NCBI GenBank assembly: GCA_022650455.1
Contig: JALCPO010000001.1
Span: 62,001-126,000 of the forward strand
DNA: 64,000 nt
Direction: 5' to 3'
Source of the DNA: Oscillospiraceae bacterium
GTDB lineage: Bacteria > Bacillota > Clostridia > Oscillospirales > Acutalibacteraceae
How positions within the stretch are numbered: the stretch's first letter is position 1; every line of letters starts with the position of its first letter. The notes beneath the pieces were generated by a model. It was not told the origin of the DNA. It worked only from the letters and a program-made list of their open reading frames with translations, and made no database searches. Both the position numbers and the translations under genes were made by a program. This document shows, one piece after another, positions 1 to 64,000 of the stretch.

Positions 1-2
1 AA

Positions 3-500
3 CTGTTTGACAATCCCATTGGCGTGTTGGCGAACAGTCCGGCTTTTCCGTGGCAAGTGACGAATCTTAGGAATTACATGGGAGTTTCTCCGGAGCAGGA
101 AAGCCAAGCCGACTGGGGAAAGGTCAAGCTGACCCCTTTTGGGCAGGCCGCCGGAACAAGACTGCTGCCGGGAGGGTATACTTCGCCGGAACGGTTTGTT
201 CGAACGGCATTTCAGAAAACGCATGTGCTTCAGCCTGAAAATGTGAACGAGGCGGTTGTGACCTGCTTTCATATTATGGACAGCGTCACCGTCCCCAAAG
301 GGGCCGTAGTGACGGACAGGGGGACCTATGATTATACTCAGTACACAGCTTTTTCCAATATCGATACGTGTGAATACTTTTTCAAAGCCTATGGCGGCAG
401 TGCAATCGAGACCGCAGGCCTTTGGGGTCACGATCTCAATGCCGACCATATCATTTGTTTCGGTCCATTAACGCAGCAGCCGGTTTTCATGCGAAGATAG
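3..500 (+). CDS. Choloylglycine hydrolase / penicillin-V-acylase-like linear amide C-N hydrolase, C-terminal part (truncated by window start)
   Basis: Frame open from the window edge; 'FDNPIGVLANSPAFPWQVTNLRNYMGVSP...GGYTSPERFVRTAF...' resembles the bile-salt hydrolase (CBAH) family C-terminal half. Confidence 0.8.
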   Translation: MFDNPIGVLANSPAFPWQVTNLRNYMGVSPEQESQADWGKVKLTPFGQAAGTRLLPGGYTSPERFVRTAFQKTHVLQPENVNEAVVTCFHIMDSVTVPKGAVVTDRGTYDYTQYTAFSNIDTCEYFFKAYGGSAIETAGLWGHDLNADHIICFGPLTQQPVFMRR

Positions 501-588
501 TCCGCTGGGTCTTGTTTTTTTGTTCATTCCACCGTCAGCATATAATTCTATGCTATTATTTTGAAAAAGGATAAAAAGGAATCATGTC

Positions 589-762
589 ATGACGTTAGAA
601 GAACTCAGGAAGATTGACCATGCAGTCCAAAAAATCCCATACCCGTTCGGCAGAAACTATTTGGCCTTCCGGACAATCATCCGAGGGCTTATCGATTCGG
701 GACAATCCGTAACGGGCGCGATCCGGCAGTATGCAGACTGGAAATATCGAATGCATAAATAA
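589..762 (+). CDS. Small hypothetical protein (57 aa), below the ORF-track cutoff
   Basis: ATG at 589 preceded by AAAAAGGA; MTLEELRKIDHAVQKIPYPFGRNYLAFRTIIRGLIDSGQSVTGAIRQYADWKYRMHK, TAA at 760-762. Confidence 0.5.
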   Translation: MTLEELRKIDHAVQKIPYPFGRNYLAFRTIIRGLIDSGQSVTGAIRQYADWKYRMHK

Positions 763-853
763 AGGAGCGGATTTCCTCACAAGCCGATTTTTGTGCACCG
801 TTTGTGTGCCGGGGCGTTTTTATGCCCGGGCAGATCCGGATACCGCGGAGGAC

Positions 854-1906
854 TCAGCGCACGAAATTTTTGAGGACGTCCAGCACATGCTCCATGTTTT
901 CGTCCGTCCCGATGGAAATGCGCAGAAAGTTGCGGATACGGGGCTGGTTGAACCAGCGCACCAGAATTCCGTTTTCCCGCAGCTTTGCAAACAAGGTCGC
1001 CCCCGGGACGCGCGGGTGCGAGGCAAAGACGAAGTTGGCTTTGGACGGGAGCACGGTGAAACCGAGCTTTTCGAGCCCCCGGCTGAAGCGCCCGCGCGTC
1101 TCCGCGATTTTCCCGTCGATCCCGGCGTAATACGCGGCGTCCGACACGGCGGCCGCCGCGGCCGCCGCGGCGATCCGGTCGACGGGGTAGGAGTTGAAGG
1201 AATTCTTCACCCGGTTCAGCCCCGCGACCAGATGCGGCTGCCCCAGCGCGTAGCCGACACGCAGACCGGCGAGGGAATGGGACTTGCTGAACGTGCGGAT
1301 GACCAGCAGGTTCGGGTATCGGCGGATGAGGCCCGCGACGCTCCGTCCGCCGAAAGCGATGTAGGCTTCATCGACGGCGACGACCCTGCCGGCGTGGTAC
1401 TCCAGCAGCCGGCGGATTTCGCCGGGGTCGAGGAAGATTCCGGTGGGCGCGTTCGGGTTGGGGAAAATCACGCCGCCCGCGGGCCGGAAATAATCCGCGA
1501 CGTCGATTTCAAAATCCCGGTTGAGCGGGACGGTTTGTACGGGGATGCCGTAAAAGCCGGCGAACACGGGGTAAAAGCTGTAGGTGATGTCGGGGAACAG
1601 AAGCGGCAGGACGGCGTCAAAAAAGGCGCAGAAGGTAAGCGACAGCACCTCGTCGCTGCCGTTGCCGCAGAAAACGCAGTCCGGGCCGATGTTTTCCGCT
1701 TTGGCAATGGCGGCGCGCAGGGCGCTCGCGTCCGGGTCGGGGTACAGCGGCAGGCCGGCGGCCGCTTCCCGGATCGCCCCGGAAAGCTCCGGGGTGGGCG
1801 GGTACGGATTTTCGTTGGTGTTCAGCTTGATATACCGGGCATCCTTCGGCTGCTCGCCCGCCGTATAGGGCGTGAGCCGCTTTGCCCGTTCGGACAGAAA
1901 TTCCAT
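854..1906 (-). CDS. hisC: Histidinol-phosphate aminotransferase (class I/II PLP aminotransferase)
   Basis: 350 aa; 'YIKLNTNENPYPP', 'GNGSDEVL', 'PNPNAPTG', 'VDEAYIAFGG', 'RTFSKSHSLAGLRVGYAL'. Confidence 0.92.
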   Translation of the reverse strand: MEFLSERAKRLTPYTAGEQPKDARYIKLNTNENPYPPTPELSGAIREAAAGLPLYPDPDASALRAAIAKAENIGPDCVFCGNGSDEVLSLTFCAFFDAVLPLLFPDITYSFYPVFAGFYGIPVQTVPLNRDFEIDVADYFRPAGGVIFPNPNAPTGIFLDPGEIRRLLEYHAGRVVAVDEAYIAFGGRSVAGLIRRYPNLLVIRTFSKSHSLAGLRVGYALGQPHLVAGLNRVKNSFNSYPVDRIAAAAAAAAVSDAAYYAGIDGKIAETRGRFSRGLEKLGFTVLPSKANFVFASHPRVPGATLFAKLRENGILVRWFNQPRIRNFLRISIGTDENMEHVLDVLKNFVR

Positions 1907-2076
1907 GGAAAACAGTCCTTTCGGCGGCAGGGGGTTTCTTTCGCGCTTTACCCTGTTAGTTTACTACATTTCCCCGGGCAATACAATCGCCCGGCGCCGA
2001 TTTTTGCCGGGGAATCATTCCCGCGCCCCGGCGATCATAAGTATGGGAGGCATCTGCTTTTTCGGGGGAGGGAACC

Positions 2077-2835
2077 ATGAGAATTCTGTGCGCGCGGCCG
2101 AAAAGGACCGGCTCCGCCCGGGTGGGCAGAAAGCGGGACCGGCGGACGCTTCTGGGCTGGCTGGTCCTGGCGGCTTCGGTCGCCTTTTTTTTGCTGATTA
2201 CGGCGCTGCTGTGCCGGCCGCTGGTGCGCCTTGCGTCCAACCCGCGCGAGATGCGGGCGTTTGTGCTGGCGCAGGGCGGTTTTGGCCGTGCGGCGTTTCT
2301 GGGAATGGAAATCCTTCAGGGTTTTCTGCCGGTTCCGCTGGAGCTCACCGCCGTGGCGGGCGGCTATATTTTCGGAAAGACGCAGGGATTCCTTTTGTCC
2401 GTGTGCTCGGTGCCGGTTTCCTCCGCCGTGATTTTCCGCCTGACGAAGATGTTTGGCCACGGGCTTGCCGACCGGCTGATTCCTCCCATGCGGCAGAACC
2501 GCGCGCGCTGGTTCCGGAACGCAAAAGTGCGCGACGCCGTCACGTTTTTCGTATTTTTTATTCCCGGGACGCCCAAACGGCTGTTTGTGCTGACCGCCGG
2601 GCTTGTGCCGCAGAGTTTCCGCAGGTTTCTCGTCCTTTCCACGGCGGCGCGGGTTCCCGCGCTGTTTGCCTGCTCGTTCAGCGGGGGCGCGCTCGGCAGC
2701 GGCGACTATATCCTCGCGGTATTCCTGCTCGTCCTCATCGGCGGCCTCGCGCTTGCCGGATCCCTGTTCTACCGCAGGGTGGCGGGTCCGCGCAGCGCCG
2801 TCCCGCCCGCCGGAAAGCGGCTCGGAAAGAGGTAA
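2077..2835 (+). CDS. TVP38/TMEM64 (VTT/DedA-like) family membrane protein
   Basis: 'FLPVPLELTAVAGGYIFGKTQGFLLS...' and 'FFIPGTPKRLFVLTAGLVP' VTT-type motifs; multiple TM segments. Confidence 0.8.
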   Translation: MRILCARPKRTGSARVGRKRDRRTLLGWLVLAASVAFFLLITALLCRPLVRLASNPREMRAFVLAQGGFGRAAFLGMEILQGFLPVPLELTAVAGGYIFGKTQGFLLSVCSVPVSSAVIFRLTKMFGHGLADRLIPPMRQNRARWFRNAKVRDAVTFFVFFIPGTPKRLFVLTAGLVPQSFRRFLVLSTAARVPALFACSFSGGALGSGDYILAVFLLVLIGGLALAGSLFYRRVAGPRSAVPPAGKRLGKR

Positions 2836-2955
2836 TCCGCCTTTGGCGCGGGCCGGGAGCATCCGGAAAGGGTATTTTTGCCCTTTAAAATATTTGCTGA
2901 AAATCCGGAGCAAACGGATCGGGACAATGGATGAGTTTTATAAATCTGGGGAGAT

Positions 2956-2971
2956 TGTAACATTTGTTACA
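2956..2971. promoter_or_regulatory. Perfect inverted repeat TGTAACA-TT-TGTTACA upstream of ilvB
   Basis: Direct reading; 7-2-7 palindrome in the VTT gene-ilvB gap. Confidence 0.45.
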
Positions 2972-3169
2972 TTCTTTTTGCGGAAGCTATGGCATAATAA
3001 CAGGCAAATCCGGAAGAGCTTTCCGAAAAACGGCCGGTGTTTCACCCGGCGTACGGAAGCCTTGGAAAACAGCCGCGGATCTGCGCGGCTGCCGTCCGGT
3101 GCTGAAATTGAAACGAATTTTTTATGATGCAATAAAAGAACGGAATCGTTTTTAATCCGTCACAAGGGA

Positions 3170-4804
3170 GTGATTGGTTTGATCAGCGGAGCGGAGATTA
3201 TGGTCAAATGCCTGGAAAACGAAGGGGTCAAGCTGGTATTCGGCTATCCGGGCGCGGCGATCTGCCCGTTTTACGACTCGCTGTACCGCTCCGCCGTCAA
3301 ACACGTTCTGGTCCGGGAGGAGCAGAACGCCGCCCATGCGGCGAGCGGCTATGCCCGCATGGCGGGGGTCCCGGGCGTCTGTGTCACAACGTCCGGCCCG
3401 GGGGCGACGAACCTCATCACCGGAATTGCGACGGCGTACATGGATTCCATTCCGCTGATCGCCGTCACCGGCCAGGTGAACCAGTGGCTCCTGGGCCGCG
3501 ACGTGTTCCAGGAGGCCGATATCACCGGCGCCTGCGCCTCTTTTACCAAGCACTCGTACCTTGTCAAGGATGCGGAGGATCTGCCGCGCGTTTTCAAGGA
3601 AGCGTTCCACATCGCGTCCACGGGCCGGCCCGGTCCGGTCCTGATCGACGTGCCGACGGACGTGCAGAAGCAGGCGGTCGCGTCTTTTTCCTATCCGCAG
3701 AAGGTGCAGATCGCCGGCTACAAGCCCCGCACGCAGGGCCACGCCATGCAGATCAGGAGGGCGGCCAAGGCGGTTGCCGCGGCAAAGCGCCCGCTCCTGT
3801 GCTGCGGGGGCGGCGTGGTGCTTGCCGGCGCGCGGGAAGAGCTTCTCGCATTTTCCGGGAAAACCGGAATCCCCGTCGTCACCACCATGATGGGCCTCGG
3901 CATGGTTCCGATGGACTGTCCCGGATACCTCGGGATGATTGGGATGTACGGGCAGGAAAATGCCAACCGCGCCATGCGCGACGCGGACCTCATCATTCTG
4001 TGCGGTGCCCGCGTGGGCGACCGCGCCGTTTCCGACCCGCAGCAGATTTCGGAAACCACGAAAATCATTCATATCGACATCGACCCGGCGGAAATCGGGA
4101 AGAACATGGACGTGGATATCCCCATTGTGGGCGACATCCGCCTGGTGCTGCATACCCTCGCGGAGGAAACGGACGGTTCCGCCCCAAAGCCGTGGGTCGA
4201 AAAAGTGAAGGCTGAAAAAGCCGCCTATGTGCCGAAGGGCGCACCGCGGGAGGGTTCCGGGTTCGTGGAGCCGCGCTCGTTTCTGCGCGCGCTTTTCGGC
4301 AGGATGGAACCGGACGCCGTCCTCTGTGCCGACGTCGGGCAGAGCCAGATCTGGGCGGCGAACAATTTCCGGGTGAAAGAAGGCCGGTTCCTCACCTCCG
4401 GCGGGCTCGGCACCATGGGTTACGCCCTGCCCGCGGCGATCGGCGCGAAGCTCGCCGCACCGAACCGGCAGGTGGTCTGCGTCTGCGGCGACGGCGCGTT
4501 CCAGATGTCGTCGTGCGAGCTTGCCACCCTGAGGCAGATGGGCGCCGACGTCAAGATCGTCCTGATGCGGAACGACCGCCTGGGCATGGTCCGGGAAGTG
4601 CAGAGCCGTTCCTACGGGGGCCGCTACGCCGCGACCGATCTGACCGGCGGACCGGACTTCGGAAAACTTGCCGGGGCCTACGGCATCCCTTCGGAGGAAG
4701 CGGCAGGCAACGCGGACGCCGAACGGGCCGCCGGGCGGATGCTCGGCCAGAGCGGGCCGTTCCTGCTGGTCTGCCGGGTTGATCCCGACGAGCCGACGCT
4801 GTGA
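3170..4804 (+). CDS. ilvB: Acetolactate synthase large subunit
   Basis: 544 aa TPP enzyme; 'VFGYPGAAICPFYDSL', 'GDGAFQMSSCELATL', followed by ilvN and ilvC. Confidence 0.95.
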   Translation: MIGLISGAEIMVKCLENEGVKLVFGYPGAAICPFYDSLYRSAVKHVLVREEQNAAHAASGYARMAGVPGVCVTTSGPGATNLITGIATAYMDSIPLIAVTGQVNQWLLGRDVFQEADITGACASFTKHSYLVKDAEDLPRVFKEAFHIASTGRPGPVLIDVPTDVQKQAVASFSYPQKVQIAGYKPRTQGHAMQIRRAAKAVAAAKRPLLCCGGGVVLAGAREELLAFSGKTGIPVVTTMMGLGMVPMDCPGYLGMIGMYGQENANRAMRDADLIILCGARVGDRAVSDPQQISETTKIIHIDIDPAEIGKNMDVDIPIVGDIRLVLHTLAEETDGSAPKPWVEKVKAEKAAYVPKGAPREGSGFVEPRSFLRALFGRMEPDAVLCADVGQSQIWAANNFRVKEGRFLTSGGLGTMGYALPAAIGAKLAAPNRQVVCVCGDGAFQMSSCELATLRQMGADVKIVLMRNDRLGMVREVQSRSYGGRYAATDLTGGPDFGKLAGAYGIPSEEAAGNADAERAAGRMLGQSGPFLLVCRVDPDEPTL

Positions 4805-6457
<1,653 letters not shown>

Positions 6458-6640
6458 CGGAAAGCGTTTTTTCACCGGGGCGGCGCGCGTTCGTTTGCGC
6501 GCCGCCCTTTTTCTGCTCTCCGGGCCGTTCCGCTATTGATTATTTTCTGCCGGCCGCATACAATAAAAACAGCCGATCCACCGCGGCGAACTTCCGGCAG
6601 GGCCGCCCTGCGGAAACCACCTCGGCGAAGGGGATATTTT

Positions 6641-7414
6641 ATGTGGGATAGAACGATCCTGAAGTCCAACGCCCGCGTTGCGCTGACGGGGCGGTACGGT
6701 ACGGCTTACGCGGCATGCCTGCTCGTTTCCCTGATTACCGGCGTGTTCGACATTATGGAGCGGTTCCGCGCGGAGAGCTCCGGCTGGTTTTTCGGCGATT
6801 CCTTTTTCTATATGCGCGAGCAGCCGCAGAGGCCGTATTACCTGAACATCGTCCTGGCGGTTTTCGTCGGGATCCCGCTGACGGTGGGGCTGGCCCGCTT
6901 TTTCGTCCGGAACCGTTTCGGCGAAACGGATCTCCGCACGGTGTTCAGCGGATTCCGGCGCGATTACGGGAACACGCTGGGCGCCATGTTCGGGACCGAT
7001 CTTCTGGTCCTGCTCTGGATGTTTCTGCTGATCATTCCGGGAATCATCAAATCGATGGAGTACAGCATGGTCCCCTACATCCTTTCCGACAACCCGTCCA
7101 TGCCGGGCGGCCGCGCGCGGCAGATCAGCGGCAGAATGACCGACGGGGAAAAGGGAGCTGTTTTTGTGCTGTACCTGTCCTTTTGCGGCTGGTACTTTCT
7201 TGCGGCCGCCGCCATCGCGGCCGGCAACCGGGTGTTCCGGCCCGCGGCCGGGCTGATCTCCGCCGCGGTGATTCCCCTGGTGACGGCTTACCAGAAGGCG
7301 ACGTTTGCGGAGCTTTATATTTTCATGCGCGACCGCGCCATCCGGAGCGGAGCGGCCCGGCCGGAGGAATTCGGCCTGGTTCCCCCGCAGCCGGATGCGC
7401 ATCCCGCGGCGTGA
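6641..7414 (+). CDS. DUF975 family integral membrane protein
   Basis: MWDRTILKSNARVALTGRYGTAYAACLLVSLI...; 'LFMFLLIIPGIIKSMEYSMVPYILSDNP'-type pattern of DUF975. Confidence 0.8.
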   Translation: MWDRTILKSNARVALTGRYGTAYAACLLVSLITGVFDIMERFRAESSGWFFGDSFFYMREQPQRPYYLNIVLAVFVGIPLTVGLARFFVRNRFGETDLRTVFSGFRRDYGNTLGAMFGTDLLVLLWMFLLIIPGIIKSMEYSMVPYILSDNPSMPGGRARQISGRMTDGEKGAVFVLYLSFCGWYFLAAAAIAAGNRVFRPAAGLISAAVIPLVTAYQKATFAELYIFMRDRAIRSGAARPEEFGLVPPQPDAHPAA

Positions 7415-7582
7415 TTTCCGCCCCGCGCGGCGGAACCGTGTATCCGACAAAAAATCCGAACCATTTTCCGCGGAATTGTTTAAACTGTAAAAAACACCGC
7501 AGATTATTAAATAAATTCCAATTTTGTACGATAAATAATATAGGATTTCTTTTTATTTTTGTGCATCGAGGCGGAAACCGTT

Positions 7583-8143
7583 ATGGAAATCGAAAAAATT
7601 GCTTCGGCCGTAGGATCGGACCAAAGTGTTGCCGGTGCGGCGCAGCCGTCCGGTGCTTCGGATTCCCAAATCGCCGAGCTGAGGCGTCTGGCCGATTCCA
7701 TCCGCAAAATGGAGAACGACGTCCGCATCACCGCACGGGTACAGGGAATGTCCGGCTCCGGCCTTCAGGCGAAGCTGCGCCAATATGACGACCTTTTGGG
7801 CAAGGTCAACCAGCAGATCCGCCAGCTGGAACGCCAGAACAGGCAGTCGTCCGTGAAAGAGGGGGGACTCCCGCCAAAGCGGGTTGGCGTTTCCATGCTG
7901 CAGTACCATACCGACGCCGCGCAGATTGCCCTGCGGAATTCCGGCGTGCCCCTGAGCGCAGCGGTTTCGGACACCATGCGGGTGCAGATCTCAAAGGCGC
8001 AGGCGAACGCCGCCGAACGGAAGGCGGAACAGAAACTGAAAGCCCAGGTGCAGAACGAGCCCGAAAAGACCGAGGCTTCCGAAGTCCTCAACCTTCTCGT
8101 CTGGGCCTGTCCCAGCGGAAAAAGCCCTCACGGATTGCCGTGA
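7583..8143 (+). CDS. Hypothetical coiled-coil protein
   Basis: MEIEKIASAVGSDQSVAGAAQ...; stop lies inside a rho-independent terminator. Confidence 0.55.
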   Translation: MEIEKIASAVGSDQSVAGAAQPSGASDSQIAELRRLADSIRKMENDVRITARVQGMSGSGLQAKLRQYDDLLGKVNQQIRQLERQNRQSSVKEGGLPPKRVGVSMLQYHTDAAQIALRNSGVPLSAAVSDTMRVQISKAQANAAERKAEQKLKAQVQNEPEKTEASEVLNLLVWACPSGKSPHGLP

Positions 8144-8156
8144 GGGCTGATTTTTT
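8123..8156. terminator. Bidirectional rho-independent terminator
   Basis: AGCCCTCACGG-ATTG-CCGTGAGGGCT with T-runs on both strands. Confidence 0.85.
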
Positions 8157-8181
8157 GCCGTTCGGGGGAAAATGCGGAGAA

Positions 8182-9063
8182 TTATTTTGCCGAGCCGGTC
8201 AGCTTGCGGTCGAGATGGCGGCCGAGCGAGCGCGCTCCGATGCTGAACGCGAGAACCATCAGAATCAGGACGGCGGACGATACGTTGGCGATCTGCGCGG
8301 CGTTGGGCGCGACCGCTTCCGTCCGCGACGCCCAGATGTGCAGGGCGAGCGTTTCGCCGGGGCGGAACGGGTTCAGGGGACATGTGGGCGAGGAAAGATT
8401 CCAGCTTTTCCAGTTGATGTCGGTGCTCATGCCCGCCGTGTACAGGAGGGCCGCCGCTTCGCCGAATCCGCGGCCGGCGGCGAGGATCACGCCGGTAATG
8501 ATGCGCGGCACGCAAGCCGGGAGCAGGACTTTTGCGATCGTCTGCCAGTGCGTTGCGCCGAGCGCAAAGCTGCCTTCTTTCCACTTCGGCGGAACGGCGC
8601 GGAGCGCGTCCTCCGTCGTGGTGGTGATCAGCGGCAGGCTCAGGATGGAAACCGCCAGCGCGCCCGCAAACAGGTTCCACTTTCCATGGATCAGCTCGAC
8701 GAATACCAGAGCCCCGAACAGGCCGACCACAATGGAGGGAAGGGACGAGAGCGTTTCCATGCAGGTGCGGATGAAGTTCGTCAGCCGGCCGGGGCGGGCG
8801 TACTCCGCCATGTAAACGCCGGCGCAGACGCCGACGGGGACGCTGAAGAGAAGCGACAGGAACACCAGGTAAACCGTGTTGAAGAACTGGTTGCCGATCC
8901 CGTTCGCGTTGAATGCGAAGACCGACGCGTCCAGTCCGGAAAATCCTTTTACCAGTACGTAGACTGTGAAACAGCCGAGGAGAAGGAGAAAGAAACCGGC
9001 TACGCAGTACAGGACCGCCGTCATCAGTTTGTCCGCGGCAAGCGCCTTTTTATGTCTGCTCAT
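8182..9063 (-). CDS. pstA: Phosphate ABC transporter permease PstA
   Basis: 'SLPSIVVGLFGALVFV', 'EDALRAVPPKWKEGSFALGATHWQTI'. Confidence 0.93.
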   Translation of the reverse strand: MSRHKKALAADKLMTAVLYCVAGFFLLLLGCFTVYVLVKGFSGLDASVFAFNANGIGNQFFNTVYLVFLSLLFSVPVGVCAGVYMAEYARPGRLTNFIRTCMETLSSLPSIVVGLFGALVFVELIHGKWNLFAGALAVSILSLPLITTTTEDALRAVPPKWKEGSFALGATHWQTIAKVLLPACVPRIITGVILAAGRGFGEAAALLYTAGMSTDINWKSWNLSSPTCPLNPFRPGETLALHIWASRTEAVAPNAAQIANVSSAVLILMVLAFSIGARSLGRHLDRKLTGSAK

Positions 9064-9956
9064 TTGATTTTTTCTCCTTTCGCCGTCACTTTGCGGATCA
9101 GGAAGATGAACAGGTACGAAATCAGCAGGAGCAGAAGCGCCATGGTCCAGAGCGCGGTGCTGTACTCGCCGCCCTCGGTCGCGCCGCCCATGTCGGAGGC
9201 GATCAGCGCGGTCAGGTTGTTCGTCGGCGAAAGGATTCCGGCCGGGAAAGCCTTCATTTTGCCGATGACCATGGCCACGGCGAGGGCTTCGCCGAACGCG
9301 CGCGAAAGGCCCAGAATGATGCCGGTCAGGATGCCGGGCTTCGCCGCCGGGAGCAGAATCCTCCGGATGACCTGCCAGCGCGTGGAGCCGAGGCCGTAGG
9401 CGGCTTCCTGGTATCCTGCCGGAACGCCCGCGATGGCGTCGGCGGAAACGCTCGCAATGGTCGGAAAAATCATGACGGCCAGCACGATGCCGCCCGCCAG
9501 GACCGAGTACCCGTAGGAAAGGTGAAACAGCTGCTCCAGAAACGGGACCAGCACCGTGGTGCCCACCCAGCCGTAAACGACCGACGGGATGCCCACGAAG
9601 ATCTCAACCGCGGGGCGGAAGATCTTTTCGCTGACCTTCGGCGAAATGACCGACATAAAGATCGCCGCGGCGAGGCTGAACGGCGTCGCAATCAGCAGGG
9701 CGAGGAAACAGACGCAGATGGAGCCCACGATAAAAATCGCCGCGCCGATCTGACCGCCGCCGGTAAAATCGTCCGCCGGGTTCCACTGCGGGGAGAACAG
9801 GAATTCCCACACGCTGTGGTGGTATGTCGTAAAGGTACCGGATCCTTTGTAGAACAGAAAAGCCCCGATTGCGAAAGTAAGTACGATCAGGAATAGCCCG
9901 CACGCGGTGACGATTCCGCGCCATATGGAATCTTTTCTTGCCATTCGGCAGTTCAC
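9060..9956 (-). CDS. pstC: Phosphate ABC transporter permease PstC
   Basis: 'VGIPSVVYGWVGTTVLVPFL', 'LSRAFGEALAVAMVIG'; overlaps the pstA start. Confidence 0.93.
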   Translation of the reverse strand: MNCRMARKDSIWRGIVTACGLFLIVLTFAIGAFLFYKGSGTFTTYHHSVWEFLFSPQWNPADDFTGGGQIGAAIFIVGSICVCFLALLIATPFSLAAAIFMSVISPKVSEKIFRPAVEIFVGIPSVVYGWVGTTVLVPFLEQLFHLSYGYSVLAGGIVLAVMIFPTIASVSADAIAGVPAGYQEAAYGLGSTRWQVIRRILLPAAKPGILTGIILGLSRAFGEALAVAMVIGKMKAFPAGILSPTNNLTALIASDMGGATEGGEYSTALWTMALLLLLISYLFIFLIRKVTAKGEKIK

Positions 9957-10152
9957 TCCTCTTTTTCAACGGTTTTGGAAGATATCCCAAAACGCACAAG
10001 GGCGGCGGATGCCGATGCGCACTCGCCGCAGAGTCCGGTTCCGGCCGCAGCCTTCTCCGGTCTTGTGTTGTTTTTTAAAGTCTGTTCCGAAAGAGGACGC
10101 TGTCCGAAAGGGATTTACCGCAGTTCCGCCCGGAACAGACACAGTCCGCTCG

Positions 10153-11100
10153 TTATTTCGCGGCCTTCGGGTCATCTCTCTGAACCTGCATCTTGGAAGC
10201 TACATTGTAGCCCATGGCTTCCATATCCTTGCCGTATTCTTCGGTCTGCATGTATTCGATCAGCGCTTTTGCGACACCCGTCGCTTCGCCTTTCGTGTAC
10301 ATGTGCTCATAGCCCCAAACCTTGTATTTGCCGCTGTAGGTGTTTTCCAGGGAAGGTTCGACACCGTCGATGGAAACCTTTTTCACGCTGGTGTTGTTTA
10401 CCAGGTAGGAAAGGGCAACGTATCCGATCGCGCCTTTATGCTGGGAAACGGTCTGCAGAAGGGTTCCGGAATCGTCGGTTTCCAGCGACTTGTTGGAAGC
10501 TTCTTCTTTTCCGCCGAGGGCATACTGTTTGAACAGGGCCCTGGTTCCGGAAGTGGACGGCCTCGTTACCAGAGTAATGGCCTCGTCCGGGCCGCCGACT
10601 TCTTTCCAGTTCTTCGTTTTGGCGGTGAAGATGTCGGTCAGCTGCTGGGTGGTCAGGCTGGTGACCTTTTCGCCAACGTCCGGGCTTACGATCGGCGCCA
10701 TGGTGATGACGCAGACTTTATGGTCGACCAGGGATTTTGCGGAGTCCGCCGGAAGCTTTTCATCCGCGAATACGTCGGAGTTGCCGATGTCCACGGTCCC
10801 CGCCGCAACCTGCTTCAGGCCGGTTCCGGAGCCGCCCGCGTTCAGCGTGATGGAAGCGTCCGGATTCGTTGCCTTGAATTTGCCGATGGCATCCTTCGCG
10901 AGAGGATAAAGCGCGGAAGAACCCGAGATGCTGATGCTGCCGGAAACCGCCGCCGTGGAAGACGCGGCTTCGGAGGATGGTGCCGCTGCGGAATTTGCGG
11001 CGGCGGACGCCGCCTCGGATGAAGACGATGTGGTTCCGCCACACGCGGTGGCACCCACGGAAAGCGCGGCTGCCAGAACAAGCGCTACTAACTTTTTCAT
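10153..11100 (-). CDS. pstS: Phosphate ABC transporter substrate-binding lipoprotein PstS
   Basis: Signal with lipobox 'LSVGATACGG'; 'SISISGSSALYPLAKDAIGKFKATNPDASITLNAGGSGTGLKQV'. Confidence 0.93.
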   Translation of the reverse strand: MKKLVALVLAAALSVGATACGGTTSSSSEAASAAANSAAAPSSEAASSTAAVSGSISISGSSALYPLAKDAIGKFKATNPDASITLNAGGSGTGLKQVAAGTVDIGNSDVFADEKLPADSAKSLVDHKVCVITMAPIVSPDVGEKVTSLTTQQLTDIFTAKTKNWKEVGGPDEAITLVTRPSTSGTRALFKQYALGGKEEASNKSLETDDSGTLLQTVSQHKGAIGYVALSYLVNNTSVKKVSIDGVEPSLENTYSGKYKVWGYEHMYTKGEATGVAKALIEYMQTEEYGKDMEAMGYNVASKMQVQRDDPKAAK

Positions 11101-11186
11101 ATCCAGTCTCCTTATGCTCATTTTTGAACTCGCTTATGAGTATAAGATGTCCGCTTTAAGGCGTCGTTATAACACGGTTAGGAACC

Positions 11187-11225
11187 TGTTATTTTTATGT
11201 TAAAAGAATGTTAAATCCATGTAAC
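11187..11225 (-). promoter_or_regulatory. PhoP-box array upstream of pstS (four hexamers, 11-bp period)
   Basis: Minus strand: GTTACA-tggat-TTAACA-ttctt-TTAACA-taaaa-ATAACA, then TATAAC (-10-like) about 15 bp downstream. Confidence 0.75.
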
Positions 11226-11464
11226 CCGGAAGCGTTCCGGCCGGAGACCGGGAGGGAAAACAAAAGAACCGGCCCCCGCTTTCACGGAAACCGGTTCCAA
11301 CCGGCCGCCGGCTTTTTCCGGGCGGCTTTTCGGGATGGAGCTAATATGGTTATAGTTCCTATCCTTTTTGAAGTGGGCTATTTTCGATCCGTGGTTTTTT
11401 ATGGCCTGACCTTTATTTCCAGCTGTGGTTTCTTTTGGTCCGACCTTTTCTTTTTCTAAAAAGG

Positions 11465-12637
11465 TCAGTCGCCGAACATGTTTTTAATCTTGTCGAAGAA
11501 GGACCTGCGTTTCTGGTAATTCCGGTCCTCGGCGACGTTCTCAAATTCCTGCAGGATGCCCTTCTGCTTCTGGGTGAGGTTTTTGGGCACTTCCACCATC
11601 ATGCGGACATACTGGTCGCCGCGAGCCCGGCTTCCCAGCTTCGGGATCCCCTTGCCCCGGAGCTTAAAGACGTCGCCCGGCTGCGTCCCCGCGTGCACCG
11701 TGTAGCTCACCCGGCCGTCGATGGTCGGAACGACGACATCCGCGCCGAGCGCCGCCTGCGGAAAAGTGATGGGCATTTCGCACCAGACGTCGTAGCCGCG
11801 CCGCTCGAAAATCGGGTGCGGCCGCACGTTCACCGAGACGTGCAGGTCTCCGTTCGGGCCGCCGTTTGCGCCCGCGTTGCCCTTGCCGCTCACGTTCAGC
11901 ACCTGCTCGTTGTCGATGCCGGCCGGAATGTTGATCTCAATTGTTTTGCGCTTGCGGATCCGGCCCGTTCCGCCGCACGCGGCGCACGGCTCGTCGATGA
12001 TCCGGCCCGTTCCGCCGCAGCGGTCGCAGGTGCGCGTCGTCTGGATCACCCCGAACGGCGTGCGCTGGCTGATGCGGACCTGCCCGCGGCCGCCGCACTG
12101 CGGGCAGGTGCGGGTGGCCCCGTTTTTCGCGCCGGTGCCGTGGCATTCGGGACAGCTTTCCACCTGGTCGTACGTGACGGTCTTTACGCAGCCCTTCGCC
12201 GCTTCCTCAAAGCTGATGTTCACCGTGGACTCGCTGTCGCTTCCGCGGCGCGGAACGTTCGAGTTGGCCCGGCGGGAACCGCCGAACCCGCCGAATCCGC
12301 TGAACCCGTCGAATCCGCTGAACACGCTGTTGAAAATATCGTCAATGTTGATGTTGCCGGTGAACGGGCTGCCGCCGCCCGCTCCCCCGCCAAAATTGGG
12401 GTCTACGCCTGCCTGGCCGAACTGGTCGTAGCGTGCGCGCTTGTTTTTGTCGGAAAGCACCTCGTAAGCTTCGTTGATTTCCTTGAACTTTGCTTCGGCT
12501 TTCTTGTCGCCCGGATGCAGGTCAGGATGATATTTTTTGGCAAGTTCCCGGTATGCTTTTTTGATTTCGGCTTCGGTGGCGTTTTTCGGCACGCCCATAA
12601 CCTCGTAATAATCCTTGTTTTCAGCCAAGCCAATCAC
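11465..12637 (-). CDS. dnaJ: Chaperone DnaJ
   Basis: J-domain '[31 protein letters not shown]', CxxCxGxG zinc repeats. Confidence 0.97.
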
Positions 12638-12800
12638 TCCCGGATATCAAACGCGCAGGGCAGGAACGCACGGCGCGCTTCGCGCCTGCAGCCTGAGCGT
12701 CTGCGGATTTGTTGATTTGAACCCCCGCTCCCGTACGGGGTGCGCCCCGCGGGGAATCTTAAAAAATTCCGGGAACGCTTACGACCGGCCTTTCAGCCAG

Positions 12801-12827
12801 ATAGGGGCGCGCACCGCGCGCCCCTAT
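12801..12827. other. Perfect 12-bp stem, 3-nt loop hairpin in the dnaK-dnaJ spacer
   Basis: ATAGGGGCGCGC-ACC-GCGCGCCCCTAT. Confidence 0.6.
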
Positions 12828-12900
12828 ATCATAGAGTATTCCGGAATTCTGCGCAAGTGCGCCGGGGAAAATCCCGGCGAATCTGCGGCATTTTATTCCA

Positions 12901-14757
12901 TTATTTTTTATCCTTGTCGTCCACGTCCCGGTATTCCGCGTTGTAAACGGTATTGCCGTTCGTGTCCTTGGCCGGCCCCGCGTTCGGCTGCTGCGGATTC
13001 GGCTGCTGCGGCTGGCCCTGCGGCGCGGCGTTTTTGTAGAGCTTTTCGCTCACCGCATACATCGTTTTCTGCAGGTCGTCGGATTTCGCCTTGATGTCGT
13101 CGGCGTTGTTCGCCGAGATTGCCGCGCGCAGCGCGGAAACTTTGGAGTTCAGGTCGGTCTTGTCGGAATCGGCGATCTTGTCGCCGCTGTCCTTGATGAG
13201 CTTCTCGACCGAGTAGCAGAGGTTTTCGGCCTCGTTCTTCCGGTCGATCTCCTCGCGGCGTTTTTTGTCCTCGGCCTCGTACTTCTGCGCTTCCTTGACG
13301 GCCTTGTCGATGTCTTCCTTGCTCATGTTGGAGCTGGAGGAAATCGTGATCTTCTGCTGCTTGCCGGTGCCGAGGTCCTTTGCGGAAACGTTCACGATGC
13401 CGTTGGCGTCGATGTCGAACGAAACCTCAATCTGCGGGATCCCGCGCGGGGCCGGGGCGATGCCGTCCAGCTTGAACAGGCCGAGCTGCTTGTTGTCGCG
13501 GGCAAACTGGCGCTCGCCCTGCAGAACGTTGATCTCAACGGAGGTCTGGCCGTCCGCCGCCGTGGAGAAGATCTGGCTTTTCTTCGTGGGGATGGTGGTG
13601 TTGCGGTCAATGATCTTCGTCATGACGCCGCCCATGGTCTCGACGCCGAGGGACAGCGGCGTGACGTCCAGCAGCAGTAGCCCTTCGACTTCGCCGCCCA
13701 GGACGCCCGCCTGGATGGCCGCGCCGATGGCGACGCACTCGTCCGGGTTGATGCCCTTGAACGGATCCTTGCCGGAAAGCTTTTTCACGGCCTCCTGCAC
13801 CGACGGCATCCTGGAGGAACCGCCGACCATGAGCACCTTGCTGATGTCGTTGAACGTGAGGCTCGCGTCGGACAGGGCCTGCTTGACCGGGCCGATGGTC
13901 TGCTCCACCAGGTCGGAGGTCAGCTCGTCGAACTTCGCGCGGGTCAGAGTCATGTCGAGGTGCTTCGGGCCGCTCGCGTCCGCCGTGATGAACGGCAGGT
14001 TGATCTGCGCGGAGGTCATGCCGGAAAGCTCGATCTTCGCCTTTTCGGCCGCTTCCTTCAGGCGCTGCATCGCCATCTTGTCCCCGGAAAGGTCGATGCC
14101 GTTCTCCTTCTTGAATTCGGAGGTCATCCAGTCCATGATGCGTTTGTCGAAGTCGTCGCCGCCCAGGTGGTTGTTGCCGGCCGTGGCGAGCACTTCCTGC
14201 ACGCCGTCGCCCATCTCAATGATGGAAACGTCGAACGTGCCGCCGCCGAGGTCGTAGACCATGATCTTCTGCTCCTGGCCCTTGTCGATGCCGTAGGAGA
14301 GGGCCGCGGCCGTCGGCTCGTTGATGATGCGCTTGACGTCGAGGCCGGCGATCTTACCGGCATCCTTGGTCGCCTGGCGCTGGGAATCGGTGAAATACGC
14401 CGGTACGGTGATGACGGCGGTGGTGACGGGCTCGCCCAGGTACGCTTCCGCGTCCGCCTTCAGCTTCTGAAGGATCATGGCGGAAATTTCCTGCGGCGTA
14501 AAGCTCTTGCCGTCTATGTTTACCTTGTAATCGGAGCCCATTTTCCTTTTGATGGAAGCGACGGTGCGGTCCGGGTTGGTGATTGCCTGGCGCTTTGCCA
14601 CCTGGCCCACCATGCGTTCCCCGGTTTTGGAGAAAGCGACGACGGACGGCGTGGTGCGCGCGCCCTCGGAGTTCGGAATCACAACGGGCTTGCCGCCCTC
14701 GATCACCGCCACACAGGAATTGGTCGTGCCAAGATCAATGCCAATTGTCTTCGACAT
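12901..14757 (-). CDS. dnaK: Chaperone DnaK (Hsp70)
   Basis: [42 protein letters not shown]. Confidence 0.98.
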
Positions 14758-14922
14758 AATTGATTACCTCCAGTAAAATTCACGGGGCGCTGCCCCTTGC
14801 TTTTTATTCTTTCGCTTATCTTTCCCCGCGCCGGGCGCTTCTTCCCTTCAAAATTGCCGGAAGTGCCGTGCTCCGCGCGGAGAAACGGGATTTTGAAAAT
14901 GATTTCCGAGGAAGGCGCGGCC

Positions 14923-15528
14923 TCAGTTGGCCGCCTGTACCATCGCGTGGCGGATGACTTTCCCGCCGATTTTGTAGCCTTTCCGCAGGACCTTCGCCAC
15001 GGTATTCTCGCCGAGGGACTCGTCGTCCACATGGGCGACGGCGCTGTGCAGGGCCGGGTCGAAAGGCTCGCCTTCCTTTCCCATTTCGGTGACGCCGAGC
15101 TTTTTGAGGGCCGCCTGCATTTGCTTCCGGACCATCTCGACGCCCTTGCGCAGGTCCTCGGCGGAACAATCCTTCTGCTCCAGCGCGCGTTCCAGGTTGT
15201 CTTCGACACCCAGAAATTCCTGCACCGCGTCCGCCGTGGCGTCGGTGTAGGCGGCTTCTTTTTCCCGCGTGGTTCGCTTGCGGTAGTTGTCGTATTCCGC
15301 GGCGGTGCGCAGGAAAAGATCCTTCTGCTTTGCCAGGGCGGCCTCGGTTTCCTTCAGCTTTTTCTTTGTTTCGTCCAGTTCCCTGCGCAGGTCTTCCGCA
15401 GGCTCCCGCTCCGGTTTTTCCGGCGTCCCGGCGGTTTCGGGTTTCGGCGCCGTTTCCGGTTTCCCTGCCTGCGTTTCGGCTTTCGCCTGCGGCGTCTGTG
15501 CGGATTTTTCTGCTTTTTCCTCTTTCAA
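14923..15528 (-). CDS. grpE: Nucleotide exchange factor GrpE
   Basis: 'AEYDNYRKRTTREKEAAYTDATADAVQEFLGVEDNLERAL'; between hrcA and dnaK. Confidence 0.95.
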   Translation of the reverse strand: MKEEKAEKSAQTPQAKAETQAGKPETAPKPETAGTPEKPEREPAEDLRRELDETKKKLKETEAALAKQKDLFLRTAAEYDNYRKRTTREKEAAYTDATADAVQEFLGVEDNLERALEQKDCSAEDLRKGVEMVRKQMQAALKKLGVTEMGKEGEPFDPALHSAVAHVDDESLGENTVAKVLRKGYKIGGKVIRHAMVQAAN

Positions 15529-15544
15529 GGGAAAAACCCCCTTC

Positions 15545-16576
15545 TCAGTCCAAGTCCATCAATTCCGTCAGCATTCTGCCGACCGAATCGGAGAGATACT
15601 CCATGTTGGAGATGATTTTACCGTAATTCATGCGGGTCGGGCCGATGATCGCGATTGCGCCCGCGTCGTGCCCGCCGACTTCGTACCGCGAAACCACCAA
15701 GCTGGAATCCTCGAGCTCGGGCCGCCTGCTTTCGCGGCCGATGAGCACCTGAAGCCCGCGGTTCCGCTCCGCCAGCAGCCTGCACAGCTCCGCCGGGCGG
15801 GAGAGGAAGTCGACGATGCGCCGGATCTCGTTCTGCCCGAAGTCCGGATAAAACAGAAGGTTGACCTCGCCGTTCAGGCAGACGTCCGAACGCATGGATT
15901 CCTGCGCCGTTTCCGCCACGGCTATCAGGGCGGAGCTCATCATCATGGCCATGTCGCCCAGAGACGCCGCCAGCGTCTGCATGTAGGCCGGGGTGACGGA
16001 AGCGACCGGGACGCCCGCCAGTTTGTCGTTCAGAAGGCGGAAAAACACCCGGAGGATTTCGGGCGTGAGGTCAAAGTCGCAGTGGAACACGCGGCTCTTC
16101 ATAGTGCCCGCCGAGGTCATCAGAATGACCATCGCCGTGCGCCGGCTGGTCTGCACCAGCTGCACCGCCCGGATGACGCCGCTTTCGCCGCTCGGCGTCG
16201 TGGAGACCGCCGCATACTTGGTCATGGAAGCGAGCACTTTGGCGACGCCGTCCAGCAGCTTTTCCGGGTCGTATGCCGAAGGGAGGATCATGCTGTCGAG
16301 GTACTGCTTCTCTTCCCGGGAGATCGGCCGGGGCTTCATCAGCGTGTCGATGTACACGCGGTAGCCCTTCTGCGAGGGAATGCGCCCCGCCGACGTGTGC
16401 GGCTGCTCGAGCAGACCCATCCGGCTCAGCTCGCTCATCTCGTTGCGCACGGTGGCGGAGGACACGTTGAAGCCGAGGGTGTCGCAAAGCGATTTCGAGC
16501 CGACCGGCTCGCCCGTGGCGACGTACAGCTCCACGACCGCCGCAAGGATCCTGCGTTTTCTTTCGCTCAGTTCCAA
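15545..16576 (-). CDS. hrcA: Heat-inducible transcription repressor HrcA
   Basis: 'MELSERKRRILAAVVELYVATGEPVGSKSL'; CIRCE immediately upstream. Confidence 0.96.
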   Translation of the reverse strand: MELSERKRRILAAVVELYVATGEPVGSKSLCDTLGFNVSSATVRNEMSELSRMGLLEQPHTSAGRIPSQKGYRVYIDTLMKPRPISREEKQYLDSMILPSAYDPEKLLDGVAKVLASMTKYAAVSTTPSGESGVIRAVQLVQTSRRTAMVILMTSAGTMKSRVFHCDFDLTPEILRVFFRLLNDKLAGVPVASVTPAYMQTLAASLGDMAMMMSSALIAVAETAQESMRSDVCLNGEVNLLFYPDFGQNEIRRIVDFLSRPAELCRLLAERNRGLQVLIGRESRRPELEDSSLVVSRYEVGGHDAGAIAIIGPTRMNYGKIISNMEYLSDSVGRMLTELMDLD

Positions 16577-16603
16577 CCCTTTTCCCTTCCTACCGTTTTG
16601 AAT

Positions 16604-16630
16604 TTAGCACTCGATCTGCCAGAGTGCTAA
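16604..16630. promoter_or_regulatory. CIRCE operator (HrcA binding site)
   Basis: TTAGCACTC-N9-GAGTGCTAA, exact consensus. Confidence 0.97.
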
Positions 16631-16641
16631 CTCTATGTTAT

Positions 16642-16670
16642 AGAGTATCATTACTTTGCCCGATTGTCAA
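16642..16670 (-). promoter_or_regulatory. Sigma-A-like promoter of hrcA-grpE-dnaK-dnaJ
   Basis: Minus strand TTGACA-N17-TACTCT, upstream of CIRCE. Confidence 0.65.
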
Positions 16671-16715
16671 TATCTTATTTGTAAACTAATTGTGAAAACA
16701 GCGGCGCGGCGGCGT

Positions 16716-17008
16716 GTCCGCGGGCCGGTCCGGCGGGCGCTGGGAAGTTTTCCGCGCGGGAAACGCGGCCCGCGGACGGAGCCGGAAATCATCCCGACCG
16801 GCCCGTTTTCCGTTTATTCACAGAATTTACGCAGAATTTTTAAATTCCATTCACCGGAACGTCATAAAGCCCGGGTATACTGAAACTGTTCCAAAACGGA
16901 GCCCGCAGGGCCCGGCAGACAGCAAGTCCCTCGCAAGAGGGTTTATATAAACTTTTTCATCTTACTTTCTCCTCTTGGAATACCGCCCCCGCCGGGCGGT
17001 ATTTTTTT
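16716..17008 (+). ncRNA. Candidate structured non-coding RNA ending in its own intrinsic terminator
   Basis: Stems GTCCGCGGGCC/GGCCCGCGGAC, competing GGGCCGGTC/GACCGGCCC, TTCCAA/TTGGAA, CCCTC-GCAA-GAGGG (GNRA loop); plus-strand terminator with no plus-strand CDS upstream. Confidence 0.4.
16980..17008 (+). terminator. Rho-independent terminator, plus strand only
   Basis: ATACCGCCC-CCGCC-GGGCGGTAT followed by T7; no T-run on minus strand. Confidence 0.85.
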
Positions 17009-17038
17009 GCGCCGCGGCGCTCTTTTGAAAGACCCGGT

Positions 17039-18115
17039 TCATTTCGCGAACAGGATCTCCGCCGTCAGCGGATTGGAGAGGAGAAAACCCTTCGGCGTAA
17101 AATGGAAGCCGTTTTCCGCGCAGGCCGTCAGGCCGCCCGGCTCGTAAAGCCGGGCGGCTTTTTTGATCCGCTCCGGGATGGGGCGCCCGAACCGCGCGCG
17201 GCAGGCTTCGTCCGTCAGCCCGCCGGCCAGGCGGAGCCGCAGCATGGCGAACTCGTCGAAACCGCCGCCTTTGCCGTCCTGTACGGGCGCGTCCCCGCGC
17301 AGGAACCCCGCCGTGCTCCGTTCGTAGTGGAACCGCTTTCCGCCGAGGAAGGAATGTGCCGAAGGGCCGAGGCCCAGGTATTCTTCACAGCGCCAGTATT
17401 TCAGGTTGTGGCGGCTTTCGCAGCCCGGTTTCGCAAAATTGGAAATTTCATATTGCCGGTAGCCGCGCGCTTCCAGTTCGCGGCAGGCGAGCAGATAGAG
17501 GGCGGCGGCCGCGTCTTCGTCCGGAAGATGCAGCCCCGCCCTGTTTTTCCAGTACGCCGTGCGCGGCTCGATTTTCAGAAGATACGCCGAAACGTGGGAG
17601 ACGCCCGTCCGGGCACAGAAATCGATGGAGCGCAGCAGGCTTTGCTCCGTCTGGCCCTGCACGGCGAGCATGAGGTCGAGCGAGATGTTCCCGATCCCCG
17701 CTTCCTGCGCGTCGCGGACGGCCCGTGCCGCCTGCTCCGCGGTGTGCCTTCGCCCCAGCAGCCGCAGTTCGCCGTCGTCCGCGGACTGAAGGCCCAGCGA
17801 GAGCCGGTTGACCCCCGCTTCGCGGATCTCCCGGAAAAAGCCGGAAAGATTTTCCTCCGGGTTCGCTTCCAGCGTGATCTCCGCGTTTTCCAGCCCGAAA
17901 CCGCGCCGCGCAGCGTTCACGATCCGGGTGATCCGCTTTCCGCCCAGAAGGCTGGGCGTCCCGCCGCCGAAATACAGCGTGTCCGCCCGGCGGTTCCACT
18001 TCTTTGATGCGGATTCGGTCCCGCGCAGGGAGTAAAAATCGCAGTATGGGCATTTGCCGCGGCAGAACGGGACGTGAAGGTACAGGCCAAAGGCGCGGCC
18101 GGATCCGCCGTCCAT
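17039..18115 (-). CDS. hemW: HemW-like radical SAM protein (coproporphyrinogen III oxidase-like)
   Basis: 'GLYLHVPFCRGKCPYCDFYSL', 'DTLYFGGGTPSLL', 'ISNFAKPGCESRHNLKYW'. Confidence 0.9.
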   Translation of the reverse strand: MDGGSGRAFGLYLHVPFCRGKCPYCDFYSLRGTESASKKWNRRADTLYFGGGTPSLLGGKRITRIVNAARRGFGLENAEITLEANPEENLSGFFREIREAGVNRLSLGLQSADDGELRLLGRRHTAEQAARAVRDAQEAGIGNISLDLMLAVQGQTEQSLLRSIDFCARTGVSHVSAYLLKIEPRTAYWKNRAGLHLPDEDAAAALYLLACRELEARGYRQYEISNFAKPGCESRHNLKYWRCEEYLGLGPSAHSFLGGKRFHYERSTAGFLRGDAPVQDGKGGGFDEFAMLRLRLAGGLTDEACRARFGRPIPERIKKAARLYEPGGLTACAENGFHFTPKGFLLSNPLTAEILFAK

Positions 18116-18239
18116 CGGCGTTTCCCCCTTTCATTTATATATAAGGATACGAAAGCCGGGAGCGTTCCGCAACGCTCCCGGCAAAGCAGGCTGCAAATTC
18201 ACGCCGGGGAAAATGCCGGGGCGTTGCAGCCTCAGGCTG

Positions 18240-20048
18240 CTACTCGTCCAGCTTCAGGACGCTCATGAACGCTTCCTGCGGCACTTCCACTGTGCCGAGC
18301 TGGCGCATGCGCTTTTTGCCTTCCTTCTGCTTTTCGAGGAGCTTTTTCTTGCGCGAGATGTCGCCGCCGTAGCACTTGGCGAGAACGTCCTTGCGCAGGG
18401 CCTTTACGGTTTCGCGCGCGATGATGCGGCCGCCCACGCAGGCCTGGATGGGCACCTCGAAGAGCTGGCGGGGGATTTTCTCCTTCAGCTTTTCCACCAT
18501 CTTGCGGGCGCGGGGGTAGGCTTTGTCGGTGTGGATGATGAAGGACAGCGCGTCCACCATTTCCCCGTTCAGCAGGATGTCCAGCTTGACCAGGCTGCTC
18601 TTTTTGTACCCGGAGAGCTCGTAGTCGAACGAAGCGTAGCCCCGGGTGCGGCTTTTGAGCGCGTCGAAGAAGTCGTACACGATCTCGTTGAGCGGCAGCT
18701 CGTAGTGAATGTCCACGCGGTCGGTGTCGAGGTAATCCATGTCCAGAAACGTGCCGCGCCGCTCCTGGCACAGGTCCATGATGCTGCCGATGTAGTCCTT
18801 CGGCGTGTAGATGTGCGCGTCCGCCACCGGTTCGTCCGCCTCGGCGATTTTCGAGGGGTCGGGATAGTTCGTCGGATTGTCCACCTTCATCGTCGTGCCG
18901 TCGGTCAGCCGGAGATGGTAGACGACGCTTGGCGCGGTGGTGATGAGGTCGAGCCCGTACTCGCGCTCCAGCCGCTCCTGCACGACTTCCATGTGCAGCA
19001 GGCCGAGGAACCCGCACCGGAAGCCGAACCCCAGCGCCGCCGAAGTCTCGGGCTCAAAGCTCAGCGCCGCGTCGTTGAGCTGGAGCTTTTCCAGCGCGTC
19101 GCGCAGGTCGGGGTATTTCGCGCCGTCCGCCGGGTAGACGCCGCAGAAAACCATCGGCTGGGCCGGGCGGTAACCGGGCAGAGGCTCCTTCGCGGGATTT
19201 GCCGCGAGCGTGACGGTGTCGCCCACGCGCGCCTCGCGCACGTCCTTGATGGACGCGGAGATCACGCCGACGTCGCCGGCTTTCAGGCGGTCGGCCGGCT
19301 CAAACTGCGTGGCGCGCATGTAGCCGCATTCCACCACGGTGAACTCGCCTCCGGCGGACATCATGCGGATCACGTCGCCCGGCTTCACCGTGCCGTCGAA
19401 AACGCGGACGTGCGCCACGGCGCCCTTGTAGGCGTCGTAGTAGGAATCGAAGATGAGCGCCTTCAGCGGGGCGCTCTCGTCGCCTTTCGGCGGGGGGACG
19501 TTTTTCACGATCTGCTCCATCACCTGGCCGACGTTGGTGCCCAGCTTGGCGGAAACGCACGGCGCCTCGTCGGCGGGAATGCCGATGACGTCCTCGATCT
19601 CATGCCGGACCTTTTCCGGCTGAGCGCTCGGCAGGTCGATCTTGTTGATGACCGGGACGATCTCCAGCCCCGCGTCCACGGCGAGGTAGGTGTTCGCGAG
19701 CGTCTGCGCCTCGATGCCCTGCGACGCGTCCACCACGAGGACGGCGCCCTCGCAGGCGGCGAGCGAGCGGGAAACCTCGTAGTTGAAGTCCACGTGGCCC
19801 GGCGTGTCGATCAGGTTGAAGATGTAGTCCTGCCCGTCCTTCGCGTGGTACAGCAGCGTAACGGCGTGCGCCTTGATGGTGATCCCGCGCTCGCGTTCCA
19901 GATCCATGTCGTCGAGGATCTGGTTCTCCATTTCGCGCAGGGGGACGGAGTCGGTCAGCTCCAGGATTCGGTCGGCCAGCGTGCTTTTGCCGTGGTCGAT
20001 ATGTGCGATGATGCAGAAATTTCGTATGTTCTTACGCGGAATTGCCAA
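18240..20048 (-). CDS. lepA: Elongation factor 4 (LepA)
   Basis: '[25 protein letters not shown]', '[24 protein letters not shown]'. Confidence 0.97.
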
Positions 20049-20244
20049 AAAATCATCTCCGTCACAAAACCGGCCTTTTGAGCAAGGCCGGATGAAAACT
20101 TTCCATTATCAATCGATTTGCCGCAGACTGTGTGCCGGTTCGGGGAAAACCGAAAACTTCGGCAAACAGGGAAAGACGGACCGCCTTTCCCTGCCGTTCC
20201 GCCGTCTTTGACTGTACCGGCCCTTTCTTCTCGGAAAGAAAAGG

Positions 20245-20865
20245 TCAGAAGCGATTGAGGCCGCGGTAATACTTGTCGTTCAGCAGCCGCTTTTTCCTGC
20301 TGCGTTTCGGCCTGTGGTAACGGCTGCGGCGCGGCCCGCGCGGCGGGCGGCGGTTGCTCAGCACCACGATCAGCACGACCGCCACGCCGAGGGCGATGCA
20401 TGCCCACGAAAGGATGCCGCGGATATTCATCCCGGACGTGTTGGCGTTTTCCGCGGACTGGAGAGGGTCGTTTTCCACGACGCTGTCCACTTCCGGCAGG
20501 GAAATCCCCTCGGACTCGGGCGCGGAAGATACCTGCGAGGAAACCGCGCTGCTGACGGCGGAAGACGAGGATGTATGGGCGACCGTCTTTTTGCGCACCT
20601 TCCGGGAGCTGGCCGTGGACGACCGCGTTTTATAAGCCGGTTTTGAAGCCGGCTTTGAGACAGACAACGGCTTGGAAGCCGGTTTCGAGGATGATGCCGT
20701 CTGCGGCCTGCTGCTTTCCTTGTTGCTTGTGTTCGTTCCGGATGATGATATGATTCCCGTATTTTTAGCAGACGACGCGGTTACTGCAAAAACGTTGATC
20801 GAAGCATAACAAAACAAAAAAGTGACAAGGAAAAAAACACTCAGCAGTTTTTTCCATCCGTTCAT
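20245..20865 (-). CDS. Hypothetical secreted/membrane-anchored Ser/Pro/Lys-rich protein
   Basis: Signal peptide, 'SSSKPASKPLSVSKPASKPAYK' low-complexity region, C-terminal TM plus basic tail. Confidence 0.7.
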   Translation of the reverse strand: MNGWKKLLSVFFLVTFLFCYASINVFAVTASSAKNTGIISSSGTNTSNKESSRPQTASSSKPASKPLSVSKPASKPAYKTRSSTASSRKVRKKTVAHTSSSSAVSSAVSSQVSSAPESEGISLPEVDSVVENDPLQSAENANTSGMNIRGILSWACIALGVAVVLIVVLSNRRPPRGPRRSRYHRPKRSRKKRLLNDKYYRGLNRF

Positions 20866-20973
20866 GAGAAAGTCCTCCGTGATCCAATCGGCAAGGCTCC
20901 GTTTCTACTTTTCTTAACCTTATTATATAACACGAAAGCAAATAACAATTTCCGGCGGAAAAAACCGGTCAAA

Positions 20974-21219
20974 TTATTCTTCCAGTGATTTTTTAAAAAA
21001 GCCGATGTTAATATAAGAATTATTATACCATATTCCGACGCCAATGCAAGGTATGTCCGGATTTTTGCCGGTAATTCGGTAAATCAGGGTTTTTCCGTCG
21101 CCGAACCCGATCCGGCGGGACTGGTAGTCGACGGCGGCGAACCCCCACACGAGGGCGATCGCGAGCAGCGAAGCAAAAAAAGAGGTCAGAAAAATCCTCA
21201 GATTCCGGTGCTTTCCCAT
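20974..21219 (-). CDS. Small single-TM hypothetical protein
   Basis: 81 aa; N-terminal TM, between spoIIP and the preceding gene on the same strand. Confidence 0.6.
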   Translation of the reverse strand: MGKHRNLRIFLTSFFASLLAIALVWGFAAVDYQSRRIGFGDGKTLIYRITGKNPDIPCIGVGIWYNNSYINIGFFKKSLEE

Positions 21220-21250
21220 CCTGTTTTTTTCATATCCTTTTCCCGGGAAA

Positions 21251-22312
21251 TCAGGTCAGCCCGTTCAGCACCTGCGCGAGCGTTTTGCCCAGAAGCTGCC
21301 CGGTGTATTTCGATTCGTCGAGCGTGTTGGCGTCCGTGCCGACTTCGATCAGCAGGGAGCCTTTCGTGAGGTTTTCGTTGTATTTGCGCGCGCAGAAGTT
21401 CAGGGGCCGCGCCAGGCCGGGGTAAGTGTCGCTCAGGGCTTTCTGCAGCCGCAGGGCGAGCCGCAGGTTGTATTCCCAGTCCGGGAAGCCGAGCGAGCCG
21501 TCGTCGTCGCAGCCCGCGATGATCATGAGCTGGGACGCTTTTTTCCCGCCGATGACGGATGTCGTTTTCAGGAAGGTTCCGTCGCTGCGGTGCATCGCGT
21601 CCCGGTGGATGTCCAGCGTCACCTGGATGCCGGGGTACTTTTTCAGGTCGTTCTGGATCGTCGTCTTGGAGCGGTCGTACGAGCCGTTGTAGGCCGGGTA
21701 ATCGTGGTAGGTGGTGTCGTGCACCACGCCGATCCCGGCGGATTCAAGCTGCTTCGCGATCTCGTCGCCCACCGCGCAGACGCTTTTGGATTTATCCGTC
21801 GTCCGCTCCGAGAAATCGTACGATTCCGTGGTGTGCGTGTGGTAGATGAGCACCTGGGGGGAGGCGTCCTTTTTAATCTTCACCGCGGGGGCTTTCTGGA
21901 GCTCCTGCGAAAAATTGACGGAGGTATGGTGCTCGGTCGCGTTTTTGACCCACATGTTCCCGACCTGGGTCCCGCTGTTTCCGACGCTGAGCTCCAGAAA
22001 CTTATGCGACCCGGAAACCGAGGGGGCGGGGATGGACGAAGCCTGGGAGCTTTGCGCCCCGCCGGAAGCGGACCGGCTGGAGGACGGCGCGGCGGATGAC
22101 GGGGCTGCGGAGGAAACGGAGGAGATGGAGCCGTCCTCTTCGTCCTCGCTGAAAAAGCCGTCCGTATTCCCCGCCGGGATGATGAAGCCGGCGGCGGCCG
22201 TCGCCGCCCTGCCCCCGGTTTCCGCGGGCAGCCGCAGGGCTACGCACGCGACCCCCACTGCGGTTAAGAGTACCGATGCGGCCCCCGCCGCTGCCCGCGC
22301 CCACTTTTTCAT
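21251..22312 (-). CDS. spoIIP: Stage II sporulation protein P (SpoIIP amidase)
   Basis: 'VLIYHTHTTESYDFSE', 'VTLDIHRDAM', 'SLLIEVGTDANTLDESKYTGQLLG'. Confidence 0.92.
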   Translation of the reverse strand: MKKWARAAAGAASVLLTAVGVACVALRLPAETGGRAATAAAGFIIPAGNTDGFFSEDEEDGSISSVSSAAPSSAAPSSSRSASGGAQSSQASSIPAPSVSGSHKFLELSVGNSGTQVGNMWVKNATEHHTSVNFSQELQKAPAVKIKKDASPQVLIYHTHTTESYDFSERTTDKSKSVCAVGDEIAKQLESAGIGVVHDTTYHDYPAYNGSYDRSKTTIQNDLKKYPGIQVTLDIHRDAMHRSDGTFLKTTSVIGGKKASQLMIIAGCDDDGSLGFPDWEYNLRLALRLQKALSDTYPGLARPLNFCARKYNENLTKGSLLIEVGTDANTLDESKYTGQLLGKTLAQVLNGLT

Positions 22313-22399
22313 AATCCGTCCTCCGCAGCAAGATTTCGGGATAAGCCCCGTACCTAAATCTTATGCGTGCGGGGGAAGTTTCATGATTGGCGGGGAACG

Positions 22400-23212
22400 T
22401 CAGGTCAGCTCGTCAAATTCATCGACGGAAAGCGACGGGTTGAGCGCGCGGTTGACGCCCATGCCGAGCAGCCGGGAACCGCGTTCGATAATCAGGTCGA
22501 TCTCCCGCGGGGTCACCATCATGGGCGCCCCGCGCGGCTCCGCTTTTTCCGGCGGGGCGTCGCCGCCGGTCAGGTCGCAGGCGAAGGTGGAGGCGTCCAC
22601 CACGGTCGGGATGCCCATGCTGACCACGGGCACGCCAAGCGTGCTTTCGTCGATGCGCGGGCGGCTGTTGCCGACGCCCGCCCCGGGCGAGATCCCTCCC
22701 GAGCTGAGCTGCACGGTGCAGCCGAGCCGCGCCGGGCTGCGCGCCGCCAGCGCGTCCACCGCAATGACGGCGGCGGGTTTGAGCTCATCCACAATCGCCT
22801 TGAGAACCTCGAAGGCTTCCATCCCGGTGCAGCCCAGCACGCCGGGGCTGACGATGGAGACCGGGCGCAGGTTCTCCAGGCCGGTCACGCGCGCGAGCTC
22901 GCCCCGGATGTGGCGCGTGGCGAGGACGTGCTCCGCCGTCAGCGGGCCGAGCGCGTCGGGGGTGACGGAGCGGTTCCCGAGCCCGGCGGCGAGCACCGGC
23001 CCCTCTTTCGGGACGAGGCCCGAAAGCTCCTCGGTCAGGATTTTCAAAAGCGAATTGTCGGAATCGATGTTGTCCGAAATCGCCTTGACCTCCATCGTCA
23101 CATAGGTTCTGCCGCCGTCCTCGATGCGCGTCACCACGCACCCGTCCCGTTCGCGCCTCGTCTGCTGCGCCGGCTTTGTGTTTTCGAGGGCCAGGTCCGT
23201 ACGAAAATTCAT
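22400..23212 (-). CDS. gpr: GPR spore endopeptidase
   Basis: 'MNFRTDLALE', 'GLGNRSVTPDALGPL', 'SSGGISPGAGVGNSRPRI'. Confidence 0.93.
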   Translation of the reverse strand: MNFRTDLALENTKPAQQTRRERDGCVVTRIEDGGRTYVTMEVKAISDNIDSDNSLLKILTEELSGLVPKEGPVLAAGLGNRSVTPDALGPLTAEHVLATRHIRGELARVTGLENLRPVSIVSPGVLGCTGMEAFEVLKAIVDELKPAAVIAVDALAARSPARLGCTVQLSSGGISPGAGVGNSRPRIDESTLGVPVVSMGIPTVVDASTFACDLTGGDAPPEKAEPRGAPMMVTPREIDLIIERGSRLLGMGVNRALNPSLSVDEFDELT

Positions 23213-23355
23213 AAAATCTTCCTTTCCGCGGAATTGCCGGGCACAAAAACGGGAACCATAATGGCGCCCGGCGTTCCGGTTGATTTTTTCTTGCTTTTTC
23301 CCGCGCCCGATGCTATGATAGATAAGTTATATAAACTCCCGAAGGAGGTGGAATC

Positions 23356-23619
23356 ATGCCCAATATCAAATCGGCCAAAAAACGTGTGAAGGTCATCGCC
23401 GTCAAAACCAACATCAACAAGACCGCCAGCACGGAATTGAAAACGGATATCAAGAAAGCCCTCGCCGCCGTCGAAGCGGGCGATCCGGACAGGGCCCAGG
23501 CGGTGAAAGCCGCGGTCAAAAAGATCGACCGGGCCGCCGCGAAAGGCGTTCTGCACAAGAACAACGCGGCAAGGAAAAAATCGGCCCTCGCCCGCAGGCT
23601 GAATGCGGCGAACGCCTGA
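23356..23619 (+). CDS. rpsT: 30S ribosomal protein S20
   Basis: MPNIKSAKKRVKVIAVKTNINKTASTELKTDIKKAL; AGGAGGTG RBS. Confidence 0.96.
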   Translation: MPNIKSAKKRVKVIAVKTNINKTASTELKTDIKKALAAVEAGDPDRAQAVKAAVKKIDRAAAKGVLHKNNAARKKSALARRLNAANA

Positions 23620-23699
23620 ACCTTCCGCATCCGGAAAGCAAAAGCAGAGCAAGGTTGCCCTGCTTTTTTATTTTCGGGCGTGATTTTGCAGCCTGCGAA

Positions 23700-23728
23700 T
23701 TGACTTTTGCTTCCGAATTGGTTATCAT
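23700..23728 (+). promoter_or_regulatory. Sigma-A-like promoter
   Basis: TTGACT-N17-TATCAT. Confidence 0.6.
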
Positions 23729-23777
23729 GAAGATGGTGTCCCGTGTTGGGACAATACGGATTTTCAGAAAAACGGGG

Positions 23778-23935
23778 GTGTCCGATTTGAAAAATTCCGG
23801 GAAGCTTTCGGTATGGGTGGCGGTTTTTTCCGCCGTTGCCGCCGCGGTTTCCGTTGCCGTCGCCGTGGTTCTGTACTTGCAATACGGAAACCCGGGGACG
23901 AAGAGGTACGGACAGGCCGAGTCAGCCTGTCCGTT
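23778..23935 (+). other. Possible small TM-protein gene that reaches a terminator-like hairpin before an in-frame stop
   Basis: GTG at 23778: MSDLKNSGKLSVWVAVFSAVAAAVSVAVAVVLYLQYGNPGTKRYG...; hairpin GGACAGGC/GCCTGTCC then GTTTTGTTT. Confidence 0.35.
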
Positions 23936-24090
23936 TTGTTTGCCTTCCCCCGCGGGGCCGGATGCGCCGCAGGCCGTATTTCGCGCCCTGCCAGAACAGC
24001 GTAAACAGGTAGCTTCCGTTGACGATGCGAAAGATTTTCCACGCGAGGCTGGCGTAGCGGTACCCGGCCCGGGCATAGCGGAAATACGGG

Positions 24091-24447
24091 TTAGCTCTTA
24101 TCGCCCGATTTTGAAAAGAGGGCGGCCAGGTAGCCGAAGAACACCGCCGCCGCAATGCCGGCAGCCCCCGCCGTCAGCCCGCCGGAAAAGGCGCCCAGAA
24201 GGCCCTTTTCCTGCACGGCTTCCCGCGTGCCTTTCGCCATCAGATAGCCGAAGCCGGTCAGCGGCACGGTTGCCCCCGCGCCCGCAAAGTCGACCAGCGG
24301 CTGGTAGACGCCCACGGCGCCCAGCACCACCCCGAGCGTTACGAACGAAACCAGAACCCGCGCCGGGGTCATCTTCGTAAAGTCCAGAAGAATCTGTCCG
24401 ACGACGCAGATGGCCCCGCCGACCAGAAAAGACCAGAGGTATTGCAT
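24091..24447 (-). CDS. spoVAE: Stage V sporulation protein AE (SpoVAEB-like)
   Basis: MQYLWSFLVGGAICVVGQILLDFTKMTPARVLV...GAGATVPLTGFGYLMAKG. Confidence 0.9.
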   Translation of the reverse strand: MQYLWSFLVGGAICVVGQILLDFTKMTPARVLVSFVTLGVVLGAVGVYQPLVDFAGAGATVPLTGFGYLMAKGTREAVQEKGLLGAFSGGLTAGAAGIAAAVFFGYLAALFSKSGDKS

Positions 24448-24511
24448 GCTTCCGTCACCTCGGCTTTAGTTTCGCCCCGCGCTTCGGTTCTATACATCGA
24501 AAGGAGAAAAA

Positions 24512-25303
24512 ATGAACCGGAAGACCATTTTTTTCGATCTCGACGGCACTCTGCTCGGCACAAGGGACGGCCGGATGTTCCAGATTCCGGAGAGCGCGGT
24601 TTTCGCCCTGAACGAGCTGAAGCGGAACGGACACCGCGTCGCCGTCTGCTCCGGCCGGCCGGAGCCGTTCATCCACCGCTTTTTTCCCGGCCTGTTCCGC
24701 AGCTTTGTGGCGTCCAACGGGACCCATGTGGTTTTTGAGGGGCACACGGTTTTCGACGGGACGTTTCCCCCGGAGCGCGTCCGCGCCCTGATGGAGCATT
24801 TCGACGCCTTCGGCTGCCGCTACCTTTTCGTGGGGAAAAACCACGCTTGGGCGCGGGGGATCGAGCGGGGGCTTTTCGCCAGGCTCGGCGCGAATTACGC
24901 GCTGCCGGGCTTCCTGGTCGCGGACTGGAAGCCGGAGGAAATCCGCGCGAACATGATGGATTTTGTGTTCCGGGACGAGGAAGACTACCGAAGGCAGGAA
25001 AAGGCGTTTACCGGCGGCATGGTGATGAACCGCCATCCCGGCGGGCTGACGGCGGACCTCAGCTTTGCGGACAGCGACAAAGCCTCCGGCATCGCCCGCT
25101 TCCTGGAATTTTCGGGGATCCCGCGGGAAGACACCGTGGCGTTCGGCGACGGCTACAACGACATTTCCATGATGAAGGCGGTGGGCTGCGGCGTGGCGAT
25201 GGGCAACGCGGTGGACGAGGTGAAGGAAGCCGCCGACTATGTCACGGAGGACCTCTTCCGCGACGGGATTTACCGCGGGCTGAAGCATTTGCGCCTGTTG
25301 TAA
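24512..25303 (+). CDS. Cof-type HAD-IIB family hydrolase
   Basis: 'TIFFDLDGTLL', 'VAFGDGYNDISMMKAVGCGVAMGNAVDEVKEAADYV'. Confidence 0.9.
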   Translation: MNRKTIFFDLDGTLLGTRDGRMFQIPESAVFALNELKRNGHRVAVCSGRPEPFIHRFFPGLFRSFVASNGTHVVFEGHTVFDGTFPPERVRALMEHFDAFGCRYLFVGKNHAWARGIERGLFARLGANYALPGFLVADWKPEEIRANMMDFVFRDEEDYRRQEKAFTGGMVMNRHPGGLTADLSFADSDKASGIARFLEFSGIPREDTVAFGDGYNDISMMKAVGCGVAMGNAVDEVKEAADYVTEDLFRDGIYRGLKHLRLL

Positions 25304-25523
25304 GCCGTAGGGACGATCCCCGTCGGGGCCGCAGCGCCGCTTCGTGAAATTGGGGCCCCATGCCGGCGCATAGGCTTTGCGGGATGCGAAACAAATATGC
25401 GGACGGTGTGAGTGTTTTTACGGCAGTTGCCCCGGCGCGGGCGTAAAAAGCTGCAAAAAATAAGCCCCGATATGCGAATTGCGTGCCGAGGCTCTCGACC
25501 GATCCGAATGGAGGGAATCTGAA

Positions 25524-25967
25524 ATGAAAAAATGTCTGATCGTCTATGAGTCCTACCACCACGGGAACACGAAAAAGGTCGCGGAAGCGATGGCGGCGGT
25601 TTCCGGGGCGGAGCTCTGCACCGCGGACGAGGCGCAGGGCCGGGACCCGGACGACTACGAGGTCGTCGGGTTCGGCGCCGGGATCGCCTACGGCAGCCAT
25701 TACGAAAAGCTGCGGAAGGCCGCGGCCGGGATGAAGCTGAGCGGCAAAACCGTCTTCGTCTTTTCCACCAGCGGCACGGGCAGCAAGGATTACAATGGAA
25801 AGCTGGAAAAACAGCTTGCGGATGCGGGCGCCGCCGTTGCGGGGAGCTTTGCCTGCAAGGGCTACGACACCAAGGTGATGAAGCTGTTCGGGGGGATCGC
25901 GAAAGGCCACCCGGATGAAAAGGAAATTTCCGCCGCGAAGGAATTTGCGCGGAGCATGGTAAAATAA
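25524..25967 (+). CDS. Flavodoxin family protein
   Basis: MKKCLIVYESYHHGNTKKVAEAMAAV; flavodoxin FMN-loop-like pattern. Confidence 0.88.
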   Translation: MKKCLIVYESYHHGNTKKVAEAMAAVSGAELCTADEAQGRDPDDYEVVGFGAGIAYGSHYEKLRKAAAGMKLSGKTVFVFSTSGTGSKDYNGKLEKQLADAGAAVAGSFACKGYDTKVMKLFGGIAKGHPDEKEISAAKEFARSMVK

Positions 25968-26021
25968 AATGCGGACGGCCCGCCGATGAAAAATTCGGCG
26001 GGCCGTTTTTGCGGTTCGGTC

Positions 26022-27887
26022 TTATTTTACGATCGGCATGTCCCCGGGTTCGTGGGAAACGCCGTTGAAATAGATGTCGTACCAGACCAGGAAGGCGAAG
26101 ATCGTCCAGATCTTGCGGCTGTTGTCGCGTTTGTTGTGGTAGTGCGCGTCCAGAAGATCCACCAGCGCGTCGGTGTGGAAAAACTGCTCCGCCGTTTTGG
26201 ACGTGAACGCCTGCCTGACGATGTTGTAGTATTTTTCCTCGCGCAGCCAGACGCGGATGGGCACCGGGAAGCCGAGCTTCTTTTTCTGGGCGGTCGTTTC
26301 GGGCAGGTGGCGCATGGCCGCCTTGCGCAGGGCGTATTTGGTGTTCTGGCGGTTCACCTTCAGCCTGCGCGGAATGCGGGACGCGACCTCAAACACGCGG
26401 CGGTCCAGGAACGGGACGCGCAGCTCGAGGGAATTCGCCATGCTCATGCGGTCGGCTTTCAGCAGGATGTCCCCCGCGAGCCACACGTTGATGTCGAGGT
26501 ACTGCATTTTGGTCACGTCGTCCAGGCCCTGCGCACGGTCGTAAACCGGCTTTGTCAGGAGCTGGGGCGCCGTCGCGGGGATGTCCTCTTTCAGCAGCCG
26601 GTGCTTTTCCCGCATGGTGAACATGCTGCAGTTGCCGATGAACCGTTCCTCGACCGTCTTGGAGCCGCGGATCAGGAAGCTCTTGCCGCGGAACGAAAAC
26701 GGCAGCTTTTCCACAAACGCGGCGATCGCCCTGCGCAGGCCCCGCGGGAGCTTCTGGTAGGCGGCGAGGTCGTCCGGCTCGTGGTAGATGTTGTAGCCGC
26801 CGAACAGCTCGTCCGCGCCTTCGCCCGAAAGGACCACCTTGACGGACTGGCTCGCGATCTTCGAGACAAAGTACAGCGCAATGCAGGACGCGTCGGCGAG
26901 CGGCTGGTCCATGTGGTACTGTACCTTGCGGATGTTGCCCCAGTATTCCTCCGGCGTGATTACATGGGAATGGTGCTCGACGCCGATCTTCTGCGAAAGC
27001 TCCTTGGCGTAGCCGATCTCGTTGTATTTTTCGTCCCTGCCGAACCCGACGGTAAACGTTTTCTGGCCGGTAAAGTAGCTTGCCACATAGCTCGAGTCCA
27101 CGCCGCTCGAAAGAAAGCAGCCGACCTCCACGTCGCTGATGCGGTGCGCCGCAACGGAATCCTCAAAGACCTTTTCAATTTCGGAAACCGCCTGGTCCTC
27201 CGTCATGGAGTCGTCCGGCGCGAACTTCGGCTCCCAGTAGCGGTGCGTCTCCACCTTGCCGCCGCGGTACCACAGGTAATGCGCCGGGGGCAGGCAGTAG
27301 ACGCCCTCGAAAAACGTTTCGGGCGGAACCGGGTATTCGTAGGAAATATAGTTGTTCAGGGCGTTTTTGTTCAGCTTTTTCCCGAACCCCGGAAAGTCGA
27401 GAATGCTCTTGATCTCCGAAGCATAGACGAAATGCCCGTTCACCGTCGTGTAGTGCATCGGCTTGATGCCGAAAAAGTCGCGCGCGAGGAACAGGCTTTT
27501 TTCCTTCGTGTTCCAGACGGCGAACGCGAACATGCCGCGCAGCTTGTTCAGAAGCTCCTCGCCCCACTCCTCGAAGCCGTGGACGAGCACCTCGCTGTCC
27601 GTCTGGGTGTAGAACCGGTGCCCTTTGGCGGCGAGGATTTCCCTCAGCTGCCGGTAGTTGTAGATTTCGCCGTTGAACATCAGAACCAGCGACTTGTCCT
27701 CGTTGTAAATCGGCTGATCGCCCTGGTTCAGGTCGATGATGCTCAGGCGCCGGAACCCCATGGCGATGTCGGCGTCGGTATAAACGCCGCGGGAATCGGG
27801 CCCTCGGTGAGTGATCCGGTCCGTCATGGTTTGAATGACCGTGTCCCTGTCAATTACTTCTCCTGAAAATCCGACTAATCCGCACAT
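26022..27887 (-). CDS. asnB: Asparagine synthase (glutamine-hydrolysing)
   Basis: MCGLVGFSGEVIDRDTVIQTMTDRITHRGPDSRGVY; 'FLSSGVDSSYVASY'; true start at 27887 rather than ORF-track 28118. Confidence 0.95.
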   Translation of the reverse strand: MCGLVGFSGEVIDRDTVIQTMTDRITHRGPDSRGVYTDADIAMGFRRLSIIDLNQGDQPIYNEDKSLVLMFNGEIYNYRQLREILAAKGHRFYTQTDSEVLVHGFEEWGEELLNKLRGMFAFAVWNTKEKSLFLARDFFGIKPMHYTTVNGHFVYASEIKSILDFPGFGKKLNKNALNNYISYEYPVPPETFFEGVYCLPPAHYLWYRGGKVETHRYWEPKFAPDDSMTEDQAVSEIEKVFEDSVAAHRISDVEVGCFLSSGVDSSYVASYFTGQKTFTVGFGRDEKYNEIGYAKELSQKIGVEHHSHVITPEEYWGNIRKVQYHMDQPLADASCIALYFVSKIASQSVKVVLSGEGADELFGGYNIYHEPDDLAAYQKLPRGLRRAIAAFVEKLPFSFRGKSFLIRGSKTVEERFIGNCSMFTMREKHRLLKEDIPATAPQLLTKPVYDRAQGLDDVTKMQYLDINVWLAGDILLKADRMSMANSLELRVPFLDRRVFEVASRIPRRLKVNRQNTKYALRKAAMRHLPETTAQKKKLGFPVPIRVWLREEKYYNIVRQAFTSKTAEQFFHTDALVDLLDAHYHNKRDNSRKIWTIFAFLVWYDIYFNGVSHEPGDMPIVK

Positions 27888-27888
27888 G

Positions 27889-28569
27889 CTAAATTCCTTT
27901 CTGGGTCTCTTGTTCCTTGTCGCTTCGGTATTCCTCCAGCAGGTCCTTCGCCGTGAGGGCGTCCACCGGAACAAAGCGGTTCCCCTCGTCCGGCTCCCGG
28001 CTTTTCGCGATCTCGAGCGACTTTTTGTAGGCGTCCATGCTGGTTTTGCGCAGGACCGGGTCCTTCCCGCCTTCCGGGAAAAAAGAAAAGCCGATCCTGT
28101 TTTCGCCTTCATCGGCAAAACAGAAATAGCCTTCCAGGGTTTTCCCGCCGTATTTTTTGTCCAGCACGCCCGCGAGGGCGTATTTGACCAGCTCGACCGC
28201 GTAGTCGTCGAGGCCCGCCTCGAAGATCAGGATTTTTTCCTTCAGCTCCGCGGGCGAGGAAACCACGCGCTTTTTCACGCCGGCAAGCTGCGGGAACTTT
28301 TCCCCCACGTCCACCGGCTGAAATTCCCTTCCGCTGCCGTTCGGCACCACATAGACCATAAACCGGCGCTCGCGGTCGTGGTAAAGGCATGGGTACACGA
28401 ACTGCGCGGCATAGCCGCATTCCGGGCATTTCCAGTCGAAAAGGGTTTCGTCCAGCACGCGGCCGCGCAGCTCCGGGTTGTCCTGCGCGCAGATACCGGG
28501 CCACATCTGCGTCCGGATTGCGGCCCCGCAGTGCGGGCAGCCGATGTCCTTACTCATCTGAGTCGACAT
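27889..28569 (-). CDS. CpXC-domain protein
   Basis: N-terminal 'CPHCGAAI' and 'WKCPECGYAAQFVYPCLYHD'. Confidence 0.75.
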   Translation of the reverse strand: MSTQMSKDIGCPHCGAAIRTQMWPGICAQDNPELRGRVLDETLFDWKCPECGYAAQFVYPCLYHDRERRFMVYVVPNGSGREFQPVDVGEKFPQLAGVKKRVVSSPAELKEKILIFEAGLDDYAVELVKYALAGVLDKKYGGKTLEGYFCFADEGENRIGFSFFPEGGKDPVLRKTSMDAYKKSLEIAKSREPDEGNRFVPVDALTAKDLLEEYRSDKEQETQKGI

Positions 28570-28737
28570 TCCCAGTCCGTCTCCTTCGTACTTTCCGTTA
28601 TTTTCTGCATTATTGGCTAATTATAACACACTGACATAAAAAAAGGAATAGACGAAATACTACTGTTAATGCAGGAGAGATTGAGGTATAATAGAATAGA
28701 ATGGAAAGGAACCGCATCCGCGGCAGGAGGGATCCGA

Positions 28738-29271
28738 ATGGATTTTTTGAAGCAGGCAGCCAGTTCCGTGACGAAGGCGGTCAATTTTGTTTTGGACAAA
28801 AACCGCCGGTCGGCCATGATCAACCGGCTGAAAATCGTGATTAAGGATGAAAAGGAAGCGCAGGCGCGCGCCTATATCCGGCTGGGGAAATATTACTATG
28901 AAACCATGCGCGACGCGCAGAATACAGAGACGGAGCCGCTTTGCGCCGTAGTCGACAACACCGGGGAGCGCCTGAAGCGCGCCTACGCGAGGCTGGACGA
29001 ACTGGCGGCGCCGGCGCCAGGGTGCAGCTGCGGCGTGGGTCCGCAGGACGTTTACGAGGATGAGGAGCCGGAGACGGAATCCGAGAAGACGCAGCCGGAG
29101 GACGCTTCCGGTGAGGACCTCGATTCGCTCAGGCCCGAGATGGACGCCGGGCAGGAGGAAGCCGCCGACGACGGGGAATTCCTGCGCCCTTTTTCCGTCG
29201 TTCCGAACGACGGAAAAGGAGAAGACGGCGGCGAGCCTTCCGAGAATTCCACAGACGGCGACAAGCAGTAA
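28738..29271 (+). CDS. Hypothetical protein with acidic low-complexity C-terminus
   Basis: MDFLKQAASSVTKAVNFVLDKNRRSAMINRLK...; TATAAT at 28687 and GGCAGGAGGG RBS. Confidence 0.75.
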   Translation: MDFLKQAASSVTKAVNFVLDKNRRSAMINRLKIVIKDEKEAQARAYIRLGKYYYETMRDAQNTETEPLCAVVDNTGERLKRAYARLDELAAPAPGCSCGVGPQDVYEDEEPETESEKTQPEDASGEDLDSLRPEMDAGQEEAADDGEFLRPFSVVPNDGKGEDGGEPSENSTDGDKQ

Positions 29272-29287
29272 GACGGCGCCGAAATTG

Positions 29288-29320
29288 AACCGGCCCCCGG
29301 CTTTTCGCCGGGGGCCGGTT
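29288..29320. terminator. Convergent bidirectional terminator-like hairpin
   Basis: AACCGGCCCCCGGC-TTTTC-GCCGGGGGCCGGTT. Confidence 0.75.
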
Positions 29321-29334
29321 TTGCGTTTGGGATA

Positions 29335-30339
29335 TCAGTCCGGGTTCTTCCGGATGAAGTTCCAGCTGTCGCGGCACATGTCGTCCAGCGTATATTTGGC
29401 TTCCCAGCCGAGCTCGTTTTTCGCCCGGGTGCAGTCCGCGTAGCAGGTGGCGATGTCGCCCGCGCGGCGCGGGGTGACCCGGTAGGGGATTTTTACGCCG
29501 CTGGCGCGCTCGAACGCGTGGACCACGTCGAGCACCGAGCTGCCCTTTCCGGTGCCGAGGTTGAAGGCGCGGGCCCCGTTCAGGGAGTCGATTTTCTCGA
29601 GGGCCTTTGCATGGCCGGCGGCAAGGTCGCAGACGTGGATGTAGTCGCGCACGCCCGTCCCGTCCGGGGTCGGGTAGTCGTCGCCGAAAACGCGGAGTTC
29701 CGGCAGCTTGCCGACGGCGACCTTCATGATGTAGGGCATCAGGTTGTTCGGGATGCCGTTCGGGTTTTCGCCGATCAGTCCGCTTTGGTGCGCGCCGATG
29801 GGGTTGAAGTAGCGCAGGAGCGCGACCTTCCAGTCCCTTTCAGCGTGGCAGAGGTCGGTCAGGATCCGCTCGATCATCAGCTTTGTGGTGCCGTACGGAT
29901 TCGTTGTGGAAAGCGGCATGTCTTCGGTGAACGGGGCGGTGTTGTGCATGCCGTAGACCGTTGCGGAGGAGCTGAACACAAAGCGGCGGACGCCGTATCG
30001 CTTCATCAGGCGCAGGAGGTTGATGGTTCCCGCCAGGTTGTTGCGGTAATATTCAAGCGGCTTCTCGACGGATTCGCCGACGGCTTTGAGGCCGGCGAAA
30101 TGGATGACCGCGTCGATTTTGTTTTCCTTGAAGATTTTTTCAAACCCCTCGTAATCGAGCATGTCGCATTGGTAGGACGGGAATTTTTTGCCCGTGATGG
30201 ATTCGATCTTCCCGATGACTGCGGGCGAGGAGTTGCTGTAATTGTCCATCACGACGATGCCGTATCCGCTCCCGAGCAGTTCCACGCAGGTGTGCGAGCC
30301 GATGTAGCCGGCGCCTCCGGTAATCAATACGTTCATCAA
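29335..30339 (-). CDS. galE: UDP-glucose 4-epimerase
   Basis: 'NVLITGGAGYIGSHTCVELLGSGY', 'YxxxK'-type 'NPYGTTKLMIE'. Confidence 0.96.
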   Translation of the reverse strand: MMNVLITGGAGYIGSHTCVELLGSGYGIVVMDNYSNSSPAVIGKIESITGKKFPSYQCDMLDYEGFEKIFKENKIDAVIHFAGLKAVGESVEKPLEYYRNNLAGTINLLRLMKRYGVRRFVFSSSATVYGMHNTAPFTEDMPLSTTNPYGTTKLMIERILTDLCHAERDWKVALLRYFNPIGAHQSGLIGENPNGIPNNLMPYIMKVAVGKLPELRVFGDDYPTPDGTGVRDYIHVCDLAAGHAKALEKIDSLNGARAFNLGTGKGSSVLDVVHAFERASGVKIPYRVTPRRAGDIATCYADCTRAKNELGWEAKYTLDDMCRDSWNFIRKNPD

Positions 30340-31316
30340 TGCTGGTTCTCCTTTCGTTCCATAAAGCGGTTGTAGGCGGCGCGGAGTTCTTGTGCCGTGT
30401 CTTCCGGGCAGGTCGGGTTGCAGGCCGCCCAGGCTCCCGTTTCGCTGGAAGCGTTGAATTTCTGTTTTTCCGCGCTGCGCATGGGCGGGTAGAACTCAAT
30501 GTGAAAATGAAAATCCCTGGAGTAGTCGCCGCTGTTGACCGGCGCGTTGTGCATGCACATCATGTAGGGGAATTTGTAGCCGAACAGGCTGTCGAGCATC
30601 CCGGCGGTGTCGCGCACGGCAGTGCCGAGGTCTTTTTTTTCCTCCGCCGTAAAGTCGGTGATGTACTGCTTGTGCGCGTTGGACTGGATGTACACGCCGT
30701 AGGGGTATGCGGTGAAGAACGGGAGGAACACCGTAAAAGACCCGTTTTGGAAGATGACGCGCTTTTTTGCGTCCCGTTCGTTTTTCAGGTGGTCGCAGTA
30801 CAGGCAGCGGCCCGTCTGTTCATAATACTCCTTTGCGGATTTTGTTTCAAGCTCCAGCTTTTTCGGCAGGAACGAATACCCGTAGATCTGCCCGTGCGGG
30901 TGCGGCATGGTCACGCCCACCGCCTCGCCGCGGTTTTCGAAGATGAAGATATACTTGATTTTCGGGTCGGCGCGCATGGCGGAAAAACGCTCGCACCAGA
31001 GGTCGACCAGCTTGCCCATGTGGCGGTCGGAAAGCTCCGGCAGGGTTACCGTGTGCTCCGGGGAGTACAGGATCACCTCGCACTTGCCGTAGCAGGGCTT
31101 TGTCCGGAAAAAATCCGTCGCCACCGGGTCGGGCTCGGGCGGGTCCTGCCGGAGCGCCGGAAAGTCGTTGTCGTATTCCATGACCTCGTACTGCGGCACG
31201 TTGCCGGAAGAAGGGCAGAACGGGCACCAGCCCTTCGGCATCTGCGGGCGGTTCTGGCGGTTGGACGCCACCATCGTCCAGTCCCGGATGAACGGATCCC
31301 ATCTTAATTCAGCCAT
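30336..31316 (-). CDS. galT: Galactose-1-phosphate uridylyltransferase
   Basis: MAELRWDPFIRDWTMVASNRQNRPQMPKGWCPFCPSSG; 'PHPHGQIYGYSFLP'. Confidence 0.95.
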   Translation of the reverse strand: MAELRWDPFIRDWTMVASNRQNRPQMPKGWCPFCPSSGNVPQYEVMEYDNDFPALRQDPPEPDPVATDFFRTKPCYGKCEVILYSPEHTVTLPELSDRHMGKLVDLWCERFSAMRADPKIKYIFIFENRGEAVGVTMPHPHGQIYGYSFLPKKLELETKSAKEYYEQTGRCLYCDHLKNERDAKKRVIFQNGSFTVFLPFFTAYPYGVYIQSNAHKQYITDFTAEEKKDLGTAVRDTAGMLDSLFGYKFPYMMCMHNAPVNSGDYSRDFHFHIEFYPPMRSAEKQKFNASSETGAWAACNPTCPEDTAQELRAAYNRFMERKENQH

Positions 31317-31452
31317 CTTGGAACCTCCTTCCCGGCCTTTTTCAAAAGGCCGGAGCGAAAACTTTATGGGAAAAATCTGAAAAGTAAAATTCTGTTCAAG
31401 GAAAAGCGATGTTTTGGGAAGGCCGGCCTTCCCGGTTTTCGGGGCATGGGAG

Positions 31453-32739
31453 TCAGAGGATCGCGGCCCCTCCGACGGGCCGCACGGCGAGCGGCCGGCA
31501 GCTTCCCTTGCCAAACACGGCTTCCATCTCCCGGGTGAATTCCGCAAGGAAAGCGTTGGGGACATAAGCCTGTACGGTGCCGGCAAAACCGCCGCCGTGG
31601 ACACGCCACGCGCCTCCGCGGTCCGCGAGCAGTCTCTCGCAGAGCGCGAGCGCGACCGAAACGCCCTGCTCCGCCACGTGGGAAGGCGAGTAGACGTTCT
31701 GCAGATACTGGAAGGAGGAGCGGCCGCTCTCGAGGACCAGCCGCTTAAACGCCTTGAAGTCTCCGGCCTTGAGCGCCGCGGCCTCTTTCAAAACACGTGC
31801 GTTTTCCGAGAAAAAGTGCATGGCGCGGAGCACGGCGCGGTCCCCCGCGGCGGCGCGCACGGCGGGGATGCGGGAATAGAATTCCGCTTCGTCCACCTGC
31901 GAAAGCAGCTTTTTGCCGAAGCAGGCGGCCGCCTGCTTCATCTCGGCGGGAATGGCGGCGTAGTCCGGCGTCAGGTCGGAGTGGCTTCCCTTGGTGTCCA
32001 CCATGCAGAGCCGGCAGCCGCATTTGGAAAAGTCGAACGGAATTTTCTCCGCGCGCGGATTTTCCGCGTCGGAGAAATCGATCAGCGCGAAGCCGCCGAT
32101 GGCGCTCGCCGCCTGGTCCATCAGGCCGCAGGGCTTGCCGAAGTATTCGTTTTCGGCGTACTGGCCGATCTGCGCCACCGCCAGCGGCGGGACTTCGTTC
32201 CGGCAGAAAAGCCCGTTGACGGCCGTCCCGATGAGCACCTCGAACGCCGCGGACGACGACAGCCCGGAGCCCGCGAGCACGTTTGACGTGGTGTAGGCGT
32301 GAAACCCGCCGATTTTGTAGCCGCGGTCGGCGAAGCCCTTGCAGATTCCCCGGATGATCGCCTTGGAGCCGCCCTCTTCCTCCGGTTTTCGGGCAAGGTC
32401 GCCCGCGTTCAGCGCGTCCTCCGGGAACCCCCGGGATTTCACGCGGATCTCGCCGCCTTCCGCGCGCGACGCGACCGCAACGGCGTCCAGATCGACGCCC
32501 GCGGCCAGAACGCGCCCGCCCTGGTGGTCGGTGTGGTTGCCTCCGATCTCCGTGCGCCCCGGCGCGCTGAAAATCCGGACGTCCCGGTCCGCTCCGAAGA
32601 GCGTTTCAAATTCTTCCAGGGCGCCGGCGATCCGCTCTCCCTTCGCGGCGGCTTCCTTTTCGCCGCACGCGTAGAGGCGTGCCAGCGTTTCGGCGCAGTC
32701 GCCGCGCAGAATCTTCTCTTTTGCCAGGTTTGGCGTCAT
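31453..32739 (-). CDS. galK: Galactokinase
   Basis: 'SAPGRTEIGGNHTDHQGGRVLAAGV', 'VLAGSGLSSSAAFEVLIG'. Confidence 0.95.
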   Translation of the reverse strand: MTPNLAKEKILRGDCAETLARLYACGEKEAAAKGERIAGALEEFETLFGADRDVRIFSAPGRTEIGGNHTDHQGGRVLAAGVDLDAVAVASRAEGGEIRVKSRGFPEDALNAGDLARKPEEEGGSKAIIRGICKGFADRGYKIGGFHAYTTSNVLAGSGLSSSAAFEVLIGTAVNGLFCRNEVPPLAVAQIGQYAENEYFGKPCGLMDQAASAIGGFALIDFSDAENPRAEKIPFDFSKCGCRLCMVDTKGSHSDLTPDYAAIPAEMKQAAACFGKKLLSQVDEAEFYSRIPAVRAAAGDRAVLRAMHFFSENARVLKEAAALKAGDFKAFKRLVLESGRSSFQYLQNVYSPSHVAEQGVSVALALCERLLADRGGAWRVHGGGFAGTVQAYVPNAFLAEFTREMEAVFGKGSCRPLAVRPVGGAAIL

Positions 32740-32925
32740 ACAATCCCCTCCATTTTTCCTCTGCCTTTCTTTTTCCGGTTTTATTTTAAGCCCGGCGCGA
32801 AAGTTTCGCAATTGCATATCGTATCAGCTATATGGATATTTGATGCATCACGGTCCGGAAAAATGTGCGGGGTATATTTTCCCGGCACCGTGGATACCAT
32901 AAAGGAAACGGCGGGAGGGATAACA

Positions 32926-34425
32926 ATGGAAAACCGCGGCGGCTTCGGCAGCGCAAAACTGCCTTCCGACGAGCTGAAAACCAACCTGGAATACATCCGC
33001 AACCTTTTTACCGGCGACGAGACGATCCAGTTCCGCCACCTGACGAGCCCGTACCAAACGGACTGGCGGTTCTGCCTGGTTTACGCCGACGGGATGGTCA
33101 ACAACCGGATCGTCAACGCCGACGTGATCCGTCCCCTGCTGGAGTACCGGTTCCCGGAGCGGCCCGGCGACCCGGCGGAGTTTATTTCCCAGCACGTCAT
33201 GTTTTCCGACGGCTCGGAAAAGACGGCTGAAGTGGAGAAGATCGTGCAGGGCCTTGTGTATGGCGACTCGGTTCTGCTGATCGACGGCTGTGCCGAAGCG
33301 CTGGTCCTCAACACGAAAGGGTGGGCCATGCGCTCCATTGAGGAGCCGGAAAGCGAGCGGTCCCTCCGCGGCCCGCGCGAAGGGTTCAACGAGTCCATCC
33401 TGACGAACCTCTCCATGCTGCGGCGCAAGCTCCGGACACCGGACCTGAAGTTTCATTACCGGACGTTCGGCCGCCGGAGCCGGACCAAAATCTGCGTCTG
33501 CTACCTGGATTCCCTTATCAATCACGACGTTCTCACGGAGCTGGAAAAACGGCTGGACGACATCGACATTGACGCGACGCTGGATTCCAACTACATCACC
33601 GAGATCATCCGGGACAAAACCTATTCGCCGGTCAAGACGATCGGCAGCACCGAACGCCCCGACGTGGTTGCGTCCAAGCTGCTGGAAGGCCGCATCGCCC
33701 TGTTTGTGGACGGGTCGCCCACGGTGCTGACCATGCCGCACCTTTTTATCGAGCATTTTCAGGCGGACGAGGATTACTACATCAACTATGTGTTTGCGTC
33801 GATCGGCAGGATGCTCCGGATTTTATCGTTTTTTGTTTCCATCAGCATGCCGGCCATTTACGTTGCCCTTGTCACCTTTCACCAGGAGATGCTGCCGACC
33901 CCCTCGCTTCTGAGCATCATTACGGCGCGGCAGGGCGTGCCTTTTCCCACGGCACTGGAAACGCTCTTTATGATCATCGTGTTCGAGATGCTCCGGGAGT
34001 CCGGGGCGCGCATGCCGGGCCTGATGGGGCAGGCGCTCAGCATCGTGGGCGCTCTGGTCATCGGGCAGGCGGCCGTCGATGCGAAGATTGTGAGCGCGCC
34101 GATCATTATTATTGTGGCGTTTACGGGGATCGCCGGCCTCATGGTGCCGAAAATCAAGGGGTTCGTCATCATGATGCGGTTCCTGCTGCTGGGCTTTTCC
34201 TGCGTTCTTGGGATTTACGGGTATCTTCTGGGCGTCATAGCCATGCTGACGGCCCTGTTCGGCACCTCGTCCTTCGGGGTGCCCATTATGCCGGACGTTT
34301 ACGCGGACGACGCGCAGGATTACAAAGACATCTACTGGCGCACGTCCTGGAAAAAGATGCTGCGGAGACCGAAATTGCTTTCCTGGAACCATAATCGGCA
34401 GGCGACGAAGGGGAAGGCGAAATGA
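32926..34425 (+). CDS. Spore germination protein, GerA family (A subunit)
   Basis: 'ELKTNLEYIRNLFTGDETIQFRHLT', 'LFVDGSPTVLTMPHLFIEHFQADEDYY', C-terminal TM domain. Confidence 0.92.
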   Translation: MENRGGFGSAKLPSDELKTNLEYIRNLFTGDETIQFRHLTSPYQTDWRFCLVYADGMVNNRIVNADVIRPLLEYRFPERPGDPAEFISQHVMFSDGSEKTAEVEKIVQGLVYGDSVLLIDGCAEALVLNTKGWAMRSIEEPESERSLRGPREGFNESILTNLSMLRRKLRTPDLKFHYRTFGRRSRTKICVCYLDSLINHDVLTELEKRLDDIDIDATLDSNYITEIIRDKTYSPVKTIGSTERPDVVASKLLEGRIALFVDGSPTVLTMPHLFIEHFQADEDYYINYVFASIGRMLRILSFFVSISMPAIYVALVTFHQEMLPTPSLLSIITARQGVPFPTALETLFMIIVFEMLRESGARMPGLMGQALSIVGALVIGQAAVDAKIVSAPIIIIVAFTGIAGLMVPKIKGFVIMMRFLLLGFSCVLGIYGYLLGVIAMLTALFGTSSFGVPIMPDVYADDAQDYKDIYWRTSWKKMLRRPKLLSWNHNRQATKGKAK

Positions 34426-35579
34426 AGCCTTGGAAAAAAATCGTCCTGGCTTTGGAGACAGTTCTGGTTCTGAGCCTGTGCGTCGGGTGCTGGAATTACC
34501 ACGAGGTGGAGAATTACACAATCATAGCAGGTCTGGCCATCGACAAGGGCACGGGCGGGCACAAGTACCACCTTACGTTTGAATGCATCAGCCTGATGGG
34601 CGGCAAGGACACTCCTCCCCAGCCGGTGCTGATCGAGGCGGACGGGGATACGATCTTCGACGCGGTCCGCGGTACGATTTCCATGACCGACAAAAAGCTC
34701 TACTTCAGCGACTGCAAGGTGGTGATCCTCAGCAAAGAAATCGCCGAAAACGGAATCAAACCTTTAATGGATTTTTTCATCCGGGATTCGGAGCCCCGGC
34801 TCACCCTGAATTTTCTGGTTTCGGACGAGCCCACCGCCGGTGAGGTCTTTCGGCCGAAACTCGCCTCGCAGCAGCCCGTTTCCTACCAGATTGCGGGGAT
34901 GCTCCAGTCGCAGTACGCCCTGGGGCGCGTGCTGGCGATCCCCCTGTACCAGATGTACGACATTTTGGGCTGCAGCGAGACCTGCGATGAAAGTCTGACC
35001 CTGCCGAATGTCCGCGTGGTGAAAACCAAAGGCAGCGAAATGGTTCAGACATCCAACAATGTCGTTTTCCACCAGGATAAAATGGTCGGGACCTTACCGG
35101 AAGAGGACGGGATCTACTACCTGATGCTGAGAAACAAACTCAGCGGCGGCCTGATCGTCACCGGACCGGACGGCGGAAAAGACATCACTCTTGAGATTCT
35201 GAAAAGCAGCGCCAGCATACGGCCGGAAGTTTCGGGTACGAACGCCACGATGAAGATTGCGATTCAGGTGAACGCGGCCCTTGCGGAAGAAAATACGGAC
35301 AGCCTGCAATACAACTTGGCAAACGAGAAATTTCGGAAGGTGGAGAAAATGGGAGCGGAAACGATTGAACAGAATGTGAAGAAGCTGGTTGCCGACGACC
35401 AGAAAGACTATGGAGCCGATATTTTCGGGTTTGGCAAAAGAATCTATGAAGACAACTATTCGGACTGGAAAGCTCTTTCCCCCCGTTGGGAGAAAGTTTT
35501 TCCGAAAGTGAAATGCGAGGTTCACGCCGAAGTCCGGTTGAAAAACGCTGCCAGGGCGTACCCGAAAGAAGGGACTTAG
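34422..35579 (+). CDS. Ger(x)C family spore germination lipoprotein (C subunit)
   Basis: 'LSLCVGCWNYHEVENYTIIAGLAIDKG'; overlaps the A subunit. Confidence 0.92.
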   Translation: MKPWKKIVLALETVLVLSLCVGCWNYHEVENYTIIAGLAIDKGTGGHKYHLTFECISLMGGKDTPPQPVLIEADGDTIFDAVRGTISMTDKKLYFSDCKVVILSKEIAENGIKPLMDFFIRDSEPRLTLNFLVSDEPTAGEVFRPKLASQQPVSYQIAGMLQSQYALGRVLAIPLYQMYDILGCSETCDESLTLPNVRVVKTKGSEMVQTSNNVVFHQDKMVGTLPEEDGIYYLMLRNKLSGGLIVTGPDGGKDITLEILKSSASIRPEVSGTNATMKIAIQVNAALAEENTDSLQYNLANEKFRKVEKMGAETIEQNVKKLVADDQKDYGADIFGFGKRIYEDNYSDWKALSPRWEKVFPKVKCEVHAEVRLKNAARAYPKEGT

Positions 35580-35581
35580 GC

Positions 35582-35788
35582 ATGACCCTGGTGATTTTTC
35601 TCACTTTTTTTACAGTCGTCGTATGGGTGGACCTTCGGCGGGTTCTGCAAGAAAAGGCAAAGAAAAAATATCTGTGGTTTGCACTTTTCGCTTATACAGC
35701 GGCCTTGGTTGTGAACATCATGATCGACAGCGGAATGGACATCCCCAGCTTTTCCGGGGCGGCGGAACAACTTTTGCCGAAACTATGA
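35582..35788 (+). CDS. Small two-TM protein inside the ger operon (candidate D subunit)
   Basis: 68 aa: MTLVIFLTFFTVVVWVDLRRVLQEKAKKKYLWFALFAYTAALVVNIMIDSGMDIPSFSGAAEQLLPKL. Confidence 0.7.
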   Translation: MTLVIFLTFFTVVVWVDLRRVLQEKAKKKYLWFALFAYTAALVVNIMIDSGMDIPSFSGAAEQLLPKL

Positions 35789-35822
35789 GACGAATCAAGC
35801 TGAAAATGGAGAGGGTTGTGTT

Positions 35823-36986
35823 TTGAGCGATCACGATCACCGAACGGAGCATAAGATTACCGCCAGACAGATGGAAGACATGGTGGCTCTCACCCTGATC
35901 TCCAGCACGGTTGTCACCGGTTCCTCCGACATAGCGGAGCAGGACACCTGGTTCTGTATGCTCGTCGCCTTTGCCCTTGTGATTCCAATGCTCTGGGTCC
36001 ACTCGCAGATTCTGGAGCTCTACCCGGGAAGGGATTACTATGGGAATATCCTGCGGGCCTGCGGACCGGTCGCCGGGAAAGCGGTCCTTGCCGCCCTGCT
36101 GCTTTATTCGCTGCTGCTTGGCTCCATGTACCTGCGGGTGTTCGGCGAATTCATCCATACCCTGAACATGCCGGAAACACCGCTCATCGTCATTCTGTGC
36201 GCGATTGCCGCCACAGTGATCTATACGCTGAAAAACCGGCTGTATGTGGTCGCCCGCCTGTCGAAGTTTATGATTCTTGTGCTGATTTTTTCCATTCTCA
36301 TCAGCGGAATCCTGGGAATCGGAAAAATGGATTTCAACAATCTCAAGCCCGTGCTGCAGAGGGGATTTGAACCGATCTACCGGGGCTCGCTCCTGATTTT
36401 TGCCCTGCCGATGGGGGAAGTGGTCGCCTGCGGTCCCCTGTTCGGCGGCCTGGACCGGAAAAGCAAGATATTTCCGACCCTTTTGAAGGGGACCGTGATC
36501 GCCGTTCTTGCCCTTCTGTTCGCCAACGTCCGCAATCTGCTGATTCTCGGAAGGGCCGCTACAATTTTCACTTTTGTCTCTTATGAATGCGTCAGCACGA
36601 TCTCTATCGGCGAATTCCTCACGAGGTTCGAAGTCCTCATCGGGTTCAACCTGCTTCTGGGGGGATTCGTGAAAACGTGCGTTTTTCTGTTCTCCACCTG
36701 CGAGGGAGTCGCGAAGCTGTTCGGCATGGACGACTACGAACCTCTGGCCGCGCCCTGCATGCTGCTGATGCTTACGATTTCCCAGATTGTTTATGCCAAC
36801 ATGGAAGAAGTTTTCAATTGTGAGGAGTACCTTCCCTACGCTTCGCTCCCGTTCCAGGTGGCCCTGCCCGTGGCCGTCCTGATTGTGGGAAAGATACGGC
36901 TTGCCGGAAAGAAGAAACGGAGAAAGCCGAAGAAGCAGATCTGCACCGTGCCGTCCGCCGAAAGCGGCGCGGCGCAGGGGCCTTGA
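35823..36986 (+). CDS. GerB family spore germination protein (APC-type permease)
   Basis: 'KITARQMEDMVALTLISSTVVTGSS', about 10 TM segments; TTG start. Confidence 0.9.
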   Translation: MSDHDHRTEHKITARQMEDMVALTLISSTVVTGSSDIAEQDTWFCMLVAFALVIPMLWVHSQILELYPGRDYYGNILRACGPVAGKAVLAALLLYSLLLGSMYLRVFGEFIHTLNMPETPLIVILCAIAATVIYTLKNRLYVVARLSKFMILVLIFSILISGILGIGKMDFNNLKPVLQRGFEPIYRGSLLIFALPMGEVVACGPLFGGLDRKSKIFPTLLKGTVIAVLALLFANVRNLLILGRAATIFTFVSYECVSTISIGEFLTRFEVLIGFNLLLGGFVKTCVFLFSTCEGVAKLFGMDDYEPLAAPCMLLMLTISQIVYANMEEVFNCEEYLPYASLPFQVALPVAVLIVGKIRLAGKKKRRKPKKQICTVPSAESGAAQGP

Positions 36987-37202
36987 GACGGACGGTTATG
37001 GATTCAGCCCCCGCGGCGTGCCGCGGGGGCTGAACCTGCGTTCCGGGGGAAGCCGAATATTTACAAATTTTCTTTATTTTTTGTTTTTGCCATGCTATAA
37101 TTATTTTGTGTATCGGAATCGTTTCCGCGGCTTTCGGGCCGTTTGGGGATTTTCATAGCGGAACAACATCCGCCCGCGCGACAATCTTTTGAGGTGAAAT
37201 GC

Positions 37203-39959
37203 ATGAATCCTATCCTGTCCGCCCTTTTTGGCGGCTACAGCAGGCGCGAGCTCAAGCGCATCCGCCCGCTGTGCAACGCCGTGCTTGACCGGGAAGACAA
37301 ATACCGGGCGCTGTCGGACGAAGAGATGAAAGCGCAGACCCCGGCGCTGAAGGAACGGCTGGCCGGCGGCGAAACGCTCGACGACATCCTGCCCGACGCG
37401 TTTGCCGTGTGCCGCGAAGCCTCCGACCGCGTCCTCGGCATGCGCCATTTCCCCGTGCAGATCCTGGGCGGCATCGTGCTGCACCAGGGCCGCATCGCCG
37501 AAATGAAGACCGGCGAAGGCAAAACGCTCGTCGCCACCCTCCCGGCGTACCTGAACGGGCTTGCCGGCAAGGGCGTCCATATTGTCACCGTCAACGATTA
37601 CCTGGCGCGCCGCGACTCGGAATGGATGGGCAAGATCTACCGCTTCCTCGGCCTTTCCGTGGGCCTGGTCGTCCACGACCTGGACAACGCCCAGCGCAAG
37701 CAGGCCTACGCCGCCGACATCACCTACGGCACCAACAATGAGTTCGGGTTCGACTACCTGCGCGACAACATGGTTATCTATAAGGACGACAAAGTGCAGC
37801 GCGGCCACAGCTACGCCATCGTCGACGAAGTGGACTCCATCCTCATCGACGAGGCGCGCACCCCGCTGATCATCTCCGGCCCGGGCGACCAGTCCACGGA
37901 GATGTATCATGTCGCGGACGCCTTCGCCAAAAAGCTGCGGTGCGTGAAGGTCGCCGAGCTGAACGACAAGGAAGACAACGACACGCTTTACAAGGACGCC
38001 GACTATATTGTGGACGAGAAGGCCAAGACGGCCACGCTCACACAGAACGGCGTGAAAAAGGCCGAGGCGTTTTTCAAGATTTCCAATCTGACGGATGCGG
38101 AGAACATCCCCGTCCAGCACTACGTCAATCAGGCCGTCAAGGCCCGCGGCGTCATGCGGAAGGACATCGACTACGTCGTCAAGGACGGCGAGGTCATCAT
38201 CGTGGACGAGTTTACCGGCCGCCTGATGTACGGCCGCCGCTACAACGAGGGCCTGCACCAGGCCATCGAGGCGAAGGAAGGCGTGAAGGTCGCCCGGGAG
38301 AGCAAGACGCTTGCGACCATCACGTTCCAGAACTACTTCCGCATGTACGGCAAGCTCTCCGGCATGACCGGCACCGCCATGACGGAAGAGGCGGAGTTCC
38401 GCGAGATCTATAAGCTCGACATCGTCGAGATCCCGACGAACAAGCCGATGGTCCGCAAGGATCTGCCGGACGTGGTCTATAAAACGGAGAAGGCTAAGTT
38501 CCGCGCGGTCATCAACGACATTGTGGAGCACCACAAAACCGGCCAGCCGGTGCTGGTCGGCACCATTTCCATCGAAAAATCCGAGGAGCTCAGCTCCCTG
38601 CTGAAAAAGCAGGGCGTTCCGCACGAGGTGCTGAACGCGAAGTTCCACGAGAAGGAAGCGCAGATCGTCGCGCAGGCGGGCCGCAAAAACGCCGTGACCA
38701 TCGCCACGAACATGGCCGGCCGCGGCACCGACATCGTGCTGGGCGGCAACCCGGAGTACATGGCGAAGGCCGAGATGCGCAAGCAGGGCGTCCCGGACGA
38801 ACTGATCGCCGAGGCGGACGCTTACGCCGAAACCGACAATGCCGACATCCTCAAAGCGCGAGAAACCTTCCGGGACCTCGTTGAAAAGTACAAGAAACAG
38901 ACGAAGGCCGAGGCGGAGGACGTCAAGGCCGCGGGGGGCCTGTACATCATCGGCACCGAGCGGCACGAGTCCCGCCGCATCGACAACCAGCTGCGCGGGC
39001 GCTCCGGCCGCCAGGGCGACCCCGGCATGAGCCGGTTCTACATCTCCCTGGAGGACGACCTGATGCGCCTGTTCGGCGGCGACCGCATCACCGCCCTGAT
39101 GGAGCGCCTCAAGGTCGACGAGGACACGCCCATCGAGCACAAGCTGCTTTCCAACACGATTGAAAACGCCCAGAAGAAGATCGAGGGGCGCAACTTTGCC
39201 ATCCGCAAGAGCGTCCTTCAGTTCGACGACGTCATGAACCGCCAGCGCGAGATCATTTACAGCCAGCGCGACCAGGTCCTCAACGGCGCGGACATTAAGG
39301 ATAAGATCCTGAATATGATCGACCAGGCCATCGAGGCGCAGGTCAAACAGTTTATGCCCGCCGATTCCGAGAGGGATTCCTGGAACCTGGAGGGCTTGCG
39401 CGACCGCTACATGGGCTGGCTGCTGGGCCCGGACGACCTTGTGTACACGGCGGAAGAAAAAGTCCGCCTGGAGCCCGACGATGTGAAGAACGAGCTGACG
39501 CAGAAGGCCCATGAGCTGTATGAGAAGCGGGAGCAGCAGTTCGGCTCCAAAATCATGCGCGAGCTGGAGCGCGTGATTCTGCTGAAAAACGTCGACACCG
39601 AGTGGATGGACCACATCGACGCGATGGACGAACTGCAGAAGGGCATCCGCCTGCGCGCCTACGGCCAGAAAGACCCGGTCGTGGAGTACCGCATGGAAGG
39701 CTTCGACATGTTCGACGCGATGATCGCCACCATCCGGGAGAACACGGCGCGCATGATGCTGACCGTCCAGCTCCGCACCGCGGAAGAGCCGAAGCGCGAG
39801 CAGGTCGCGAAACCGACCGGCACGGGCGGGGGAGACGACTCCGGCCGGCCGGCCAAGCGCATGCCGATCCGCAAGAAGAAAAAGCCGGGCCGCAACGACC
39901 CCTGCCCCTGCGGGAGCGGCAAGAAGTACAAGAACTGCTGCGGCCGATACGAAAACTGA
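37203..39959 (+). CDS. secA: Preprotein translocase SecA
   Basis: '[21 protein letters not shown]', '[17 protein letters not shown]', C-terminal '[17 protein letters not shown]'. Confidence 0.97.
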
Positions 39960-39960
39960 A

Positions 39961-39996
39961 AAAGGCCGCCGTGCCGTCCGGTACGGCGGCCTTTTT
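39961..39996. terminator. Bidirectional rho-independent terminator
   Basis: AAAGGCCGCCGT...ACGGCGGCCTTTTT. Confidence 0.85.
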
Positions 39997-40016
39997 GCGC
40001 CCTGGGACGGGAAAAG

Positions 40017-41252
40017 TCAGCGCACGGCCCGCATCATCCGGCCCCACGCTTTGCGCGCGTCCCGGAACTGCCGGTCGTGCCTCTGCACGTTCCGGTCGTA
40101 GAAGTCCAGCTCGTCGAGCAGGCTCCGGAAGTCGCCGCACTCAAAATAGGCGCAGATTTTCGGGAGCACGGACTTCAGTTCCCCGCGGATTTCCCGGATG
40201 CGTTCCGCGTAATGGCCCGGGTCAGTCAAATATACGTACAGCGGCTTATACCGGACCCAGCCGACGCAGGTGCGGTAAAACCGCGCCGTCACCCGGGCGC
40301 TGTCCGCCCGGACGTGCTTCAGGCGGGTCGGAAGCACCCCGTCCGTCAGGTGCGGGTACGCCCCGAACCCGTCGTGGAACGTATAGCACGGAACCCGGAG
40401 AACTTTGCGGTCGCCCAGGCAGGTGCTGAGGAAGGTGTCCTCGCCCCTTGCCCCCGGCGGGTTGTAAAACGGGAAGACCCGTTCCGGCCGGGTGAGGTTG
40501 ACGCACAGGTTGGAGCCGGTGATGAATTTGCAGTGGTTCCGCTCGGGAATTTCCCGGGCGGATTTTCCGAGCAGAACGCCGGCGTCGGCGTAGGTCACGC
40601 CGCCGTTCCGGATGACGCTGCGCATGGAATCCCAGTTCAGGACGTCGTTGCTCAGGGCCTCGATGAAGAGGCGGAAGTCCCGCTCCGTCAGGGTATGGTT
40701 GAACTCGATGTACGGCACCGGGGAGATATAGCCGCAGTGGTAGCCGTTCGTGAGGTCGGCGTCGGGCAGGAACTTCAGGTGGCAGGGGAGGACGTGCTGC
40801 CCGCCCCAGACGGAAGCGGAGCGCGTGCCCGCAACGGCGAGCGGGTATTCGTCGTCGTCCAGGAACAGCAGGGAGTCCATGCCGCTTTTCAGGGCGGCGT
40901 ACAGAATCGCGTTGCGTTTTGCGGAGTAGCCGCTTCCGAACAGGACGCGCGCCGTGTCCCCGTTCAGGATCCGGGCGTCCACCAGCTCGTCCCGGATCTT
41001 TTTCATCCGGTTTGTCCCGATGAAATGGATCGTCCGGAACCGCTCGGTGATTTCCCGGCCGAGCAGCGTGTAGTCGCAGGACTTTGTGTTGGCGTATTTC
41101 AGGTCGTAGGCTACGAACAGATTCAGGTCAACCCGGTCCCGGTCCGGGAGGCCGCATTCGCGCCAGTTGTAGACATATGTTTTCAGAACCTTTTTGAAAT
41201 TTTTGCGGCCGGTTGCAAACCCGATGCCCATATGGATCCTGCGGTTCGCCAC
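40017..41252 (-). CDS. Glycosyltransferase-like protein of unknown role
   Basis: 411 aa; 'NAILYAALKSGMDSLLFLDDDEYPL' (DxD-like), 'PGARGEDTFLSTCLGD'. Confidence 0.6.
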   Translation of the reverse strand: MANRRIHMGIGFATGRKNFKKVLKTYVYNWRECGLPDRDRVDLNLFVAYDLKYANTKSCDYTLLGREITERFRTIHFIGTNRMKKIRDELVDARILNGDTARVLFGSGYSAKRNAILYAALKSGMDSLLFLDDDEYPLAVAGTRSASVWGGQHVLPCHLKFLPDADLTNGYHCGYISPVPYIEFNHTLTERDFRLFIEALSNDVLNWDSMRSVIRNGGVTYADAGVLLGKSAREIPERNHCKFITGSNLCVNLTRPERVFPFYNPPGARGEDTFLSTCLGDRKVLRVPCYTFHDGFGAYPHLTDGVLPTRLKHVRADSARVTARFYRTCVGWVRYKPLYVYLTDPGHYAERIREIRGELKSVLPKICAYFECGDFRSLLDELDFYDRNVQRHDRQFRDARKAWGRMMRAVR

Positions 41253-41310
41253 TTTGCGTCATTCCTTTCCTGAAATTCCTTCCGGTCCGCCGAAACCCGA
41301 AAGAGACAAT

Positions 41311-41328
41311 CTTACAACAAGTTGTAAG
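41311..41328. repeat. Palindrome CTTACAAC-AA-GTTGTAAG (operator candidate)
   Basis: Perfect 8-2-8 inverted repeat in the 5' region of the minus-strand gene 40017-41252. Confidence 0.6.
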
Positions 41329-41397
41329 TTGTCGAAAACGGTAAAATGGGATATTATTACAGACAACTTATTCATAAAAATAAAGTTGTTACTTATC

Positions 41398-41426
41398 ATT
41401 ATAGTAGAAAAACGGGAGGTTGTCAA
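41398..41426 (-). promoter_or_regulatory. Perfect-consensus sigma-A promoter for gene 40017-41252
   Basis: Minus strand TTGACA-N17-TATAAT. Confidence 0.8.
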
Positions 41427-41489
41427 CAAAATCCACAAAAAACAGACGGCCCCACCGTTTGAATCGGTGAAGCCGCCCGGAAGGGAAGG

Positions 41490-42128
41490 TCAGACCGTCT
41501 GCCGCAGAAAGGCGTTGAAACGCTCAATCACATTGGCGTCGCCGACGATCAGGACGCGGTCGTTCTGGTCGAACGCATAGTACGGACCGGGGGAAACGAT
41601 AATGTTGTTGTCCTGGATGACGCCGATGATGGTTGCGCCCGTATTGTGCCAGACCTGAAGGTCGCCGATGCTTTTTCCGACGACGTGGGAGCGCGGCGGA
41701 AGCGAAACCTCAACCGGCGTGATGACGTCGGAGCGCCGGTATTTGTACATGTCGATGATTTTTTCCGCGAGGGCGATATATTCCTTTTCCAGCGCGCAGC
41801 GCCTGTCGGCCAGGAGGGAAAGCTGGACGCGCATGTCGCTTACGCTTTCGTCCTCCTTAAAGCTTTTTACGAACCGGATCGCCTGCTCTTTGGAAACGAC
41901 GACGATGCCGCTCCCCAGCAGGATTTCGACAACTTTTTTGTCGGACAGGATGGACATGGCCCGTCGTATGGTTTCGGGCGAGACCTTATATTCGGACGCC
42001 AGGAGAGACCGGCCTTTCAGCTTTTCGCCTTCCCGGATGTCGCCGGACGCGATCCTGGCGGAAAGATCGACCGCGATTTTCAGGTACCGCGGAATCGTAT
42101 ACTGCATCGGACTGGGCATTTTCATCAA
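41490..42128 (-). CDS. GntR-type winged-helix regulator with C-terminal RCK_C (TrkA_C) domain, BusR-like architecture
   Basis: wHTH 'GRSLLASEYKVSPETIRRAMSILSDKKVVEI'; C-terminal 'VGKSIGDLQVWHNTGATIIGVIQDNNIIVSPGPYYAFDQNDRVLIVG'. Confidence 0.85.
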   Translation of the reverse strand: MMKMPSPMQYTIPRYLKIAVDLSARIASGDIREGEKLKGRSLLASEYKVSPETIRRAMSILSDKKVVEILLGSGIVVVSKEQAIRFVKSFKEDESVSDMRVQLSLLADRRCALEKEYIALAEKIIDMYKYRRSDVITPVEVSLPPRSHVVGKSIGDLQVWHNTGATIIGVIQDNNIIVSPGPYYAFDQNDRVLIVGDANVIERFNAFLRQTV

Positions 42129-42197
42129 CAGCTTTCTGAAACGGATCGTCCCATCCCGGGGAAGGGCGCGGGGCCGCTGCGGTTTGGGCCAACGTTG

Positions 42198-42226
42198 ATT
42201 ATAGCATCAATAAATCCGATTATCAA
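42198..42226 (-). promoter_or_regulatory. Sigma-A-like promoter of the GntR-RCK_C gene
   Basis: Minus strand TTGATA-N17-TATAAT. Confidence 0.7.
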
Positions 42227-42314
42227 TGGGGAGAATGCCGTTCCGCGGACGGAATCCCGGAAACCGCCCGGGAAGCGGCGGACCGAAAGCCGGGAGGCTT
42301 CTCTCTGCCCCACT

Positions 42315-42346
42315 TGCTATTTTACGCTTTAAAGTGTAAAATAGCA
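42315..42346. repeat. 32-bp near-perfect palindrome upstream of DAHP synthase gene
   Basis: TGCTATTTTACGCTTTAAAGTGTAAAATAGCA, one mismatched pair. Confidence 0.7.
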
Positions 42347-42421
42347 GGGACGGCCTCTTTCGCTTTCCCGCATCCGGCGGGACGGAAACGGCCGTGATTC
42401 CAATCGATGGGAGCTTCTGCA

Positions 42422-43435
42422 ATGATTATCGTAATGAAACGGTCCTGCACCGAGCGGGACGTCGACCAGGTCGTCCGGGTCTTGAAGGAGCACGGGCTGG
42501 GCGCGAATCTGTCCACCGGCTCGCAGGCGACCATCGTGGGCGTGCTGGGGGACAAGACCCGCCTGCGCGGCGTCAACCTGGAGCTGATGGACGGCGTGGA
42601 GAAATGCGTGCCCATCATGCATTCCTATAAGCTGGCGAGCCGCGAAATGGTCCCCGAGGGCCGCACCGTCCGTGTGGGAAGGGAAGTCATCGGCGCCAAA
42701 AAGCTCTGCATGATCGCCGGTCCCTGCGCGGTGGAGAGCGAGGAGCAGATGATGAAGGCGGCGGCCGGAGTCAAGGCGGCGGGGGCGGCTTTCCTGCGCG
42801 GCGGTGCGTACAAGCCCCGCACGTCGCCGTATTCGTTTCAGGGCATGGAAGAGGAAGGGCTGAAGATACTCCGGAAGGCGGCGGACGCCTATGGCCTGAA
42901 AACCGTGACGGAGATCACCGACCACGACCTGATCGAAACCGCCGCGCCGTACTGCGACATGTTCCAGATCGGCGCGCGCAACATGCAGAATTTCCGCCTT
43001 CTGAAAGCCGTCGGCCGCACGAAGACCCCCGTGCTTTTAAAACGCGGCATCGCGAACACCATTGAGGAATGGCTCGATGCCGCCGAGTATATTATGAGCG
43101 AGGGGAACTGCGGCGTCGTCCTCTGCGAACGCGGAATCCGCACGTTTGAGACCGCCACCCGCAACACACTGGACATTTCCGCCGTTCCGGTCGTGCGCGA
43201 ACGGAGCTGCCTGCCGATTCTCATCGACCCGTCGCACGCCGCCGGGAAAGCCGCTTACGTCGAGTCGCTTTCGCTCGCGGGCATCGCCGCGGGCGCGGAC
43301 GGCCTGATCATCGAAGTGCACCCGAACCCGAGGCAGGCGCTCAGCGACGCCGCCCAGCAGCTTACGCCGGAAGCATACGGGGAGCTGTTCCAAAAAGTCC
43401 GCCGTGTTGCCGCGGCCGTCGGCCGGGAAATCTGA
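42422..43435 (+). CDS. aroF: 3-deoxy-7-phosphoheptulonate synthase (DAHP synthase, AroF/AroH-type with N-terminal FeS/ACT-like domain)
   Basis: 'MIAGPCAVESEEQM', 'FLRGGAYKPRTSPYSFQG', 'PILIDPSHAAGK'. Confidence 0.93.
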   Translation: MIIVMKRSCTERDVDQVVRVLKEHGLGANLSTGSQATIVGVLGDKTRLRGVNLELMDGVEKCVPIMHSYKLASREMVPEGRTVRVGREVIGAKKLCMIAGPCAVESEEQMMKAAAGVKAAGAAFLRGGAYKPRTSPYSFQGMEEEGLKILRKAADAYGLKTVTEITDHDLIETAAPYCDMFQIGARNMQNFRLLKAVGRTKTPVLLKRGIANTIEEWLDAAEYIMSEGNCGVVLCERGIRTFETATRNTLDISAVPVVRERSCLPILIDPSHAAGKAAYVESLSLAGIAAGADGLIIEVHPNPRQALSDAAQQLTPEAYGELFQKVRRVAAAVGREI

Positions 43436-43591
43436 GCCGTTCCTCTTTCTATATATAATAGAAAAGGAGCGGGAAGATTTCGGCGCATCCCGGCGCGGGG
43501 ATTTTCCTTTTTTCCCCGCGGTTTTCCTTCCTATTATATAGAGGAATATGAAAGGGGTGGAGGCAGCCGTTTTTCCCAGGGCTGTTTCCGC

Positions 43592-43621
43592 GTTTCCGGC
43601 GGTTCGGAAGCCGCCGGAAAC
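43592..43621. other. Perfect 11-bp stem hairpin in aroF-bioY spacer
   Basis: GTTTCCGGCGG-TTCGGAAG-CCGCCGGAAAC. Confidence 0.6.
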
Positions 43622-43672
43622 CGGTTCCCCTTTCCCGGTTCCGGGCAGGATCCGGGACCATTTTCTGCTGCA

Positions 43673-43706
43673 ATTGTAAACTTTAAAAATGAAATTAGTT
43701 GACAAT
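43673..43706. promoter_or_regulatory. BirA-type biotin operator at bioY
   Basis: ATTGTAAAC-N16-GTTGACAAT; right half overlaps -35 TTGACA (N17 TATACT). Confidence 0.8.
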
Positions 43707-43727
43707 TTGGCGAAACTTTCCTATACT
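43701..43727 (+). promoter_or_regulatory. Sigma-A promoter of bioY
   Basis: TTGACA-N17-TATACT (hexamers at about 43699 and 43722). Confidence 0.75.
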
Positions 43728-43743
43728 TAAGGGACAAGGAGGG

Positions 43744-44301
43744 ATGAAAATGAAAAAAACGTCAACCTTTCAACTGACGGCGTGGGCATTGTTCACGGCC
43801 CTGACCGCCGTGCTGGCCCAGTTCTCCATTCCCATCGGCCCGGTGCCGATTTCCCTGGCGACGCTTGCGGTCTACCTGGCGGGCGGAATTCTCGGCGCTG
43901 CCGGCGGCGCCGCCAGCCAGGCGGTTTATGTGCTGCTGGGCGCTGTGGGTGTCCCGGTATATGCCGGGTTCAGCGGGGGCGCCGGAGTCCTTGCGGGCCC
44001 GACCGGAGGCTACCTGGTCGGCTATGTGGTATGCGCGTGGATCGTGGGCGTCCTGGGGAGCCGCTTCCGCCGGAAAACGGTTCCGCTGGTTCTGGCGATG
44101 ATCCTCGGCACCACGGCCCTCTACTTCCTGGGGACGGTGTGGTTCCTGTTCGTCACGAAGCGCGGACTGTGGGAATCCCTGACGCTCTGCGTGTTCCCGT
44201 TCCTGCCGGGCGACGCGGCAAAAATCGTCGTTTCCGCCCTGCTTGCGCTGCAGCTCGGCAAGGTTTTTGACCGCATGCGCCCCGGAACGAGCGCGGCATG
44301 A
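43744..44301 (+). CDS. bioY: Biotin transporter BioY (ECF S component)
   Basis: 'LTAVLAQFSIPIGPVPISLATLAVYLAGGILG', 'GGAGVLAGPTGGYLVGY'. Confidence 0.95.
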   Translation: MKMKKTSTFQLTAWALFTALTAVLAQFSIPIGPVPISLATLAVYLAGGILGAAGGAASQAVYVLLGAVGVPVYAGFSGGAGVLAGPTGGYLVGYVVCAWIVGVLGSRFRRKTVPLVLAMILGTTALYFLGTVWFLFVTKRGLWESLTLCVFPFLPGDAAKIVVSALLALQLGKVFDRMRPGTSAA

Positions 44302-44711
44302 ACGAGCCGGTTCTTCTGCGCCCGCACCATGCGCTCTGCCTGCACTACTTTATCGGAAAGGGATACGGGTGTGGATTTGTGGAAAACATGTTCCACATCA
44401 AGCGGTTTCTTTGTGGAAGAAGCCTACGGACGGTGGTTCTCCACAACGGGGCGGACTGCATCTGCGCCGCCTGCCCGAACCGGAGGAACGGCGGCTGCAT
44501 GTCGTCGGAAAAAGTCGCGCGCTATGACCGCGAATGTCTGAAAGCCTGCGGACTGGCCTTCGGGCAGGCCTTTCCGTGGCCGGAGCTCTGCCGCCGGGTC
44601 CGGAAAGCAATTCTGGAAAAACCGGGAGTGCGGGCCGGGATCTGCTTCGACTGTTTGTGGAAAACTCTTTGTCAACAACAAGATGTTGAAAAGTCGGTCG
44701 AAAATGTTTAA
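44298..44711 (+). CDS. DUF1284 family cysteine-rich protein
   Basis: 'LLRPHHALCLHYFIGKGY', 'CICAACPNRRNGGC'; ATG overlaps the bioY stop. Confidence 0.82.
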   Translation: MNEPVLLRPHHALCLHYFIGKGYGCGFVENMFHIKRFLCGRSLRTVVLHNGADCICAACPNRRNGGCMSSEKVARYDRECLKACGLAFGQAFPWPELCRRVRKAILEKPGVRAGICFDCLWKTLCQQQDVEKSVENV

Positions 44712-44753
44712 AACTCATCCGATATTACGAACTGGAAACAGTTTGCCTGTCAG

Positions 44754-44787
44754 AAAAGGGGACGGCGGAAAGCGCCGGGCCCTTTTT
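44754..44787 (+). terminator. Rho-independent terminator after bioY-DUF1284
   Basis: AAAAGGG-gacGGCGgaaagCGCCggg-CCCTTTTT. Confidence 0.7.
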
Positions 44788-44796
44788 CACGCTTTT

Positions 44797-44830
44797 ATTG
44801 TAAACTTATAATAATGATATAGTTTACAAT
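44797..44830. promoter_or_regulatory. Second, perfect BirA-type operator with no apparent biotin gene downstream
   Basis: ATTGTAAAC-N16-GTTTACAAT; TTTTCA-N17-TATAAT plus-strand promoter overlaps it. Confidence 0.8.
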
Positions 44831-45107
44831 TTAGCTCCGCCCGGAAGCCGGTGCGGCAGAGAGGTTCCGGGCGCGCCCGGCAAATACGGCGGGCCGGGGT
44901 CCGGCAGCGCAAAATTTGAAATGAACCGAAAGCAAGGAAAAGCAACAGCACATAAATGGGAGAAAACGAGAGGTAGAAGGAAATAAATTAAAAAAACGGG
45001 CACGGGACTCTTGACATGCCCGCGGCCCGGTGGTAGACTGGTAGAAGTAATTTTGCGCACCCGTATGCGGTGCGCCGTAGCCCATAAAATTCGGGAGGGA
45101 AATTTTT

Positions 45108-45536
45108 ATGTCCACCTATATGCCAAAAGCCGGCGACATCCAGCGCAAATGGTATGTGATCGACGCCGCAGGAAAACCGCTCGGCCGCGTTGCCGCGCAG
45201 GCCGCCGCTTTGCTGCGCGGCAAGCACAAGGTCATCTTTGCGCCCCATGCCGACTGCGGCGACTATGTCGTCGTCATCAACTGCAGGAACGCGGTGCTTA
45301 CCGGCAAAAAACGTGAGAACAAAGTCTGGTACCATCCGACCCTTTACATCGGCCACATGAAAAAGGTCGGCTACAAGACCCTGATGGAGGAAAAACCGTG
45401 CAAGGCCATGGAACTTGCCGTAAGAGGCATGATTCCGGACACGACGCTCGGCCGGACCGCAATGACAAGGCTGCACCTTTTTGAAGGCGCCGAGCATACC
45501 CACGCCGCGCAGAAGCCGCAGGCCTGGGAACTGTAA
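45108..45536 (+). CDS. rplM: 50S ribosomal protein L13
   Basis: 'WYVIDAAGKPLGRVAAQAAALLRGKHK', 'NAVLTGKKRENKVWYHPTLYIGHMK'. Confidence 0.97.
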   Translation: MSTYMPKAGDIQRKWYVIDAAGKPLGRVAAQAAALLRGKHKVIFAPHADCGDYVVVINCRNAVLTGKKRENKVWYHPTLYIGHMKKVGYKTLMEEKPCKAMELAVRGMIPDTTLGRTAMTRLHLFEGAEHTHAAQKPQAWEL

Positions 45537-45551
45537 GGGGGAGAATCTACG

Positions 45552-45953
45552 ATGTACGAGAAAGCACCATATTTTTACGGGACAGGCAGAAGGAAAAGCA
45601 GCGTCGCGCGCGTCCGGATTTACCAGGGCTCCGGCAAGATCACCGTGAACGACCGCAACGTGGAGGATTACTTCGGCCTCGACACTCTGAAGGCGATTGT
45701 GCGCCAGCCGCTCGTGCTGACGGGAACGAACGACCGGTTCGATGTTGTCTGCCGCGTTGCCGGCGGCGGCGTGACCGGCCAGGCCGGGGCGATCCGCCAC
45801 GGGATCGCGCGGGCCCTGCTCCAGTACGATTCCGAGAATCTGCGCGCAACCCTCAAAAAAGCGGGCCTTCTGACCCGTGACCCGAGGATGAAGGAACGCA
45901 AGAAGTACGGCCTGAAAGCGGCCCGCCGCGCGCCCCAGTTCAGCAAGCGGTAA
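45552..45953 (+). CDS. rpsI: 30S ribosomal protein S9
   Basis: '[26 protein letters not shown]' ... '[12 protein letters not shown]'. Confidence 0.97.
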
Positions 45954-45971
45954 TGTTCGCAAAATTTTTGG

Positions 45972-46001
45972 AACGGCTCCCGGTTTCGGGGGCCGTTTTT
46001 T
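45972..46001 (+). terminator. Rho-independent terminator after rpsI
   Basis: ACGGCtCCCG-GTTT-CGGGgGCCGT followed by T7. Confidence 0.85.
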
Positions 46002-46355
46002 TGTCGGCGGACAAGGGGTGCGGCCGCACCCCTCCGTTCGTGCAATTTCGGGAAAACCCGACATCTGCGCCAATCGGGAAAGGTTTCGCCGGCAATCCAG
46101 GCCCGGCGCCTGCTCCGGGGATTTGCGCGGGCGAAGCCTGCCGGAAAATTCATTCCATAATAAAATAAAAACAGCCGTGTAATACTTGTAACAAGTTTGT
46201 AACCACCCATTTTCTTGCAATTTGCACAGAAATCGCTTGACCCTCGGGGGCAGGAAGCAGCCAAAAACTGCCACAATCGAAAAGTTTTTAGCCGATGGAG
46301 AATATAACAAATTTGTAATTTGTGCAAACCGTACAAATTGCAGTCGGAAATGAAT

Positions 46356-46384
46356 TTGACATATGGTCATTCAGTGAATATAAT
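46356..46384 (+). promoter_or_regulatory. Perfect-consensus sigma-A promoter
   Basis: TTGACA-N17-TATAAT upstream of the YabE-like gene. Confidence 0.8.
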
Positions 46385-46472
46385 ATCTCGCATCGATGCG
46401 CCTCTTCGATCAGCGAATATCTGGCGGGTGGGGGCAAGGCCCTAAAAACGGCCCGCAGATTCAAAGAAAAGG

Positions 46473-47894
46473 GTGAATTTATTGCAGATTTTTCGATCTT
46501 TTGTCCTGAAAAGGGCAATTGTGGAATTAAAGAGCATCGCGGCCCGCTTCCGGGAGTCCCTGCGCGGTGCGGCGAACCGCCTGCGCCTGCCGTTCCGGCG
46601 GGCCGGAGACGTCCGCCTGTCCGTCCGCAGGGGGCGGGATGCCGCCGTCCGGTTCGCAGAGAATCTGGCGGGCCGTCTGAAAGCCATGGACGAGGAGCGG
46701 AAGGCCCGGTATAAGCGCCAGGCGGTTTCGCTTCTGGTGATCGGCTGTATCGCCGGCGGGACTGCGGCCGCCACGGCCGCGGCGGCCAAATGGGGATACG
46801 TTGCGCGGGACGGCAGGGCCGTCCGGCCGTCTTTCATCATCAATACGTCATCCACCGGGGCGATCCTGGAGAAGGCGGGCGTATCCCTGGCGAAGGACGA
46901 CCTTGTGCAGGCCCGGACGGAGTCTTCGGGGAACATTGACGTGACGGTGAAAACCGCCAAACATGTGAAGGTCGAAGCGGACGGAAAGACACAGCCCGTC
47001 CTGCTGCATTACGGGGATACGGTTTCCGACGCTCTTCAAAAAGCGGGGGTGGCCGTCGGCGAGAACGACGCCGTCAACGTGCTGCGTATGGCAAAGGTGT
47101 GGGACGGCATGACCATAAAAGTCCTGCGGAAATACACGGTCAGCGTGACGGCGGACGGAAAGACCGTCAGAAGTCCGGTTTGGGAAGGCAGCGTTTCCAG
47201 CGCGCTTCAGCAGCTGAGCGTTGCCCTCGGTCCGGAAGATTCTCCGGACGTGAACCCGGACGCGGCCGTTGCGGAAGGCATGAGCATCAAGGTCAGCCGC
47301 GTCACTTACCGCGACGTGACCGCCACGGAGCCGATCCCCTTCCAGACGGTGACACAGAAGGACAGCACTCTGGCTGCCGGGAAGAAATCCGTCAAAACGG
47401 ACGGGCAGAACGGCGTGAAGACCGTTGTTTCCCGCCAGAAGCTCTCGGACGGAAAGGTCGTCCAGAGCACCGTCGTCAAAACGGAGATCACGAAGCAGCC
47501 GGTCAGCCGGGTGGTTGCGGTCGGAACCAAACGGATCCGCAGCGCTTCCGCCGCGGCCCGCGCGGACGGGACGCTGATCGACCGGAACGGCCGGCCGGTC
47601 CGTTATAAAAAGCTCCTGCGGGGCCGCTGCACGGCCTACTACGCCGGAACCACGACGGCCACCGGCCTTCCGGCCGCGTACGGGCGCGTCGCGGTGAACC
47701 CGAATGTGATTCCCTACGGCACAAGGCTTTATATCTGTTCGCCGGACGGCCGGCTGGTCTACGGCTACGCCGTTGCCGCCGACACGGGCGGCGCGGCCAT
47801 GAGCAACGCCATCCTTGCCGACCTGTATTATCCGAGCTACGAGCAGTGCGTGCGCGTTGGCTCGCGCACCATGAACGTCTATCTCCTCGGCTGA
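46473..47894 (+). CDS. YabE/Rpf-like cell-wall protein: DUF348 repeats, G5 domain, C-terminal 3D domain
   Basis: DUF348-type repeats, G5-type region, 3D domain 'RCTAYYAG...GRVAVNPNVIPYGTRLYI...VAADTGGAAM'. Confidence 0.88.
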   Translation: MNLLQIFRSFVLKRAIVELKSIAARFRESLRGAANRLRLPFRRAGDVRLSVRRGRDAAVRFAENLAGRLKAMDEERKARYKRQAVSLLVIGCIAGGTAAATAAAAKWGYVARDGRAVRPSFIINTSSTGAILEKAGVSLAKDDLVQARTESSGNIDVTVKTAKHVKVEADGKTQPVLLHYGDTVSDALQKAGVAVGENDAVNVLRMAKVWDGMTIKVLRKYTVSVTADGKTVRSPVWEGSVSSALQQLSVALGPEDSPDVNPDAAVAEGMSIKVSRVTYRDVTATEPIPFQTVTQKDSTLAAGKKSVKTDGQNGVKTVVSRQKLSDGKVVQSTVVKTEITKQPVSRVVAVGTKRIRSASAAARADGTLIDRNGRPVRYKKLLRGRCTAYYAGTTTATGLPAAYGRVAVNPNVIPYGTRLYICSPDGRLVYGYAVAADTGGAAMSNAILADLYYPSYEQCVRVGSRTMNVYLLG

Positions 47895-48133
47895 ACACAG
47901 CCGCGGCGAAGGGGCGGAGAGCGGAAGCTCCCCGCTTTTTTTGTGCCGTGCCTGGGGCGGGTGCAAAAAACGGCGGGCCGCATACAATGGAATGCGGGGC
48001 AAATATATTTCAACCGCTTCATCATAGATGTCCGCCGGGGGTCCGTCTCTCCGGCGGACGTTTGTTTCCCCGCGCATTGGCAGTTGAAATCGTCCCCCGA
48101 TTGGGTTACAATAAGAGCCGGGGGATTGATGAC

Positions 48134-48778
48134 ATGATTGTTGCACCGTCGATACTTGCATCGGACTTTTCCAACCTCAGCGATGAAATCATCCGCATGG
48201 ATATCTCCGGGGCGGACTGGATCCATCTGGACGTGATGGACGGTCACTTCGTCCCGAACCTCACGTTCGGCCCGCCGGTGATCGCGGCGATCCGCCAGTA
48301 CACTGACAAGCCTTTCGACGTTCATCTGATGATTGACGACCCGCTGCGCTATCTTCCGGAATTCCGGAAAGCCGGCGCGGATATTATTTCCTTCCACCTG
48401 GAAGCCTCGGGCGACCCGCGGAAAACGATCGACGCCATCCGGAAGAGCGGGGCGAAGCCCGCGGTCGCCATCAAGCCCGCCACGCCGGCGGAAGCCGTTT
48501 TCCCGTACCTCGACGGGCTGTTCATGGTGCTGGTCATGACGGTGGAACCCGGGTTCGGCGGCCAGAAGTTCATGGCGGACATGATGCCGAAGGTCCGGGC
48601 CCTCAAGGAAAAGAGGCCGGACCTGCTCGTCGAGGTCGACGGCGGCATCAATGCCGAAACGGCCCGCACCGCCGCGCTCGCCGGCGTGGACGTCTGCGTG
48701 GCGGGGACGGCCGTCTTCGGCGCGCAGGATGCGGCCAAGGCGATCCGCGGGCTGAAGGACGCGGACGGCGAATTATAA
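48134..48778 (+). CDS. rpe: Ribulose-phosphate 3-epimerase
   Basis: MIVAPSILASDFSNLSDEI...WIHLDVMDGHFVPNLTFGP; 'MTVEPGFGGQKF'. Confidence 0.96.
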   Translation: MIVAPSILASDFSNLSDEIIRMDISGADWIHLDVMDGHFVPNLTFGPPVIAAIRQYTDKPFDVHLMIDDPLRYLPEFRKAGADIISFHLEASGDPRKTIDAIRKSGAKPAVAIKPATPAEAVFPYLDGLFMVLVMTVEPGFGGQKFMADMMPKVRALKEKRPDLLVEVDGGINAETARTAALAGVDVCVAGTAVFGAQDAAKAIRGLKDADGEL

Positions 48779-48795
48779 AAGACGGAGGATGTCGG

Positions 48796-49821
48796 GTGAT
48801 GATCCCACACGGCGTCAGGCTGGAACCCCGGAAGGGCGTTCCGCTGAAAAACGGGATCGTGCGTCTGCCGGGGCCGGAACCGGTTTCCGCTCCGCAGACG
48901 TTCGCGCCCCTCAAAAAGAACGCGGGCCCGTCCCGTATCATCGCCGCCGCGGAAAAAGCGGGGATCGTGGACGAATCCGACGGTATGCCGCTTGGGAAAA
49001 AACTATCCCGCCTGGCGCGGCGCGGGCCCGGTCTCCTGATTGCCCGCTGTTTTGACGAGGACCCGTGTACCTCGAGCGCCCGGGCGGTTTTTCGGGAAGA
49101 TGCCGAAAAAGTCGCCGCGGGCCTGAAACTCGCGGCAAGGGCCTGCGGGGCGGAGGAAAAGCGGCTCGCCGTCGCCTCGCGGGGCGAGGCGCGCCGGCTC
49201 CGCGGGCTGCGGCTCGGGATTCCGGCCGTCGTTGCCGGAAGGCGCTACCCGGCGGGGATCCTTCTGATGCGGAAGCTGTGCCGGAACGGCGGAAGGGCGG
49301 CTTTCCTGGGGGCGCAGGCGTGCGCGGCCCTTGCGGACGCGGCCCGGGAAGGAAAGCCGCAGAGCGAAACGGTGGTGACCGTCGCGGGCGACGGGGTGCG
49401 CCGCCCGGTGAACTGCCGCGTCCGCATCGGAACGCCCGTGGAGAAAGTCCTGCGGCTTGCGAAGCCGGAGGAAGACGTCCGGATTGCAGCGGTCGGTTCC
49501 GCGGTGGCGGGGCGGACGGTCCGCGACCTGTCGCTGCCGGTCACGGCGGCCACGCGCTGCGTGATCGCCCTGCGGGATGCCCCGCCGGAGCGGCGGTATC
49601 CCTGCATCCGCTGCGGGCGCTGCGCGCGGGCCTGCCCCGCCGGCGTCATTCCGTGGCTTGTGTACCGGGAGCTGGAGAGCGGGGACCCGGACCCCCTGCT
49701 GTTCTTCCATGCGGGCGACTGCGCGGGCTGCCGTGCGTGCAATGCCGTGTGCCCCTCGGGAATCGATCTTGCGGCCGAAGTCCGCCGCGCGGCCGCGCGG
49801 AAGGAAGGAGGGGAAGGATGA
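48796..49821 (+). CDS. RnfC-like protein, divergent
   Basis: Two CxxCxxCxxxCP motifs (CIRCGRCARACP, CAGCRACNAVCP) and RnfC-like N-terminus 'GVRLEPRKGVPLKNGIV'; canonical GxGGAxFP loop absent. Confidence 0.75.
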   Translation: MMIPHGVRLEPRKGVPLKNGIVRLPGPEPVSAPQTFAPLKKNAGPSRIIAAAEKAGIVDESDGMPLGKKLSRLARRGPGLLIARCFDEDPCTSSARAVFREDAEKVAAGLKLAARACGAEEKRLAVASRGEARRLRGLRLGIPAVVAGRRYPAGILLMRKLCRNGGRAAFLGAQACAALADAAREGKPQSETVVTVAGDGVRRPVNCRVRIGTPVEKVLRLAKPEEDVRIAAVGSAVAGRTVRDLSLPVTAATRCVIALRDAPPERRYPCIRCGRCARACPAGVIPWLVYRELESGDPDPLLFFHAGDCAGCRACNAVCPSGIDLAAEVRRAAARKEGGEG

Positions 49822-50792
49822 ATCTGCGCAACGCCGCCCCGCCGTTCGTCCGTGCGGAGCCCACCTCCGCGTCCATGCTGCGCACCGTGCTGTTCGCCCT
49901 GTGCGCGCTCCTCGTCATCCCGACCGTGCGGTACGGGATTCGTCCCCTCACCATGGCGGGCGTGTCTGTGCTGACCTGCCTGGTCTGCGAAATCCTCGCG
50001 AATCTGCTCCGCACCGGCGGCTTTTCCGTGACCGATCCCTCGTTTGCCGTGACGGGGCTGGTGCTTGCGCTTCTGATGCCGCTGAACGCTCCGCTCTGGC
50101 TGCCCTGTGCGTCCGGCGCGTTTGCCGTTCTGGTCGCGAAGGCGCCGTTCGGGTCGTTCGGGAGGAATCCGTTCAACCCCGCCGCCGCGGGCGCGGCGTT
50201 TGCCGCGCTGTGCTGGCCCGGCCTGATGTTTACGTATTTCGACCCTTCCGAGCCGTTCCGGCTGCCCGCCTTTGCGGACTGCACGTTCCGGACGGGGGTA
50301 TCCGCCGCCGCGACCCTGAAAAACGGCCTGAAGCCGGACATCCTTCCGCTGGACATGCTCTGGGGCGAGGCGGCCGGGCCGCTCGGCACCGGCGCGGCGC
50401 TGGTCGTCGGCGCATGCGCCCTGCTCCTGCTTTTCAGCCGCGCGGCGCACTGGCAGGCGCCCGTCTGCTTTTTGGCCGTCTGCGCGCTGCTCGCGGCGCT
50501 TTTCCCGCGCATCGCGTGCAGCCCGCTGACCTCGGTGAAGTACGAGCTGCTCTCGGGGTCGCTGCTGTTCGGCGGGGTGTTTCTGGTTTCCGACCCGGTC
50601 CCGGCGCCGTACACCGCATCGGGGAAAGGGATTTACGGCGCGTTCGCCGGCGCGGCGCTGATGGCGTTCCGGCATTTCGGCGTCTGTGAGCAGGGGGCCT
50701 GGTTTGCCGTTCTGCTCGCCAATGCCGCGTCTCCGCTGATTGACCGCGCCGTCTTCCGCGTCCGAGGATGGGAGGAAAAGCCGCATGGATAA
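49818..50792 (+). CDS. RnfD-like membrane protein
   Basis: 'VLLALLMPLNAPLWLPCASGAFAVLVAKAPFGSFGRNPFNPAAAG'-type RnfD/NqrB pattern. Confidence 0.8.
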   Translation: MNLRNAAPPFVRAEPTSASMLRTVLFALCALLVIPTVRYGIRPLTMAGVSVLTCLVCEILANLLRTGGFSVTDPSFAVTGLVLALLMPLNAPLWLPCASGAFAVLVAKAPFGSFGRNPFNPAAAGAAFAALCWPGLMFTYFDPSEPFRLPAFADCTFRTGVSAAATLKNGLKPDILPLDMLWGEAAGPLGTGAALVVGACALLLLFSRAAHWQAPVCFLAVCALLAALFPRIACSPLTSVKYELLSGSLLFGGVFLVSDPVPAPYTASGKGIYGAFAGAALMAFRHFGVCEQGAWFAVLLANAASPLIDRAVFRVRGWEEKPHG

Positions 50793-51417
50793 CGGCCGCG
50801 TTTTTCTGCGGGGGGCCGGGGCCATTTTCCGGAACGGCGTACTGTTCCGGAACCCGGTTCTGGTCGGCGCCCTCGGCCTGTACCCCGTCGCGGCGGCGGG
50901 GTTCGGGATGCAGAATGCCGCCGCGCTTTCCATCCTTTTTGTTTTCCTTGCGCTTCCGTCCCAGCTGCTTCTGTGCCTTGTGGGGATGCTGATCCCGAAA
51001 TGGGCGCGGCCCGCCGCGGTTTTGCTGGTGACGGCCGCTTTTTATCTTCCCGCCGCACGCGCGGTGCAGCGGCTCCTGCCGGGCAGCATGGAAAGCCTGG
51101 GAATGGCCGCCGCATTGATGGCCTGCAACTCCATCCTGTATTCCCGGGCGGAGGAATACGCCCCGGAGCATATCTTCCTGGCGGTCGGTGCGGACGCCCT
51201 CGGGTGCTCGGCCGGTTTCGCGGCGGTGATCTGCCTGGTTTCCGCTCTGCGGGAATTCTGGCTGACGGGCGGCGTCTGGAGCTCCGGAACCCCGGGAAGC
51301 GGAATCGGTGCGGGGCTGGACCTTCCCTTCGCCGGGTTCCTGCTCGCGGGGCTGCTGGCCGCCCTGGTCCAATGGATCAATATCCGGCGCGCGGACCGGG
51401 ATCCGCGGGAGGTGTAG
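50785..51417 (+). CDS. RnfE-like membrane protein
   Basis: 'FRNPVLVGALGLYP', 'MACNSILYSRAEEYA'; position after RnfD. Confidence 0.72.
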   Translation: MDNGRVFLRGAGAIFRNGVLFRNPVLVGALGLYPVAAAGFGMQNAAALSILFVFLALPSQLLLCLVGMLIPKWARPAAVLLVTAAFYLPAARAVQRLLPGSMESLGMAAALMACNSILYSRAEEYAPEHIFLAVGADALGCSAGFAAVICLVSALREFWLTGGVWSSGTPGSGIGAGLDLPFAGFLLAGLLAALVQWINIRRADRDPREV

Positions 51418-51421
51418 CGCG

Positions 51422-51997
51422 GTGTTTGTAAAAATGATGTTTGCGGCGCTTCTTGCCGTCACGGCGGAAAACCTGCTGTTTTCGGGCGGGCTCGGGTTCA
51501 GCCGTGCGCTGCGCGCGGCCCGCCGCCCGGCTTCGGCCGGTGTTTACGCGCTGTTTGTCACATTTTTTTCGCTTTGCTCGGCTTTGGCGGGGAATTGGCT
51601 GGCTCCCCGGCTTTCCGGTTCGCCGTGGGTCCTGTACCCGGCGGCGCTCACCGCGGCGGCCGGTGTTTTCTACCTGGCTGCCGCCGGCCTTCTGCGGGCT
51701 CTGGCCGCAGGTTTTTATGACAGACACGCGCGGATCCTGGCGCAGGCGGCGGCAAACACCGTTGTGCTGGCGGTCCCCTTTGTGCAGCGGATGCTCCGTT
51801 TCAGCCTGGCGGAAACGGTCGGTTACGCGCTCGGGACGGGCGCGGCGTTTTTCCTGGCGGTCCTGGTTTTGGAAGAGGCGATGCGGGTCTGCTCCAACCC
51901 GGACATGCCCCGGGCTTTTTTGGGCCTGCCGGGCGTACTGGTTTACGTGGGTATTCTTTCCATGGCGTTTGCCGGGTTCTTCGGAAAAGTTTTTTGA
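51422..51997 (+). CDS. RnfA-like membrane protein
   Basis: 'AVTAENLLFSGGLGFS', 'ANTVVLAVPFVQRMLRFSLAETVGYALGTGAAFFLAVLVLEEAM', 'PRAFLGLPGVLVYVGILSMAFAGFFG'; GTG start. Confidence 0.7.
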   Translation: MFVKMMFAALLAVTAENLLFSGGLGFSRALRAARRPASAGVYALFVTFFSLCSALAGNWLAPRLSGSPWVLYPAALTAAAGVFYLAAAGLLRALAAGFYDRHARILAQAAANTVVLAVPFVQRMLRFSLAETVGYALGTGAAFFLAVLVLEEAMRVCSNPDMPRAFLGLPGVLVYVGILSMAFAGFFGKVF

Positions 51998-52003
51998 TTT
52001 GGG

Positions 52004-52432
52004 GTGATTTCCATGTCCGAGGTCCTTTTTTACGATCAGGTTGACGACGACTCGTTGAAATCCGCGGCGGTCGCGTCCCGGTATCGGGGGAAATGGGTGT
52101 TCTGCCGGAAGCAGGCGGGGAACCCGTATCAGATTCCGGGCGGACCTCGGCAGGACGGGGAGAACATCGAGCAGACGGCCCGCCGGGAACTGTATGAGGA
52201 AACCGGCGCGGCGCGGTTCCGGCTGGTTCCGGTCTGCGTCTACGGCGTGCGGGACGGTTCCGGCGGAGAACGGTTCGGAATGCTGTACTATGCCGAGATC
52301 CAGGAATTTTTCTCCCTGCCCGGCGCGGAAGGGGAGAAGGTCGGCTTTTTTGACGGCGTCCCCGGGGAGCTTGCGTTCCCGGAAGTCCAGCCGGAACTGC
52401 TGCGGAAAGCGGCCGAGGCGGCGGAAACCTGA
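52004..52432 (+). CDS. NUDIX hydrolase
   Basis: NUDIX box 'GGPRQDGENIEQTARRELYEETGA'. Confidence 0.85.
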   Translation: MISMSEVLFYDQVDDDSLKSAAVASRYRGKWVFCRKQAGNPYQIPGGPRQDGENIEQTARRELYEETGAARFRLVPVCVYGVRDGSGGERFGMLYYAEIQEFFSLPGAEGEKVGFFDGVPGELAFPEVQPELLRKAAEAAET

Positions 52433-52479
52433 AACGGGCCGGGGACCGGCAGGGGCGGACAACACGGCGGCACCATAAA

Positions 52480-52515
52480 AAACGGCGCGAAGTCTTTTAA
52501 GACTCCGCGCCGTTT
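52480..52515. terminator. Convergent terminator hairpin
   Basis: AAACGGCGCGaAGTCT-TTTA-AGACTcCGCGCCGTTT. Confidence 0.8.
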
Positions 52516-52529
52516 CGGCCGCTGCTTTT

Positions 52530-52976
52530 TCAGTATTTGATGGAGCTGACGAAGCGTTCCGCCTCGCCGCTTTTGGCCGTCGACGTTTTGCAGAGCACGG
52601 CCGTGTTGTCCATGCGGACCAGCAGAAAAGAAATATCGCCCACCGTCACGGTGTATTTGTTGTAGGTGTCGGTGTCGACCACCGTTTTGCCGGAGCCGGA
52701 GATCCCGCTTTTTTGGGAAGAATACCAGCTCTGCGCGTCCGCTGCGGTGCCGAACGCATAAAACGTGATCTGCAGGTCGGAGCCGCCTTTCGTCGCGGAA
52801 AGGCATTTGGTTGCGCCGGTGCTGCCGGCCGCCTGGGAAGACACCGTATAGCCCGCGCTTTTCGCCTGTTTCTGGAAATCTTCCGCAGAGATCGCCGAAC
52901 GGGCCGCGCAGCCGGCGAGCGCCAGCGCTCCGGCTACGGCGAGGGGAAGGACGGATCGACTGAAAAACTTGTTCAC
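52530..52976 (-). CDS. Hypothetical lipoprotein
   Basis: Signal with lipobox 'GALALAGCAARS'; 148 aa. Confidence 0.75.
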   Translation of the reverse strand: MNKFFSRSVLPLAVAGALALAGCAARSAISAEDFQKQAKSAGYTVSSQAAGSTGATKCLSATKGGSDLQITFYAFGTAADAQSWYSSQKSGISGSGKTVVDTDTYNKYTVTVGDISFLLVRMDNTAVLCKTSTAKSGEAERFVSSIKY

Positions 52977-53157
52977 GCGCTACCTCCAGCGGTTTCAGGC
53001 CGATCGGGCCGATTTTTGTATTTTATTATAAACCGCTTTTGTGCGGATAACAAGTTTTATTCCAAAATTTATCCAAATCCGCAGAATTTTTCTTTCTGAA
53101 AAAAATCCCGGCCGCGCCGCGGAACGGGAACTGCCAAAAACAACCTTGTTAAATCCT

Positions 53158-53186
53158 GCATAGCCGGGTTTTTCCTGCGGATAATA
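53158..53186 (+). promoter_or_regulatory. Putative sigma-G-type promoter of spoVT
   Basis: GCATA-N17-GATAATA just upstream of spoVT. Confidence 0.45.
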
Positions 53187-53225
53187 TGGGTGTTAAATCT
53201 TTGCTTTTAGGAGGAAGATCATCAG

Positions 53226-53765
53226 ATGAAAGCGACTGGAATCGTGAGAAGAATCGACGACCTGGGCCGTATCGTCATCCCGAAGGAAATCCGCAGGACG
53301 CTGCGCATCCGGGAAGGCGACGCCCTTGAAATATTCACGGACTCCCAGGGCGGCGTGATTTTTAAAAAATATTCCCCCGTCGGGGAGCTTTCCACTTTTG
53401 CTTCCCAGTATGCCGAGGCGCTCAACCGCACGGCCGGCATGCCCATGATCATCTGTGATCGGGACCATGTGGTGGCGGCGGCCGGCGTTTCCAAAAAGGA
53501 ATATCTGGAGCGCCGGGTCACCCCCGAACTGGAGGAGTGCATGCAGTCGCGCCGTTCCTATGTGGAAGCGCCGGGGGAAAAGATGATTCCGGTGGAAGGG
53601 ATCGACCGCCCGGCGGAGATTGTCTGCCCCATTCTGGCCGCGAGCGACGTGACCGGCGCCGTGGTGATGCTTCGGGCCGAGGGCGAAAGCGGCGTCCCGG
53701 TGGAAACGGAAACGAAGCTCGCCCAGGTGGCGGCGGCGTTCCTTGGAAAACAAATGGAAGAATAG
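53226..53765 (+). CDS. spoVT: Stage V sporulation protein T (AbrB-like regulator with GAF domain)
   Basis: MKATGIVRRIDDLGRIVIPKEIRRTLRIREGDALEIFTD. Confidence 0.95.
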   Translation: MKATGIVRRIDDLGRIVIPKEIRRTLRIREGDALEIFTDSQGGVIFKKYSPVGELSTFASQYAEALNRTAGMPMIICDRDHVVAAAGVSKKEYLERRVTPELEECMQSRRSYVEAPGEKMIPVEGIDRPAEIVCPILAASDVTGAVVMLRAEGESGVPVETETKLAQVAAAFLGKQMEE

Positions 53766-53832
53766 CCGGGATTCCCCTTGCTTTTTCGGCGGAATTGTGT
53801 TAAAATACCGGAAGAATACTAAAGTGAGGATG

Positions 53833-53865
53833 AAAGAGTGGGGTGACCCGCTCTTTTGTTTGTTT
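53833..53865 (+). promoter_or_regulatory. Attenuator-like hairpin in the rimP leader
   Basis: AAAGAGtGGG-GTGA-CCCgCTCTTTTGTTTGTTTTG. Confidence 0.5.
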
Positions 53866-53886
53866 TGTTATTATGAGGTGAAGGGA

Positions 53887-54387
53887 TTGGCTGAAGGAAA
53901 AAACGGCGGCGTCGCCGAAACCGTGCGGAAATTGGCCCTGCCCTATGCGGAAAAGCTCGGGCTTTCCATCTGGGACGTCCGCTATGTGCGGGAGGGCGGA
54001 AGCTGGTACCTGCGGATTTTTATCGACAAGCCCGGCGGGGTCGGGATCGAGGATTGTGAAAAGATGAGCCGGGCCATCGACGGCCCGCTCGACGAGCTGG
54101 ACCCGATCCGGGAACCTTACTGCCTGGAGGTGTCGTCTCCGGGAGTCAGCCGGGAGCTGACCCGCCCGGAGCACTTCCGGGCCTGCCTCGGTGCGGATGT
54201 CACGGTGCGGCTGATCCGCCCCCTTGCGGACGGCCGGCGCGTGCTGGCCGGGAAGATGAGCGCGTTTTCGGACGGGGAGATCACCCTTGCCCTGAAGTCG
54301 GGCGAGACCGTGCGCGTCCCACGCAAAAGCACCGCCTCGGTACGGCTGCGGGAAAATGATTTTTTGGAGGAGACTGAGGAACCATGA
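53887..54387 (+). CDS. rimP: Ribosome maturation factor RimP
   Basis: 'LGLSIWDVRYVREGGSWYLRIFIDKPGGVGIEDCEKMSRAIDGPLDE...YCLEVSSPGVSREL'; TTG start. Confidence 0.93.
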   Translation: MAEGKNGGVAETVRKLALPYAEKLGLSIWDVRYVREGGSWYLRIFIDKPGGVGIEDCEKMSRAIDGPLDELDPIREPYCLEVSSPGVSRELTRPEHFRACLGADVTVRLIRPLADGRRVLAGKMSAFSDGEITLALKSGETVRVPRKSTASVRLRENDFLEETEEP

Positions 54388-55457
54388 AGGACAACAGCGA
54401 AATCTTTGAAGCCTTGGCAATGCTGGAAAAAGAGCGCGGCATCTCGGCCGATTTTATGGTCGACCGCATCAAAAAAGCGATTGTCACGGCGTGCAAAAAC
54501 AGCTACGGCAACGAGGACTGTGTGGTGAACGTCGAACCGGCGAAAGGCGTGTTCGACGTTTCCCTCAACAAGACCGTCGTTGAGGACATAACCAACCCGG
54601 GCAGGGAGATTCTTCTGGAAAAGGCGCGCGCCATCGACGCGACGGCCGCCGTGGGGGACACCGTGGCGGTTCCCATGGACACGAAGGACTTCGGGCGCAT
54701 CGCCGCCATGACGGCGCGCAACATCATCCGCCAGGGCATCCGCGACGGCGAGCGCAGCCGCATGCTCCAGGAGTTTGAAAGCAAGCACCAGGAGCTTGTG
54801 AGCGCCGTGGTGGACCAGATCGACCCGCGCTCGGGCGCGGCGACCCTGCTCATCGGCCGGGCCGAGGCCGTGCTGCCGAAGGCGGAGCAGGTCCCGGGCG
54901 AAACGCTTACGGTCGGCAGCCACATTAAGGTGTACGTCGCCGACGTGAAGGAGACGGAAAAGGGCCCCCGCGCCATCATCAGCCGCGTCCACCCCGACCT
55001 CGTGCGCCGGCTGTTCGAGGAGGAAGTGCCGGAAATCTTCGACGGGACGGTGGAGATCAAGGCCGTTGCCCGCGAGGCCGGCTCCCGCACGAAGATCGCC
55101 GTCCTGAGCCACAACGCGGACGTCGACGCGGTCGGCTCCTGCATCGGCGCGAAGGGGATGCGCGTCAACCATATCGTCGACGAGCTCGGCGGCGAGAAAA
55201 TCGACATCGTGGAGTACAGCGACGACCCGTGCAAGTTCGTCGCTTCCGCCCTGTCCCCCGCCAGCGTGGTCGACGTCGTCCCGGCGGAGGACGGCTCCCG
55301 CGCCTGCCGCGTAAGCGTGCCGGACGACCAGCTTTCCCTCGCCATCGGCAACAAGGGGCAGAACGCCCGCCTCGCCGCCCGCCTTACCGGCTGGAAGATT
55401 GACATCAAACCGGAAAGCGGTTTTTACGGCGAAGGGGAAGACAGCGCGAAAGAGTAA
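54384..55457 (+). CDS. nusA: Transcription termination factor NusA
   Basis: 'EIFEALAMLEKERGISADFMVDRIKKAIVTACK', S1 and KH regions. Confidence 0.97.
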   Translation: MKDNSEIFEALAMLEKERGISADFMVDRIKKAIVTACKNSYGNEDCVVNVEPAKGVFDVSLNKTVVEDITNPGREILLEKARAIDATAAVGDTVAVPMDTKDFGRIAAMTARNIIRQGIRDGERSRMLQEFESKHQELVSAVVDQIDPRSGAATLLIGRAEAVLPKAEQVPGETLTVGSHIKVYVADVKETEKGPRAIISRVHPDLVRRLFEEEVPEIFDGTVEIKAVAREAGSRTKIAVLSHNADVDAVGSCIGAKGMRVNHIVDELGGEKIDIVEYSDDPCKFVASALSPASVVDVVPAEDGSRACRVSVPDDQLSLAIGNKGQNARLAARLTGWKIDIKPESGFYGEGEDSAKE

Positions 55458-55490
55458 ACCGCACCGTTGGGAACAGGGGGGACGCACGGC

Positions 55491-55763
55491 ATGATCCGAA
55501 AAAAAAAGACGCCGCTCCGCATGTGCACGGGCTGCGGGGAAATGAAGCCGAAAAAGGAATTGGTCCGGGTAGTGAAATCGCCCGAGGGCGAGATCTCTCT
55601 CGACCTGACCGGCCGTAAGCCGGGGCGCGGCGCGTATGTGTGCCGGAAGATCGATTGCCTGAAGGCGGCCCGGAAAGCGCGGCGGTTTGAAAAAGCCTTC
55701 TCGTGCAAAATCCCGGATGAAGTCTACGACCGGATGGAGGAGGAACTGCTTGGAGACGGATAA
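55491..55763 (+). CDS. rnpM: YlxR/RnpM family RNA-binding protein
   Basis: 'PLRMCTGCGEMKPKKELVRVVKSPEGEISLDLTGRKPGRGAYVC'. Confidence 0.93.
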   Translation: MIRKKKTPLRMCTGCGEMKPKKELVRVVKSPEGEISLDLTGRKPGRGAYVCRKIDCLKAARKARRFEKAFSCKIPDEVYDRMEEELLGDG

Positions 55764-56079
55764 TCGGCTGCTGAACCTGCTGGGCATCGCCCGAAGGGCG
55801 GGCAGGCTGGAGTTCGGCAGCGAGGCGGTCCGGCAGGCGGTGCGAAGGCGCCGGGCCAGGCTGGTGCTGTTCGCGGCGGATTTTTCGCCCGGAAGTGCGG
55901 AAAAGATCGGCGCGGAAGCGGAAAAGGCCGGCGTGCGGACCGCCCGGATTCACGCGGAAATGGATGCGGTGGAAGCCGCCCTGGGAAAACGGACAGGGGT
56001 GATTTCGGTAAATGACACGGGATTTGCAAAAAAGCTGCTTGAGCTGGGTGCGGAAGAACGAGGAGGAATGAATCTATGA
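55750..56079 (+). CDS. YlxQ-type L7Ae/L30e ribosomal protein family
   Basis: '[42 protein letters not shown]'; between rnpM and infB. Confidence 0.9.
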
Positions 56080-58613
56080 TGATAAAATACAGAGTCCACG
56101 AAGTGGCCAAGGACCTGAACATCCCCAACAAGGATGTGATCGACACGCTGCAAAAATATACGGGACAGACCAAAAAGCATATGACGGCCCTGGACGAAGA
56201 CGAGCTGGACATCGTGTTCGAGGCCTTTACGCAGAAGAACAACGCCAAAGACCTCAACGATTATTTCGCGGAAGCCGCCAAGCGGAAGGCCGTCGTGGTG
56301 ACCGAGGAGCCGGACCTTGCGGCGAAGCCGGAAAAGTCCGGCGCGGCGCAGGAAGCAAAACAGGCGCCGCGTGCCGGCTCCGGGCCTTCCGCCCCCGCCG
56401 CCGCGGCGCAGCGCGGCGCGCAGGGCCGCCGGCCGGCCGGCCGGGCTCCTCAGCGCCCGGGGCAGCCGCAGGCGCAGCGCAGGCCCGGGCAGCCGAACCG
56501 CGCTCCGCAGCAGCGCCCGGCGGCCCTGCAGAAACGGCAGCTGGACTCCCGGCAGCGGCCCGTGCGGGCGAAGCAGCCGGCCAGGAAACGGCCGCAGCAG
56601 CAGACGGTGCGGATGGGGTCGAGCAGCACGATCGCCCGGCCCACCGGCCGGATCGTGGACACGCACGCCTCGCATGTGGAGCTGGACCGCTACAATGAAA
56701 AATACGACCGCCTCGCTTCCGAGAAGGTAAAGCCCAACGACAACGTCGTCCGGAAGCAGAAGCTCACCCAGCGCAGCAGCCAGTACCGCCGCAAGCCGCG
56801 CAACGCGCGCAGGGAAACGGAGGCCGAGCGTCTGCGCCGCATCGCGCTGGAGCGCAAGAACAAGCCGATCACCGTGCAGATCCCGGAGCAGATCACCGTC
56901 GGCGAGCTCGCCATGCGCCTGAAGGCGACGGCGGCGGAGGTCATCAAGAAGCTGATGGGCCTCGGCGTGTTCGCCACCGTGAACGATGTCGTCGACTTCG
57001 ACACCGCCTCGCTCGCCGCCATGGAGTTCCATGCCAAGGTGCAGAAGGAAGTCGTCGTGACCATCGAGGACCGCATCATCGACGACAGCGAGGACAAGGA
57101 CGACAACCTCGTCCCGCGCGCGCCGGTCGTGGTCGTGATGGGCCACGTCGACCACGGCAAGACCTCCCTGCTGGACGCCATCCGCCACACCAACGTGACG
57201 GCCACCGAGTCGGGCGGCATCACCCAGCACATCGGCGCCTACCAGGTCAAGGTCGGCGGCCGCGACGTGACGTTCCTCGACACGCCGGGCCACGAGGCGT
57301 TCACCACCATGCGCGCGAGGGGCGCGCAGGTCACGGACATCGCCGTCCTGGTCGTCGCCGCGGACGACGGCATCATGCCGCAGACCGTGGAAGCGATCCA
57401 CCATGCCAAGGCGGCGAAGGTTTCCATCGTCGTCGCCATCAACAAGATGGATAAGCCGGGCGCGAACCCGCAGCTCGTGATGGAGCAGCTTACGAAATAC
57501 GACATCGTCCCCGAGGAATGGGGCGGCGACACGCCGTGCGTCCCCGTTTCCGCCGTGAAAAAGACCGGCATCAAGGAACTGCTGGAAACCATCCTGCTGG
57601 TCGCGGACATGAAAGAGCTCAAGGCGAACCCGGACCGCGCCGCAAAGGGCACCGTCATTGAGGCGAGGCTCGACAAGGGCCGCGGCCCCGTGGCGACCGT
57701 GCTGGTCCAGAACGGCACCCTGCACACCGGCGACATCCTCGTCGCCGGAACCACCGTGGGCCGCGTGCGCGCCATGACGAACGAGAACGGCAGGTCGATC
57801 CATTCCGCGGGGCCGAGCGTCCCGGTGGAGGTCACGGGGCTCGACGACGTCCCGGCGGGCGGCGACATCTTTAACGCCGTGACCGACGAGCGCCTGGCCA
57901 GGGAACTGGTGGAACAGCGCCGCAACGAAAAGAAGGAAGAAAAGTTCAACGCCCGCACCAAGGTCACCCTTGACAACCTCTTCGAGCAGATGCAGGAGGG
58001 CGACATGAAGGAGCTGCACCTGATTGTGAAGGCGGACGTTCAGGGCTCCGTGGAAGCGGTGTGCCAGTCGCTCGAAAAGCTGAGCAACGATGAGGTCCGC
58101 GTGGACATCATCCACAGCGGCGTCGGCGCCATCAACGAATCGGACGTCATGCTTGCCGCGGCGTCCGACGCCATCATCGTCGGCTTCAACGTGCGACCCG
58201 ACAACGTCGCCGAGGAGAACGCAAAGCGCGACGGCGTCGAGCTTCGCCTGTACCGCGTCATTTACGACTGCATCAACGAGATCGGCGCCGCCCTGAAGGG
58301 CATGCTCGCGCCGAAGGTCCGCGAAGCGGAGCTGGGCAAGGCGGAGGTCCGCCAGGTGTACCACATCAGCAGCGTGGGAACCATCGCCGGCGCCCATGTC
58401 ACCACCGGCAAGGTGACCCGCAGCGCCAGGATCCGCGTCGTCCGCGACGGCATCGTCCTCGCGGAGGACGGCGTCGCTTCGCTCAAGCGGTTCAAGGACG
58501 ACGTGAAAGAGGTCGCCGAAGGCTACGACTGCGGAATCGGCCTGGAAAAATACAACGACATCAAGGAAGGCGACGTTCTGGAAGCCTTCACCATGGAAGA
58601 ATACAAAGAGTGA
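56076..58613 (+). CDS. infB: Translation initiation factor IF-2
   Basis: '[38 protein letters not shown]'; basic Pro/Gln-rich N-terminal linker. Confidence 0.98.
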
Positions 58614-58673
58614 CCGGCCCGGGCCGGGCGGTTGATCCGACCCCCCGGGGCCGCGGAAGGGATTGAGACTGAA

Positions 58674-59033
58674 ATGGCAAGCCATAAGCTGGGCCGCGTG
58701 ACGGAAGACATCCTGCGCGAGCTGACCGCGATTTTCCGCGAGCTGAAAGACCCGCGCGTGCAGGGGCTCATCAGCATCGTGCGGGTGGACGTGACGAACG
58801 ACCTTTCCTACTGCACGGTCTACATCAGCGCCATGGAAGGGATGGACCGCGCCCGCGAGGCCGTGAAGGGCCTGAAGTCCGCGTCCGGATTTATCCGGCA
58901 CGAGCTCGGCTCGCGGCTTTCGCTGCGCAAGGTTCCGGAGCTGTCGTTCCGCGCCACCGATTCCATTGAGTACGGCGCGCACATCTCGCACATTCTGGAC
59001 CACCTGAAGGAGGACGCGCATGAAGAGCCTTGA
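58674..59033 (+). CDS. rbfA: Ribosome-binding factor A
   Basis: 'HKLGRVTEDILRELTAIFRELKDPRVQGLISIVRVDVTNDLSYCTVYIS'. Confidence 0.95.
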   Translation: MASHKLGRVTEDILRELTAIFRELKDPRVQGLISIVRVDVTNDLSYCTVYISAMEGMDRAREAVKGLKSASGFIRHELGSRLSLRKVPELSFRATDSIEYGAHISHILDHLKEDAHEEP

Positions 59034-59976
59034 GGAGGCCGCCGCTCTCCTGCGCGGGGCGGAACGGGTAATGATCCTGTGCCACCAGTTCCCGGACGGC
59101 GACACGCTGGGCTCCGGCAGCGCCCTCTGCCGCGGCCTGCGGCAGCTCGGCAGGCGCGCCGCGGTGCGGTGCTCGGACAGGATCGGGCCGAAATACCGCT
59201 TTCTGTTTGAAGGCCTGCCGGACGACGCGTTCGAGCCCGACCTGGTTGTGGCGGTCGACGTTGCGGACCGGGCGCTTTTCGGCGAGCCGGTCGGGCCGGA
59301 GTACGGCGGCCGGGTCGATCTCTGCCTCGACCATCACCGTTCCAACGTCCGTTACGCGAAACAAAGCTACGTCGACCCGCAGGCCGCGGCGACCTGCGAG
59401 ATCATCGATGTCCTGCTGAAGCTCCTCGGCGTCGCCATAGACAAACCGATCGCGGAGGCGCTCTACACCGGCATTTCGACGGACACGGGCTGCTTCCGGT
59501 ACACGAACACCACGCCCGCAGCCCACCGCATCGCGGCGGACCTGCTGGAAACGGGGATCGACGCGGCGGCCATCGACCGCGCCATGTTCGACACGAAAAG
59601 CCGCGCGCGGCTCGAAATGGAGCGCCGCGTTCTGGACTCCATCCGGTTCGCCTGCGGGGGGCAGATCGCGGTCATCCGCATCACGAAAAAAATGATTGCG
59701 GAAGCCGGGGCCGTCGAGGACGACCTCGACGGGCTCGCAACCATCCCGCGCGGGATCGAGGGCGTGCGCGTCGGCGTCACGCTGCGCGAGAAGGACGACG
59801 GTTTCTATAAGGTGTCCCTGCGCGCCGTTTCCCCCGCCGACGCGGCGAAGATCTGCGAGAAGTTCGGCGGCGGCGGCCACCGAGGAGCCGCGGGATGCAC
59901 GCTTCCCCCTCCTTTGGAGGAAGCCGAAAAGAAAATTCTCGGCGCGGTGGAAAGGCATTTGAAAGAAAACCGATGA
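59020..59976 (+). CDS. nrnA: DHH/DHHA1 phosphoesterase (NrnA-like)
   Basis: 'VMILCHQFPDGDTLGSGSALCRGLR', 'CLDHHRSN', 'CEKFGGGGHRGAAGC'. Confidence 0.92.
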   Translation: MKSLEEAAALLRGAERVMILCHQFPDGDTLGSGSALCRGLRQLGRRAAVRCSDRIGPKYRFLFEGLPDDAFEPDLVVAVDVADRALFGEPVGPEYGGRVDLCLDHHRSNVRYAKQSYVDPQAAATCEIIDVLLKLLGVAIDKPIAEALYTGISTDTGCFRYTNTTPAAHRIAADLLETGIDAAAIDRAMFDTKSRARLEMERRVLDSIRFACGGQIAVIRITKKMIAEAGAVEDDLDGLATIPRGIEGVRVGVTLREKDDGFYKVSLRAVSPADAAKICEKFGGGGHRGAAGCTLPPPLEEAEKKILGAVERHLKENR

Positions 59977-60920
59977 ATGGGATTATCGTGATGGACAAGC
60001 CCGCCGGGTTCACGTCGTTCGACGTGGTGGCCGTAATGCGCGGGGTCTGCCGGGAACGGAAGGTCGGGCACACCGGGACGCTGGACCCGATGGCCACGGG
60101 CGTGCTGCCCCTGCTTCTGGGGACGGCCACGCGGGCGCTCTCCCTGCTGGAGGACACGGGCAAGGAGTACGAGGCCGGGTTCCGGCTCGGGGCTGCCACC
60201 GATACGCAGGACAGCACGGGCAAAGTGATCGCCCGGAGCGAAAAAAAAGCCGCGCGCAGCGGGGTGGAAGCCGCGCTGCCCCGGTTCCGGGGAGGGATTT
60301 TGCAGACGCCGCCGATGTATTCCGCCGTGAGTGTGAACGGCAGGCGGCTTTACGACCTGGCCCGGCGGGGGATCGAGGTGGAGCGCGCGAAGCGCCCGGT
60401 AACGGTTTCCCGGCTGGAGCTGACGGAGTTTGACGAGGCCGCGCAGTCCGGCCGGCTGTCGGTCGCCTGCTCGAAAGGGACTTATGTCCGCACGCTCTGC
60501 GCCGACCTGGGGGAGGCGCTCGGCACTTACGGCTTCATGACTTCGCTCCGCCGCACCCGGGCTTCCGGTTTTTCCCTTTCCGACGCCGTCACGCTGGAGC
60601 AGGCGAAGAAGCTCGGGGCGGAAGGCATCCTCGGCCGGCTGTTGCCCGTGGAGTCCTTGTTTTCCGGCCTTCCGGCGCTCCGCGTTTCAACGGCGCAGGC
60701 GGTCCGTTTCAGCAACGGCGGCGCCCTGGAGCTCCGCCGCACCGCGCTGCGCTCCGAACGGCCGCCGGAGGGCGCGCGGTACCGCGTCTGCCAGCCCGAC
60801 GGCGTGTTCCTGGGCCTGGGCGAAGTCGAAGGGAACGATCTGCGCGTGCTGCGCCTGTTTCTTCGGCCTTCTCTTTGCAAAGACAAGGCCGCTCAAAAGC
60901 CGGAGGGGATCCGCAAATGA
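59973..60920 (+). CDS. truB: tRNA pseudouridine(55) synthase
   Basis: 'MNGIIVMDKPAGFTSFDVV...KVGHTGTLDPMATGVLPLLLG'. Confidence 0.96.
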   Translation: MNGIIVMDKPAGFTSFDVVAVMRGVCRERKVGHTGTLDPMATGVLPLLLGTATRALSLLEDTGKEYEAGFRLGAATDTQDSTGKVIARSEKKAARSGVEAALPRFRGGILQTPPMYSAVSVNGRRLYDLARRGIEVERAKRPVTVSRLELTEFDEAAQSGRLSVACSKGTYVRTLCADLGEALGTYGFMTSLRRTRASGFSLSDAVTLEQAKKLGAEGILGRLLPVESLFSGLPALRVSTAQAVRFSNGGALELRRTALRSERPPEGARYRVCQPDGVFLGLGEVEGNDLRVLRLFLRPSLCKDKAAQKPEGIRK

Positions 60921-61852
60921 AAGTTTACCATGATCTTACGCCTTCCGAGGGGGAAAGCGCCGTGGCGCTCGGCAGCTTCGACGGGCTGCACCTCGGCCAC
61001 CGCCGGGTGATCTCCCTCGCGCTGGAAGGCGCCGGGAAGGGCCTGGTTCCCACCGTGCTGACCTTTGCCGAAAACCCCAAGCTCCGCGGGAACGGGGAGT
61101 TCGGGGGCCTTCTGCTTGCTCCGGAGGAGAAAATCCGTCTGCTGGAGCGGATGGGCGTCGGCCAGCTTTACCTGCTCGATTTCGACGCGGTGAAGGACCT
61201 TTCCCCCGAGGCTTTCGTCGCCGGCATCCTCGAAGGAACCTGCCGGGCGAAAAGAGCCTGCTGCGGCTTCAACTATACGTTCGGGCGCGGCGGGACGGCG
61301 GGAAGCGCCGACCTGCGCAGGCTGTGCGCCGGGCGGGGGATCGAGGCCGCGGTGGCCGGTCCCGTCCTGGCGGACGGTACGCCGGTGAGCTCCACCCGCA
61401 TCCGCGGGCTGATCGCGAACGGCCGCACCGAGGAGGCGGCCCGCCTGCTGGGCAGGCCGTTCGGCTATGAGTCGGCGGTGATCCCGGGGCGCAGGCTGGG
61501 GCGCAGGCTCGGCACGCCGACCTTGAACCAGAAGGTGCCGGAGGAGTTCGTGCGGCCGAGGTTCGGCGTCTATGCGTCCGCCGTCACGGTGGGACGAAAA
61601 ACGTACTGCGGCGTAACCGACGTGGGCGTCAAGCCCACGGTGGGGTCGTCCTGCGTCCTCGCCGAGACGTGGATGCCCGGCTACACCGGCCCCGACCTGT
61701 ACGGCCGCACGGTCCGCGTCGGCCTGCTGAAATTCCTGCGCCCGGAGCGCAGGTTCCCCGGCCTGGATGAGCTGCGGGAGGAGATCCGCCGCAACGGCAG
61801 GCAGGCCGCGGAATATTTCCGGAAAAATCATCCTTTCCCCGGCGAAGGGTGA
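60917..61852 (+). CDS. ribF: Bifunctional riboflavin kinase/FAD synthetase
   Basis: 'VALGSFDGLHLGHRRVI', 'PVSSTRIRGLIANGRTEEAARLLGRPF', 'GTPTLN'. Confidence 0.95.
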   Translation: MKVYHDLTPSEGESAVALGSFDGLHLGHRRVISLALEGAGKGLVPTVLTFAENPKLRGNGEFGGLLLAPEEKIRLLERMGVGQLYLLDFDAVKDLSPEAFVAGILEGTCRAKRACCGFNYTFGRGGTAGSADLRRLCAGRGIEAAVAGPVLADGTPVSSTRIRGLIANGRTEEAARLLGRPFGYESAVIPGRRLGRRLGTPTLNQKVPEEFVRPRFGVYASAVTVGRKTYCGVTDVGVKPTVGSSCVLAETWMPGYTGPDLYGRTVRVGLLKFLRPERRFPGLDELREEIRRNGRQAAEYFRKNHPFPGEG

Positions 61853-61854
61853 TG

Positions 61855-61883
61855 TTTACAAAACAGAATGCCTGTGCTATACT
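61855..61883 (+). promoter_or_regulatory. Sigma-A-like promoter of rpsO
   Basis: TTTACA-N17-TATACT. Confidence 0.7.
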
Positions 61884-61986
61884 ATTGCATATTGTACCCC
61901 TTTCGCGGTTCAGGGGAATGCCCCAGCGGGGATTTCACCGGCCCTGTTCTGCGTCTGCGGGAATTTAAAAAAGGTGGAAAAGTACG

Positions 61987-62250
61987 ATGCTGAAAGAAGA
62001 AAAGACCGCCATTATCAAGGAGTACGCCCGGCATGAGGGCGACACCGGTTCCCCGGAAGTACAGATCGCCGTGCTGACCAGCCGCATCAACGCGCTGACC
62101 GAGCACCTCAAGGCCCACAAGAAAGACCATCACTCCCGCCGCGGCCTGCTCAAAATGGTCGGCCAGAGGCGCAGCCTGTTGAATTATCTTCAGAACAACG
62201 ATATTGAACGCTACCGCGCGATTATTGAAAAACTGGGAATCCGCAAGTAA
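61987..62250 (+). CDS. rpsO: 30S ribosomal protein S15
   Basis: '[65 protein letters not shown]'. Confidence 0.97.
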
Positions 62251-62260
62251 TGTTGCAGGA

Positions 62261-62298
62261 AAAGGCAGGCGGCGATGCCGTCTGCCTTTCGCCTTTTT
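62261..62298 (+). terminator. Rho-independent terminator after rpsO
   Basis: AAAGGCAGGCGGC-GAT-GCCGTCTGCCTTTCGCCTTTTT. Confidence 0.75.
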
Positions 62299-62425
62299 CC
62301 GTTGACCCCGGACGCGCGCGGGACTTAGCAGTGAAACGGGCGCCCTTTTCCGCGAGGACGCCGGTTTTATTGCTAAACCTGCCGCATCCTGCAGATACTA
62401 TTTTCAGAATACGGAGGAGAAAGCA

Positions 62426-64000
62426 ATGTTTGAAAATTACAGAGTCTTTAAGACCGACTTTGCGGGCCGCCCCCTGACGATCGAAACCGGCAAGATGGCG
62501 CAGCTTGCGAACGGCGAATGCCTTGTCCGCTACGGCGAGACCGTGGTGCACGTGGCGGCCACCGCCTCGGCCAAGCCGCGCGAAGGCGTGGGCTATTTCC
62601 CGCTTTCGGTCGATTTTGAGGAGAAGCTTTACTCGGTGGGCAAGATCCCGGGTTCCTACCTCAAACGGGAAGGACGCCCGACGGACAAGGCGATCCTGAC
62701 CGCGCGCCTGATCGACCGCCCGATCCGTCCGCTGTTCCCGAAGGACATGCGCAACGACGTTTCCGTCGTCTGCACCGTGATGAGCGTCGACCACAACTGC
62801 CCGCCCGACATTGCGGCGATGGTCGGCACATCCATCGCGCTCAGCATTTCCGACATTCCGTGGAACGGCCCGATCTCCGGCGTTTCCGTGGGGTATGTGG
62901 ACGGCGAGTACGTCATTAACCCGGATTCCGAGCAGCGCAAAAAATCGAAAATGGCCGTGACGGTCGCTTCCACCGATTCCCGCATCGCCATGATCGAGGC
63001 CGGCGCGGACGAGATCCCGGACGACGTCATGTACGGCGGCATCATGGCGGGCCACAAGGCAAACCAGGCTATCATCGAGTTCATCAAAGGCATCCGGCAG
63101 GACATCGGCAAGAAAAAATTCTGTTACCCGAGCGATGCGCCGGACGAGGACATGTGGAACACCATCAAGGAGTTCGCCCTGGAAGACATCCGCCAGGCGC
63201 TCGACACCGACGACAAAAAGGTCCGCGACGAACGCCTTCTCCCCATTTACGAGAAGGTGCACGAAAAGTTTGACGAGACCTACCCCGACCAGGAAGCCAG
63301 AATCGACGAATGTCTGTATAAAACCCAGAAGTATGTGGTGCGCCGCTGGCTTCTGGACGAGCAGAAGCGCGTTGACGGCCGGAAGATGGACGAGATCCGC
63401 CCGCTCGCCGCGGAAGTGGGCATTCTCCCGCGCGCCCACGGCTCGGGGCTGTTCACCCGCGGCCAGACGCAGGTGCTCACCGCCGCGACCCTCGGCTCGC
63501 TCGACGACGAGCAGACCTTCGACGGAATCGACGAGCAGGAGACCAAGCGCTATATCCATCAGTACAACATGCCGTCCTACTCCGTGGGCGACACAAGGCC
63601 GAGCCGCGGCCCGGGGCGCCGCGAAATCGGCCACGGGGCCCTCGCCGAGCGCGCGCTGGCCCCGGTTATCCCGTCGGTCGACGAGTTCCCGTACGCGATG
63701 CGCCTCGTTTCGGAGGTCCTCTCCTCCAACGGCTCCACCTCGCAGGCTTCCATCTGCGGCTCCACGCTGGCCCTGATGGACGCGGGCGTCCCGATCAAGG
63801 CCCCGGTGGCCGGCATTTCCTGCGGCCTGATTACCGAGGGCGAGCGCTGGATGACGATGGTGGACATCCAGGGCCTGGAGGACTTCTTCGGAGACATGGA
63901 CTTCAAGGTGGCGGGGACCCATGCGGGCATCACCGCCATCCAGATGGACCTCAAGATCAGCGGCCTTACGCCGGAGATGATCAAGGAAGCCCTTTACAAA
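62426..64000 (+). CDS. pnp: Polyribonucleotide nucleotidyltransferase, 5' part (runs off window end; absent from ORF track)
   Basis: ATG at 62426 after GGAGGAG; 'MFENYRVFKTDFAGRPLTIETGKMAQLANGECLVRYGETVVHVAATASAKPREGVGYFPLSVDFEEK'; open to 64000. Confidence 0.96.
   Translation, partial: MFENYRVFKTDFAGRPLTIETGKMAQLANGECLVRYGETVVHVAATASAKPREGVGYFPLSVDFEEKLYSVGKIPGSYLKREGRPTDKAILTARLIDRPIRPLFPKDMRNDVSVVCTVMSVDHNCPPDIAAMVGTSIALSISDIPWNGPISGVSVGYVDGEYVINPDSEQRKKSKMAVTVASTDSRIAMIEAGADEIPDDVMYGGIMAGHKANQAIIEFIKGIRQDIGKKKFCYPSDAPDEDMWNTIKEFALEDIRQALDTDDKKVRDERLLPIYEKVHEKFDETYPDQEARIDECLYKTQKYVVRRWLLDEQKRVDGRKMDEIRPLAAEVGILPRAHGSGLFTRGQTQVLTAATLGSLDDEQTFDGIDEQETKRYIHQYNMPSYSVGDTRPSRGPGRREIGHGALAERALAPVIPSVDEFPYAMRLVSEVLSSNGSTSQASICGSTLALMDAGVPIKAPVAGISCGLITEGERWMTMVDIQGLEDFFGDMDFKVAGTHAGITAIQMDLKISGLTPEMIKEALYK

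Follow-up and report, generated by a model that had tools for sequence, protein, structure and literature searches.

The window analysed here, a stretch of 64,000 nucleotides from an Oscillospiraceae bacterium, carries at positions 44797-44830 an orphan BirA operator, which very probably is the relic of the control region of a minus-strand bioB gene that was deleted. Support comes from two species of the genus (termed G007 and G008), in which bioB occupies the equivalent position, and from the genome of the window, in which no bioB scores above the family cut-off anywhere (G000; best 20.7 bits versus 225; assembly 90% complete).

The operator, ATTGTAAAC-N16-GTTTACAAT, is an inverted repeat with perfect 9-bp arms and a spacer of 16 bp, and a flanking T/A pair extends the arms to 10 bp. 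Firmicutes BirA operators are recognised by TTGTMAAC and GTTKACAA arms separated by 15-17 bp, a pattern to which the site conforms without a mismatch. If up to three mismatches are permitted, the window contains two matches, the orphan site and a site upstream of bioY (43673-43706), compared to none in 100 shuffled sequences; with at most one mismatch, these sites, approximately 1.1 kb apart, are the only ones in the whole 2.11 Mb genome. Pattern match, shuffles and genome scan thus bear out the perfect 9-16-9 repeat described in an earlier note on this DNA. The likeness to the bioY site claimed there holds for the spacer length, but not for the right arm, which at the bioY site reads GTTGACAAT (one mismatch); the spacer sequences also differ.

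The BirA operators of Firmicutes, such as those of Bacillus subtilis bioWAFDBI, yuiG and yhfUTS, are inverted repeats to which a biotin protein ligase of Group II binds (PMC4016012). Similarly, the arms of the orphan site equal those that the genus has before bioY and before bioB, and the genome encodes on another contig a BirA with the N-terminal helix-turn-helix (HTH) domain that defines Group II (HTH_11, 53.5 bits, followed by BPL and BPL_C; TIGR00121, 187 bits). Unlike the operators of PMC4016012, the orphan site has neither a biotin gene nor a canonical promoter in either direction. Judged from these features, it is a genuine BirA-type operator, to which BirA is predicted to bind.

The bioY site is of the functional type: according to pattern match and promoter scoring, its right arm (GTTGACA) provides the -35 box of a plus-strand promoter, TTGACA-N17-TATACT (43699-43727; 11/12). 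This promoter precedes bioY, encoding the S component of a biotin ECF transporter (43744-44301, plus strand; Pfam BioY, 143 bits), and a DUF1284 gene (44298-44711, plus strand; Pfam DUF1284, 78 bits), which overlaps the bioY stop codon (ATGA). A plus-strand terminator (44754-44784; stem 44763-44777, then GGCCCTTTTT) follows, and 85 bp separate the DUF1284 stop codon from the orphan operator. The latter faces no gene for biotin synthesis or uptake: its minus side leads into the terminator and the 3' end of DUF1284, and its plus side into rplM (45108-45536) and rpsI (45552-45953), plus-strand genes identified by Pfam as coding for the ribosomal proteins L13 and S9. As noted before, the interval from 44831 to the rplM start at 45108 holds no convincing open reading frame. 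The rplM leader contains a hairpin, GCGCACCCGTATGCGGTGCGC (45055-45077), with a counterpart upstream of rplM in G008 (locus L036); it may be an L13 leader, for which Rfam gave no match. An Rfam scan of positions 43400-46400 returned only a sub-threshold chance match (ctRNA_p42d, 21.9 bits).

The locus was compared with three species of the same genus, G001 (L034), G007 (L035) and G008 (L036), the last two of which apparently correspond to Ruminococcaceae bacterium UBA5295 and UBA5406. In G007 and G008, bioB (biotin synthase; 374 bits, TIGR00433 cut-off 225) lies between the bioY side and rplM and is transcribed away from rplM, which corresponds to the minus strand of the window and is convergent with bioY. 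Between bioB and rplM both species harbour a BirA operator (L035 5890-5921 and L036 6128-6159), which equals the orphan site in position, 16-bp spacer and arms, but retains an intact bioB and a -35/-10 promoter, both missing at the orphan site. The earlier suggestion of a deleted biotin gene is therefore supported; the gene would have stood left of the operator and on the minus strand, rather than following it on the plus strand.

The position of the site is conserved beyond the species that keep bioB. G001 lacks a bioB above the family cut-off anywhere in its genome, bioY is intact, DUF1284 is cut to its last codons, and the operator persists at the same place in a partly decayed form (16/18 arm bases). 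G000 and G001 thus preserve the aroF-bioY-...-rplM order and the operator without bioB, and in two further species, G003 and G009, the aroF-rplM gap contains neither bioY nor bioB nor the operator. An alignment from operator to rplM in G000, G001, G007 and G008 reveals shared blocks, TGAAATGA, AAATTAA and TTGACA/rplM promoter, and in each of the four the operator marks the left end. A scan of the genome collection with the neighbouring DNA element yielded seven stretches, five of which match genus genomes already compared, and no new close strain.

Across the order, nearly all other strong BirA sites beside bioY or bioB loci precede bioY, bioB or DUF1284-bioY. One 3' site in G007 clearly departs from this arrangement: it is an extra perfect BirA-type repeat with 12-bp arms and a 17-bp spacer (L035 6987-7019), which has no promoter, sits where bioB and DUF1284 converge with their 3' ends, beside the bioY-DUF1284 terminator, and has no counterpart in G008. 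A BirA-like repeat in G006 (L037 1484-1515) was rejected, as it belongs to a longer hairpin that is flanked by a TTGACA promoter and a cspA-like gene. Most two-mismatch matches in relatives were treated as background, because a control pattern yields similar numbers.

The promoter geometry sets the orphan site apart from the other operators of the genus. In seven of these (bioY of G000, G001 and G007, bioB of G007 and G008, and DUF1284 of G005 and G008) the -35 box, TTGACA or TTTACA, is located in the gene-proximal arm with a -10 box 17-18 bp downstream, and the promoters score 10-11/12. Scored in the same register, the orphan site reaches 6/12 toward rplM and 5/12 toward the former bioB, and in neither direction does it have a promoter whose -35 box lies in the operator or beside it. 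Its canonical promoter is lost both ways. On the bioB side everything from the -10 box onward is gone, which fits a deletion of approximately 1 kb that halted at the operator.

In other Firmicutes, biotin-loaded BirA covers the -35 box and switches transcription off under ample biotin. The ancestral locus, in the orientation of the window, would have comprised an operator, bioY, DUF1284, the terminator, bioB (minus strand), the bioB operator and rplM (plus strand), and biotin-loaded BirA would have covered the -35 boxes of both biotin units, turning them off when biotin was plentiful. In the lineage of the window, a deletion of about 1 kb would then have removed bioB (approximately 0.96 kb) together with its -10 box and ended at the operator edge; the G007/G008 synteny places the putative junction at 44786-44796, the exact breakpoint being an estimate. 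A possible route is recombination of the ATTGTAAAC of the operator with another copy at the bioB 3' end, as present in G007, which would leave one repeat. The left flank of the orphan site (the terminator, then TTTTATTGTAAAC) resembles the 3' repeat site of G007, whereas the likeness to the bioB operator lies in the 16-bp spacer and the right flank. Having retained bioY and a DNA-binding BirA, the cell would rely wholly on imported biotin and be unable to convert dethiobiotin, as its gene content suggests. BirA probably still binds the relic, with no biotin gene left to control.

Since no fragment of bioB is left, we infer its loss from the synteny in two relatives. A tree of rplM, rpsI, aroF and BirA gives weak support to the branching inside the genus and does not resolve the species order, and a history in which G007 and G008 acquired bioB is therefore conceivable in the strict sense; such a history would leave the orphan operator without a source. 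Given the 90% completeness of the assembly, a residual chance persists that bioB lies elsewhere in the genome.

The perfect arms bear on the age of the loss. At four-fold degenerate sites G000 and G001 are identical at a fraction of 0.486, which corresponds to a Jukes-Cantor distance of approximately 0.87, whereas for all 18 arm bases to persist neutrally the distance would have to be below approximately 0.17; such persistence is very improbable if counted from the split of the two species. Perfect arms at such a divergence imply either a recent loss of bioB on the G000 branch or a site that is still under selection. If recent, the loss was probably independent of the one in G001.

Among the alternatives, continued selection survives best. 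A promoterless BirA site might be kept at the 3' end of bioY-DUF1284 because it serves as a roadblock or insulator that depends on the repressor, or might be kept as a second site that buffers BirA. Apart from the perfect arms despite near-saturated neutral divergence, this would agree with the extra repeat that G007, besides its bioB operator, maintains next to the terminator, with an operator between DUF1284 and bioY in G008 that lacks a canonical promoter, and with the species distribution, as the site is kept in both species that have bioY beside rplM but no bioB and absent from both species that have neither gene (G003 and G009). Yet the G001 copy has decayed, in G000 a terminator already precedes the site, the comparison comprises very few species, and a recent loss of bioB accounts for the perfect arms equally well, so that we consider selection of this kind quite unlikely. 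The specific version, in which selection has kept the operator since the loss of bioB, as a promoterless site at the 3' end of bioY-DUF1284 like that in G007, and in which it separates the biotin genes from the ribosomal protein operon as a biotin-dependent roadblock or insulator, likewise appears unlikely.

A role as an active promoter fares worse. The plus-strand TTTTCA-N17-TATAAT reported earlier does exist (44784-44812; 10/12), and the region contains three promoter-like matches compared to a shuffle mean of 0.3, which include the rplM promoter and an overlapping weaker register. As a BirA-controlled promoter, from which a small RNA, a short open reading frame or additional rplM-rpsI transcription might be driven, the sequence is very doubtful. 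Its -10 box falls inside the AT-rich operator spacer, where TATAAT arises easily, and its register has no counterpart in G001, G007 or G008 and departs from the genus pattern, which places the -35 box in the operator arm. Conservation in the 180 bp that follow is confined to the vicinity of the rplM promoter; the 3' flank is thus not conserved as a transcript, which argues against a short RNA or small open reading frame. Read-through into rplM-rpsI is equally disfavoured, since rplM has its own promoter on the plus strand, TTGACA-N17-TAGACT (45011-45039), which promoter search and flank alignment show to be conserved in the genus. A chance palindrome or a site of another regulator is highly improbable, as none of the shuffled sequences gave a match, both such sites of the genome lie at the biotin locus, relatives have the identical site type before bioY and before bioB, and no supporting point was found.

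The relic of a bioB control region also fits a stepwise decay of biotin functions in the genus. Searches for bioD and bioA in the genus gave nothing above cut-off, and G007 and G008 therefore probably use BioB alone. Among biotin auxotrophs, class A1 possesses only BioB and BirA and salvages dethiobiotin, and class A possesses BirA only (PMC6593275). G007 and G008 resemble class A1 and the window genome resembles class A, except that, compared to these classes, its DNA still bears a visible trace of the A1-to-A step. In G009, bioY, bioB and good operators are all absent, and the BirA of this species (L135 1486-2337) has kept the ligase and lost the HTH domain through an internal loss; the sister species retain this domain. 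The window genome stands one step before G009, having kept transporter and repressor and lost the last synthesis enzyme.

Eight genomes of the order have DUF1284 together with bioY (loci including L036 7932-8453, L138 7823-8314, L043, L044, L045 and L092), and in G005 and G008 DUF1284 possesses a BirA operator of its own. On this evidence it is a predicted, uncharacterised member of the BirA regulon, probably with a role in the salvage of biotin or dethiobiotin; the literature searched contained no mention of the family. The last 18 codons of the gene are encoded by a repeated element, TTGTCAACAACAAGATGTTGAAAAxxCGGTTGAAAxTGTTGAAAAC (44654-44716), further copies of which occur at G001:C41:282504, G003:C80:32984, G002:C95:1375 and G006:C69:1055, some of them without DUF1284. 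In G001, G003 and G009 the element persists upstream of rplM without the remainder of DUF1284. It looks like tandem DnaA-box-like 9-mers, the rplM copy is found approximately 17-82 kb from dnaA in four genomes, and TTTTCAACA boxes are present in the dnaA-dnaN gap.

The case represents ordinary genome decay within known biology, a tidy gene loss, of which a single genus displays the stages: bioB with its operator (G007 and G008), the operator without bioB (G000 and G001), and finally the disappearance of all components, with a BirA devoid of its DNA-binding domain (G009). The membership of DUF1284 in the BirA regulon provides a testable lead for an uncharacterised family. As a caution, motif-based regulon maps can list targets that no longer exist; at the same time, a leftover operator can reveal a vanished gene and the move of a bacterium from partial to full biotin dependence.
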